DNA of 64,000 bases from Mytilisepta virgata (taxonomy: Eukaryota; Mollusca; Bivalvia; Mytilida; Mytilidae), in assembly GCA_028015205.1 (NCBI GenBank), contig CM051511.1, positions 1,860,001-1,924,000 on the forward strand. The letters run 5' to 3'. How positions within the stretch are numbered: the first letter of the stretch is position 1; every line of letters begins with the position of its first letter. Below, one piece after another: positions 1 through 64,000 of the stretch. A program made the position numbers and the translations under genes. The notes below the pieces were generated by a model, which was not told the origin of the DNA, did no database searches, and worked only from the letters and a program-made list of their open reading frames with translations.

Positions 1-165
1 TTGGGGGGGGGGGGGGTTAAAATATGCAACTTTACCGATGTTCGACTACGAATTAAGCTCTAATTTTTCGTTTCAATGGAGTTGAATCTTAATTTTTCAT
101 GGTCTACATAAACATTATTTATATTTGTTACACAAAAAAATGTTTTCCGGCTCATTTCTCACAAT
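1..165. other. Left edge, no gene seen
   Basis: A run of 14 G opens the window, followed by AT-rich sequence with no coding signal. The G-run may be a low-complexity tract at a contig or repeat boundary. Confidence 0.6.
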
Positions 166-570
166 TTAAGGATGATAGCTGGTCTAATAGGAAATAAATA
201 GGATTTGAAATAGGTGTTTTAGTTTGAGAGAACATATGAAATATGAATAGTAAACAAATAAGCAAGAAAAAAATATAGGTTCATGTGCTCATTTTAGAGC
301 TATAAGGCCTTAAAATTTGCAGGAAATGGGTTTTCTCTGGATTTTTCATTGTCTTTGCATTGACAACTTCAGTCTCTCAAAGATGTATGAAAAAATAAAA
401 AGGATTTCATAAAATTTTGTCAAATACCATTTTAAGGTATACATGATTAAATTATAAAAGAAAAAGTGGGGGTTCATGGGCAAAAAATTTCATGTTTAAG
501 AAATGGATAAAACCCGAGGATTCCGAAAATCTGACAAAAAGCCCAAAACATGACCAGCGAGCATCCTTAA
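166..570 (+). mobile_element. TTAA-flanked MITE, copy 1
   Basis: This is the first of five copies of a roughly 400-bp non-coding repeat; the others start at 18360, 21201, 39080 and 57680. Every copy begins TTAAGGATG and ends CATCCTTAA, and the ends form an 18-bp imperfect inverted repeat (TTAAGGATGATCGCTGGT against TTAAGGATGCTCGCTGGT). This copy reads GATAGCT where most read GATCGCT. There is no coding capacity. TTAA at both ends in all copies suggests a piggyBac-type target duplication. That class is inferred; no transposase is present. Confidence 0.85.
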
Positions 571-764
571 CTTACATTCAGTCATGTCGCAAAAATTGCT
601 ATCACAAAGCGCACATTGTGCTACCGATTTCAAAGCTATTTCATTTACATGTTTTTGTACTTTACTATTGTAAAACTCTTGCGGCATCTATCACTTGTTA
701 CCCCTTATCTTTGGGTAATATTTTCGTCATATGATTACTTTACCAAATTTAACTAGATTGGGTC

Positions 765-1490
765 AGTCGGAAACGACAGCTATCCCCGCACTCCCCACAT
801 TGAATCCCTGTACACATTTTTCACAATCATAGCTTTGAGTAGATGCCCAAATTTTTGAAAATTATCATTCTAAAACCTTATTGCACAACTGCATACAGTG
901 TATGACAATACTGTATAGAAATAAAATGTATAAAATGAAAAATGACACCAGTTCCAGTCACCAGTTTATAATTCCTAATTTTTGAAATTCGACCCCCTAA
1001 AGGTCCCAATTTTTGAAAATAAAAATTCTACACCTTGTGCGACAATACCGTAAAGAAATTAAATACATAAAATGAAAAATGAAAGGAGTTTAGGTTAACC
1101 CCTGTGGGCCCAGAGTACTGAAAATCAAAATTCTAGAACCTCATTGCACATCTACATATAATATGTGACAATACTGTATAGAAATCAAATTCATAAAATG
1201 AAAAATGAACGTGGAGTTTATGCCACAAGCTTAAATTCCTAATTTTCAAAATTCGATCCCTGTGGGCCCCAATTTTTGAAAATTAAAATTCTAAAACCTT
1301 GCACACCTAAGCTAAAACCTTATTGCGCATCTACATACAGTATGTGACAATACTGTATAAAAATTAAATGCAAAGTTAAAAATGAACGAGGAGTTTAGGT
1401 CACAAGAAAGTGTGACGGATGGACACACAGACGGACAGACGGTTCGATGGACGGGGCGAAAACAATATCCCCGAACTGCGGGGATAACAA
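765..1490. repeat. Diverged tandem-repeat element ending in a short hairpin
   Basis: Units of roughly 150-170 bp recur, each with phrases such as GTGACAATACTGTATA, CATAAAATGAAAAATGA and CCCAATTTTTGAAAA. The block opens near TATCCCCGCACTCCCC. It ends with a GACGGA-type microsatellite and a hairpin, TCCCCGAACTGCGGGGA. The layout (internal minisatellite plus 3' hairpin) resembles non-autonomous Helitron-like repeats of bivalves, but the class is a guess. There are no genes. Confidence 0.6.
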
Positions 1491-2146
1491 TAATAAAGTG
1501 GGAGGTTTTATGTTTGGATGTTGGTTGTTCTCTGTAAGAATCCTACTAACCCATGATATATCTTTTGGCAAAGGAGAAAAATTTTGACATGCTTGTGGTC
1601 TTGAAAGTGTCTACTGCATCTCTTATTTGGAACTATCCCAAACATTTCTTTAAAATATCAGTATAAAATTGAATTTAATATAAATATTGTGAAATAGCTA
1701 ACAAATCACCAACTCGCGGAAAAAATAAAATTAAATGACTGTTGTCTAAGCCCGACCATTGGTTTGCTTTCAGGTCTACTCTTTACATGATTTTTAACTG
1801 TAAATAATGATATGTCTCCCCAAAGACATTATAATAATGCTAATCTTTGATATACATTTGTCATATCTTCATTGTAAGTAATCATCATTACTCAGTCGTG
1901 TAATAAATGCTAACGAAATACTTAATATATACAGATGACTGTAGATCAATCGGCTAATACAAAATGCATCTGGATCTCTTGGTCCGAACCGCGAATGTTC
2001 GGCCATTCAAATTATCGAAAAAAAATCAACACTTTATTTATGTTTTATTGTTTTATTTATTGTTTAATGTCGTGTTGACCTTGTTTTCTTTGTCTTGTTT
2101 TTATCGCTGGACTTATGGTTTTGGATACAAATGTATCGTTTGAAGT
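1491..2146. other. No feature recognised
   Basis: AT-rich unique-looking sequence with no exon-like reading frame, palindrome or recognised repeat. Confidence 0.5.
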
Positions 2147-2472
2147 AAAGTCAAGAAATACCAAAGGGATATTCGAAGGAGAGAAAAATCGTAACAACTG
2201 ACAAACTCCGGAGAACAACGAAGACAAGACCAAAACAATACATGCACTACAATTAAAAACTAAAAACATATGAACAACATGGACCCCACCAAAAAACCGG
2301 TTGTAGACTCAGGTGCTCCGGAAGAGTGTAAGCAGTCTCTGCTTCCTGCAGGACACCCGCCATGCTGTCCATGTCAAATCCGATATGCGGAAGGGATAAT
2401 ATCAATGGAACAGGTCCATTTTCATTTGGGAAAAGGTTTTTTCATACCTGTCAACCAAGTCATGATGACGCA
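2147..2472 (-). mobile_element. Penelope-like element, truncated 3' tail
   Basis: The reverse complement closely matches the 3' end of the Penelope-like element at 35.6-37.85 kb. It covers the last few reverse-transcriptase codons (His-His-Asp-Leu-Val), then a 3' UTR containing CAGCATGGCGGGTGTCCTGC and ending CTTTGGTATTTCTTGACTT. It is 5'-truncated, as expected for target-primed retrotransposition. Related tails lie at 13702-14017 and 61536-61711. Confidence 0.8.
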
Positions 2473-2552
2473 ACTGTCGTTTTCCCTGACTTCTCTTGTC
2501 CCTATGATGTTATATATTACCTGTATTTAAAGGAATAGACATATTAGAAAAT

Positions 2553-2645
2553 GTTCCTAGAAACAATGTCATTCAGGTAATATGTTCCTAGAAACAATGT
2601 CATTCAGGTAATATGTTCCTAGAAACAATGTCATTCAGGTAATAT
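2553..2645. repeat. 31-bp minisatellite, three copies
   Basis: Three head-to-tail copies, essentially identical, start at 2553, 2584 and 2615 (GTTCCTAGAAACAATGTCAT...). No coding frame runs usefully through them. Confidence 0.95.
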
Positions 2646-5600
2646 TACTCAAAGTATTTGTCACTTTGGGATGAATTTGGCCATTTTCTCCGAAATTATC
2701 CTGACGAAACTGATAATTCCGAACGCGAACAAAACACTCACGAAAGCGATCAGAATGCAGGATTTTGCAATGTTTACAAAAGTGGCCTTAGGCGGCCCCA
2801 ATACCCCTTACTCCGCTCGGCAAACAAGCTTACGCCCCCTTCTGGAAAACCTGGATCCGCTGCTGCCTCTTTAATAAATAACACATAATGCATTGTATTA
2901 GCTGACTTGTTTAGATGCAACTAGTAAAAAATATTGTTTTGTAATAGTGGAAAATCTAAACATCAGTTAAGTGATGGTAAAATATTATTGCATTCAAACT
3001 GCGACACAACGGTTGTCTTTAACGAAAATACTATATCAGTCTCAAAAATGATGTGTATTGTGTGGAGTATTACTATCAAATCTGATATGGCATTTCGTAA
3101 CATATTACTCTAAAGTTTTATACTGTAAAAACTGTGGTTTGTTTATGATGTCGACACGAGATTGCATTAACCAAAAAAAAGTATCGACCCAAAGCCGACT
3201 TCATCCTGGGTGATATACTCCTCAAAAGTCGACAACCTTGTATCGACCTCATACAAGGACGTATTGTTCTTAAATATATTTATATTAAAAATAATAAATC
3301 ATATTTTTAATAAGTGGATCCAATCCATATTTAAACCACAAAATGCCGAAACACTATTTTTCCCTAATTGATAATACGTTGATAGATTACCGACATTATA
3401 TAAGAATATTATGATTGATAAGGAAAAAGTAACATTTCCTTAAATTGTCTAATAAAAACCAATTCATGGTCAAATAAACTTTAATATACGCAGCTGTGCA
3501 GAAATTTACATTTATTTTCAATCCTTAGCATGGTTCTTTAAGCTGTCTGAATTTTACTCTTATTTTTAGCATCCAGGTTTTACATGGATTCTTTGAGCTA
3601 ATATCTTTCTGTGTTTTGCCATGGACCCTATATGTTGTTTGATTTTTATTCCCAACCTTTACTGATTTTAAAAAATGTACCCGTGTCTGTCTGGTTTGGT
3701 TGTTTTTTGCGTTTAATTTTACATGGTGTTATATAAATGATGCTTTATAACTATAATTTTCTTACAGTATATAGTGTATTTATCTAACAATTAGGTAATG
3801 TTTACCTAATTTCATGCTTGATTGAATCGGTTAAGTTTTTGCGATATAAGGTCTTTTTATCGAAAATCTATTGATAAATATCAACGATATTCAATGTACA
3901 CCAGTTCATTCATCTTATATAGTACAGTAATATTTGAATCACCACGACCTACTTATTATGCTTGAGTGACTTTGGTTGAATGTTTGCCTTTAGGTTTAAT
4001 GTTTTGAAAAAAAGTTTGGTAATATATTTCGAGTTATCCAGACCATAATTGAGCATGACAGTGAATTACATTTCTTTTTTTTACCGAAAATAACTTTATT
4101 CAAAGTTTAAAGATGAAATTATGTCAATTCGTTGTTTGTATGTGACACCTATGAAAATAAGTTTGGTATATTGAGTTTCCGAAATTTGCCGACAATTACC
4201 GAGGTTATTGCCACTACTTTTTACGGAACATCCGGGACATTTGGAGGATTCACGTGGTCATTTATGGTCCGGATATTTCTAATACAGTAAAATTTAACAC
4301 AACAGTTACATGAAATTTGTTCGTGAGTGACTTTCAATTGGTTAAATTTTTGCATTTTGTATTTAGATGTATAAGAACATATGGTAATATATTAATGATT
4401 TTTCACAATTGCAGTCACCTTATAGAGTACAACACAACAGAGCCACATTTGAGTCACTATAATCTATACTTTATGGTAAAATTAATCTAAAACCTATGAT
4501 GCTACATGTGTATATCATTGATATTTATAACTAATATCAACTTATATAGTTCAACACAGATCAGCAAAATATGAGTCAATATGACCTACATTTTATGCTT
4601 GAGTAATTATATAAAACTGAAAACTTGAGTTCATTCATTATCTTTCATGTAATATACCAATTGATATAAGCAAGATACAATATGAAAATTTCTTATATTA
4701 AAAACATTTCAAATTATTTTCTATCTGAAATAATAGTTGCCAATTCTATGTTCAGGAGGACGGTTAAAACTGGTTAATAAATTTTTTAATCAAATAAAAA
4801 CTAGTTTAGAAAAATAACTTACAGAATATGATGTAAAAAGTGTAAACCATTCTTGACAATTATGAAAACCCGTTTACCTTGTGATTTTACGACAAAACTA
4901 TTAAACTAAAAGGTGCAAATACAAAAATGTATATCGTAACTAACAAAGGGGATTTTTTAACTGAATGATCCCAAACTAGAAAAAAAAATATTTTTGTCGG
5001 TGACATTTCATTTTAAAATTCCTCTGTAAACATTAAAATACGTTATCAGCTTTAAGATATATATTTTTTGGAATCAAAGTAGTTGTGATTGTTATAAATT
5101 GTGTAATCTTTTGTCTATATAGACAATGATCACTGCACACATCAGCATGACATTTTAAAAGGAGTAGGGCCACTTTCCCTGTATTTGTTTTGTCAGTTTT
5201 ACAACAACAAAAAATTAATTTATCAATTTCTATCGTAAATACGATATATCATATAACTGAATATTAGCAAACCGAAATTAAATGCTTAAAAATAAATAAT
5301 TTCGAGGTTTCAAAGCCATTGAAAGTCAAACATTGTGATATGAAGACATTTTGACCAGTCTTTCTCACTAGATGCTTTATCTGATATTTCCTTTTTAATA
5401 TATAAGGAAGAAACTATTTGATCTTTACGGGAGGGGGGGGGGGGGGGGCTAGGATAAAATTTGAAATAAAAAATCAGGACCAGGGTTTTTGGCAAAATAA
5501 CTGACAGTATCACTCCAGATGTGAAAAAATATGCAGGACCTGTGTCAATCAGGAGATTTTTGGGTTTAAAAGAAAATGAAAATTTAGGCAAAACAAAAAC

Positions 5601-6742
5601 CAGGACCAAAATTTCGGCGAGACATAGACAGCATCAAACATTTCACCCTATCCACATAAATATATCAAATGGTTGCTCCCTAATTGTAAAAACAAAAACC
5701 CTATAGCTGGCGACAGTTCTTTGCATACGTATACACATTGTAGATAGATTGATAAACAACTTTTGGCCTTAAACGATCATGTTGTCCCTTGCTTTTCAAA
5801 TATATTTTATACATGTATTTTGTATATGCATTACTGAAATAATTTTGTCATGCAAGATAAGAATTCACGTTGTTCTTGTAACACTCTTTTTCAAAGGGAC
5901 TATGGTCACTTTCTACTTTATTTCTTTCACTCATAGTTGTTAATTTTAATGTTTTTTTAATATTATCATTTTTTACGATAAACGTTGATGTACAATGTAT
6001 TTGAATGCTTACAAACAGAAATGTAGTGTGTTCATGTTTTCTATTCATATTCATTGTAAGTCGTGAAGTGAGGTGGTTTTCGTGAACTGGCAAACGTATA
6101 TATATCACCAAGAAGAACATCAGGACCAAATCTAGTTTACTGTCACACGAACGTGAACACATGTGTTTGTTTATACATATACCATACATGCCAATACTCC
6201 GGATTTCTCCAGGAACCTCCGAAAATTTGACCCCATTACCGGGTTACCGGGTGTATTGAATATTCTCCGGGATTTCTAAATTTCCGAGGGATTTTTTCAA
6301 TGTTTAAATTTGTAAGTTAGACAAAATCCCTTCTCTTAATGAAGGCACAAATTAAGAAATTACCACAAGGTCTTCATCACAGTTTATACCCATATGTATT
6401 TACATCTTGTGTCTTCATTACTGCTGTTCCAGTCAAAATATCAAGAATTAAGATAATATTTTACATCAAAATAAAGTTATATTCATAAACATTTATTCAC
6501 ATTTTTGCACACTGGAAACAGCAAGCTTCCTTATATCTTAAAATCGTTTTCGGCCAGGGGCTTCGCCATGGACCCACTGGGGACCTTGAGCTGTCCCCAG
6601 ACCCCGTGCCGATATTATCAGGGATTGTAGCGAAAAATATGTTGATAAGTACGATGTACTTGTATGTACTCGCTTACATCAAACATTTGTTGTTGTTTCT
6701 AATATTTCAGATATCTGATATATAATAGGAATTTGATATTAT
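2646..6742. other. Gene-free stretch
   Basis: No convincing exon was found. An open frame at 2658-2888 (76 codons) lacks recognisable domain features and splice context. A 17-base G-run lies near 5432-5448. The rest is AT-rich sequence with short homopolymers. Confidence 0.5.
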
Positions 6743-6899
6743 AATGAGGAACCAGAGTGAGTTATCTTTTCCTAACCAATGTAGGAAAGGGAGATAATTA
6801 AATTCTCTCCCTTTTGTCCTGAGGCTAAAAGGGAGACAAATTTATTATCTCCCTTACCTACATTGGTAAGGAAAAGATAACTCATTCTGGTTTCTCATT
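6743..6899. mobile_element. Palindromic MITE, family P1 copy 1
   Basis: A 157-bp nearly complete palindrome with ends AATGAGGAACCAG and CTGGTTTCTCATT. The arms carry TTATCTTTTCCTAACCAATG and GGGAGATAAT, and the centre is TTTTGTCCTGAGGCTAAAA. A second copy of exactly the same length lies at 34098-34254 in the opposite orientation. It has no coding capacity. Transcribed, it would fold into a long hairpin. Confidence 0.88.
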
Positions 6900-9231
6900 G
6901 AATACAAGATCAACTAGAAGGAAGTATTCTGTTGAATACAAATTCGCCTCTCAATTGAAAATTCCGAAAAAAATTCCAACAATTTGTAGAATATCAATAC
7001 TGTTATTTAATCAACACAGTGATTTAACATGAGTATATTTATTGAAGGAAAGCTACATAAGAAATTGGTGACATATATAATTCGTGTACAACTAGTCATT
7101 ATTGATTTGACATTTAATAGGATAATATTATTACTGCCGACTAAGAAAAATGATATGCGTGGTTGATTGATAACCCTGAATATGGAGCGAATCATGCACT
7201 GGCTATTTTGGGGTCGTTGTTTATATAAATACATTTTATATAATACCTAGGTATTACATCAACAATGTTAAAAATATATGACTGTAATATATAGTGATCT
7301 GAAAAGGAGTTGGGTAAAAGCTCAAATGTACTGTTTTGCATTTCATGACCACTGGTTAAAAATCGCCTTATCTATTAAATGTTATTCTCAAGTAGATAAA
7401 AACTTAGACCGGAAATATTTTTTTCTGCCAACCATTAACAAATTAGGACAAATGCCACACTTGGGAATTTTTTAAAACCCAGCAACAAATACCTTTTTGG
7501 GCGTAGGACATTTGAGCGGATTTTCTAAAGGTGTAAAAATTCAATTTACATTTTAGCGGAATTTTTTTACAGGTAACTTTTATAATTTTTTACATCTAAT
7601 GTATAATTAGCAAAACGTTCGTCAACGGTGAGAAGATTAATGACTATTATCCAAATTAAGTTTATCCCACGCGCTTTACAAGATCAGTAGGAGGAGCTGC
7701 AACCAACCGATCTGAAAGGTGTCGCTGAATGAATAAACTCTCCGGCTAAATTGTCCCCGTAACATTTCAGAAAGGGAGGTAAGGGCTCGATTTTAAAATT
7801 TATTTTCCTTTTTTACTTTTTTTATTGGAGGGGGTGGGCAATTCTTTATGTATTTAATTTTGAAAGCAAAAATTAATAGGTCTCGAGAAAACTTAATTGG
7901 TTGCACATAACAAAGTTTTAAGTAGCTTCTTATTTCGGAATCGTCGAGAAAACAAATTATTTTTAATTAGGTTACTTTCAATTTTGAAATAGTTAAGTGT
8001 TTCGATTATTGTTTTAACGTGTAAATCTATAAAAGCAGAACATATTCAACTTCCATCATTCAAAAAACGTCGCTTCTGTTGACAACGTCATGTTACCATA
8101 ATGAGTACGAAGATTGTGCTTAAAGTCTGATTGTTTCCATAATTTGAGAGAGAAATTTCTCTAGAGAAATGACCCAATATAAGTTTTATTTGTATTAATT
8201 GGAAAATATCAGAGTTGTCGAGTGAGATAGGAGTTAAACGCTTCGTGAAAAACAGAGACTAAAATGTATAATACACAATGTATTTGCATTGTAAAACCTT
8301 TGAGCCCAACATAAAAACATTCGACTCAAGCGAGTTTGAAATTTACAGAGACTGAACATAACCCTGTCTTAGAGGTTTGTGTGACAGAAATTTTGCCATG
8401 CCGAGAAAGTTTCCGTATAAATCACATGCACAGCATTAACGAATCAACTGTGAAATGTACACCCATAGGCTGGAGACCTGGTTTTGTTACTACTAAGAAA
8501 GGGGAAGTTCCCAATCCGTAAATTTATATCATCCTGTTTGTCATAACGTTTTGATTTCGATCAATCGCCCATTACTATCCTTGTACAAGTACAAATTTAG
8601 ATATGAAGCAGACGTTGATATGTCTATGGTCTCTTTAATTTCAAGTTCATTGAGATAGATGAGATGTGGGTAATCCTTAAAGTTAGGATTATTAGGTGAC
8701 ATATATCATCTCTATAGAGATTGATTTATTGCTCCAAATTTATTCATAAATTTCTGGTACCTGTTGTAAGTTCACCATGAAAAGTCTTTTATTTCCTTCA
8801 ATTTGCAAAGACCTTAAATCAACCACTAAATTTTTTCTTTTTTTTTTGGTGGAGTCATTGAATATTTAAATATACCTTCGTTGTTAATGTATAATATTTT
8901 ATCGGTATTTTTTTAAATTTAAATTTTATAATTGTTTCAAATTACAAATAAAAAACTTACTGGGCATAAACCATTCTAGCATTATATGATACTCAATTCA
9001 TATCATGTGATCTTCATAGGAATCGTGTTCCAGTTTTTTATTTTATTACCTACATAAAAGGTAGGAACATCTGTAATCACTGTCTTGTAGCTGTGTGACT
9101 GAGAGGATCAATTGGTGTTTTGACAGAAAAATACTCTGTATAATGTGTTGCCTTTGTTATTTTTAAGATCTTATTAATAATTGTAATGCTGGAGATAAAA
9201 AATCGAGTGGAATTATGAGGAAAAGCAGAAA
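6900..9231. other. Gene-free stretch, possible 5' flank of the CDF gene
   Basis: No exon was recognised. An open frame at 8336-8521 (+, 61 codons) has no splice support and no recognised family. The proximal part could hold the promoter and 5' UTR of the transporter gene starting near 9.23 kb, but no core promoter motif stood out. Confidence 0.45.
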
Positions 9232-9255
9232 ATGACTGTAAACAGTGAGCCATCG
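9232..9255 (+). CDS. CDF gene, candidate first coding exon
   Basis: ATG with A at -3, eight codons (MTVNSEPS), then the donor GTAAGC, ending in phase 0 as exon 2 requires. Exon 2 contains no methionine, so an upstream start exon must exist. This one fits by phase and by acidic/serine character, but 4.2 kb of intron separates them and other choices are possible. Confidence 0.45.
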
Positions 9256-12200
9256 GTAAGCTTCTCTCTCTCTCGGTAGAAAAATTATAAATATTTACTT
9301 CAAACTAATTACAAAATACTAATAAATGAAAAGGTAACTATTTTGAGAGAAAAAATAAATAATAAATTTATTACATATTGGCTTTGATTTTTTTTGCGAA
9401 TAATCTGGGTATTCACCAAGGTTGTCCATTATCACATCAACTATATGCTTAAAAGAAGTGATTCTGCGTGCAGTAAATTATAGTTAAGTAGTATCTCCCT
9501 CGTGCATAGTTTTGTCTTTACCTTTTGGTCATTATGGCATTTTTTAATTTGCTTTTCAATTTTTGGGATTTTTGTTTTGATTTTCAACATTTTTACCCTT
9601 GAGCACAACTAATGAGTTGTAAATCGATGAAATGTGCACATTTTGTGCATCAAAATTGTTATCAAAGAATTCAATATTTGGTGCAAGTTAAATAAGGATT
9701 TGGAATTGGTATAACTTAAATAAGATTAATTTTATATTTCATTGTGCTCGTGAAAAATAGATATTTTTAAAGGAAAAAGGTGTATGTATTGATACGGTGG
9801 ATTTCAATTAAGTGTATGAACATGTAAATATTATATAATACAGTTTTGTAGAAATCTTCAACTTTTTATTTATTTCTCGGCATGTCTTAATGATACAGGG
9901 TCATTACTATAAAAAAAACTTTTCCAATTTCGGTTAATTATAAATTCGATTCAATATTTGGTTAAAATTTTCATCTCTCCATAAATAGTAAAACAATAAT
10001 ATACAATTTATCGTAACATATGTAAAAAGTATCAGTGATTAAGTATCTTTTATCTTTATGCATAAAAGTTTGAAATGAAATTGACAATTATCAATAAAAT
10101 AAAGTCAGGAATGTTTTGTATTCATTGTTCCAAACAGGATAGTAATTAAACAATAATTTTCAATCAATCAATTTTTGTCAATCTCTTTGTTTTGATGGTG
10201 ACGAAAAGAGCGAAGAAAGATTAATTGACATTAAAAAATCTATATTGTTTAACTCTGAAATAATCTGAGCATGGACGTGATTTAAATATATATATAACTG
10301 TAGTGTAAAATTTAATTCTCCTCAGATAATATGTATTACCTGACAATGACGGATGTATAATTTTTATAAATGTTAACACAAGACGTCCCCTAGTTATTAA
10401 AATATTCCTAAAGATTTTTATTACCAAAGCAACGTCTATAAAATTGTTTAATTTCGTTTGATATTTGATATTTGAACTTTTAATAATAATATCAATAAAG
10501 AAGCACAAAGAGGTAGTTTGTAAAAGGTCCTTTGATAAACAAGGTAGAAATGTATAAAACAACTTTACTATTACTTGTGGAAATCAAGGCCACAAGTGTT
10601 AAACACGTGCTTCCGATACTTCGTTATGTATATTTGCCTGAGGTTTGACCTATTTGTCCGTATTAATCAATAAAAAACATGACCTGATCAATCACTATCT
10701 AGTTAAGCAAATCGTGTGGACGCTATATAATTTGTACATAGTTTTCAATAGTATTTATTAATATATAACTTTGTATATATATATATCACTTACAAAACAC
10801 GTTTTAACAATTTTAACCTTTTTCTCTGGCTAACGGTAATCACACTGTATTGGGTTTATTGTGTGTTTTATACATAAGAGGGTCATAATAGATAATGAGG
10901 GGGTTTTGATACCCATAAGACCGGTTTATGCCCACCACTATCCAGTTTCTGTAGCAAGTCAGACTATCCTGACTCTCTGTTGTTTCTATGTTTGTGTTTT
11001 GTGCTCTTTTATTTTATTTTTTGTTTGAGGGTTGTCGATTAGATGGCATTAATTAGTTGGTTTGTCATTGTTGACCAATCCTGTTATCCGTTTTTTTTTT
11101 TTGTTTTTTTTTGTTTATTTGGTACTCATAAACATGCTTATTTCATATCAGATCTCAGGTGAACTTTTTCATTGGTTTATTCATGGTCATGTGTCATTCT
11201 TTATTTACGGTTAAGAATTCCATCAAGCATTATATCATTAGTTTCATACAAAAAAATTTACAAGGAAATTTGGAAGGGGACCACCTAAGGATAATTTAAT
11301 CAAAGTAGTCACAGTTGCCTTAGAAATTTCAGAGTTTTACAATAATGTTTCGTATTTAGTACCTACCAGATAAAATATTAGTCCAACGTATGGACAACTA
11401 AACATGCATGTAATTTTGAAAGGGACTACTTTAGTATCATTCCAACAAAGTTTAGTAACAATTGCCATTGAAGACTATTTGTAAAATTTCGAATTTGAAA
11501 ATAAGTATGTATTTATAAAACAATAACAAATAGCTATGAATAATAATTCTCTCTGTATAAACTTATCATTTAAGGAGAAAACTTTGAATTTGAATTAGTG
11601 TTTATATGTATATATACACGTATAATTATCCCACCCCTTCACATATATTATAATCACTTGTAACAAGAGGATTATGGTATAGAAATGCCCTGATACAGCA
11701 TTTGATGAGTATACTGAATTCAATTCAAGAACAGATAATAAAAGACAAACAAGTTATGTCTCATCAGCAATGATCACTGCAAATTAACCAAGGCTCCATG
11801 GAAAAGACTCATATGCCAAAAATAAATAAAGACATAATACTTTTTCTCAATTTTAGTTTTATACTGAATAATTTAAAGAATATCGCTTAGGTGTTAATGG
11901 AAATGGAATAATAAAAGTTATAGTTGAGTATTTTGTCGATGTTTCAACAAGGTTTTAGGTTAAAACAAGAACATTTGTTATTTATAAAAGTACAATAAAA
12001 AGAGATACGTATGAAAAAACACTCAATCATATATACTGATTTGTCATGTATTGAAATTCTTACGAATTTGGGCTGTGATCCGCATAATTTCACAAAGATA
12101 CCAACTAAAAACATTATTCCTTACGCAAAACACTAAACATTTAGTAAAGAGAGAAACACTGTTATGCTTTGTTCTAGTCTTGGTTATGAATCGACTCCTC

Positions 12201-15200
12201 TAAAAAGTCTTCACTGGTTCTCCAGTTTCACAAATATTCGTAGGAGTTGTGATCTGATTTTCGGTCCTCAGTGCCTTTGCTCTATTGAAGCCACGGAACC
12301 AGCCTCGATCGTAGTAGTATGACTGTTTGTGAAACGGGACCCAGAATACTCAATTAAATATGTTCTTTCTAAGAACAGGTAATTTAACAGGAAATAGAAC
12401 TGATATCAAAATTTTACTGTTATAGAAGTAATACATAAGGAAGAGCTCTGTACCTAGATGGTAGGTTAGTCAACTATTTCTAACAAATCTTATCAGCCAA
12501 CAATCAAAGGAATACCAACCGTATCTTGTTCCTCTGAATATTTCATATGTCATGAAAAAATAGCAAAAAATAAACTCTATTCAACTTCAAGCAAAAATTT
12601 TAGTAAAATTCTTCAGATTATCAAAAAAGGACTATTTTATGTGTCCTTTTTTATGTTTAGAATTTTATTGTGACAATGTGTGCCAAATTATGGGAACTTT
12701 TGTTAGATTTCTTTGACTGATTTTTTTGTATTATTTTTTTATATTTCTAGTTTTTATAGCAACGGAGCCACTTTGCATTGATCAAAGTCATGACTTCTGT
12801 TGGCGTTCATTTTTCGATTAATTATGTTAGCGTAGGAACCCATGAGCCGTATCTGGGACTATAAAATAAGTTATAATACTCCCAGGCCGTATGTATAGTC
12901 TGTTTTTACAGGCAAAAATGTAAACTTATCTTATAAAATGCCTCAAAGGTTTTGGGATTATAAGTAATAAAAGTAGTTTTTACTGAATTCATCGGTGTGT
13001 AAACTTATATAACCGATTTACTGAATTCATCGGTGTGTAAACTTATATAACCGATTTACTGAATTCATCGGTGTGTAAACTTATATAACCGATTTACTGA
13101 ATTCATCGGTGTGTAAACTTATATAACCGATTTACTGAATTCATCGGTGTGTAAACTTATATAACCCACTCACAAATTTCGACTTTATTTAGTTTGTGAG
13201 CGAGTTGGTCGAAGAATTCCTTCAAAACATCTTTTAATACTAGAATACTACATCAAACTGTGTAAAACTTCTGTAACACAGATGCAATTAAATGGACATT
13301 TAGAAAGATAGAAACATGCAATGAGAGACATTCTTTTCCCATATGGAAAGCCTCAGTGCTACATTGTACTAATGTGTGGACTTGTGCCTATGCCTAAATC
13401 CTCTTTTATTCATTATGATAAATAGCGTCCTGTTAAATTTTAAAATATTTTCTATTATATACCAGGAGTCTTCGTTGGATGTCAACGATAATAAAGGGGA
13501 TTCATATCTCAGTCAACCAGAAACAAGACCAGATAATACAAAAGTACCAACACAAGATAATTACAACACTTGTAAGACAAAGTTGTCCAGCTGCGCTGAT
13601 CTTTGTGACGAAAATCATTTTGACAATGGCGACTTTGAGAACGGATTTTGGTTCTGTAATAATAGAGTACGTATGAAATTTCTATGATCATATGTATAGG
13701 TAAAGTCAAGAAATATCAAAGGGATATTCGAAGGATGGGAAAATCGAAACAACTGACAAACTACGGAGAACAACGAAGACAAGACCAAAACAATACATGC
13801 ACTACAATTAAAAACTAAAACCATATGAACAACATGGACCACACCAAAAAAACGGGGGTAGATTCAGGTGGTCCAGAAGAGTAAGCAGTCTCTGCTACTG
13901 CAGGACACCCGTCATGCTGCCTATGTCAAATCCGGTATAAGAAAGGGACAATATCAATGGAACAGGTCCATTTTCATTTGGGAAACGGTTTTTTTTCATA
14001 CCTGTCAACCAAGTCATTATTTTTGATAATTTAGTGATACTAAAGATATTCCTTTTTTTCAAAACCCAAACTATAAAAATCCAAAACAATTATCTAAAGA
14101 GAATTTGCTTCATGTGGTTTTAGTTTTTTTGATAGAGTTAGAGTGGTCGAAAAGGTCAAGCAATTATCGTCAATCAAACAAACAAACAACCGAAAACAAA
14201 CCAAAATTACTTATAATTTGTAGACGATCAATAACAAATCTCAAAATTGATGTTCTCAGAAAGGGTAAATAGTTCTTGTCTCAGTTCTCAGAATCTATTC
14301 ATTTGGTTTTGGTAAGGTCTGGTAAAAGTCATATTCAATGATAGAAGATAAACAAATCCAATTCCTCTAGAGAAGATACCTTTTATATTTGGGAAATAAA
14401 TGATTTCGATAAAAATCATCTAAATTTTGATAACCCCCTGTAGAATTTTAGAATCAATTGCATAAGCTTTGAAATAACATACCCTTTGTTAGAAGTTATA
14501 GGGTCCACTCCAGAAAATCACAGACCACATGCCTGATAATAGTTAATGAATGAGTTGTACACTTATCAAATATTATGTAGGTCTTAGTTATAATAATAGA
14601 CGGGAACTTGACAAGTCGAAAAATTAAGGCTTCAAGCTTTTAATAGAAATTTGTAATGTGCATATATTGATACAATGTACTACCATATGTTTGAATTATA
14701 TAGAGATCCTTTATACGACACACTACTCGGCACCAGTCGTTAAGGCGTTCATCAACACGAAGTCATGATGTCAGCCTCTTCAAACGAATGTGCAAGGTCA
14801 AACCTATAACAGGTATGTAATTTTCAGAAGTATTATTATCACTGAACGAAGGTCTTTTTTCTATTGAAATGCCAAAATTTGATGGGTTTTTAGAAACGCA
14901 TTGGCATTTTTAAGCTGTTATAATTATCTAAGAAATAATACCGAGTGACAAAACAGTGGAAAAAGTCCACAAATTCGAAGTCAAAGGAAAAGACAAAGTC
15001 AGGAGATTGGGACACAACAAACAAACGCCAAAGGAAACATGTTTAACTAAAAGAGTAAAACAATTATATAATAAAATAAACAAAAATAGAGCAAGACAGA
15101 CAACTAAAGCGCTAGCAATGTGAACTCCCATTAAAAACCGGGTGTTACATCAGGTGCTCCGGAGGGGTAAGCATTTTCTATCCCGTTAACGACACCCTAT

Positions 15201-16109
15201 CCAAATTGGCCACAGGATATGCAATCATAAGGCCAATCCTTCTTCATAAGTAAATAAAAGGGACAATATGTTAATGTTAAAAAGACAGACAGCCAAACAA
15301 GGAAAATTCATACTTACCTGAAATATCATTTGCTTGAATGCAATTGACTATTAATGCTATCTCAAATTTGAAGTAACCACAAAAATTAATTAAGTACTAT
15401 AATAAATATCAAAGTAAGTGTATTCTTCCGTAAATGGCCGTTTTCGAGTTGAGACGACTGAGTTTACGTTGGCTCGTCTTCATTCGGTATGTCGTCCAAT
15501 GAGAATCCTTAATACACTCGTTTATTGTGACTCTTGACCAATCAAACGTAACGTTGCTATACCTTTTCTGTTGGTCATACTGAAAATACATAGGTGTGCG
15601 AGGCCTAAAACCGCTGTTTTTACGGAAGAAATAGGTACTTACACTCGTTCAAGAATGAAGAACTGGAAAATCTTCAACTCGCTCCACTCGGGAAAGACGT
15701 GAATTTTAAAAACTTGTTGAATATTTCCCAGTCTTCATTTTGAACTCGTGTGAGAACCTATTATTCTTTCTACGAACAATTTACTTTGACATATCAGAAG
15801 TATAATAGGTTCTCAAGGAATAATCTTGGGACTAACACATTCTTTTGTTACATCAGAAGTTTGAGGTAAAATAGTGAGTTACGAGAGTCAGTCATATTCA
15901 TGAAGTGTGGAAGTGAATTTTCTAACAGAACAATAATGCCATATAAGCACTAATGTACATGTATATCGATTTGTAGTAATATATTCGTTGGCTTTTTGTG
16001 TCTATTTATGAATTAGCTGAAATAAAAATAAAACACTCATAGGATAAGCACTAATGATTATGGGGTGATTTTTTTTCATTTTTTTTTCTTCTTTTTTATT
16101 GGGGGGGAT

Positions 16110-16142
<33 letters not shown>

Positions 16143-19100
16143 TTATATTCAAGAATTTTTCAATTGAATAATTAAACTATTTCAATTAGCAAAGGATACA
16201 AAGAAAGAACTTGAATGGAAACTTAATATAGAAGATTTTCAAAAGAAAAAACAGACAAAGGAAAATATAAAGTCGTTTCCGAAAGCACTAAGGTATGATA
16301 AAATACAACAAAAGTATTTGTCATGTAAACATAATCTCTTATTCTCCTTAAACAGGAAGTATAATTATTAAGGCAAACATTTATCAGTTTGAACTAAGCT
16401 GATGTTTAGTACAACAGGGTACATACCGAACACAATAGCCTATTCTTTATTTCAAATGTACTGAAATTAGGTAAATCAATGAGAAACTTGTTAAAATCAG
16501 TTTCTTAAGAATGTAGAAATATAGATTCTCCTTCGGGTACGAGTGAGTTATGGAATTTCTCCACCCGAGATAGTTAAATTTTCGATTTTCAACACGCGAG
16601 CATTTAGCGAGCGCGTTAAAATCTAAACTTTAACTATTGAGGGTGGAGAAATTCCATAACTCACAAGTAAAATGAAGGAGAATCTGTTTCTCCTTTGATT
16701 TTCGACAAAAACCTCAAGAAAATGTCGTTGCTATATACTTTGTTTACATAGACGTCATTTCGGAACTTCTCTAGTTTATCGTTCTAATAACTGTAGAAAA
16801 AAGGGTGGTAATTCCCACGTAGAAATTTAATCACCGGGAAGTGGTTAAAGATAATATGTATTTTTATCCTACCGATTAAACACGTCAGGAATAGAAGAAA
16901 ACACAATAACATACAAGCAGTCAACAGAAGTCACTGAAAAGGGATCAAAATAACCCTTACAGAATAGTGAGGATAGTCAATGTGTTCTTTTATCATTATT
17001 TATAAATGTATGTATTTCATATGGTTAATTTTTGAAGGTTTATGAAGTTATGTTTTGTAATTATTTTGCAGTTTATTTTCATTTTTATTTTTTGTCCTAA
17101 ATATTTAAAAATTGTTATTCTTTTATTTAAGGTCTTTTTATAAAAGTCAAGATAACTTGATCACCTCTTATGAGGAGTTATCCGGAACTTGCAAAAATTT
17201 TGAAGAAGAGAAGAATTTACGGAGCGCCGAATTCTATGCTAAACTCTCATTCTTCGCTAACCTTGTAAGTATAGACATTTTTGAAGTAATTATATAAAAC
17301 TTAAACAGCGTGTTCATAGACTTCTATCAAAGTCTTCACATCATGGGATGCCTACAAATGTGTCGAAGAGTTCGTTTATGCAAATATTTCGTGAGAAACC
17401 ACTACTTATTGATTGGATCCATTACTGCATTTTATGTTGGAATAACCATTAAGATTTGAATTTGTTTTAAATAAAGGTGCCTAACTGATGTCTTGATCAT
17501 GGATAGGTTCAAAGTAAATAATATCTAATATGTACATTTGTACATGTATACATTTGTACATTTGTACATGTATACATTTGTACATGTATATATAATGTTT
17601 CTTTAGAAATGGCATCATGTTAGCAGCGTTTAAAACACGCAAATATAAATGAAACTTGACAATTCAAACACCATGGAAACTGTGTTACCACAGAAACATT
17701 TCAATTTTTTGTAAAACCTTTACCATCATTATGCAATTTTCACCAATGTTCAAAAAGGTCTTATGTGGCATTTCAAAGGAAATTAGTCTTAATTTCTAAT
17801 TCTGCAGAAAGTTTCATTACATTTTTTGAAGAAAAAAAGATTTTTTTCTGTCCTTTTCTCACATTTTAACCCCTACTTTCAGATTCAAAGCTTGTTCAGT
17901 TTTTGTGTTCTTGCTTTATTATGGTAAAACCTATCCTCTTTCATTTACTACTCCATATTATTGAGTAATATATTTTTCTTTGATTATCATGCAGTGAAAC
18001 TGTATCAAAATTTTAAAAATGATTCCTTTTCTTTAATACTATGTAATTACTTAAGTATTAACATATTTCACGTCGTTTATAATGCCGAATCAACATTTGA
18101 AAGGAACCATTAAAAGTATGTGAAGAAAGTCTTTCTACAATGATGCATGCGTATAATTACATTTGGGTTGTATTTCATTCAATCTTGGATATACGATTGG
18201 CTAAAAAGAATCACTTGGTTTACATGAATAATCTTTCATTACTCAATGAAAGTCACCAGCTACGAAGCCATGACAAAACTTAAAACGTGGAGTAGGAAAT
18301 TAAATAAAAAATCCCTAGAAAGTAATTTGGATACCTCAAAGGGTTAATGTAAAATTACTTTAAGGATGATCGCTGGCCAAATAGGAAATAAATAGGTTTT
18401 GAAATAGGTGTTTTAGTTTGAGAGAAGATATGAATAGTAAACAAATAAGCAAGAAAAACATATAGGTTTATGTGCTCATTTTAGAGCTATTAGGCCTTGA
18501 AAAATTGCAGGAAATGGGTTTTCTCTGGATTTTTCCTCGTCGTTGCATTGGCAACTTCAATCTCTCAGAAATGTATGAAAAAATAAAAAAGATTTCATAA
18601 GATTTTGTCAATTATTATTTTACGGTATATATGATTGAATTATAAAAGAACAAGTAGGGGTTCATGGGGGAAAAAATTCATATTTAAGAAATGGATAAAA
18701 CCCGAGGATTTCGAAAATCTGACAAAAAGACCAAAACATGACCAGCGAGCATCCTTAAGTTGTAATTATAAGAATTGAATTCTTCGCTTTGTATTATTTA
18801 ATAAGGATCTTCATACAAAATGTGCTTTGGTCAACGCTTTTACACTGCAATGTGATTTTTTGTGATTGTATATATAACGTCAACATTAATTTCATGTTTT
18901 CCGAACATATTGTTGTTGGAGATTTGGGGTATCACTGAGATAACAACCCTGACAATAACTGTAAAAAGTACAAAATTTATTTTAATGTTTCCATGCTCAA
19001 TGGGACTCAGTCCTCAATAAACCTTGGGGAAATAACGGATGTACGTTTAAATTACACAAGCAGTCCATTCGTGCTATTAATGTACGAAAGTAAGGAATAA

Positions 19101-22100
19101 AAATGATATTAAGTTCAATAAATTTTGTTTAGAAACCATTCTTAACAAATGATTACTAAACTTTTCGTCAATGATCTCTGATAAAATAATCTTTTACAGT
19201 TTCTACTAGCTGCAAAAACAGCAGCTTCCGTCCTATCAGGGTCAATAGCAATAATATCCAGTTTAGTAGACAGTGTTGTTGATCTAGCTTCCGGTATTGT
19301 CATTTGGATGACTTCCAGATCAGTTCGGAACTGTAACTATCAAAAGTTTCCAAAAGGTATTGACTTTTTTATGGTTAATTAAGAAGTATGTAGGCGAACC
19401 TGTGTATATTCGTTGTAGATGTGACTCTTATGGGAAAATTTAAAGCCAAAGTCAAAGTCTTTTAATAGATGTTTGAAATATTACAAGCTGACAACTAATT
19501 AAAAGTGTAGACTTAGCTATGTATTTGTGTAAGGAATTCATAATATACGTATAACATGTACACTATTTACTTAATCGGCAACTTTAGAATTATCTTTATC
19601 AGGGAGGCTAATGTTCAAAACAAAGGAAATCCAAAAAAGTCTTATTCAGGGCGACCAGATTCCAGACAAGAACAACATTGCCTAAGAGAGCTGAAATATT
19701 GAATTATTCACCATTAGTGATTTTCCAAAATAATTTTTCAAAATAATTTTTGAAAATAATATTTAATTTTAAGCTGGTGCAAAAACATTACCGAATCGTG
19801 TTTAATATTTTATGTTAATTCTTTTTTTTTCAAAAATCATAAGAAAATATCCCAAAGCACATACATATCAAAACAGTTCTACGAACACTTACGTGCTGGT
19901 AGTATTTTTTAGGGCACACCAAATTGATCTTTAGTTCTTTGAATTTCGCCGCTCACATTTTTGGACTATGTACATTTTTTAAGAAAAACAATTTTTTGCC
20001 GCTTCATTTTGCAAAAATGCTGAAAATTTGCCACAAATTCTTCATTTTTCAAGAAATAAAAAATAAAAATTGTTCGCCTGATTCTAGAATTTGGTAAAAA
20101 AAAAATGAGATTTTTTCCCCATTTCTTGCAATATTTTAGTTTAAAAAATGTGTGCCGCACATAAATTTGATGTTCGCCCTATAATAAACAGTCTTCAAGT
20201 ATTAAAAATTCAGCTCGCTTGCGCCTATATTTGCCATTGAAAAATTCAAAGAACTAAAAATCAATTTGGTTTGGCCTTTGTTAAAAAAAGTATGCTGTGG
20301 CATCATCTTTGTGAGAGTTGATATATAAATTTGAGCCGGGATCCTTTATTTCTCGGTTTGCTTCTTGTCTACACCATTTCTATATGTTTATTGTAGGGAT
20401 TTTGTGTTTATTTAGGATTTGAGAGTACAGCATTTTGTTGAATTTTACAACGATTACAGATGTATAGTTTATTTCAGGTAGAAAATCTCTTGAGCCCCTG
20501 GCAATCATTATATTATCGGTAATTATGGCATTGGCTTCGCTACAGCTTGTGAATGAGTCTGTACAGAAGATAATTGGACTCGCAAATAATACGAAGCTGC
20601 CTCCAACTGTAGATTTTGTTACTATTGGTATAGCGGGAGCCACCGTAGGTACGTTTTTCCAATTCTAAAATGTTACAAGATCTTTATTTTCTCCTATATG
20701 TTAAAAGATAAGCAATTTAACACAAGTAAACCACAGGGATTTATAAACCGGATGAACAAACAAAATTCACGTTTAAAGATACCGAAAAAGAAGAAAAAAA
20801 GAAGAAGAAATAAGAATAACACAAATCCTTACAAAAATCAGGACAGAACCCAGTTGCTATGGAAGAATACGTATTTCTGATTTTAATACGCACTGTTGTA
20901 TCGTTTTACCAATTCAATCTGGTTGTAAATACAAATCGGTGAAGGTGAGCAAGTCCATGTACGAGTTATTTTTGGATTTTTAGAACTTTGCAATGCAATA
21001 AATTATGAAGAGGAAATCAACGTATCCCCGAAAAACACTTTGCCAGTGTTCAGTTATTATTATTTGTGGGATTTCTTAATCTTTATGGAAACAATTTAAA
21101 AATCTCAAGAAAATACAACTAATAATTACTTATCGTTTGTATAGATTCTATCAAATAATGAAAAATCATCTCAAGAAATACATGTACAGTCAAATCTGCT
21201 TTAAGGATGATCGCTGGTCTAATAGGAAATAAATAGGATTTGAAATAGGTGTTTTAGTATGAGAGAACAAATGAATAGTAAACAAATAAGCAAGAAAAAC
21301 ATATAGGTTCATGTGCTCATTTTAGAGCTATAAGGCCTTGGAAATTTGCAGGAAATGGGTTTTCTCTGGATTTTTCATTGTCTTTGCATTGACAACTTCA
21401 GTCTCTCAGAAAGTGTATGAAAAAATAAAAAGGATTTCTTAAAATTTTGTCAAATACCAGTTTAAGGTATATATGATTGAATTATAAAAGAAAAAGTGGG
21501 GGTTCATGGGCAAAAACATTTCATGTTTAAGAAATGGATAAAACCCGAGGATTCCGAAAATCAGACAAAAAGACCAAAACCTGACCAGCGAGCATCCTTA
21601 AAGAGCACCTGTATATAGCAAATCAATGTCTATAGTATGTATGAAGAGCACTGGAAAAAAGTTCATGTTATGTACAATGATTGTAAAATTAACTTCTATA
21701 TAAATGACACCTGTTTAAAAATGGCACTTTTCTCTGGCCTCATGGGTGCCCTTTATACCAAGGTTTTACTTTACATGTAACTATTAACATTTTTACCATA
21801 TAAATCAACGTTCCAATCTGAAATATGACACACCAGTTTTTATAGTACAGAATATGCAGTTTATAGATTTTTCATTTTTTTTCAGTTGTGAAATTAATAC
21901 TGTATCTTATATGTAGAAAAGTAGAAAGCCCAACTGTTAAAGCACTTGCTCAAGATCACAGAAATGACGTGTTCTCTAATTCATTGGCTATATTATGTGG
22001 ATATTTAGGTAAGCAGTATTAAAATTAGGATTTTTTCCCCTTATCAGAAAATTTCATCATAAAAAGTTTACATTTTTATATCATATCCTTTCTTTCTCAT

Positions 22101-23703
22101 TTGTATATAAATCGCTTTTCTTTTTTAACTGCAATTAAAAACACTCATGTTCCAGTTTTTAATGTAGAATATTCACATTTAAAGCATTAATTTCAGGTTC
22201 ACAAGAATTCCAGAGAGAAACGAACGTGTCATTTATGTGTTATGTTGATCCTTTGGGGGCTATAGGTATCTGTTTATACATAGCCATAACGTGGTACATT
22301 ACGGGGAAAGGTAGGTTTAATCTAGTTAGAGATGGAATCAATCATTTATTTTGAGAAGGTGAGGAAGTAATTTCAGGTTCGTTGCTTCTAGTGTTATTTT
22401 TTAAGGCTTGGGAGCAAAATATGTTCCCATAATTTACAACTATTTGATTGCACAAAATATCCAGTCCTCTATTTTTTCTAATACTTTGTATGGTTTTTGG
22501 AGTCGAAGACAACATTTTTTTTTTAATTCTTTCTCCTTCCCTAAAAATCACACAGTTTCTCCCTTGTTGAAATGATTTTAATTTAATAATAATAGCTTCT
22601 ACCGTCCGAAGAACTTATATTCCTTTATATCATTTACAAATGTATTATTGATATGTATATTTTATTTCTTATTTATTTGTGTTGTAAACTTTACATCTAA
22701 ACCTGAAAATTTATACCGGTTATAAAAAGCAACAAGAAGAGAAACAAGAGGCTCCCAAGAGCTTGAATCGCTCATCTGTTATTTTTTGTGTAGATCTTCA
22801 ACCAATGATTATTTTTGCTATTTAATGTATACCGTAATGTATACATGTTTCGCCCTAATGTTGACTTGTACAACCAAAATATAGAATCCTGAACCCGAAT
22901 ATATATGGTTGCTAGGGACTTTTTCATCGGTTGCTAATTCGTCTGAAAATTTCATGGCAGGTAGATCTTGACCTGATGACTATTTTTACCCGATGTCAGT
23001 TTTGATCTAAATTCTTTAGTTTTTTAGATTTAAGCAAAAAACTGCAGTTCATCCACTATGTTCTATTGGCGGCCATGTTTCTTGACGGAAAAAAATAAAA
23101 CACAAAGATTATTCTAGATACCCTAGGGATCTTTCAGACTAAGTGTGGCTGTAATTAGTTCAGTGATTTCAGAGAAGAATATCTTTGAAAAAGTTTAGGA
23201 CGGACAGACGACGGACAGGTGAGCTGAAAAAAACTTTTAAAAGGCTATCATGATAAACTAAAAAGTAATGCTAACTCCAAATTAATATGTCCTTCAAAGT
23301 AAAGCTATCCTGTCTGCCGCTTTTAAAAAACATTTTCATGGAGTTTTTGACTGTCACCTGTTTAATAAGCAATAATTTTGATGCTATTTTCTTTCCAGAT
23401 CAAGCAAGGATTTTGACTGGTTTAACAGCAGATTCAACGTTAATAAGCAAAGTCACGTGGTTGTGTCTCAATCATCATTATGATGTGCTGTACGTACGCT
23501 CAGTATATGCGTATCATAGTGGATACAACTTTGTAACGGAAGTAGATGTCGTTTTATCGGAAGACTTGACCTTTAAAGAATCATGTGATATAATTGACAG
23601 TTTACATGAATCTATTGAAAGACTGGCAGATGTTGAAAGAGTACATGTTAAATCTAACTATGAAATTCGTAAGAAAAAACTAATTGAAATTAAGATTGGA
23701 TAA
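9232..23703 (+). CDS. Cation diffusion facilitator (CDF/SLC30-type) transporter, probably manganese type
   Basis: Nine exons (9232-9255, 13466-13670, 16190-16292, 17132-17264, 19200-19356, 20478-20648, 21886-22008, 22197-22310, 23399-23703) have GT/AG borders and compatible phases. They sum to 1335 nt, or 444 residues plus stop. The acidic N-terminal cytosolic part (about residues 1-145) contains FYKSQDNLI. Membrane segments begin near residue 145. TM2 carries DSVVD (179-183) and TM5 carries DHRND (288-292), the metal-site DxxxD pairs typical of Mn-CDF proteins; Zn members usually have HxxxD. The C-terminal domain (about 344-444) has the CDF cytoplasmic dimerisation fold, including VRSVYAY, EVDVVL and ERLADVERVHV. 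The family exports divalent cations by proton antiport across plasma, vesicle or Golgi membranes. Mn specificity is inferred from motifs. The first exon is the weakest call. Exons are intact, with no frameshift. A poly(A) signal lies at 23761. Confidence 0.92.
9256..13465 (+). other. CDF intron 1 (if exon 1 is right)
   Basis: AT-rich, with no other gene recognised. It holds the 38-bp tandem array at 12979-13166. An open frame at 10221-10562 on the minus strand has no recognisable features. Confidence 0.4.
12979..13166. repeat. 38-bp minisatellite, five copies
   Basis: Five head-to-tail copies begin at 12979, 13017, 13055, 13093 and 13131 (TTTACTGAATTCATCGGTGT...). The first four are almost identical and the last diverges at its 3' end. 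It lies about 300 bp upstream of CDF exon 2, inside the predicted intron. Confidence 0.95.
13466..13670 (+). CDS. CDF gene, exon 2
   Basis: Acceptor TATATACCAG, then 68 codons plus one base encoding an acidic soluble segment starting ESSLDVNDNKG and ending FWFCNNRV. Two donors sit close together: GTACGT at 13667 and GTATGA at 13671. Only the second gives phase 1, which matches exon 3, so it was chosen. Confidence 0.82.
13702..14017 (-). mobile_element. Penelope-like element, truncated 3' tail (in CDF intron 2)
   Basis: Same 3' tail as at 2147-2472 and 37.6-37.85 kb, in antisense orientation to the CDF gene and starting only about 30 bp after the exon 2 donor. It ends inside the last reverse-transcriptase codons. 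5'-truncated. Confidence 0.8.
14928..15175 (-). repeat. Possible second type of retroelement 3' tail
   Basis: It contains ACATCAGGTGCTCCGGAGGG, resembling the CTCAGGTGCTCCGGAAGAG motif in the Penelope-like tails, next to A-rich sequence. Shorter related pieces appear near 24530-24640 and 60090. The call rests on this motif only. Confidence 0.35.
15412..15640. mobile_element. MITE with imperfect ~30-bp terminal inverted repeats
   Basis: Left end AAGTAAGTGTATTCTTCCGT is matched by the reverse complement of the right end, AAGTACCTATTTCTTCCGT. The interior is non-coding. It lies in CDF intron 2 and abuts another inverted repeat. Confidence 0.6.
15642..15754. repeat. Imperfect palindrome
   Basis: Arms of about 40 bp: CACTCGTTCAAGAATGAAGA against the reverse complement of TCTTCATTTTGAACTCGTGTG. 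It directly follows the MITE at 15412-15640 and may be part of a composite. Confidence 0.55.
16111..16141. repeat. Poly-T tract
   Basis: About 30 consecutive T, directly after a short G-run, about 50 bp upstream of the CDF exon 3 acceptor. Confidence 0.95.
16190..16292 (+). CDS. CDF gene, exon 3
   Basis: Acceptor TTTCAATTAG, donor GTATGA. Lysine/glutamate-rich, starting KDTKKELEWKL and ending SFPKALR. Phase 1 in, phase 2 out. Confidence 0.85.
16524..16684. mobile_element. Palindromic MITE, family P2
   Basis: A 161-bp palindrome. The outer arms GATTCTCCTTC and GAAGGAGAATC flank the inner arms GGAATTTCTCCACCC and GGGTGGAGAAATTCC. The centre CGCGAGCATTTAGCGAGCGCG is GC-rich. It is non-coding, in CDF intron 3, and would fold into a long hairpin in the pre-mRNA. 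Confidence 0.85.
16813..16906. repeat. Dispersed ~95-bp element, copy 1
   Basis: Closely matches the spacer of the foldback repeat at 31112-31206, sharing GTAGAAATTTAATCACCGGG and ACCGATTAAACACGTCA. TTTAATCACCGGG and the downstream TACCGATTAAA form an imperfect internal hairpin. There is no coding frame. Confidence 0.8.
17132..17264 (+). CDS. CDF gene, exon 4
   Basis: Acceptor TTTTATTTAAG, donor GTAAGT. Encodes SFYKSQDNLITSYEEL through EFYAKLSFFANL, the family's Tyr-Lys-x-Gln-x-x-hydrophobic stretch before TM1 and the start of TM1. Phase 2 in, phase 0 out. Confidence 0.92.
17531..17592. repeat. TACATTTG / TACATGTA microsatellite
   Basis: Short interleaved repeats of TACATTTG and TACATGTA, close to self-complementary. 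In CDF intron 4. Confidence 0.85.
18360..18758 (+). mobile_element. TTAA-flanked MITE, copy 2 (in CDF intron 4)
   Basis: Same family and orientation as copy 1. TTAA is present at both ends and the inverted ends are preserved. Confidence 0.88.
19200..19356 (+). CDS. CDF gene, exon 5
   Basis: Acceptor CTTTTACAG, donor GTATTG. Encodes the end of TM1 and TM2, starting FLLAAKTAASVLSGS. The metal-site motif DSVVD lies in SLVDSVVDLASG. Phase 0 in, phase 1 out. Confidence 0.95.
19913..20275. mobile_element. MITE with ~33-bp terminal inverted repeats
   Basis: Left arm CACACCAAATTGATCTTTAG and on to GAATTT; the right arm from 20242 is its reverse complement with few mismatches. The interior is AT-rich and non-coding. 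In CDF intron 5. Confidence 0.75.
20478..20648 (+). CDS. CDF gene, exon 6
   Basis: Acceptor TTTATTTCAG, donor GTACGT. Encodes GRKSLEPLAIIILSVIM through AGATV: the loop after TM2 with the conserved Gly-Arg-x-x-x-Glu-Pro, TM3 and the start of TM4. Phase 1 in and out. Confidence 0.95.
21201..21601 (+). mobile_element. TTAA-flanked MITE, copy 3 (in CDF intron 6)
   Basis: About 400 bp, same orientation as the other four copies, TTAA at both ends. This is the second family copy inside this one gene. Confidence 0.88.
21886..22008 (+). CDS. CDF gene, exon 7
   Basis: Acceptor TTTTTTCAG, donor GTAAGC. Encodes VKLILYLICRKVESPTVKAL, then the TM5 metal-site motif DHRND in AQDHRNDVFSNSLAI. Phase 1 in and out. 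Confidence 0.95.
22197..22310 (+). CDS. CDF gene, exon 8
   Basis: Acceptor TTAATTTCAG, donor GTAGGT. Encodes the TM5-TM6 loop and TM6, including YVDPLGAIGICLYIAITWY; the Asp-Pro-x-Gly-Ala pattern is typical of CDF TM6. Phase 1 in and out. Confidence 0.95.
22739..23225. repeat. Dispersed repeat ending in a GACGGA microsatellite (in CDF intron 8)
   Basis: It opens AACAAGAGGCTCCCAAGAGC and closes with GGACGGACAGACGACGGACA followed by GGTGAGCTGAAAA. GACGGA-type microsatellites also close the elements at 765-1490, 50870-51830 and 54865-56215. Non-coding, class unknown. Confidence 0.6.
23399..23703 (+). CDS. CDF gene, last exon (cytoplasmic domain)
   Basis: Acceptor TTTCTTTCCAG. Encodes about 100 residues from DQARILTGLTAD to KKKLIEIKIG, then TAA. 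Contains SKVTWLCLNH, YVRSVYAYH, TEVDVVLSEDL and SIERLADVERVHVK, the CDF C-terminal dimerisation domain. Confidence 0.95.
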
Positions 23704-23760
23704 ATTTTTATTGTTACGAACTGGAAAAATAGTGCTAATATTCCTTTGTTAAATTGTTGA

Positions 23761-23766
23761 AATAAA
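23761..23766 (+). terminator. Poly(A) signal of the CDF gene
   Basis: AATAAA 58 bp after the stop codon, in AT-rich sequence. Confidence 0.75.
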
Positions 23767-25278
23767 ACAGAGTTAAAGTTCCTTACCATTCATTTTATTC
23801 ATGTTGACGTATTTATATGCATGTATTTCAGAGTGAAAGATTCTATTCAAGAGTCTTTACCCAGAATGATGAAAACAAATGTATTAAAAAAATACAGAAC
23901 TGGTAAAACCAGGGATATTTTTTGCCTTGGTGCTTCAGACTTTAAGTTTTCAAAATGTGCATATTCGGTAGATTATAATTGGTATATACAACACGTAGAA
24001 TATTGTGAACTACTGACACACATCATGTCTGTTCTACATATATGATTGAAGACATAATGTCTAGTGCAGATTTGTACAATATTTTGAAATAATAAGAGGA
24101 GTTGCTTAATAAATGTGCTATGACATAATGCATTAAAGAAGACCGATTGTTTCCCGTTTTATTTTTTTTCTTAGAAACATCAAACGTTATCTTGAAAAGT
24201 ACAGACAAAACTGAATTTGAAAAGTATAATGTATACCAGAATAGAGGGTCTTGATTGGGGAATTTCGAATCATGGATTCATTAATATTTATCCCATTTTT
24301 TTTTCTCTATGATTTTAAACTTTTTGAGGTTGATTTTTTATGTCTGAAATTCAAAATTGCAAAGATAAACTAGATTAAAATGTCGATTTTTGAATGTTTA
24401 AGGTGGGAGTGCCATGTACGATTTTGAAAATGTTGTTTAAAGTACACAAGTTACATTTCTTTCTGTGACCAGTATTTTTCCACAATCTTATCGAATTTGA
24501 ATATTGGTAATAGAATGCCGAAGCGAAAAAAATCAGTGGGGAAAGTCAGTAAGATCGAAATCCAAAAGCAGGACAAACACATGTAACACACAAATGCCAC
24601 AAGGATACATATATAAATAAAAGAATAAAAAACATATATAATGAACTAAAAATTCTTTATTCTTCATATTGTAGAACAACACTGTTTTCTTTTCCTATAA
24701 GCTGTATTGCTTTTGGAATAAAGTTATCATTATTATTTAATCTTTTTTACGTTAAGTTTTTTGACATTTTTTTATAGAAACCCCAGTAGAAATTTTATTT
24801 ATTACAGATCACACCGATTTTTTTAAAACATTTCCACAATCATGTTTTCCCCAATAAAATAAAACGTTTCAGTGTTTCACATAACGAGATAATATGTTAA
24901 AATGATTTTGCAGTTAGATATGAAGTTACAGCGTAACTGATATTTTTCTTTAATATTGATTTTGTAAGATGATTGATCTAATGCAGCATATTCCTGAGTT
25001 TTTATATATATACAACTGTTATATGTATAAACCAACTTACCTATAGCAATTAATAACTTCGTATTTGCCATCAGATTTTATTGGGACAAGGAAGTGCTAG
25101 AACTATACCCTGGAAGTATTTTGCACCATCCATGAGACTGCAGTTTTTGCCAAAGTACCTTTTCAAAATATACCATTATTGGTATTCCAAGTGATACTCA
25201 ATCAGTCCTTTTTCATCACATTTTCCCAACAAATTATGAATCCTGAATTTGTTTAATATATTAACTTCCTTATCGCCA
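23767..25278. other. Gene-free stretch
   Basis: Small open frames occur on both strands (for example 23821-24045 on +) but none has splice context or recognisable domain character. Confidence 0.5.
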
Positions 25279-25308
25279 CCCCCCCCCCCCCCCCACACAC
25301 ACACACAA
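25279..25308. repeat. Poly-C followed by (CA)n
   Basis: About 15 C, then five or more CA units. Confidence 0.95.
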
Positions 25309-25342
25309 ATTAAATGGTTGCTGTCTTAAGTTAACTTGTATA

Positions 25343-25618
25343 GGTTACAACAGTGTAATTACCACGCAATGCTATTTCCCTTTTCTCAATTTATTTATAT
25401 TTTCCGATACGAATTTGACCTTTACGGAAGTAGGATTATTTAGATTAGTATAAGCACGTAAATTTCCAATATACTAAATAATACATTCCAATTGATATTA
25501 GTGATAAAAAATGAGGCTGAAAAAAATACGTGTTTTTTTCTCGTCCAAAATCCGAAATTTTTTCATCATGATTTATTGACTGCTATAAAAATACTCGTAG
25601 CAGGAAATCAATTTTAAA
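25343..25618. repeat. Local direct duplication, copy 1
   Basis: Matches 26026-26318 over its length: AGGTTACAACAGTGTAATTA, TTTTCCGATACGAATTT and AATACTCGTAGCAGGAAAT occur in the same order. The two copies are about 0.68 kb apart. Non-coding. Confidence 0.9.
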
Positions 25619-26025
25619 ATAAGACAAATTGATGGTACACCTTACATAGAAGAAAATAAATTTTTGTTCAAGAATGTTTTTGATTATATTAATGAGAATC
25701 AGTGGTTTTTTCAGCTACATGTATTTTGTTCAATTATTTCGTCTCTTGTCGATATATCTGGCTAATATTTGAAGACGGCTTCGTCTAATCTTTGATTAAA
25801 AACTATACATACTCAAATCTTCCCTAGAAGACTGTCGTCTGTAAAATATTATACAGTTTTTACAGTGTCCGGTACAGTCGGTCTTAAAAACCAGTGAAAT
25901 CTGAAACTGACTATAGTCGAGAAGGACACGTACTACTCCCAAGTCATTAAACAGATTGTTTTCCATAAAATTCTTACTTTTTATCCAGAATTGCATTTAA
26001 ATGCATTTTCACGTATACCGATATA

Positions 26026-26318
26026 GGTTACAACAGTGTAATTACCGCGAATTGCTATGTCCATAAAGGGCGGCCCCCTTTTCTCAATTTATTTATATTT
26101 TCCGATACGAATTTAACATTTACGGAAATATGATTTTTTAGATTAGTATAAGGACGTAAATTTGCAATATACTAAATAAATATCCCATTGATATTGTTGA
26201 TGAAAAATGAGGCTGAAAAAAAATACGTGTTTTTTAAGTCCAAAATCCAAAATCCAATTTTTTTTCATCATTATTTATTGACTTCTATAAAAATACTCGT
26301 AGCAGGAAATTAATTTTA
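26026..26318. repeat. Local direct duplication, copy 2
   Basis: Partner of 25343-25618, with small indels; an extra GTCCATAAAGGGCGGCCC lies near the start. Non-coding. Confidence 0.9.
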
Positions 26319-27072
26319 AAACATATCACCTATATACACTTTTTATATTGATTACATTCATAATTTTATGTATATCATTAATATCCAATCAAAAGACGTT
26401 CTACTGTTTTATCCGAGCACTACTTTGGGTGGCCAAAATAGAGGGCACCATATACACTGATGATACCTATCGGCCGAGTGTAGCCGGCGTTTGTCAAGAA
26501 CAAATGTACCAGCAGGTGTTGAAATAGGAAGTACTGTAGAATAACATAAATACAAAAAACGTGTGTCACAATAAATACACGTACAAATACATGTTTATTT
26601 TCATAACGTGTCTCTTAACAATGGATGATGAAGCATGAAAGTTGAATGAGGAAGAACGGTAGAAGGGGTAAGAATGAAAGGTGATATAGAGTAAATGCGA
26701 CAACACTTCCAAAACGCAGAATACAAAAAAAAAATGAATCAAATTTATTTTTCGACATTTCAACAATGATTTTATGAATATACTAAACCACAAATGTACA
26801 TGTATCATTAATGTTTTGAGCATTGCAATGCCTTGTTTCAGTACGGAAACAGTCTGTTGCACCATTATAAAACATTGTATGGTTATTTTGATAAATCATG
26901 TTTTGCCATGCAGTGCTCAAGACAGAAAAAAGCACAAACAATAAACAAAACATAAGGCAAACAATATTTAAGGAAAGAGCGATACACTGGAAAGCTAATT
27001 CTTGGTCTTTTGTTTTTATCTATTTATTTATATCAGTAAATTTTTAAAGGTAGTGAAATTTATCTCCTATAC

Positions 27073-27098
27073 ACACTGTTAAAAAAAAGAAACGCATA
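27073..27098 (+). mobile_element. Left terminal repeat of the Tc1-type element
   Basis: CACTGTTAAAAAAAAGAAAC follows a TA-rich flank, as in the ends of many Tc1-like elements. The matching right end near 30320-30347 is strongly degraded (T-run followed by GCAAAGTATA), so the pairing is tentative. Confidence 0.5.
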
Positions 27099-27489
27099 AC
27101 CCCATTTCATTTTTCAAAATGCAAATTCTGCCATTAACCAAGTAAAATTAAATGACTAATTTAATTTTTGATGTTATAAAGGTTAGTTTCGGATTTAAAA
27201 TACCTGTTCATTAGATTTGGCTCTGTGCCACATCTGTACAGTGGCTCTCAAAAATGAATACCCCATATCGCCGTGAACATTCGGTAATATTATATACTCA
27301 TATAGAAATCTTTATTCTGATTTGTTAAAACAGTGTCACGTGATATTTGCCCATTCGTTGGGTCAACCGAGAATCGTTGGGTCGCATAGTAAGGTCAACC
27401 GCTCGCGAGAAAACCCCATGGAAATCCCCTCATGAGCCTCACGTGTTTCCATTTATAGTTACTTCCCTTGATTCAGTAAACAAAAAAAA

Positions 27490-27645
27490 ATGGCGTCCGA
27501 CAACAGGTTGCTTGCGGTGGATGAGGCAGAAATGGAACGCCTGCTGTCTGATAAGGACTCCAAGAATACTAAACGGAAAATTTCGAGTGCTGTTAAGTTG
27601 AATATTCGATATAATATAACAGTTATCACCCTTGTTGGTGTGTGA
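27490..27645 (+). pseudogene. Crypton/tyrosine-recombinase-type ORF start, truncated
   Basis: ATG followed by 51 open codons starting MASDNRLLAVDEAEMERLLS, then DKDSKNTKRKISSAVKL. A negatively charged stretch followed by Asp-Ser-Lys-Asn-Thr-Lys-Arg is, from memory of the family, how many Crypton-derived and related phage-integrase-like N-domains begin in invertebrates. The frame is lost at about codon 41, where a perfect-arm palindrome (27621-27758) begins, giving a TGA inside it. The rest of the protein was not found downstream. The family call is tentative; the truncation is plain. Confidence 0.45.
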
Positions 27646-27758
27646 CCCGACAGTTTGTCTCCCATCGGAAAGTAAGGTCACCCTCGCAAGCCCTCGGGTG
27701 ACCTTACTTTCCGATGGGAGACAAACTGTCGGGTCACACACCAACAAGGGTGATAATT
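27621..27758. mobile_element. Near-perfect hairpin element (63-bp arms, 12-bp loop)
   Basis: Left arm 27621-27683 (AGTTATCACCCTTGTTGGTG to AAGGTCACCC). The right arm 27696-27758 is its reverse complement with about one mismatch. The loop is TCGCAAGCCCTC. It interrupts the recombinase-like ORF. Fold-back MITE or remnant of a hairpin-ended insertion. Confidence 0.92.
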
Positions 27759-28157
27759 GTATAATGTTTTTCACGGGCACTTTGAGGTTATTTCAACTGT
27801 CAAGCTAAGGCGTATAAAAGGACAAGGTTTAAAGATTAAAATAGGAAACTACCCGCGCAAGCACGGGTATCGGAATAAGATTGAATAGCTTTTCTTATAT
27901 CCCTTCAACTGGAAATTTCACCATTTTCGTAGGGCGAGATTTTTCTGTCTTATACAGCAATGTGTGAGAATTATAAGTTATCATGCTTTATATATCTATC
28001 AATTCAGTTAGAGACAGTAAGACCGCCATCTAAATGGTTAAGAAGTCAGAAATTTTGTATCTCCTCCCCTTCATCCTTTTCTATCCCTCTGTCCAGCCCT
28101 TGAATAAAGCACGATTCATAGTATATCGCATAGGCAACTGAAGAATGGATTCAGTGT

Positions 28158-28524
28158 GTTGCAGCCCCCTTTTTCCTCTGCCTCCCCCTTTTTCTCTGTA
28201 AAACCCCATGACTTTCATTGTCAATTTTCCCCCATCATTTATATTATAAGTCAAATGTCCAAATTTCGTCTAATGACAGTATATGGAGAATGGATTTAGA
28301 GTGTTGCATCCCACCTTTTTTCCTCTCGCCACCTTTTTCTCTACAACATCCCACAATTAACATTCATTGTGAATTCTTTTTTATTGTTTCAGTTAGGCTA
28401 TAATTTTGTGATATTGCGTTTATTTCTTTCATAAAATGGTGAAATTTTTAAAAAAATTTACAATGAAGGTTGTAGGGTGTTGCAGAGAAAAAGATAGACA
28501 GAGGAAAAAGAGGGTATGCAACAC
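28158..28524. repeat. Three related ~82-bp units, two direct and one inverted
   Basis: Units near 28158-28240 and 28302-28383 read GTGTTGCA(G/T)CCC...CTCT...TTTTTCTCT...CATTGT. A third near 28443-28524 is the reverse complement, with GTTGCAGAGAAAAAG and ending TGCAACAC. Non-coding. Confidence 0.65.
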
Positions 28525-28684
28525 ACACATGCCTGTAGTATAACGTATATACCTGGAAATAAGTGTGAATGAAAACCGTCCGAGTTGTTCTTAACAAAGC
28601 AATCCGAGAAATACATGTTAAAGCTCTAGAAACAAAAAAATTAATCGACACAAATCTCAAAGGTCTGACTTGTCCAAAAATATT

Positions 28685-28849
28685 CAGGCGCGGATTTAGA
28701 CGTGGGTGCCCCGTAAAAAAGCCACGTTTCTGACAATTCATATGAATTTTTAGAAAAAATTTTCGCGTCGCTCCGCTCGGCGCTATATCAATCATTACCA
28801 ACAATTCAGCGCCCCACCCGCCAAATTTCAAATTCTGGATCCGTGCCTG
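28685..28849. mobile_element. Short hAT-like MITE (CAGG...CCTG ends)
   Basis: Left end CAGGCGCGGATTTAG and right end GGATCCGTGCCTG form imperfect terminal inverted repeats of about 15 bp, close to the CAGGGGCGGATCCAG ends seen in hAT-type MITEs. The interior has GTCGCTCCGCTCGG. A piece with the same ends (GGACCCGCCCCTG) occurs near 41578. Confidence 0.6.
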
Positions 28850-29289
28850 ATTTTTACGTATACGTTAGTGCCGTTTCAGATTTTAATTTTTAACTGATTT
28901 AACGCAGTTGTAGCTGTATTGTTTAATCGACAGAATCGACGTTAATATATAATATCAGTATCAGGAATAAAAGTAGTAAAAACTTTATATTAACGAATGC
29001 AAACTAATCCAGGAAGTAACAATTTATGGAAAATTCATAACCGTAAAAGTTGACACTAGGGTGTCTGACCTGAAGTAGATACGATTGACTAAACATGAGA
29101 GCCTGTCGGATTTAGAACGTTTGCGTTAACTCATCGATAATTCCAGTATGTAAAGAAACTTATCGGCCTAGACGCGTGATATTTTCAGAAAAAACATCCA
29201 TTCTCAATCGGTCAAATTATGATTTGAATTTTGTCTAGCGCAATTGTTACGTGATGACGGCCCAAATAAATCGAGCCATTAATTTAGTA

Positions 29290-30150
29290 ACATATATTTT
29301 ATCATAGATTAGAAATGCTGCCATCTCAAGGTTAAACCCTGCCATTCGAAAAATCATTGTCGGTCGTTTTCAAGCTGAAGAGTCCCAAAATAAAGATCTC
29401 CGAAAGGTATCCAGAGCAAGAGTTCACGGCTGTGGAACAGATTCCAACAAACTGGCGCAGCTAATACCGCCAGAGGAATGGAAGACCTCGTATAACGACT
29501 CTTACTCAAGATCGGTACATCCGGGTATTTTGTCTACGGAATTGAACCGTTTCCGCATCAGCCACTGCAGTCGGATTACCTGGATTGCGAAGAATCAGCT
29601 CGCTAACAGTCCACAACCGGCTTTAGACCCAGTAGGCCGCATTTCGGAGCGGTATTGACGCTATTACACAGATTGGAAAGAGTCCTTTGGTGCAATAGAT
29701 TGAGGGGCTGGATATTTGAAAACTGGCGTAGCATTTGGTTCAGCTACGAACTGCACAGAAACCTGATGTTTGCAGCGATCTCAAATGACTGCAAAACAGA
29801 ACTCGTGCATGTCCCCGTCAATTTTATGCCTCAAAGGTACAGAGACTAAATTCTCCAACCTCACCTCATTCACGTAATTGACCGACAGATGGAGTTACTC
29901 CAACAGGACAACGTTAGGCCGCACACAGTGCATTTAAGAATGGAGTGCCTTGAGCAGAACAACATTAATGTGCTACCATGATTCTCCAAATCGCCCCACT
30001 TGAATCCGATTAAACACCTATTGGACCAACTGGATAAATGTGTACGCCAGTATCAACCTCCGCCTCAGACCCTCGACCAACTCCACCAAATAATGCAAAA
30101 AGAATGGCGAACAGTAAATTTATTGATTCCTTGCCGATGATCTGCAGAGT
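29290..30150 (+). pseudogene. Degenerate Tc1-type transposase (DD34E family)
   Basis: Broken frames recover a Tc1 transposase in order. The helix-turn-helix part has LNPAIRKIIVGRFQAEESQ; later come RLRGWIFENWRSIWFS, AISNDCKTELVHVP, IDRQMELLQQDN, NNINVLP, SKSPHLNPIKHL and PPPQTLDQLHQ. Of the catalytic triad, the first Asp is replaced by Tyr (WFSYE) and the Glu by Lys (LNPIKH). Only the second Asp (QQDN) survives. Stops and frameshifts are frequent, and a block of about 40 residues is missing before LMFAAISND. The element is dead. The distance from the putative left end at 27073 is too large for Tc1, so other DNA has inserted between them. Confidence 0.88.
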
Positions 30151-30994
30151 AGTGTTGGCCGCGCGTGTTAGTCATACCATGTACTAACTTTATCATAACC
30201 AGAAGCGTTCTGAACTGTACATAACTTACTTTCATTTGGTAATGTGTGAAGAATGCACTGTTAAATTTCCAATAAAAACATTCGGAGTCAATATCTGTAA
30301 GTGTAACCGAAAAAATGGATTTAAAATACTTTTTTTTTTGCAAAGTATATGATTTTATCATAAACAGAAACCTAAAATATGATCTTAAAAATAATAAAAA
30401 TGTTGGTAATGAAGACTTCAGTAGGAATATACATCAATTACTAAAACATACCTAATATAATTTATTCTCATGAGATTGATTGTCTTTTGGTACAACTTTA
30501 CTACATGTACCTTCCATTCATGTATACTACGTACTAAAAATGTACTGTTATAAAATCGTTCAATGTTTGAAAAGCAAGAAATTTATTGGATATCCTTATA
30601 ATTTTTTTTCAACCTTTTTTGGTCAATATTGGTTATTTTTATTTCAAATCATCTGTTTAAACGTCTTGGTTGTTTTCCGACCTTCAATACTAGTATACAG
30701 AAGACTCTATATCTCTCTAATTCGCTTGACTCGAAACTTCGGGTCAGTCAAAATTTCGATAAACCGTCAAATGAGGATAAGTATAAATATATCGTACTCT
30801 ACTATGTGTTAGATTTGAACTCACATTCGTCTATATAACTATTACCCAGGGGAAAATATTCTTTTTAAATATCATGCGTTTTCCCGCGAAATATTTTTAG
30901 GATACGTCTAGTTTTATCTCGCGGTAAAGTAAAAATCCGAGAACATCGAAAATACTGTTTGTTAATAACCGCTTCACGTGGAGAACAATTGCTT

Positions 30995-31338
30995 CTCTGT
31001 TCGGGGAGGATTTACAAGATATATTACACGACAGGGGTGCGAACAAAGTGACCGGTGAAACTGATTACGGTTAAATCTTTCGGTATAATAAAACACTTAT
31101 TGACTCCAGCCATTCCAACGTAGAAATTTAATCACCGGGAAGTGGTTAAAGATATTATGTATTTTTATCCCACCGATTAAACACGTCAAGAATAGGAGAA
31201 AATATAATTACTATTACCCGAATATGGAGTCAATAAGTGTTTTATTATACCGAAAGATTTAACCGTAATCAGTTTCACCGGTCACTTTGTTCGCACCCCT
31301 GTCGTGTAATATATCTTGTAAATCCTCCCCGAACAGAG
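30995..31338. mobile_element. Foldback element, perfect 114-bp inverted repeats
   Basis: Arms 30995-31108 and 31225-31338 are exact reverse complements over all 114 positions by eye. The outer end is CTCTGTTCGGGGAGG and the inner end CTTATTGACTCCA. The 116-bp spacer holds a second copy of the dispersed element at 16813. There is no ORF. Perfect arms suggest recent origin or arm-to-arm gene conversion. Confidence 0.93.
31112..31206. repeat. Dispersed ~95-bp element, copy 2
   Basis: About 90 per cent identical by eye to 16813-16906, which lacks the long flanking arms. It is therefore a separate unit captured between the foldback arms or the core of the same family. Confidence 0.8.
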
Positions 31339-31541
31339 GGCTGTAGTTCTGAATGCCAACCTTTTAATTAAAGCAATTTGTACATTGTTGTTTTAGCAAT
31401 TATGTTGGGGCCTTCCAAAGGTTTTATTACCAGGTGATTACCTGTACAGGTAAATACAAACAGAGAAAGAAATCAGAAATGGATGATATATGATAATATA
31501 AGGATTTATCTACATAAAAGAAGGAATAAAAATATTATTAA

Positions 31542-31566
31542 AAAATAAATAAATAAATAAATAAAT
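31542..31566. repeat. (AAAT)n microsatellite
   Basis: Six tetranucleotide units. Confidence 0.9.
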
Positions 31567-32452
31567 CGAAAAGAGAAATAAAAAGATAGATATATTTCAT
31601 ATTATTTTAAAGATATAAAAAACGATAAATAGATTTATCTATATAAAAGAAGGAATAAAAAATAGCAAAACACAGTTACATGTATTCATGGTATTACTGA
31701 CCAAAGAAAAAAAACAGAAAAAAATATATACGGAGTTCTTATTTAGTTATTAGTATGATCATGTGAGCAATGTGATAAGCATAAGCAATCAACATAATTA
31801 TACAAGCTTCTCAAAGTCAGGTGGTGTTGAACACTCCAAGCTGACACTGATAGCATTCTGCTTTGTAAGCAATGTGATAAGCATAAGCAATCAATTACCG
31901 CCCTTTTTTCTACAGTTATTGGAACGATAAACTAGAGAAGTCCCGAAATGATGTCTATGTAAACAATAGTTGGTATCTCGGGGACAATAAACTTACCATA
32001 CTCCCCATACCCAGTATATACTAATAACCTACACAACTCGAGCACCGATGTCCCCCCCCCCTCTCCAGGAAGAATAGGGGTAGGAGTGAGGTTCGAGAGA
32101 AGCAGTATTTCTGGAAAGCGGAAATTGTGAATCCTCTGTCCACCCAAAGAATCCACTGAATTCTTTAAAATTCGATTTATCTGACATCTCCTTTGAACTC
32201 TATTTTGTAAGTTCCCGTTGAAAGTTTTGAAATATTAATAGTCATTGCATCTAGTCAGTTGTGGAACCAGATATGATCATAACAGATGAAGGGGAAGGAA
32301 TATAATGTTTTCCTTTACCTGCAGGATACCTTATACAAAACCATAAGATTAAACTGGGCAGATTTTTTTTTGATAGAAGTAATCAATGGAATTTAATTTC
32401 TTCAATGATTTTGCAATATTGCTGTTTTGGTCTTCCAAATGTTTCGGTTTTA

Positions 32453-32499
32453 ATGCTGCTGATGAGAGGTAACTCCTTGAAATGCGTCGTATACAGCAT
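32453..32499 (+). ncRNA. Hammerhead ribozyme, type I, copy 1
   Basis: Stem I ATGCTG/CAGCAT (6 bp), core CTGATGA, stem II GAGG/CCTT with loop TAACT, core GAA, stem III ATGC/GTAT with loop GTC. Predicted cleavage after ATA, between 32493 and 32494. All core bases are present. Confidence 0.9.
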
Positions 32500-32830
32500 A
32501 GTATAAATTTACTATATCTAATATCAGTATCTTTCGATTGTTATTTTGAAACTCCTGGGATGATGCCTCTGCTGGTGGACCCTAGGTCCCCGAGGGTATT
32601 CGCCAACCCAGTCGTCAGACTTGTCTGACATGATTATTCATTGATTTGTTACAGAAATTACCAGTATTTAGCAAAATTCAAAAATAATAGAAATACTAAG
32701 GGTTCATTCCTTGTATTGCACATGGTAGATCTCCTTAGCTGAAATTTGGCTTCCTATTTCGGTATTTTTGGTTGAGTACTTCTTGTTTAATATAAGTTTG
32801 GTTTTTGGTCTTCAAAATGTTTCGGTTTTA

Positions 32831-32877
32831 ATGCTGCTGATGAGAGGTAACTCCTTGAAATGCGTCGTATACAGCAT
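32831..32877 (+). ncRNA. Hammerhead ribozyme, type I, copy 2
   Basis: Identical core and stems to copy 1, offset by exactly 378 bp. Predicted cleavage between 32871 and 32872. Cleavage here and at copy 1 would free a 378-nt RNA. Confidence 0.9.
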
Positions 32878-33208
32878 AGTATAAATTTACTATATCTAAT
32901 ATCAGTATCTTTGGATTGTTATTTTGAAACTTCTGGGATGATGCCTTTGCTGGTGGACCCTAGGTCCCCGAGGGTATTCGCCAACCCAGTCGTCAGACTT
33001 GTCTGACATGATTATTCATTGATTTGTTACAGAAATTACCAGTATTTAGCAAAATTCAAAAATAATAGAAATACTAAGGGTTCATTCCTTGTATTGCACA
33101 TGGTAGATCTCCTTAGCTGAAATTTGGCTTCCTATTTCGGTATTTTTGGTTGAGTACTTCTTGTTTAATATAAGTTTGGTTTTTGGTCTTCCAAATGTTT
33201 CGGTTTTA

Positions 33209-33255
33209 ATGCTGCTGATGAGAGGTAACTCCTTGAAATGCGTCGTATACAGCAT
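33209..33255 (+). ncRNA. Hammerhead ribozyme, type I, copy 3
   Basis: Same 47 bases, again 378 bp downstream. Predicted cleavage between 33249 and 33250. The unit is cut off about 50 bp later at 33306. Confidence 0.9.
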
Positions 33256-34097
33256 AGTGTAAATTTACTATATCTAATATCAGTATCTTTGGATTGTTAT
33301 TTTGAATGAAAACGGAAGTAACCTGCAGTATTTTCAACTTTTATCTCTAAAATATTAAAGTATTGTGTAATGGTTGAAAGGATATCATGTACATTAAAGT
33401 CATACAAAACTTTAAATCATTTATGAAAACTAAAACATATACATTAATTATCACATACATCATAAAAAAATGCACATTGCGTAATACATCATATACTGCC
33501 TTTGTAATCTTATTATTATAAATGAGTGATCACCATCAAACAACGTATTACACATAATCATTATCATATATAACATGCCTACCTTAGCACTTTGTTGTCA
33601 AGAATTATAAAAAAAGGCAAACACTCTTGCATTTCTGAAAGTATTATTTAGATCAAAGGCACTTTCCTTTTTAACATATAAATGCCTGGAAAATGCACAT
33701 ATTTTGTTTTCAAATATGTAGGGCCATTTTCTTGCAATTATTTCGCTTCAAAACGACACCTAAAACCTTTCAAAATCTCTGGGGGGGGCATAGACTGGTA
33801 GGTGGTCTCTAAAAATTTGCTAATAAGAACAAACAAACGAGGTTCATAAACATTTTTCTATATATCTGAATACTGCTTTGGGATATACTTTTAAACAAAT
33901 TTGCCAAATTTACATCTTTAAGACAGTTTTTCAACATTAAGGACACTTAGAACCAAAACTTATAATGTTTTGCTGAAAGTGAGGTTATGTATCTCCTTTC
34001 TTAAGACAATAGAATGGTTTTGATTTTTAATGTCCTTTTTTTAATGTCAGATTGTGTCATCGGATCAGTCTAATACTTAAATAATGTCTTATTTCAT

Positions 34098-34254
34098 AAT
34101 GAGGAACCAGAGTGAGTTATCTTTTCCTAACCAATGTAGGTAAGGGAGATAATAAATTTTTCTCCCTTTTAGCCTGAGGACAAAAGGGAGAGAATTTAAT
34201 TATCTCCCTCACCTACATTGGTTAGGAAAAGATAACTCACTTTGGTTCCTCATT
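34098..34254. mobile_element. Palindromic MITE, family P1 copy 2
   Basis: 157 bp, the reverse complement of the copy at 6743-6899 when the asymmetric centre (TTTTAGCCTGAGGACAAAA) is compared. Segmental copy B has the unoccupied site (TTTCATACTTGAAAATTAAA near 40168). Confidence 0.88.
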
Positions 34255-34790
34255 GAGAATGAAAGTTCCAAATTGTTATGTAGACTCTGTATAGGTAGTA
34301 GTATTTCAGAATAGGAGACTTTTTCCAAATTCAAATTATTTCTGCAAAACATTGTTTACAATAAACATTCAGTGGTAAAAATTATTAGCCACCGATTTTT
34401 CCTGTAGATTTCTATACAAATTCACAGATTTAAGTTACAACTCTGAAGTGAAAATTCGAAAAAAATATATAAATGAACAAAAAAACTATTATCTTTCTGA
34501 TCGTGAAAATTTCATGAAATGATTTCCAAATAATGTTTTGAAAATTGTGAATTTTTTATAGAAATCAACGGGAAAAATCCAAAATTGCGAATGGTTATGT
34601 CCAATGGCCAATGTTGATGCAATCCATATTCTTTTTTTGATAAGCTATGCCTTAGTACCTGATTAAAATTTCGTAGCCAATTAATTATCTTGTAATGTGC
34701 ACAACCCTCAGACAGTCATTGTCTCTAAAAGAGCCTAAGATTCAGACCTATCTCATTGCCATCCTTATATATTCTGACCCTTGTGAATAT

Positions 34791-35023
34791 GTTTTATTTA
34801 TTTATTTAGTTGGGGTTTTACGCTGTTTTCAGCATATTTGGATATTTTGCGGCGACCAGTTTATTTGGTGGAGGAAGCGGAGAGAACCACCAACCTTATC
34901 AATTAAGATCGGAGTCGAACACACCCGGCACAAGTGAGATTCGAACTCACACACTCAGTGTTGACAGGCTAGTGATCATTAGAAGTCATGACGAACTACT
35001 TAGACCACTCGGCCATCGAGACC
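34791..35023 (-). mobile_element. tRNA-headed SINE with target-site duplication
   Basis: On the minus strand the 5' end GGGGTCTCGATGGCCGAGTG is tRNA-like. The A box TGGCCGAGTGG is at 35005-35015 and the B box GTTCGAATCTC at 34936-34946, with a long variable arm as in Ser/Leu tRNAs. The body CTCCGCTTCCTCCACCAAAT and the tail GCGTAAAACCCCAACTAAAT, then (AAAT)n, are typical of mollusc SINEs. Flanks CCTTGTGAATAT (34779) and CCTTGTGATAT (35024) are the target duplication. Copy B of the segmental duplication has the empty site CCCTTTTGAATATG. Confidence 0.9.
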
Positions 35024-35639
35024 CCTTGTGATATTTAAACACATACTAAGTAATAACAGGCAATGCATTATGACAACTACATGCATAGCTGAGCTAATCA
35101 TAAAATTGGTCTCATACTGTGACAATAAATACAAATCGCGAATAGGATATAATGGTATTGAAAAGTTGATTTAGAACTTGGATATATTGCAGGAATTATT
35201 TCAAAGTCTCCAATCCATTTGAAGAAACAGTTATTTTAAAGACTCTGATAGGACATTTGCATTCACCATTGTCGCAAAAGAAACGATGATTCCATCCTTA
35301 TCTATAATAATATTTGTCGTGTATTGAAATTGAACCAGTACTACGTATGGGAAAAGCCAAGGGGAGGTAATTAACTCGCAACAAATTATCAAGTTAAAAT
35401 TATGAACCCGGAAATTATATATAATCCCATATTAATAAGATTGATGTTGATAATACGTGCAAGCTCTAGTGCTTCTTCAAAGCGTAAAACTGATGATAAA
35501 CGGCTCTTATAGAAGATTAGAATGTAGTTATTGTGAAATTAAATTTTACTATAATCCATTTTCATTTAATTGCTCGTGTCAAAACCTTTCACAGTAGCAG
35601 TTTATCTTTACTTTGTGTTAGTAATCTCGATGTAACTGT

Positions 35640-37850
35640 AAGTTTAAGGATAGCAAAAATACGTATATTCATGTCCTTAGGACCTGTTTGTTAATATTAT
35701 TATATTCTTTACCCCTCCGAAAGCTACACTCTTAATATCAAGCCAGATTAGACAGTAGAACTACTGATTCTAATTGACCTGAATACAAACTTACCTCTGT
35801 TGTGTTGGATATTGGACGTCTCCGACTTTTCAAACCAGTTGGTACTGATGAAATTGAACAAGACAACCGTTCTTTTCTTCCACTCTTTTTTGTCAAGAAA
35901 GGTTTAGATGCCATAAATCTTGGCAATATCTATCACCACAAATCGGTCAGATTAACAGTTGCGTCTTATTTCAAAGATCAGTCCGGCCCCATTATTTCTT
36001 ATATCTATACTACAGCCATTGCATCAATATTCAATCACAAACGTGCATTGCAGGACCTCAAAATCGACGATCTCAAAGCTAAGCCACCTGATTGTTCATG
36101 CAACAGTTCTCCATCCATGCCAGAAAATGGACCAAATGTGAACAAGAGCCACTAGATTCTTTTTCAGAGTAGGTTAAAGCTGTGGGATCGTTGATTAAGT
36201 CCGAATTGATAAACTTAGAAAGTCTATGAGTAAAAAAGGAACACCAGTCTTCGGCAACCCCGATGCTGCCAAGACATTGTCTGCTTTTCATGACAAATAT
36301 GCCGTTGTTCCTGCAGACAAGGCCCCTAATAACATCGTTTTTTATGCAAAAGCTACTATATTCAATGCTTGATTTATGAACTAGGGATTGCTAGTTAACT
36401 TGGCAACCCTACCTATAAAGCTACTACACTTTCAAAGGAAGAAATAACCGACAATCATAGATCGGTCTTATCGTCATTTGGTATTTTCATCAAAGATGAT
36501 GATTGTGATCTTCCTACCTTGTACTGGATATCCAAGTTACATAAGTTCCCATACAAACAACGCTTTACAGCTGGATCTGCCAAGTGTTTCCCAAACCATT
36601 GTCTCAACTTCTAACTTCTATTTTAACAGCTGTCAAAACGGGCCTCCAAAGTTATTTTGAGACAAACTATTCAAGAAGTGGTAACAACCAAATGTGGATA
36701 TTAAAGAACTCCAAAGACTTAAAGGATATTTAACGATCTCGGTCCATTTCAGTCTGTAACAGCATAAAAACATTGGATTTCCCTACCCTCTATACCACCA
36801 TTCCTCATTCACAACTGACGGAGAAGTTGAAAGATCTAATCCATCGATGCTCTCGAAATAAAAATGGCAACAACAGATACACATACCTTTTCATTGGTAG
36901 AGATAAATCATACTTTGTTAAAACCCACTCTAAATCTAACAAAAAATATACAGAGGACGAAATTGTCCTGATGATTGAATTATTGATAGACAACATATTT
37001 GTTCAATTTGGTGGACGTTTTTTCAAACAGACAATTGGCATTCCTTTACTTATATGAGGCAGACTTCCTTGGTTGGCTTCTTAAGGAAAAACAGAAGCAG
37101 TTAGCCCGTACCTTTAATTTCAGCTTCCGCTACATAGATAATGTTTTATCACTCAACAATTCACGTTTTTGGAATTTCTTACATCTCATCTATCCCAATG
37201 AGCTCGAAATTAAGGATACCACAGACACTGCCAAGTCTGCATCTTATCTTGACCTTCACCTCGAAATTGACACCAGAGGAAGGTTGAATACAAAACTTTA
37301 CCACAAACGGGATGACTTTGACTTTCCAATCGTCAACTTTCCTTTTTTTTGAGCGGCAATATTCCAGAAACGCCGGCGTATGGAGTATATTTCACAACTC
37401 ATACGTTATTCCAGAGTTTGTGACGTATACATTGACTTCCTGGACAGACCCCGGCTTCTGACAGAAAAGTTGACCAGACAGGGGTACGTTGCTCCTAAGC
37501 TGAAGTCATCCTTATTAAATTTTTATGGGCGTCATCATGACTTGGTTTACAGGTATGAAAAAAACGTTTCCCAAATGAAAATGGACCTCTTCCATTGATA
37601 TTATCCCTTCCTCATACCGGATTTGACATGGGCAGCACGGCGGTTGTCCAGCAGGAAGCAGAGACTGCTTACTCTTCCGGAGTCTACCCCAGGTTTTTTG
37701 GTGGGGTCCATGTTGTTCATATGTTTTTAGTTTTTAATTGTAGTGCATATATTGTTTTGGTCTTGTCTTTGTTCTCCGGAGTTTGTCAGTTGTTACGATT
37801 TTTCTCTCCTTCGAATATCCCTTTGGTATTTCTTGACTTGTTTACACAAA
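35640..37850 (+). pseudogene. Penelope-like retroelement, dead reverse transcriptase
   Basis: Inserted in segmental copy A. In three mixed frames it recovers ASIFNHKRALQDLKIDDL, KYAVVPADKAPNNIVF, DFPTLYTTIPHSQL, YLFIGRDKSYFVKTHS, LIDNIFVQFGGRFFKQT, RTFNFSFRYIDNVLSLNNSR, TTDTAKSASYLDLHLEID and LKSSLLNFYGRHHDLVYR, which fit the Penelope-like RT and thumb order. The catalytic YIDD is YIDN. A deletion of about 40 bp removes the residues after GIP that normally read MGTNCAP-like, and several frameshifts follow. The 3' UTR from about 37600 ends TTTCTTGACTT at 37840. It is the template-like parent of the tails at 2147, 13702 and 61536. No GIY-YIG domain was seen. Confidence 0.87.
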
Positions 37851-38469
37851 AAAGGTTTATAATGGATAAATGTGAGTTACACCATATGATGTTCACACTG
37901 GGATTAACTTAAATGCTGAGCATAGTGTGACAATAGCGAGTTTGTCCGGATTAACTTTACCCTAGTGTGAACAGGCTTGTCTATATATGATTAACGATAT
38001 ACAGTAGTGCATTTTACATTCATATAAGTTCAAGATACTACACAGATTCCAAAACTTGTCCTCTCGGTCTGTTTGCACTGTGTTACTTTTATTGTTCAAA
38101 ACTCACATTTTGTGCAACGGTCATTAAATCATCATCCAAAAATCCTGAAATCTCATTAAGGACAATTTTCGCTTAAAAATTACAAAAATTAATTTCAAGT
38201 AATTTTTAATCATCACTTAAATCAAGGGTTAATTATTTTCCAGGGAATCTACCTTCTCAATTTTAAATTTAAAAATTGTGTAATGCAACTAATTGCTATA
38301 TTTGTTAGCAGTTCCAAATAGTGTGTGACACCGATTTTCTATATAGAGTCCGACTCTCGATCTCGCTTGACTCGAAACCTTGGTTCAGTCGAAAGTTCGA
38401 TAAAGACCCGAATTTGGGTAAGTGTAAAGATATAAAGGTACATGTATAGTAGTCTACTATGTGTTAGTT

Positions 38470-38600
38470 GAAATTGGACGAGTCTTTGCAAATTAAGACC
38501 AGTTTCGAACAAGCGAAGATTTGAACTCATGACCAAAGTGTTTATCGGCTAGTGACTAATAATAATAACGACTTATAATCTAGACAACTCGAGCACTGGG
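38470..38600 (-). mobile_element. Degenerate tRNA-type SINE head
   Basis: The minus strand reads GTGCTCGAGTTGTCTAGA (decayed A-box region) and GAGTTCAAATCTTC (decayed B box) with the same spacing and variable-arm sequence (TAGTCACTAGCCGATAAACA) as the intact SINE. Copy A keeps only the 5' end of this relic near 32025-32050. Confidence 0.6.
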
Positions 38601-39079
38601 GTCCCCTCTCCGGAAAGAGTAGGGGGTAGGAGTGAGATACGAGGTAACAGTATTTCTGGGGAGTATAATCTTTAATCCTCTGTCTACCGAAAGAAGCCAC
38701 TGTACTCTTTAAAACTTTTTTGGAAGGTTGTGTTAGACATTTATTTCATATCTCCATTGAATTCTATTTGGTAAGTTCCCTTTAAAAGTTTTGAAATATC
38801 GATATTCATTGCATCTATTCAGTTATGGAACCAGATATGTCCATAAAAGCTAAAGGGAAGGAATGCAATTCTTTGCTTGCAGGATGTCTTATACAAATCC
38901 ATGTGAAAAGACTAGTATTAAGTAATGGAATCTTATCGCGTCAGTATTTTTTTTTTCAATATTACTATTTTGAATCAAAGCTAAAGTCTCCTTCAATATC
39001 TTCAAATTTTACCTCTGAAGCATTAAATGTCAACGTGCTGTTCAAAAGATATCGAGTACATTAAATTCATACAACACTT

Positions 39080-39476
39080 TTAAGGATGATCGCTGTCTAA
39101 TAGGAAATAAATAGAATTTGAAATAGGTGTTTTAGTTTGAGAGAACATATGAATAGTAAACAAATAAGCAAGAAAAAAAATATAGGTTCATGTGCTAATT
39201 TTAGAGTTATAAGGCCTTGAAAATTTGCAGGAAATGGGTTTTCTCTGGATTTTTCATTGTCTTTGCATTGATAACTTAAGTCTTTCAAAGATGTATGAAA
39301 AAATAAAAAGGATTTCATAAAATTTGTCAAATACCATTTTAAGGTATATATTTTTGAATTATAAAAGAAAAAGTACGGGTTCATGGGCAAAAAAATCATA
39401 TTTAAGAAATGGATAAAACCCGAGGATTCCGAAAATCTGACAAAAAGACCAAAACATGACCAGCGAGCATCCTTAA
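39080..39476 (+). mobile_element. TTAA-flanked MITE, copy 4 (in segmental copy B)
   Basis: Full length, TTAA at both ends. The aligned site in copy A (near 33408) has a single TTAA in ACAAAACTTTAAATC and no insert, consistent with TTAA target duplication. Confidence 0.9.
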
Positions 39477-40331
39477 ATGTCAACGTGCTGTTTAACAGAC
39501 ATGGAGTATATTAAAGTGAAAAAATAAAACGTAAAGATGAATGATCACATTAATGGTAAAACATGTACATAATACATCATACACTGCTTTAATCTTATAT
39601 AAGACATTTTACAATTAGCAACAATGAATGATCGTTATAAAACAGTGCAATATCATATATAACATGTCTACGTAAGTATTTTGTTGTCGAGAATCTTTCT
39701 TAGTATTATTAAAAACAAACTCGTTTAAGAAGGGGTCTTTGTAAGGTATCATCCAATTTTGAAAATATCTGATTCACAACAAAAAAGCATATTTTTTTAA
39801 TGAGTACTCTGTTGCATTTCTTGAAAGTATTAACGCTTATTTAGATAAAAGGCAATTTCCTTTACAATTTAAAAATGCATGTGAAATGCACACATTAAGT
39901 TAGATTTTGGTTTGTTTCCATTATAGTGCGGTATTCCAATTAAATACAGATAAATAATTTTCAACCACTCGTTGGTATATTTTGCATGTTTTGTGTACAA
40001 AATATCTCCACATTATAAATCTCTGAATTGTCTCTTGTTATGTTAAATCTTTTAAATCTTATTTAGGATAAAACTAATTAGTTTAAAATTTTAAAAATTA
40101 AAACAATACAAAAGTGACCTGAAGGAGTCATCTCCGTGATAAGTCTAATACTTAAACAACATCTCATTTCATACTTGAAAATTAAAGTTCCAAATATCGA
40201 GAATGTGAGTCTTTCTAGAGTACAATTATTTCTGAAGAAAATGTCCTTTCAATAGATATATTAACATTCTACGACAACAGTCATATGCCTATTTTGACAA
40301 GCAGTATTTTACTACCAGTGCTCCACGCCAC

Positions 40332-40424
40332 AGGTGAGATTCGAACTCACAACCTCAGTCTTGACAGACTAGTGATCATTAGTAGTCATGACGAACTACC
40401 TAGACCACTCGGCCACAGAGTCCC
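40332..40424 (-). mobile_element. SINE tRNA-type head, inverted
   Basis: Minus strand GGGGACTCTGTGGCCGAGTG with A box TGGCCGAGTGG and B box GTTCGAATCTC, 80-90 per cent like the head at 34936-35023. It could be mistaken for a tRNA gene, but the oversized variable arm and SINE similarity argue against that. The matching tail lies downstream on the opposite strand. Confidence 0.8.
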
Positions 40425-40523
40425 CCTATACATAATACTGCAGACGTTAAACTTGAAAAACACCGAGAAAGTCGAAGAGGAATTTCATCGACCAATCAGC
40501 TATCGATCAAAACAAATCACACG

Positions 40524-40700
40524 TGGGTGTATTCGACTCCGATCTAAATTGACAAGGATTGCCAATTTTCCTACCGTAGGTCGGTGGTTCTTTCCGGGTA
40601 ACTCCGGCTTCCTCCACCAATAAACATTGATAGCCTCGAAATAGCCAAATGTTCTGAAGACGGCGTAAAACCCCAACTAAACAAACAAAATATTCTGTAT
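40524..40700 (+). mobile_element. SINE 3' body and tail
   Basis: Plus strand, starting GGGTGTATTCGACTCCGATC, then CTCCGGCTTCCTCCACCAAT and GCGTAAAACCCCAACTAAAC followed by (AAAC). It is the part of the SINE that normally follows the head, in the opposite orientation to the head at 40332-40424. Confidence 0.8.
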
Positions 40701-41513
40701 AAATAAATGAGAAATTACAGCAGAGATGAAAATTCATCTCTTGATGAATCAACGGGGATAGTCAAGTGGTCCATCAACAATTTGGTTTCAAAATGTGACG
40801 TATTGATATCTTGCATCATATGAAAGAAATGAGAGGTTCAACACCGGATTGATGGCGAATTATATATTAAATGTCTTTTTACAGGTAATCTAAAAATAAT
40901 CAAAGAATTAGAGAACAGAACCTGACTTCACGAACAATTGATTATCATTGTTCTACTGTCTCGATAATCAAATCTTCAAATTTCTTTCCAAATACGATAA
41001 TCAAATGCTCGGAAAGTAAGATTCTATATGAAAAACTACCAAAAATATAATGTAAAGAAAAATGAAATAAGGAAAGATCAATGTCAGATGCTCACCCTTT
41101 TGATTTTGTTACTTAAAATAATCTTAATGATTTTTGGCTTCAAACATTGTGCTTATGGACGTACCAAAGGAATTCACTGTCTACGAATCCGCACAATCCT
41201 CAGACACACACTGTCTATTAAAGGGCTCACCTTTCAGATCTGTGTCAGTGGAACCGTTATAAAATTCTGACCCTTTTGAATATGTAAACTCATACCACGT
41301 GCGTTTCAAGGGAGGGCGTATAATATAACTTTCGACGAGCGGAGCGAGGTTAAAAAATTTTTGGACCTTTTTTTTTTTTGCTATAAAAACATAAAATAAT
41401 TGTGAAATGCACTAATGTAACAGTTCCTGACTTGGAGCATGTATATTTTAGAGTATGTGTTTAATTAATGAATATGATAAATTGCCATATTCAATACAAT
41501 ATAAGCAGATTAC

Positions 41514-41516
<3 letters not shown>

Positions 41517-41544
<28 letters not shown>
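41517..41544. repeat. Poly-T tract
   Basis: About 28 T, next to AAAGGGGGTGG and GGACCCGCCCCTG, which resemble the end of a CAGGGGCGG-type MITE or SINE. Confidence 0.9.
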
Positions 41545-41548
<4 letters not shown>

Positions 41549-44500
41549 GGGGTGGTACTCCCATTACGCCCTCACCTGGACCCGCCCCTGCATACTAAGT
41601 AATAAAAGCCAATACTGTATGACAACTGTGGCTAAGTTAATTATAGATTTTGGTCTGATGTTCTCGCATTATTATAATGGAATACAAATCGAAAATAACA
41701 TAGTATGGTATATTTAAGGGTTAATTTAGAACTGTGATATATTGCAGGAACTATTTCAAAATCTCCAAGCCATTTGAATGTCTTTGTCTCGGTTAACCTT
41801 TTTAGTTTATTTATTGATATTCTGACATGATATTATACCTCTGGACATAGCTACTCATGAATTACTCGGGACCATTCGGGGCTCGTTCCCCTATTGGAGA
41901 CCATGCTGTGAATCTGGATGTTGTTTGGTTATATACTAGTGATTTTGTGTTTCCTTTGAAACTCCACTCCTTGTCCGTTTTTCCTGAGACTACTATAAGT
42001 TCAAACTCATTAACCGGAAATTATATATAATCCCCAGTTAGTAGGATTTTGATAATACTTGCAAGTTCTGATGCTTCTTCGAAGCACAAAACTGATAGTA
42101 AGGATCCTTATAGTAGATTAACATGTAGGTATTGTGAATTTAAATTTTACTATTATGAATTTTCATTTCAATACTCATGTCAAAACCGTTCAGAGTGTGA
42201 AATCATCATCCCAAATGTTTGAGATCTCAAAAAGCACTATTTTCGCTCAAAAATTATTTAAAAAATGTTAATTTAAGCAATTTTTTAATCTTAATCATAA
42301 CTTGAATAAAACATTCTACCTTCTGAATTTTAAATTTACCACTGATAACGATGTTATTAAGAATTAATTATTATAGAAATTCTCATGTTACCAAAAAATT
42401 ATGATTTAATTAGATTATGAATATCCAATATCACATCAAATAACATTTCTATTGTTTTGTTTCAGTATAATTTCTAAAATGTGTAAAAAAAAATATTGTT
42501 ATTGTTATTGACTAGTGTATATTGAGAATATTTACTGCTTAGCGATGCAATAAAGTTTACTTAGAAGTTGTTTTTGTCATTTATTTCCTTTGTACAATTT
42601 GTTAATGACAATACTAAATTTAAAAAAAAACTCTGACTGATAGGACCGCTACTTATAAAATGAATAACATAAATATCAAAGAAGTTATATTCAGCATAAA
42701 AGGAAAACCACAGAGACACAACAAACTATATAATCTACTTCAGACCTCATTCATTGTCATTCATTATTAAGCAATAAAAATGCAGTCAATCACTTACAAG
42801 GCGACTGTTATTCCAGTAGACCCACGCTTTCGTAATAAAGCAGTGATATATTGGTTCAAACGAGGAGATATAATGATATAATAGTACTATGTTTGTGTAA
42901 GTGCATATGATTGGATGTTATGCTTTGAACGTTGATATATTATTAATACTATTTCGTCAATTTCAGATATCAGAGAATGTCAGGAAACTTTAATTCATTT
43001 TATTAATTTTTTTATTTATTTTTTTGGGGAGGGGGGGGGGGGGGGTAAATGTGTGAATATTACAATTTTAATATAAAATAATAAACTAAATTTGTTTACG
43101 TATAATATACATTCCGATTCGCCATCTTCGAAAACGCTCGTAAACTAAAATTCAGAAAGCCAAAAAATAATCAAAACATTTTTAATTGCCCTCTTTTGCT
43201 TTCATGTTACTTATACTCTATTTTTTCTGTTGTCATGGTTTCAGTGTGTGTTGTATTTTTAAAGGTATTGAAGTTATTTTTTCCAGAAACTCTTCAAAAG
43301 AATCATATTAATTTGGACGTTCCTATTTTTCCTTATTGCGTCGGATATACTTTGACGATATTGTTTTTATCTTGAAATCATCGATATCCAATTTATTTAT
43401 TTAATTAATCTATTTAATTTTTATTTATTTTTTTCGGGGGGGGGATATAAAATCTGTAAACCCTTTACCTAGCTGCATGCGAGTCTATTTATTGATACTC
43501 TTTATAACAGTGATACCGTATGCAGCAGCTACGATTACCTAAAACATTTTTATATAAACTCGAAAAACAAATATGGCTTTGCTATATGAAACGTAAATTA
43601 TGTACTTTTCCATTTCTGGTGTAGTATCGTTTAACTGAACCTATGTCAATTGTCTAAACCATGGTTAGTACTTCTCACATAATTGATGTCTGGTATTCAA
43701 CGTGATTGACATGTTATTTTTTATCTTGGTTTTGGCAGTCATTTGTTTTCATTTTGTATTAATTAATTCTCCTTCACCAAAAAAAATTAAAAAAACATAT
43801 AAACACTCACTCAGTTTGTCATTAGGTCTTCAATCGTTATTTTCTGACACATAAACTACAAAATTTAGGTTTCATCCGTTTTATGTATTAAATTAATCCC
43901 TTCTGTCTTTTTACGAACTAAAATCATCAGTTAAAAATACAGAATAAAAATTAAATGACAACACAAGAACCAAGAAATGAGTCACTAAAACTTTAACTGA
44001 CACATATATATTTAATATTATCTTATAGATGCAAATTTATAATTTTAAGGTGGTACCCAACACCTTGACTAAAATAAATTTGGCTCGTTTAATTTTCATA
44101 AAATTTTTAGGAAATATTTACTTTGACCTGTTGACATAAATGTTAATTTTTTTTTAGTAAATAGAATTTCACACTTTACGGGAATAATTTCATTGACTAT
44201 ATAGCAGTTTGCAAACCTCAATTTTGATTATAGAGAAGCTTAATTTCTCTTTACGTATTAAATTTTATTAAAACGCTCTGGTGATTTTTAAGAGTTATCT
44301 CCCTGTAGTGTTGGGTATCACCTTAAATATGCCTTTCTGTATTGTTACATTTTTATACGCAAATTTTTAATTTTGTGTTTATCAAAGATGTATATATTAA
44401 CATCTCTCAATTCAGGGAATGAGACGCCTTCTCTGAAATTCTTAACCTAGATTATACTCTGCAAATGTATCAAAATTTAAGAAATTAAATTTCTTAATTT

Positions 44501-44752
44501 TCGTGATTTGGAGTATTCGGTTCTTACGGTCTATAGAACGGACTTTTCATAACTTTAGTACCTTAATGAATCAATTTGAATAGACTTACTATTTGGCTGA
44601 AAGTAGCCATTATCTAAATCATCATTTTTTGCAATGATCATATCTTCATTGAATTCATTCATAATTCATTGAAATGTTAGTTTTATCAATGTTTGTCTGA
44701 ATTTGTTTTGTTGGAGATTACAATCCTGTGTTGGATTCTTTATCAATAAATA

Positions 44753-44784
44753 TTATCTTATCTTATCTTATCTTATCTTATCTT
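44753..44784. repeat. (TTATC)n microsatellite
   Basis: Six pentanucleotide units, directly after AATAAATA; possibly the tail of a retroelement. Confidence 0.9.
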
Positions 44785-45425
44785 CCTGTCACGGAAACAA
44801 ACAAAAATTCGCAGATGGAAGTTCAAATTTGAAAAGGAGATACATGTACCCTTCATAATTGACTTTATCAAATATTAAGTAATACATCCCTGGGTTGCAT
44901 AAGATATATACAAAGAAGTGCATCGGATGTATTAAAAATAATGGTTTTACAAATTTTAAAAGCGGTTAATTTTCTTTAGGGCATTCACCATTCAAAATCA
45001 TATTTATGCTTTAAAAATATAAACTCACCAAGGTTCATTAAACAACAAAAATTTTCTTATAAATCTAACATTTAGACTTTCAAAATGCCAAAATTCCTTT
45101 CCACAAAATGAGGTTTACAGAGAGTGTTTTTTACTACCGTTTTTTGCGATATCTTCTGTTTAGTTTCTTGTTACATAAATTGACAGTTAATCGACTCGAC
45201 CGTTCCTGGCACTTTTTATAATTTGATTAGTGTCGATAAGAGCTGAACATTCCAATTTTCTACATTACCTGCTGTCATTTACGGCTAATTCAATTGCTAC
45301 ATAAGTTTCATTTTAATACAGTACGATTTTTTTTATGAATGGAATTTTCTATTTTAATTAATGCTATTTTCAACTAAGGCAATACTAGATCATAATATAA
45401 AAAGCAAACGAACGACGTTTTTAAT

Positions 45426-45426
<1 letters not shown>

Positions 45427-45468
<42 letters not shown>
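45427..45468. repeat. Poly-T tract
   Basis: About 42 uninterrupted T, the longest homopolymer in the window. Confidence 0.95.
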
Positions 45469-45469
<1 letters not shown>

Positions 45470-47004
45470 TCATTCTGAAATTTGCTAAAAAGGAAAATAT
45501 ACTTACAACTTACAGCAAGATCGAGTACATCTTATGGTCGACTAAAGCGATATTTCTAGTTGTTTTAGGATAACATCTATACAATTCTCGTTTTTAACAC
45601 ACCTTCAATAATTCTTTGAATTAGCCCTACTAACCTACAATGTGCGTTTCTGAATTTACCACCTGGTACCCTTGTCACCAAAACTTCATAAAGACAAAGA
45701 TCACCAAAATATTACAAGCAAAAGAATCAAACGAGACTCATCTTATTTAATAAATACGTCGTAACAGGTAATGTCAATGTAACCTGAAGTTGTACAGGAA
45801 AAAAGGGGGGGTTACAGCGCCTTTATTCTTAGCTTTCGGACATATTTCTTTCATTTACTTATTAAAAAAATAAATACTCGGATACCTAAATTCTCTGCGT
45901 ACGATGTACCTTTTTGGATTTACTTTCATCAGGTACGCTCGTGGCCAAAACTTTGGAAAGCACTAAAAAAAATGCGAGCTATACATCCAAACAGGCCTAA
46001 ACAGTTTAGACAAGATTCGGGTAAAGTGTTTGAATGTGTTGAATACCCTGGAAACAGTGTAAGAATCTATATTTATATACTAGTATAATATTTCATAGGT
46101 AAAAACTAAGTGTTAGATGTTTAGATGTGCTTAAGATTGAACAAATAAAGTCACTATATATAGTATTACATCATGATATATAATACAACAGTGCAATGGG
46201 ATATATCCTACACATTGAAGTACATATGAATTCATAATCTGACACATCCATAGATAGGAATGGTGATACAGTAGACTCCGGGTAATTGGATATGAGAAAT
46301 GTCAGCCAAAAATATTCTATTTCCCGGAGTATTCGATTGTCCGGTAAACCCGTTTTTAGCAAAGGGAAATCACTCTATCGCCAAGATATTAGCAAGATAT
46401 TAAGGGATTGAACTCACAACCGTTGATAGGTCGTTATTTATCGACTTATGTTAAAGGTTCAATTCATTTTCTGTCAATTAACCTGTTGTTTTTTTATAAT
46501 TGTAGATTAATTGCATATATAATGACAACAAAATACAACACATTGATTAAATACATAAATACAGATAATACCAAGTTCTTTTTTAAACAATAATACTAAT
46601 TAATAACAGTATATATATATATATATGTGTGATTCTACCCACACGGGCGTGTTTAAAAAGAAAGTAAAGAAAATATAAATTATATGTCCACCTCGTCCCT
46701 TATCCAGATGAGTAAGCTTTACAGGTGATGTATTATACATGTACATGGGCATAATACTGTATTTTTGATAAAATAAAATGTTTATATCACATGCACACTG
46801 TATATTCAATTACAATAATAAGCTCGACGTAAAAATGTGAAAAAAAAAATAGGAAATTCACACATGTCACAAGAAAACAACGATTAAAGAGAGATAACCT
46901 GTTTCAGTCGTACAGATGGAAATGTTATTGTTATTGTTGGAGAAAACACAATAGAAATAATGATTTAAAGAAAGATAAGATATTCACATTATTATTAGTC
47001 ATAT

Positions 47005-47204
47005 TCAGCATCGTTTATTATTAGTAAAATGTTGATCTTCACCCTCCACACTCCTTGTTGCCGAGTCCGCAGGACGAGGTGCATTACTTGTTGCTACTTT
47101 CCAGTTGGTGTGGGGACATTCAGGATTTGATATTTGAGAATTTTGTTCATCTGTATCGGCTAATGATCTTTTAGAATCTTGCTCAGTGTTCGGTATCGGG
47201 CGAA
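47005..47204 (-). CDS. Terminal exon, polar tail of unknown receptor-like gene
   Basis: Acceptor CTATCTATTTTAG, then two bases finishing a codon, then RPIPNTEQDSKRSLADTDEQ and onward to FTNNKRC and stop, about 65 residues. Hydrophilic, with Ser, Asp, Glu and Asn, and no membrane segment. Phase 1 entry fits the Ig-like exon at 47571-47933 (joining as Ser-Asn-Ile-Arg-Pro). It would also fit the transmembrane exon at 52173-52273, so it could be an alternative cytoplasmic tail. Function unknown. Confidence 0.55.
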
Positions 47205-47570
47205 CTAAAATAGATAGCAAGATAAAATAATCTCTAGAAAAGAATTATTACGCATAATTATTCTTCGCTCGCCATGACATTTTTTTTGCTATGTCCATCA
47301 ATAAAGAGAATGTTCATATAGGTATAAAAATTGCTTCGTAGGAAATATTTTCTACACAACACCCAGATACATTATTACAAATTTATTGTGATCAGTATTC
47401 GTATGTAGATTAACCTTCATTGGGTACACCTGCCACGAAACCCTTTGAATAATAGTGTGATCGAAAGAATTGAAATGGCAAGCAGTAAGATAGTAAAAGA
47501 TAGTATAATTTGAACAGAAATGGATAATTTATCAACTTACAATTTAATCACAAGAAAAATCAAGACCTAC

Positions 47571-47933
47571 TGTTGGATGATAATCTCGGAAACGTAACAT
47601 CCACTAGAAGCGACCAGGTGCCTATGACTTGGGAGGATGTATTACAAAATGAACTCAGATATAAACATTTAACAGTATTATTCTTAATTAAGTCTCCCAA
47701 ACGAATTGAAAACATATATTTTGATTTGTGATTTTTATCAACCATTTTTATTCTTCCTCTCTGATTTTCGGTGAAATTGTGTAATGTTTGCGTGAAGTAT
47801 GGATTAATGAATAGCATCTTGATGGGGGATTCTCTGTGGTTTTTGTCAATGATTAAGAAGGCAGTCACAAGATATTGTAAAATCAGCTTCAATTGACAGT
47901 TGTAATCAGCTGATGCAATGAACATTCCAGTGA
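47571..47933 (-). CDS. Immunoglobulin V-like domain exon
   Basis: 363 nt with symmetric phase 1-1, the usual form of an Ig-domain exon. Donor CCAACA/GTAGGT is good; the acceptor CGTTACTGAAG is weak. The encoded segment has Cys in SADYNCQLKL and a second Cys 72 residues later in KNNTVKCLYLS, with GRIKMVDKNHKSKYMFSIRL before it. This matches the C'-D-E-F strand pattern of V domains (Gly-Arg-hydrophobic, Asp-x-x-x-Lys, hydrophobic alternation, Cys). GTWSLLVDVTF would be strand G. The usual Trp after the first Cys is absent. No signal peptide or TM was found nearby, so the gene is incomplete here. Confidence 0.55.
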
Positions 47934-49128
47934 CTTCAGTAACGTGTATTGTTTATATATCGTAAGATGGACACGAACAGCAAAGCGAATTCTGATTTGT
48001 AAGTTTACTTATATTATAGAAGGGACTGTCTCAGAAAGGATTTGAATAGAAAAGGATGAAGCTTTGTGTGTCTCGCATACAGTATAAATCATCAAACCTC
48101 CATTGTCAGAATTTTCAGTTCACAGACAAAGAAATTCCTTTCTCCAATTTCAACGAATTCTCGATTTTTTTTAGTTTTTTAGATGGTGGTTCTGTTACAT
48201 CATTTTGAGACTCTCCCTCTGTATTTTCAACCTTTTTTCGTTATTTATTCCCATTCTTTATAAAATCAAACTTTGATGCCACGATGCCAAAAGTAAAGAC
48301 TGGAAGCCCGGGACTGGAAGTTGTTAAACAGCCAATCAGTTGCCAAAACCTTTTCACGGAGAAGAATTTAATAATTCCGTACCTAGCGAGTGATGTTAGA
48401 CAGAGAAAATTTTTGCGTGCCGATCGCGCAGAGATGAATTTTTCACTTTCTGTATTACTCCGCAAAATACACCAAATCAATCAATATTTCTAAAGCCGTT
48501 CAAAATAATCGCGAATATATGTGTTCTTGTGGTAAAAAGAGTTTCTTTACAGATAGAGCAACTCAGATATTTTTTTATTATTAATGTGGTGTTTTATCTT
48601 TTAATTATTGTATTTTCTGTCCTTACATCATATTGTAGATTTAATATAATATTGATACAAGGAAGACATCAATATATCAGACATAAAATGTAATAATAGA
48701 AATTATTTCATTTGTTTGGTCATCAATTAAAAAAAAATCTTGTTGTGTTGCAACTGTAATGATTGTATCATTTTATATCAGTGTGATTCAAATTACACTG
48801 ACTTGCTGTTGGGAGGATTTATCACGGCAGTTAATTAGTCTTTTTTATTATTTTTATCTTATGAAAACGAATGCATTTTATTACACCATACAATAAAATC
48901 AGATCTCGTAAACGGTTCAGAAATATTGGAATATATCTCTGTCAAGCAGCAATTGGACAAGCAAAAGTTGATCAAGTGTGACTTTGTATGACGATAAAAC
49001 TCGGGTCACAAAAATACCCGATTTTCAAGTAACCTCTCCATTAAGTATGCAATTTCCCCATTTCCGCATTCCAGTCTCTGAAAAACTAATAATTTACTGA
49101 ATACAATGTAAGGCATTCGAGATACCAG
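47934..49128. other. No supported gene
   Basis: Overlapping open frames on both strands near 48241-48493 have no domain features and no splice context. A signal-peptide exon for the Ig-like exon was sought on the minus strand and not found. Confidence 0.45.
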
Positions 49129-50462
49129 TTACTTCGTTTGGGAGACTTCGTAACAGTTCACTGTTACAGTTATTACTCGTTTATTCTTACCTTTGGCTAC
49201 CTTAGGTTTACTACACGCTGTTGTCCCCGAAAAACCTACTTCGGGTGAATGATTATCCGTTTCGCTCTGCACTATTTCTTTCACATATGTCTCTTCTGTA
49301 TCGTTCACTTTCGGATTAGTCGGATTTGTATTATTGTTTGTATTGGCTGATTGGTGGACATAATTCAGGTAATCTCTTCGTCTTTTGTCAATATAATCCG
49401 GAACCGAGTCATCTTCAATAATTTTTATACCAACACTGATGGAGGTTTGTATATTTTCATCCTTTTTTGTTGTTCTTGAGACGGGATTAGATCCATGTTG
49501 TTTTGTCTCTTTTCTTCGAATAGGAATATTTTTCGTTTGTTCGTTTTCAGCAACTGATGTTACATTACAAACTTCGTTTCGTTTCTTGTTATAAATTCCA
49601 TTCCTTGAATCGGAATTTTTGTTATCCGAATTTTGTTTAATCACAGATATGGTCGTTTGTTTCATGTCTGTTTCTGTTTTATTTAATTCAGTAGCAGAAC
49701 TATGGGCATTTGGGGTTTCTCTATTTTGAATTATGCAATCTAAGGATTCGGTATTATCAACCGTGGCGATGTCTTTTATATTTGAATTCACATCCAGCGT
49801 TTCAGCGTTTGAAATGTTTTCACTGTTTTGCATATTCAAAGCTTCGTTAATTGAATTACATTTACTTATGGCCATGTTGACTATATCTGATGACACAATT
49901 TCTAATCTTTTATTTTCTTTGCTCACAGCGTTCGTTGCTTTATCCCCAACAACATACTTCGTGAATTTATTTTTATCATTATTTTTATAACATGTTTCCG
50001 TTTCCTTTGAAGTGACACTGCCGTTTGGACCACATTCTATGGAACGAGTTAGGCATTCTTTATCATTTTTTACCGACGACTGGTTAGACCAGTTGCCTTG
50101 AGTGTCATTCTTATTCCTTTCAGAATTATTATTTAATGACATTGATTCATTAATGTTAGATTTGGAATTATCAGCTGACGCTAAGAGATCTTTGTCATGA
50201 TTGTATAGAGTATTACTTGTTTCTTCTTCATCATGGCCACTTATTGACTTCGGGTCTGTATTGTTATTGTGGGAACATACTGAACGTTTATCGTTGTCGG
50301 AGTAGCATATATCAGTTGACGGTATCATATTCCGTGTTTCATGTGGATTTGCATCAGTTATGCTGTCTGGTAAGGTAGGATCATGTAAAACAGGACATTC
50401 TTCATCTGTGAAGTTTTCTGAAGATTTCTTGTGTTCTTTACGCATATTGTTAGAAATATTTG
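49129..50462 (-). CDS. Last exon: long polar cytoplasmic tail of a single-pass receptor
   Basis: Acceptor TTTAAACATTCCAG at 50463, then an uninterrupted 443-codon frame to stop. It is the longest open frame in the window. Composition is rich in Asn, Ser, Lys, Glu and Thr and lacks hydrophobic segments, so it is likely disordered. It contains scattered Tyr contexts (ETYVKEIV, PDYIDKRRRDYLNYVHQ, NCYEVSQTK) that could be docking sites, but none is a clean ITIM or ITAM. A basic stretch KGKNKRVITVTV lies near the C-terminus. It joins in frame (Thr-Asn-Ser-Asn-Ile-Ser) to the transmembrane exon at 52173-52273. The open frame could start at its own Met (50445), but the acceptor and phase match favour an internal exon. 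Family unknown. Confidence 0.75.
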
Positions 50463-50869
50463 CTGGAATGTTTAAAAGATATACCTGTTGTATATTGATT
50501 ACATAGTAAACTCATTAGTATTGTTACCAAACTGAATAAAATTATGAAATGGAATTTAATAATGATAATAATCATAATATATGAAAAAAGTTGATAGATG
50601 TTTTATCAAACAAACTTAGAGTGGAATTAATCTTATCTATTTTAAATCCAATTAACATCACATATATTTGATTAATAATAAATAAGGGGTTACCATGAAT
50701 TTATATGCCATATGGATACAATTATAAAAGAAAAGAGAAACACTTATCGTGTTAACATAATCCAGTTGAAGTATCAGATATCATAGGCTTGGATTTTCAA
50801 TCAATAAAAAAGTAACAAATATGGGCTAGAACCTTGTAATGATCATGTTCATTGGTAAAGTATATTCAG

Positions 50870-51830
50870 AGAAGATTTTGAAAATTTAGCCAATCAGAAA
50901 ACCCCGTTTTTTGGACCTGTTAGACATGTTTGTTTGCAGAACAGTATGAAAAACTATTCCGTTCTTCATAGGTATCACATCCACTAGGATTGGTATCAGT
51001 CTATTTAATTGTTCTTCATTCCTGAAAGTTCCAAATCAATGCGACACGTGGTTTCTGAGAACTTTAAAGATCTTGGAAATTTAACCAATCAAAAATTGCC
51101 CTTTTGGGGCCCAGCAGTCATGATCGTTGGTAGGACGATACCAAAGTAACAAGAATTATTCGTTTCCGCCTAGCTATCAAATCTACCAAGCTTAGTTTCA
51201 ATCTGTTCAAATGTTCCTCTGATTATATTTTACATGGAGTCCAATGTTCACTTAGTCGGATACTGACGGCCATCTTTCATTTCCGATCGGTACCAAAGTA
51301 ACAACACTTGTAAAGGACCTTTATAGATACATATCTGTAAAGTTGGGTTTTTAACCGTGTATATGATTCAAACGTGGAATGTTAACGTTAATGTTGTCTC
51401 TCTGAAACATTCCCCGTTTCAATTCTCTATTCTATAGTCACGAAAATCTTTTGAATAAATTTCTAAGTTATTTAAAGAAATGTTCTTGAGTAGTTTTTCC
51501 AATAAATCCTTGTGAAATCTTACGTGGGAGAGAAGAAAATAGTTTTAGCTGAAAAAGAATTTTTTAGTGTATCTTAAAAGATGTAACTTTTTTTATACTG
51601 GCAAATTAATAATAATCCAATCTAATGAACCAGTGAAAGTGCTGTTATTGATTTTTTTAATCACATATACCCTTTATAACAGGATTAAAAATTTTGCCAG
51701 GAAATAGGTCTCTCGTAATCATCCCAGCACTTTCGAAGACAGTTCGAGGATATAGCGATTGTCCGTCCATCCGTGCGTCTGTCTGTCCGTCCGTTATTCT
51801 TTCTTATGATATCAACTTCTTCACTTTTGG
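50870..51830. repeat. Tandem-repeat element with GTCC microsatellite, inside an intron
   Basis: Loose units with TTTAGCCAATCAGAAA and TTTAACCAATCAAAAA, GGTACCAAAGTAACA and TCCGTCCATCCGTGCGTCTG. It resembles 54865-56215 in vocabulary. It lies between the transmembrane and tail exons of the receptor-like gene. Confidence 0.55.
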
Positions 51831-52172
51831 GTTAAGGAATTTTAATTTCTCAATATAATGCTTGCATGCTACCTGTAGATGCGCATTACGGTTTAAAACT
51901 GATAAACTCAGGAAAGGTCAGAAGTATGAAAAAATGAAAATATGACAAGTAATCACCCTTATTACATGATTAATTCTGGAGAATAATTGGAAAACCATAA
52001 GTATTTCCTACTTTCAATTGAGATTCGATTTGCATTTCTGTGCAGAAATCAGAGCCCGAGTCAGAGGTAATAACTAAATAATTAAACCGCAAAATGGATA
52101 ACAGGAAAGGTCAAAATTAAGAAATACTTTAATTTCCGTTTGAAAGTTTTCTCTTGGTACAGTATTACTTAC

Positions 52173-52273
52173 AATTTGTCACAATTAATAAATTCTTCCT
52201 TTTCTTTAAGACAATGACACATATTATTGCTATAACGGATACTGCTGAGATCGTGCTACATATTAGTATTGTA
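52173..52273 (-). CDS. Transmembrane exon of the receptor-like gene
   Basis: Acceptor TATTTTCAG and donor GTAAGT flank 101 nt encoding TILICSTISAVSVIAIICVI followed by VLKKRKNLLIVTN. That is one membrane helix of about 22 residues with a basic stop-transfer KKRK, so the downstream exon is cytoplasmic and the upstream side extracellular. Phase 2 in and phase 1 out fit 56600-56654 and 50462-49129 exactly. Confidence 0.8.
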
Positions 52274-52414
52274 CTGAAAATAAAAATTATTTTAATTTCA
52301 TAAATTCGTGAGAGTTATCAAAAACCTTTTTTGTTAATTTTATAATTTTCATTTCGTAAAAACATTTGTTCTGTCACATCTTGTCGATCATGAAAAATGA
52401 TGTTTTGTTAAAAA

Positions 52415-53090
52415 CAGTTCTGCATCTGAGGATAAAATTATCAGAAAGTTAGACTATCTAATCAACAACATCTATGTTCAGTTTGGATACTTTTGATAAT
52501 TTTCAACAGAAATTCGGTATTCCAATAGTTACTAATTGTGCACCTTTTCTTGCCGATCTGTTTTTGAAGCAGTGTTTGTTCGGAACTTTCTACGAGATAA
52601 TAAGAGAAAGAAGCTATTCAATTTATCTTTCGGTACATAGATGATGATCTTTTTATCAATAATCCAAACTTCAAGGATTTTTTAATTTAATGTACCCAGA
52701 GGAACTTGGAATAAAGAACACCACTGAAACCAGAAGGTCTGCTTCATACCTCGACATTTATCTCAAAATTGATGATCATGAATGAATCAGAACTAAGATC
52801 TATGACAAGCGGAATGATTTCAGTTTTCAAATTGTCAACTTCCCATTTCCCAGCAGCAATATTCCTTCTGCTCCAGCCAGTTATGTTTTCGTATCATAAT
52901 TAATAAGATACTCTAGGTCTTCCTCTGACTATGAAGATTGTGAAACTAGGGGTATTTACCTAACACGGACGTTACTAAGTGAGGGGTATGATGAAGAAAG
53001 ACGGAATTGTCTCTTCGAAAGTTCTTTGGACGACTTCAAGAGTTTATTGTTTGATTTACCGTTTCTGTGTCTCTACTAAGCGTGACTTTT
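52415..53090 (+). pseudogene. Second Penelope-like reverse transcriptase relic
   Basis: Mixed frames give KFGIPIVTNCAPFLADLFLK, SFRYIDDDLFINNPNFKDF, NTTETRRSASYLDIYLKIDD, KIYDKRNDFSFQIVNFPFPS and LIRYSRSSSDYED, matching RT motifs B to the thumb. YIDD is preserved, but stops (DHE-stop, VFVS-stop) and frameshifts kill the frame. It is too diverged from the 36-kb element to be the same family. Its 3' region ends with a retrozyme-type tail (53481-53510). It lies in an intron of the minus-strand receptor-like gene. Confidence 0.82.
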
Positions 53091-53480
53091 TCGTTTTGTC
53101 ATATTTTTTTTTCCCTTTCGTTCATCTTCGATATCGTTGAAGAGTTTTTCACCGGATTGGACACTCTGTGGATGAATCTTCGTTAGTGATCTCGAGACGG
53201 GTGATGGTGGCATAGCAGGAGATGATTACTCGACGCACATCATCTTTCATTTCTGGGTTCATGTGATGGCTACGAACCTTTATGAAAGCCCATGATACTC
53301 GGTTCTGTTCGAATTCGGGTTAGCATAATATCTCACACACAGCTGTCTTGTCAGTATATTTTTGGGTTAGCTTGATGACATTGTTGACTTGGATTTCTTA
53401 CATCTACTGTTGCTTTCTCCTTCTATTATTTCATTGTCTGTATATTAATAACCACTCCTTATATTTCAAAGTTGGAAGGT

Positions 53481-53510
53481 TAATATTAGTATCTTTGGAT
53501 TGTTATTTTG
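53481..53510 (+). repeat. Retrozyme-type 3' tail attached to a Penelope-like relic
   Basis: TAATATTAGTATCTTTGGAT and the next ten bases match the sequence that follows the hammerhead in the 378-bp unit (33277-33306) and the minus-strand copy at 57545. No complete hammerhead is left just upstream. Confidence 0.65.
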
Positions 53511-54864
53511 TCATACTACTTTAAAGCTGTCACACTATAATCGTATCTGCCGTAAGAAAGGAACCCTTTTTACTGGTTGCAACTTTCTGTTATTTCTGTT
53601 TGTCATTTGAAGTACAATTCTACAGATGAACGTGTTTAAGGGGTGTATTAGGTTAATGGAGAGAAAGTTGAAGTTGTCGTTAAAGTAAAGTTTGTAATAA
53701 TTCACACAGATAATAAAAATTTATTACGTATTTATCACGATTTGGTAGAAGAATCCTTATTTACAAAATACGTCGGTACATGATAAATGTGGGAATTACT
53801 AAGTTTATATTATTTGAATTGTTAGAATTCCCATGCATGTTATTATAATATTAATGACTGTACAAGTTCAGACTTTATATCCTGACATTCTGTTGGTTCT
53901 ATGTTTTTAAATTGTTCTCTTTTCTGAAGATTGATTGGTTTGACATTTTTTACCATTGCTATTATCCGTTTTATCATTTAAACATTTATATATGGATATA
54001 TTTTCAAAGTTGAGGGTTGGTGATAATAAAACAAAATGTGAAGCATTCTAAATTTTATTATAGAGGTACTTCAAGCATAGATGCATTTAATCATAATCGG
54101 TCAGAAGGAAACAATAGTTAGTGCCTCCACCTCAAAAAGTTATCATCAACTTAAAAGAAAGGTATGCTCAGGATACTTTAATGGACTTAAAGGAAAATCA
54201 ACAGCGTATTACAACAGCGTTAAAACATAATCAAAATTTTTGGAGTCTGTAAAGACTACAGATATTCGCGCGGCTATAATAAGACTGAAATTAATTGCAT
54301 TAAAGACCAAATTCTGATAAAGTTCAAGTTATTTTATTGTTAAAGCACTTGCTCGCGCAAATAATCCATTAAATTAACTTTATGTAAAACAAATTATTAG
54401 AAGAAATCAGACGTGTCAATATCACAGAATCCTATTTTTACATTTCCGGTTATATATTGATAAAACTGTATCATATGTATTTAGGTTCACAAGATTGAGG
54501 ACTATTAAAATCATCTTAGAGTGTTCATAGATTATCATAGGTATGACGAGATTACATCTTTGACATTTATTTATTTTAAAGACAATTTCCTCAGCTTGCA
54601 TATTAAAATAAGTAAAAACCTAGGAAACGAAGTCTGAATATCAAATAGTTTCAGTCAGCAGGTTTCGATAGAGATTCGAATAATTATTTGCTTAGGCATA
54701 TTTTTAGATCAGACAAAAATGGTAAACTTCTTTTGGTTACAAAGATAAAAATATGCTTTATAAAAGTAGAGAAAATATAATTTTGAGACTAAAATTAGAA
54801 TTTGGAACTCACGTTTGCAATTGTGAAGCTTTGTGCTAACAATAACTATTTTTTTTAAACTAGA
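53511..54864. other. No feature recognised
   Basis: AT-rich intronic-looking sequence; nothing found on either strand. Confidence 0.45.
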
Positions 54865-56215
54865 GACTCAGAGGGCTGAGCTTGTATTGCTCGCCTGGCA
54901 CGAAAGCCGTTTTAATTGATGTACATCAAAGAGAGAAGTCACTTTTCCCTATCATTATGAAGCTTGGTAAGCCTTGTAGGTACCATTTTTTTGCATCAAG
55001 GTCCCTTCTCTTTACAGGTCAACATATTCTAAAATTCATCGGTTCTCCAGAAGATTTTTGCATGTATTTCCCATAGGTCTTTTGTTAACCTAAATCCCCT
55101 GCTGGTGGCCATCTTGAATGAGGGATTGGCACCAAATTAACAACACTTCGTCAGCACCTTATGAGGCCGTGTATGGTATCAAGCAATTCTGCAGTTCTGT
55201 AGATTTTGCTATAAGGTTGCATAATTGCTCCCTAACTACACGTGAGCATAGTTTAAGGACTATACACTTCTTGTGTTTCGGCTACTATTTGGCTTATGGC
55301 TAGGGCTTTTCTTGAAAATACATTTCTATTTGAACTTTTGTAGTTTTCAGTTAAGTTCGTTTTAAATTGGTCTACAATGTGTTTGGCGATTGAGTCACCT
55401 TTATTCAGTGGTTCGCCTAGGTTTTTATTTCTTTATACCCTATTACACGTGGTCTAGTAAGTATACGTCTTGGCAAATAATATGCTAATGTTTTTTAATT
55501 AACAGATGCTTTCTGTCAAGTTTCATTCCATTTTGGCCAAGCGGTTTTAGAGAAGAAGATTTCTTTATATCAACCATTCAGAAACAATAATTGCCCATGG
55601 CAGCCATGCCTGTCGCCCAATTAGAATTTTAATCTCTTAAAAGACTTTCCATAGATGATTCTTGTAAAATGTGCCTGACAGTTTTGGCCAAGCAGTTCCA
55701 GAGAAAAAAAAACTTTCAATCAACCAATGCGACAAAAGAATTACCCATGACCGCCATGTTTGTTTCCCGATCGGGACAAAATTGGGAAATTTTGTAAATA
55801 ACCTCCCATAGATGCTTTCTGTTGAGTTTCGTTCTATTTGGCCAAGCGATTTCAAAGAAAGTTTTTTTTTATACCAGCCAATCAGAAACACGAACTGCAT
55901 TTGCAGTCCGAACTTTATAAAGGATATCCCATATATGCTTCCTGTCAAGTTTTTATCCATTTGGCCAAGCAGTTTCAGAGATTTTTGAAAGCTCAGCCAA
56001 TCAGAAACAACAAGTGCCCATTTTTGCCATGTTTGTTGTCCGATCTGGACGAAATTAACTAGCTTTATAAAGGACCTTAGATGCTTCCTGCTGTTTAATT
56101 CCATTCAGCCCAGTGGTTTCGAAGGAGAAGATTAAAATTTGAAAAGTTAGACGGACGAGCGACGGACGCCGAGTGATGACAAAGTCAGGGGTTCTAAACA
56201 CCGTAAAAAGATAAG
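54865..56215. repeat. Long tandem-repeat element, ~150-190-bp units
   Basis: Starts GAGGGCTGAGCTTGTATTGC. Units repeat TTGGCCAAGC(A/G)(G/A)TTTCA, AGCCAATCAGAAACA and ATGCTTCCTGTCAAGTT. Ends with a GACGGACGAGCGACGGACG stretch. The 155-codon minus frame at 55637-56104 is a by-product of the repeats. A common style of mollusc minisatellite-bearing element; class not assigned. Confidence 0.7.
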
Positions 56216-56599
56216 CGAAGGTGGTCAAATTTTAGACTATTTTGGCAAATATAATAATTTATGAAAATTGTCTTGCTTTTTCCAGTCCCCGGTGTTTTGT
56301 TCTATCTATTGGGTGTGCAGGCGGGTTGTCGGCAAACTTAATAATGCACTTACGTTATTTCATATGTGGACTGTGACGATATAGAAGTTAATGCTAATAT
56401 TTCGCGCGTAGTATTTAGTCGTGAAATATCGTAATTTACTGGAAAATATCTTATAATTTACAATTAGGCCTCATTGTCGTGCAACCAGTGCACACTAATA
56501 TACCTTTTTACGTAGAATTTATATTTTGTAATAATTCTCCTTGTTGATTTAGGTCCGGACACCTGGTTCTGGAGACAATTTCGAAAACTAAATTCTTAC

Positions 56600-56654
56600 C
56601 TCATTGAGATCGGAGTGTCCTGGATTTGGTTCACAAAATCATTGTATGATGTAG
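56600..56654 (-). CDS. Juxtamembrane exon of the receptor-like gene
   Basis: Acceptor TTTCTTTCAG, 55 nt, donor GTAAGAAT. Encodes TSYNDFVNQIQDTPISM plus a split codon that completes as Ser with the transmembrane exon. Both splice sites are strong and phase 1 entry is the form expected after an Ig-type domain. The exon is short, so the call rests on splice sites and phase. Confidence 0.6.
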
Positions 56655-57544
56655 CTGAAAGAAACATTAAAAAAATAGCCACTGTATGTGATCCACACCA
56701 GTATTGGTTGTTTTTAATATTATTCAGTTTTCCCTATCTTAGTGACTATTGAATGTCTAAACAAGTTTATTTGTTCACCTTGGCATTGGAAAAGTGGATA
56801 AATTGAAACCGGTGTGGATTGAGTACATCGCTGAAAGGCTTTAAAGGTGGAGTGTTCCCCCAAGTTGGACAACTAAAACAAGTCCTTGTTTCTGCATTTT
56901 ATTTCCAAACATTTCTTGGAGTATTAAGCTACATACAGTTCCCTTCTTTTAACGTAAACATTTATACGATGCAGTAGCAATACGATCAATATCCTAGCCT
57001 ATAGGTTTTATTTTTGTGGGCACTGGGGACAAATTCTACCGATACCATTGCAATCGAAAATATTGGAAATACAAAGATTAAATCATTTCTAGTGCTTTTA
57101 CAACTCAAATACTTTAGTTAACCTTCCACTTGTAAATTAATCATAAATCAAAAAAAAAATATTACTCTAGACCCCAATATTTTTAATATTATTATATTTT
57201 TTTCTGAAATGGATGTAAAATTGTTTGTTTGAGAACGAATATAGTAGAATAACTGATTTCTTAATGAACATTTGTGGCTTTACTAAAAATTCAAATAATG
57301 ATCACTTAATGTCTTTAAGGTCAATATGGTGCAAACTTTTGGAAGGCGACGTCATAAAAGTACAGAAATTCATGAACCACAAATAAAAAATGCACAATAT
57401 GCTTTTTTGAAAACTCAGAGGTCACTAAGCATTGGAAAAAAGTGAAAATATATTACCACTGAACGAAACAAAAGGTACAGTAACATTTTTCATGGGTGAT
57501 GTTAACTCTCTAAAAATCTGGACACAAAACATAAGTAGTTAAAA
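56655..57544. other. No feature recognised
   Basis: No upstream ectodomain exon for the receptor-like gene was found here. Confidence 0.45.
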
Positions 57545-57655
57545 ATATAAATCCAAAGATACTAATATTAGATATAGTACATTTATACTATGCTGTATAC
57601 GACGCATTTCAAGGAGTTATTTCTCATCAGCAGCATTAAAACCGAAATGTATTTT
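57545..57655 (-). mobile_element. Retrozyme/Penelope hammerhead fragment
   Basis: The reverse complement matches about 110 bp of the 378-bp unit from ACATTTCGGTTTTAATGCTG through the hammerhead to CTAATATTAGTATCTTTGGA. It is truncated at both ends. Confidence 0.8.
57590..57636 (-). ncRNA. Hammerhead ribozyme, probably impaired
   Basis: Stem I (ATGCTG/CAGCAT), core CTGATGA, core GAA and stem III match the intact copies. Stem II reads GAAA/CCTT instead of GAGG/CCTT, losing two G-C pairs, so activity is doubtful. Confidence 0.75.
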
Positions 57656-57679
57656 ATCTATGTAATTGTTCTACTCTTC

Positions 57680-58048
57680 TTAAGGATGATCGCTAATCTA
57701 ATAGGAAATAAATAGGATTTGAAATAGGTGTTTTAGTTTGAGAGAACATATGAATAGTAAACAAATAAGCAAGAAAACAGTATAGGTTCATGTGCTCATT
57801 TTAGAGCTATAAGGCCTTGAAAATTTGCAGGAAATGGGTTTTCTCTGGATTTTTCATTGTCTTTGCATTGACAACTTCAGTCTCTCAAAAATGTATGAAA
57901 AAATAAAAAGGATTTCATAAAATTTTGAATTATAAAAGAAAAAGTGGGGGTTCATGGGCAAAAAATTTAATGTTTAAGAAATGGATAAAACCCGAGGATT
58001 CCGAAAATCTGACAAAAAGACCAAAACATGACCAGCGAGCATCCTTAA
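57680..58048 (+). mobile_element. TTAA-flanked MITE, copy 5
   Basis: 369 bp. About 30 bp are missing relative to the other copies, around the TCAAATACCATTTTAAGG region. The ends are intact with TTAA at both sides. Confidence 0.88.
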
Positions 58049-58107
58049 TTCAGAATAAAAAAAATCATAACAAACAAAAGAGATAAAGAATAAAAAACAC
58101 AAAAAAT

Positions 58108-60086
58108 GCTCCGCTGGGCGCAGCTTGATACGACCGCAGAGGTCGAACCCTGAACAGTTGGGGCAAGTATGGACACAACATTCAAGCTTGATACAGCACT
58201 GAATTTGGATTGTGAATAAATATTTGACACAGCATAGGTTTCTGACACAGAATTAATGTGGTCTAAGAACTTAAAAATTTTTAATTTACCTATTCAAACC
58301 ATATCAGTATTATTTGCTTTTATATATAAATCAGAAATAACCAATTTAAAATTGGACCTTAATGTAGACCAATTTGAAAACGGGACCGAAAATTAAGAAT
58401 CTAAATACACGGTTAGATTCGGCATATCAAAGAACCCCAATAGTTCAATTTTTGATGATTTAATTTTTGATGAAATCAAATAAAGTTCAATTTTGGACCC
58501 TTTAAACCTCAATGTGGACCAATTTGATAACCGGGCCCAAATATCAATTTCTTGCTATTGCGCAATACTGTGCAATTGAAGATTTCTTGCTATTGCGCAA
58601 TACTGTGCAATTGAAAATTTCTTGCTATTGCACATTACTTATTATAATAATTTACACATCCTGTTTGGTGTGTATCTCTGGCCTTATCATTATTATTTGC
58701 TTTTATATATAAATCAGAAATTTAATAATAAAGTTTTTGGCAAATTTCCAATATACATAATTTAAATGCAGTTTAGGTGAGATAAACAAAAAAGCTTCAT
58801 CCAGCTTGGCAAATTTCCAATGAAATTTATTAATAATAAAGTTTTTGGCAAATTTCCAATATAAATAATTTAAAAGCAGTTTAGGTGAGATATTCAAATG
58901 AGTTTTAATTACCAACCTTACACTGCCTTTTAAATTATGTTTTGTACTTAAGTAATTGTCCATTAACCTGGAAACCCTTTTCCCCCTTTTTTGCACCTTA
59001 TTCCTTAACGGTTTGAACCATAACTACCAAAGACAATTCTTACCATCCCTTTGTGGTATTCCAATATCCAAAATCTAAATACATGGTTAGATTCAGCATA
59101 TCAAAGAACCCCAAGAATTCAATTTTTGATGAAATCAAATAAAGTTCAATTTTGGACCCTCTAAACCTCAATGTGGACCAATTTGATAACCGGGCCCAAA
59201 TATCAAAAAATCTAAATACATGGTTAGATTCAGCATATCGAAGAACCCCATATATTCAATTTTTGTTGAAATCAAACAAAGTTTAATTTCGGACCCCGAT
59301 TTGGACCAACTTGAAAACTGGGCCCATAATAAAAAAAAACTAAGTACATGTTTAGATTCAGGATATCAAAGAACCCCAAGAATTAAATTTTTGTTAAAAT
59401 CAAACTAAGTTTAATTTTGGACCCTTTGGACCTTAATGTAGACCAATTTGAAAAAGAGACCAAAAATTAAGAATCTAAATACACGGTTAGATTCAATATA
59501 TCAAAGAACCCCAATAGTTCAATTTTCGATGAAATCAAACAAAGTTTAATTTTGGACCCTTTTGGCCCCTAATTCCTAAACTGTTGGGACCAAAACTCCA
59601 AAAATCAATCCCAATCTTCCTTTTGTGGTCATAAACCTTGTGTTTAAATTTCATAGATTTCTATTTACTTATACTAGAGTTATTGTGCAAAAACCAAGAA
59701 AAATACTTATTTGGGCCTTTTTTTAGCCCCTAATTCCTAAACTGTTGGAACCAAAACTCCCAAAAACAATCCCAACCTTCCTTTTGTGCTCATAAACCTT
59801 GTGTTAAAATTTCATAGATTTCTATTTACTTATACTAGAGTTGTGCGAAAACCAAGAAAAATGCTTATTGGGCCCTTTTTTGGCCCCTAATTCTTAAACT
59901 GTTGGGACCAAAACTCCCAAAATCAATCCTAACCTTCCTTTTGTGGTCATAAACCTTGTGTTTAAATTTCTTAGATTTCTATTAACTTATACTAAAGTTA
60001 TAGTGCGAAAACCAAATGTCTTCGGACGACGACGACGACGACGTCATACCAATATACGACCGCAAAAATTTTGCGGTCGTATAAAA
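58108..60086 (+). mobile_element. Helitron-like non-autonomous element with internal minisatellites
   Basis: About 2 kb. The 5' part reads GCTCCGCTGGGCGCAGCTTG and then ATACGACCGCA. Internal arrays are a 36-bp unit with TTGCTATTGCGCAATACTGT (58545-58640), a diverged array with AAAGTTCAATTTTGGACC and GATTCAGCATATCAAAGAAC (58320-59570), and about three 155-bp units with CCCTAATTCCTAAACTGTTG (59560-60010). It ends with (GAC)n and a perfect hairpin ATACGACCGC/GCGGTCGTAT (60054-60082). A 3' hairpin with internal tandem arrays suggests Helitron-type elements. No Rep/helicase is present. Confidence 0.65.
60054..60082. repeat. Terminal hairpin of the Helitron-like element
   Basis: Stem ATACGACCGC with GCGGTCGTAT, extended by A/T pairs in the centre. 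Confidence 0.85.
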
Positions 60087-60532
60087 ACTTAGAGTGACAT
60101 CAGATGCTCCGGGATAATAACCATGTTTAATGAAATCTGTAAATACCACATTAATAAACTGTGCAATGCAGACATATTATAGACTTGGAACGTTGGTTAT
60201 AACGGGAATGTTCACAATTAAAAGTCAAATAACCAAACTTGACACAAGTTTGATTTCCATGGGAAACAAATGGATCGGGCTAGGCCGTTTCTTTCTTTTT
60301 AGTAGCCTTTGTAGAAGCTTGCATTATACTGAAGAAAAAAGATTCGCCAAAGGCGCTGCACGGTCTTTCCTTATACAAATTCTAATACTAATTACTAATA
60401 AAATGATTAGGATGGAAAAGACTACTACACTTCTTTAATAAGTCTTTAATTAATCTTTGGAACTCTGTTGAAACAAGTCTGTTTAGTTCTCTAAAGAGAA
60501 AAAATGATTTAACAAAGCCCAAGACCCCTGTG

Positions 60533-60533
<1 letters not shown>

Positions 60534-60616
<83 letters not shown>
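60534..60616. repeat. (CA)n(TA)n microsatellite
   Basis: About 19 CA units followed by about 21 TA units. The minus-strand frames across it encode only Cys-Val and Ile-Tyr runs and are not genes. Confidence 0.97.
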
Positions 60617-60619
<3 letters not shown>

Positions 60620-60754
60620 TTTTTTCTGATAGCTTCTTTTTATTAATAAAATCCAAGAAGCAATTTTTCAAGAGTAAGCCTATTCAGTTACTATTTATTG
60701 TCTTTAATTAGGTATAACATAAGGTTTTCGTGAAATAGAAAATAGCAGTTTAAA

Positions 60755-61032
60755 TTATCTTAATTTATGAAATAAATATAAATAAATAATAATGCATACT
60801 GGCCATAACATAATGTAACAAAACATCATAACATTCCATGTTTTCCCAATAACAATAGCTGAATGAACAAAATTGTAATTGTATTTATAGGAGGAGATCA
60901 TTTTTCTCCTATCCTTTGACAGTTTCTTTACAATATCACTAAGTTTAAGTCTACAGTTTTCAAATCCAGCTGTATGTTTGTCTGAATATGACCTTTTTAG
61001 GGACCTGTAAATTGCTAAAGATTCAAAGTTCA
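60755..61032 (-). CDS. 3' terminal exon with C-terminal membrane anchor, unknown gene
   Basis: Acceptor GGTTTCATTTCAG, then a completed codon and about 91 residues (NFESLAIYRSLKRSYSDKHT onward) to stop. It holds a charged helical part with Lys/Arg/Glu/Asp heptad-like spacing (LKLSDIVKKLSKDRRKM) and a C-terminal hydrophobic helix (WNVMMFCYIMLWPVCIIIYL) ending FHKLR, which suggests a tail anchor. Joining from the candidate donor at 62076 gives an uninterrupted coiled-coil-plus-anchor frame (Gly-Met-Asn-Phe). Family not recognised. Confidence 0.6.
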
Positions 61033-61535
61033 CTGAAATGAAACCAAATCATTTGAAAATTTCAGATTTACAATTTTTAATAAATAGGTTTTAATGGTGA
61101 CAGTATACATAATATATCACAATAATTATCACAGAATATTCAGTATCGCATAAGATTGGAAAGACAGTTAAATTAGTTTTCCAAATAAAGAGGTATTATC
61201 TTGTTAAATACATTTTATAGTTGCTTTTCTAATGTTGGGGTTATTTAATGTTAGATAATATTATTGTTTTTAACCTACAACATATAAAATTCATAATTTA
61301 TTTATGGTTCCATATTAATATTTTTTTCTATATTTCATTACCTAGCTGTATTTTCAATGTGTATTTCAAATTAAATTTTGGAAAATGTACAATTGCACGA
61401 TGGCCTACAATAGTCGTAATATTGTGAATAAAAAAGTATACAATGTTGTATGGTGAAATTCTGAAATACACTGACTGTCCCGTGATATCAAGCAGTGGAC
61501 ATTTCCTTGTCTTTATTTATTAATTACTAGAAAGT

Positions 61536-61711
61536 AAAGTCAAGAAATACCAAAAGGATATTCGAAGGAGAGAAAAATCGTAACAACTGACAAACTCCGG
61601 AGAACAACGAAGACAAGACCAAAACAATACATGCACTACAATTAAGAACTAAAAACATATGAACAACATGGACCCCACCAAAAAACCGAGGGTAGACTCA
61701 GGTGCTCCTGA
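61536..61711 (-). mobile_element. Penelope-like element, short 3' tail
   Basis: Reverse complement of the end of the 3' UTR at 37.68-37.84 kb, nearly identical (CTTTGGTATTTCTTGACTTT end). It lies in the candidate intron between the two minus-strand exons at 60755 and 61919. Confidence 0.8.
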
Positions 61712-61918
61712 AATAATGCCTATCGAAAAACCAAAGAAAACATCCATAAGGAAAACCAGAATTCTGCATGAAAACATTACTATAATAAAAAAACTGAGTA
61801 TGTTGCGAAACAGCTCATCCGATAATAGACTATAATCATACTTTTTGTGCTTCATATTGTGTGAATTTCATACAAATTTTGAAAAATTTACAGATCTAGT
61901 TTAACAAAAGAATCTTGA

Positions 61919-62154
61919 TCATTGTTTGGAATTGTTTCTTATCTTCTTGTTAGTTCTTTGCTTTCTTTTTTTATTTTTCTTCCGTCTACAATTTCCTCTT
62001 TTTGGTACTTTATTTCTTCTTAACGCCTTATTAAGTCTTTTTCTTAGTAGTTTCAATTCTTCTCTTGTTGATTTACTGCCTTCTTCTATTGTTTGTATTC
62101 TTTTTTCAAGTTCTGCTATTTTCGAAGTCATTTCGTTATATAAAACGTCGGTAT
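61919..62154 (-). CDS. Coiled-coil exon with two possible 3' ends, unknown gene
   Basis: Acceptor TTTTTTCGCCGACAG. The frame continues TDVLYNEMTSKIAELEKRIQ, with Ile/Leu heptads. Read through, it extends via ELKLLRKRLNKALRR into a very basic Lys/Arg-rich tail and stop. A donor GGCA/GTAAAT at 62076 would instead end the exon at 62077 (78 nt, phase 1) and join the anchor exon at 61032 in frame. Which form is real cannot be told from sequence. Upstream exons must lie beyond 62154 and were not found in the window. Confidence 0.6.
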
Positions 62155-63090
62155 CTGTCGGCGAAAAAAAAAACCATATAGATGTTATTTATGACCAAAT
62201 GCTTAGTTGAACTGAATGATGAAATCCATCAAGTGTAGCACTTAATATTGTGAGATAAATTAATTCTAAAAGAAAGTGGCATCCTGTTACAGGAAATCGT
62301 ATACTTCTATTGCCAAAATTTCTGTTAAAGTGTAGTTTTAAAGTCCAATTTTTAAGATAACAGTTTTTAAAATCATTTTATAGGTCGCTTATAAAACCAT
62401 TTACATACATATATGCATATATATTTATAAATTTAGAAATATCATGCAAAGCATAGATGCTATTCAAGATGATATACATCTATAAAGAAAAACAATCTAA
62501 AATGTACCCTTTACCCTTACAATACAGCTTTTTTAGTCTTTTTCGTTGGGATCAGGCGCACGTACGTTGACTCTAAATATCGAATAGTACCCTTGCATAT
62601 TTCTTCCATTACAAAATCGGATGATATTTTTTTTTAGCCAGCACACATAGTTGAACGTGTAATGCACTAAACCAGACACACGCGATTCGCACGATACAAG
62701 AAAACGATTCGCACGTTACATGATTTCCGATCGTGCGATTTCTAAAAATTGTGTTTGTAAGATACGAACGGCATATAACGAAACCAATTAATTGATTTTT
62801 TGCCCGATATGAATAGCAGTGAAATATTTAATATTGCATCTGCTTTTAAATTAATAAAGAGGAAGCTGGTGGAATACGGTCGACATTGAATTTTTTACAC
62901 AAATACAAAATATTTATTTGTATATGCTATTTTTATAATTTATTAAACCTTAACGATAGAACAGTGAAATTATATTTTAAAATCAATAACCCTTTTCATG
63001 TTATTTTCATCCAATTAATTATAGAATATTAACAAAATGTATTTCGGTATTTTGTGGTACATTTTATTGATATGATAATAAGAATTAGTA
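62155..63090. other. No feature recognised
   Basis: No exon or repeat was recognised. Confidence 0.45.
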
Positions 63091-63745
63091 CCAGATTGCC
63101 GAATCCCGTATAGCCGATTTCCAGATTGCCGAATCCAATTTGCGGATTCCCATATTTCCGAATTTTTCTGAGATCAGATATTTTACCCGATTTCCAGTTT
63201 GCCGAACCCATATTGCCGATTCCCAAATCGCCAACTTTTACTGATTACGGCTATTTAAAAGAATACTTTTGCTTTTTGTTAATAAAAAGGACTTAGAACG
63301 GCTTATAAAAGGACTTAATTCATGTGTTAAACTTAGGACAACAAGCAGAATTTGTGTAACAACACATTATGGACATAATAAAAGGTTTCTGAAGTTGTTA
63401 AAGGAAAGTTTAAACAATGAACCCATGCAGAGGTATACTTTTATAAGAACTAGTTCTTTTTAACTGAAAAATAAACAAACATCTTACATTTGTACCGATT
63501 AACCTTTTTCGTCCGCAAGTTATGACAAAATCTAAGTTTTACAGTATTATTTTGAACTAAATTCGATATTCAGATGTATAATACATGCATCGCTGTCGTT
63601 CTCTTCTCGATAAACGTCAGCAATTTGGGATTCGGCAATAAGGGTTCGGCAAACTTGGAATCAGGATGCCAAACCGATATTAGAAAAAAAATCGGCAACG
63701 TGAGACTAGGTCAATTGGATTTGGCAATGTGGAAATCGGCAATTC
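63091..63745. repeat. Diverged inverted repeat built of GATTCGGCAA-type units
   Basis: The left arm (63091-63240) repeats CAGATTGCCGAATCC-like phrases. The right arm (63615-63745) carries the reverse complements, such as TTGGGATTCGGCAATAAGGG and GGAAATCGGCAATTCG. The arms are about 140 bp and the spacer about 370 bp. Within each arm the unit repeats several times, so it is both tandem and inverted. The spacer has a 64-codon plus-strand frame without recognised features. Confidence 0.75.
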
Positions 63746-64000
63746 GATTTATTATACGATTTTTTACTCTTTCAGTTATACATGTATCCTTGTGTCGTTC
63801 GTTCTCCTGAGTCTTTTCCTTGGAATTTGTGGATTGTCGCTTCGGCATTCTTTTGCCGATATATAATTGATATTATAAATATTATATACAAATTTATAAA
63901 TTATCCCATAAATATTAATTTTTGATGAAACATTAAAAATTAAAGAGGTTTGATTGTTGTGAGTTCAATCTTAGTTAACCTGACTTTGCCCTTTTAATAT

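Follow-up and report, generated by a model that had tools for sequence, protein, structure and literature searches.

Hammerhead retrozyme insertions in Mytilisepta virgata share a fixed internal 3' end and have scattered 5' ends

Results

The window analysed here, a stretch of 64,000 nucleotides of Mytilisepta virgata DNA, contains a tandem array that fits best among the animal non-LTR retrozymes, elements previously shown in a mussel, and in our judgement this array is somewhat more probably than not an insertion copied by a Penelope-like enzyme from an RNA circle. The element bears hammerhead motifs and is dispersed in the genome; its insertions have a fixed 3' end and scattered 5' ends, run through multiple laps of the unit and mostly lack target-site duplications. 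The element itself adds to the established animal retrozymes and the anatomy of its insertions is the new part: with 3' ends fixed at an internal site next to the ribozyme and 5' ends scattered after several laps, this anatomy supplies direct genomic evidence on how retrozymes re-enter the genome, and it is valuable because it makes the movement of animal retrozymes directly testable. A search by titles and abstract openings, in a literature without most subscription journals, found no report of fixed 3' ends of retrozymes.

A tandem array with three hammerhead motifs

Tandem Repeats Finder places the array at 32425-33306 (period 378, 2.3 copies, match 98%). Units 1 and 2 are 98.9% identical and unit 3 ends at unit position 126. 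The features of the array are:

32425..33306, + strand: retrozyme insertion of family A, the 378-bp unit 2.33 times head to tail
32453..32499, + strand: hammerhead 1 (type I), cut predicted at 32493/32494
32831..32877, + strand: hammerhead 2 (type I), cut predicted at 32871/32872
33209..33255, + strand: hammerhead 3 (type I), cut predicted at 33249/33250
33250..33303, + strand: last copy of the tail (unit 70-123), with predicted hairpins followed by ...GGATTGTTATTTT

The last three bases of the array, GAA at 33304-33306, may belong to the element or to the flank.

A hammerhead descriptor (CUGANGA core, GAA, helices I, II and III of at least 4, 3 and 3 bp, NUH site) matched the window three times on the + strand, with H17 at 32493, 32871 and 33249, and never on the - strand, while 60 dinucleotide-shuffled windows gave no match. 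All three motifs consist of stem I ATGCTG/CAGCAT, core CTGATGA, stem II G-AGG-TAACT-CCT-T, GAA and stem III ATGC-GTC-GTAT, with the cut predicted 3' of A. We also weighed a cut 3' of the GUC at 32486-32488 and discarded it, as stem I would not adjoin it; A 32493 makes the three helices continuous, and this geometry points to 32493/32494, the site that an earlier note on this DNA had predicted. None of the 16 stop-to-stop frames of at least 110 aa in the window overlaps 32425-33306, and coding sequence for a reverse transcriptase or a GIY-YIG endonuclease is absent from the array, which has no frame of that length. Descriptor, Tandem Repeats Finder and frame scan together confirm what had been read from the letters, namely three complete hammerheads at 378-bp spacing in a non-coding tandem array.

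The check by Rfam type I hammerhead models, which the earlier note had proposed, went the other way. The Rfam 15 hammerhead models gave no match in the whole window at gathering scores, and relaxing the threshold to E 10 brought none in the array or in four further loci (L064, L031, L057 and L054). Given that these models match none of the motifs, the hammerhead call rests on the descriptor and on the covariation between two families described below. The minimum free-energy fold favours a non-hammerhead structure, and the isolated motif folds at -12.6 kcal/mol into an alternative as against -7.1 kcal/mol for the hammerhead, tertiary contacts not being counted. The predicted circular fold of the unit (-86.1 kcal/mol, z -1.55 against 100 shuffles) is not strikingly self-paired. 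The unit has a GC content of 36.5%, below the retrozyme criterion of about 45-50%, and at 378 bp it lies within the retrozyme size range of about 150-450 bp; where retrozymes run from dimers to long arrays, the copies here span 0.08 to 8.6 laps besides long blocks on C9.

Dispersed copies fall into two families

We compared the unit with its own genome (1.03 Gb, 109 contigs), scoring 40 of 279 candidate loci, and found at least 135 matches dispersed over many contigs. We took 35 stretches around matches and a further two from a long array. When the 35 stretches and the window were scanned with a relaxed hammerhead descriptor, 96 matches appeared, all but one within copies of family A, the family of the array. 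The exception, in L064, revealed family B, with a unit of about 375 bp that has its own hammerhead, a body 68% identical to that of family A over 203 aligned positions, and a tail ending in ...GTGATACATTTT. Three further copies lie in the window:

57539..57647, - strand: family A solo copy, 5'-truncated (unit 18-126), hammerhead stem II damaged with 2 pairs broken
53481..53510, + strand: family A tail-only copy (unit 95-124)
63031..63068, + strand: family B tail-only copy (B39-75)

These three copies go beyond the earlier note, as does the fixed 3' end on which the proposed mechanism hinges.

An alignment of A and B hammerheads, comprising six cores of which four are distinct (two A, two B), has 96% of its cells paired, as opposed to 20-46% when the partners are slid by 1-3 columns. 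Five of the 14 pairs are changed on both sides (three in helix I, two in helix II); among 500 column shuffles 25 reach five doubly changed pairs and none reaches the covariation score. Because just two families are compared, this covariation is evidence from one split in descent. Furthermore, an identical hammerhead motif occurs in 75 of 160 spans, duplicates and C9 blocks counted. The lack of an Rfam match and the greater stability of the alternative fold would suit chance motifs in an ordinary repeat; set against the empty shuffles, the paired A/B changes and the recurrence of one identical motif, we find such an origin scarcely credible. Among distinct variants there are 20 changes at 10 core-coded sites and 77 at 37 other hammerhead sites. 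Core and other sites thus vary alike, as for drifting copies, which lends no support to function in individual copies.

The earlier note had concluded recent activity from the near-identity of the first two units. Near-identity within one insertion is no proof of recency, because the units are identical at birth; the activity itself is upheld on other grounds, since the three full units of L031 show no difference from the consensus and the four full units of L032 one difference in all, indicating that family A was active recently. Likewise supported is the view of the element as retrozyme-like, in that it is non-coding, dispersed and hammerhead-bearing. About 165 bases downstream of the L031 insertion, L031:1260-1334 (- strand) gives a Twister-P1 match of 38.3 bits (gathering 67.2; E 3.5e-05).

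Most insertions end at one site, and their 5' ends are scattered

We counted 34 family A insertions as independent, including three from the window. Left out were apparent duplicates (L053 of L050; L058 of L057, judged by flanks; L065 and the extra L048 copies), an edge piece in L038 that equals the copy in L064, all pieces of family B and the inner parts of the C9 blocks. In L048 and L065 (C1:18485000-18500000) retrozyme copies with identical ends are repeated within a larger local duplication.

The 3' end falls at unit position 122-128 in 31 of the 34 insertions, that is 53-59 nt past the predicted cut, and the three that deviate end at 108 (L046), 161 (second piece of L047) and 302 (L062). 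By the Rayleigh test the 3' ends cluster (R 0.94, p ~1e-13), unlike the 5' ends, which are scattered round the unit (R 0.17, p 0.37). Insertions are 30 to 3,252 bases long, or 0.08 to 8.6 laps, and 31 of the 34 exceed one lap; these lengths are biased upward because the loci were chosen by a full-unit query, and we see no reason for such a bias in the end positions. In a junction table of 31 rows picked for ends at 120-130 (one a duplicate; four pieces skipped), GTTATTT is intact in 27 rows and 1-2 bases off in the other four, and the flanks beyond it are unrelated. Inspected by eye, these rows have neither poly(A) nor a short repeat as a regular feature of the 3' junction: the flank starts with 4-6 A in three rows and with 7 T in one. 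The first three flank bases are 82% AT, a weak enrichment over the 67% background. Target-site duplications, which by the retrozyme criterion should if present be longer than 4 bp, are mostly absent: two of the 21 insertions tested exceed the control 99th percentile of 10, with a flank repeat of 36 bp in L043 and one of 11 bp, a simple-repeat word, in L045.

In family B two clear 3' ends lie at B72-75 (the minus-strand array of L064 and the window copy at 63031-63068), about 39-42 nt past the predicted cut; a third, of the plus-strand array of L064, lies at B72-75, or at B84 if read with a 5-base insert. The two arrays of L064 stand head to head with their 3' ends outward (L064:2868-3963; C7:51074367-51075462), a pair that would fit an enzyme cutting and extending both strands. 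The plus-strand array begins at most 2 bases from the predicted cut.

The distribution of ends bears on how the unit spreads. Satellite growth does occur, since two long blocks of the family A unit exist on C9, of at least 23.6 kb (C9:20002261-20025900; L066, L054, L055) and at least 9.4 kb (C9:20046590-20055997; L056, L067). Both blocks run past the sequence covered, 20025901-20044999 lies outside it, and C9:20045000-20046589 contains no match to the unit; we count them as two blocks. Many of their hammerheads carry a substitution in stem I. These blocks favour a DNA satellite spreading by unequal crossing-over or by extrachromosomal DNA circles, with the ribozyme a passive relic. DNA circles, however, would break randomly at both ends, yet 31 of the 34 insertions have one 3' end, and the three that are shorter than one unit all have the fixed 3' end (unit 122-128); we therefore regard a satellite origin of the dispersed copies as very improbable. 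A Helitron was rejected by reasoning from the features of such elements, which are a 5' end that is recognised first and a 3' end in CTRR.

LINEs and SINEs generally show a fixed 3' end and a truncated 5' end, and both features are seen in these insertions. They would be accounted for if the same retrozyme were moved by a LINE-type reverse transcriptase (R2- or RTE/CR1-like) that recognises the tail on a linear RNA with a defined 3' end. Three observations make this unlikely, if still worth weighing: the 3' junctions, judged by eye, are without the consistent poly(A) or short repeat, and most insertions lack a target-site duplication; the fixed 3' end is internal to the unit, at a position that is not a terminus of cleaved linear monomers; and insertions continue through the cut site, up to 8.6 laps. 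The accessible part of the mussel retrozyme study leaves LINEs and Penelope-like elements both open as mobilising enzyme, and it and a second account, again as far as accessible, favour the latter (PMC7229834, PMC7761336).

Laps within one insertion resemble each other

Following non-consensus variants that occur in more than one insertion across the laps of all 34 insertions gave 52 uniform and 92 mixed cells, a uniform fraction of 0.36 compared with a mean of 0.02 when units were dealt out randomly. The laps of one insertion are thus far more alike than chance, which fits one copied molecule. In the 16 youngest insertions (mean divergence below 1.6%) 25 cells were uniform and 15 mixed, and in the 18 older ones 27 and 77. 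Counting sharing among the 16 young insertions alone, 22 of 29 cells were uniform and seven mixed, with 28 further private partial variants. In L041, L042 and L046 the variants 95G, 158T, 180T and 245A are uniform in every covering lap.

Mixing from lap to lap is real, chiefly at unit positions 101 and 111, and rises in old copies. It is partly due to ageing, and template switching, mixed templates or gene conversion may contribute. Position 111 (32535, 32913 and 33291 in the array) carries G in 31 of 31 3'-terminal copies and C or T in 11 of 59 internal laps (Fisher p 0.014, one test among several sites examined).

The mixing in 92 of the 144 cells would also follow from a mixed parent array, if the templates were uncut linear multimers transcribed from existing arrays and circles were irrelevant to insertion. 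Such multimers would give identical ends and, according to the accessible part of the anole study, ribozyme mutants were inserted by the anole enzyme in vitro with insertion unaltered, unprocessed RNA being thought the dominant substrate (PMC11167929). On the other side stand the uniformity of 25 of 40 cells in the youngest insertions and the partial differences there, which are mostly private (28 compared with seven shared). Lap uniformity leaves linear multimers standing, because a uniform parent array would look alike; we take them to be an unlikely template that nonetheless carries some weight. Read under target-primed reverse transcription, the end pattern suggests that the template was circular or multimeric RNA, and of the two we favour the circle.

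Comparison with published systems and a proposed mechanism

The comparisons that follow draw on the accessible parts of the papers cited. Animal retrozymes are repeats with hammerheads from which RNA circles arise in coral, mussel and axolotl, and their circularisation is most likely by tRNA ligase (RtcB in vitro) and not by self-ligation of the ribozyme (PMC7229834). The element described here is closest in description to the non-LTR retrozymes of Mytilus galloprovincialis, which have a type I hammerhead in each unit of about 350-390 bp, low GC, dispersed tandem copies and two related ribozyme families (Cervera and de la Pena 2020, PMC7229834). The likeness is one of description and not of sequence, and RNA circles were demonstrated there, whereas genomic copies alone are considered here; the accessible part of the mussel study does not describe insertion ends of the kind reported here. 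The satellite hammerhead repeats of newts and salamanders are also tandem (about 330-350 bp) with a type I hammerhead, but have a very short helix III and are better cleaved as dimers, while helix III of family A has 4 bp by our reading (PMC7229834). Plant LTR retrozymes (PMC4918200) are likewise hammerhead-bearing and non-autonomous, with circular RNA, but have type III hammerheads, LTRs, a primer binding site and 4-bp target-site duplications, in contrast to the type I motifs found here (features according to PMC7761336 and PMC7229834).

The pattern of ends finds its closest match in Poseidon of Anolis, which has a type I hammerhead, is tandem and has copies that end downstream of the hammerhead (Frangieh et al. 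2024, PMC11167929). The anole Penelope-like protein begins to reverse-transcribe at an internal site downstream of the hammerhead, and the genomic copies end at this site; it has a preference for AT-rich DNA, of which it cuts and extends both strands (PMC11167929). Unlike the retrozyme, which lacks a long open frame, Poseidon encodes a reverse transcriptase and a GIY-YIG endonuclease, and its reverse transcription starts about 85-92 nt beyond the cut (subtracted from the published coordinates) as compared with copies that end 53-59 nt in family A and about 39-42 nt in family B (PMC11167929).

Given that the retrozyme copies end at one internal site, as the anole copies do, and that here laps with scattered stops lie upstream of it, we infer that the array arose through rolling-circle target-primed reverse transcription, carried out by a Penelope-like enzyme. 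By analogy with the work on mussel, coral and axolotl, copies would be transcribed, the hammerheads would release 378-nt monomers from the RNA and these monomers would be circularised by a host ligase. A Penelope-like reverse transcriptase, its identity being argued from the anole system, may then bind the hammerhead and the adjoining hairpin tail and start copying at one internal site (unit ~123), primed from a nicked chromosomal end; the end of the tail, ...GGATTGTTATTTT in 33250..33303, would be this start site. By lapping the circle and dropping off at random, the enzyme would leave insertions of tandem laps in which the 3' end is fixed and the 5' end random. A wider reading, which we advance tentatively and hold a little less probable than not, is that animal retrozymes in general are passengers of Penelope-like elements, with ribozyme and hairpin tail as binding and start site and with rolling-circle copying, sometimes from both cut strands, as the head-to-head family B pair of L064 would suggest. 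If so, the genome keeps a record of one start, random stops and many laps.

Setting of the array in the window

The region of the insertion has a paralogue in the window:

38571..39694, + strand: paralogue of the insertion region, diverged (~67-75% identity), without the array

The two full units of the array differ from the family consensus at 1 and 3 positions per 378. Because the array is this close to consensus and the paralogue is diverged and without it, the insertion post-dates the local segmental duplication, as had been proposed before and is now well supported. The divergence of the paralogue is too high to place the 5' junction of the array to the base.

A frame at 36990-37352 (120 aa), which we took to resemble a reverse transcriptase, was checked as a possible enzyme partner. 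It had no Pfam and no PDB match, and its 2,762 database relatives bore no telling name among the 120 matches listed.

A different interspersed repeat of about 400 bp has five copies in the window, at 165-570, 18349-18758, 21189-21601, 39079-39477 (inside the paralogue) and 57680-58048. By eye its ends are inverted and TTAAGGATG-like, and it is perhaps a MITE.
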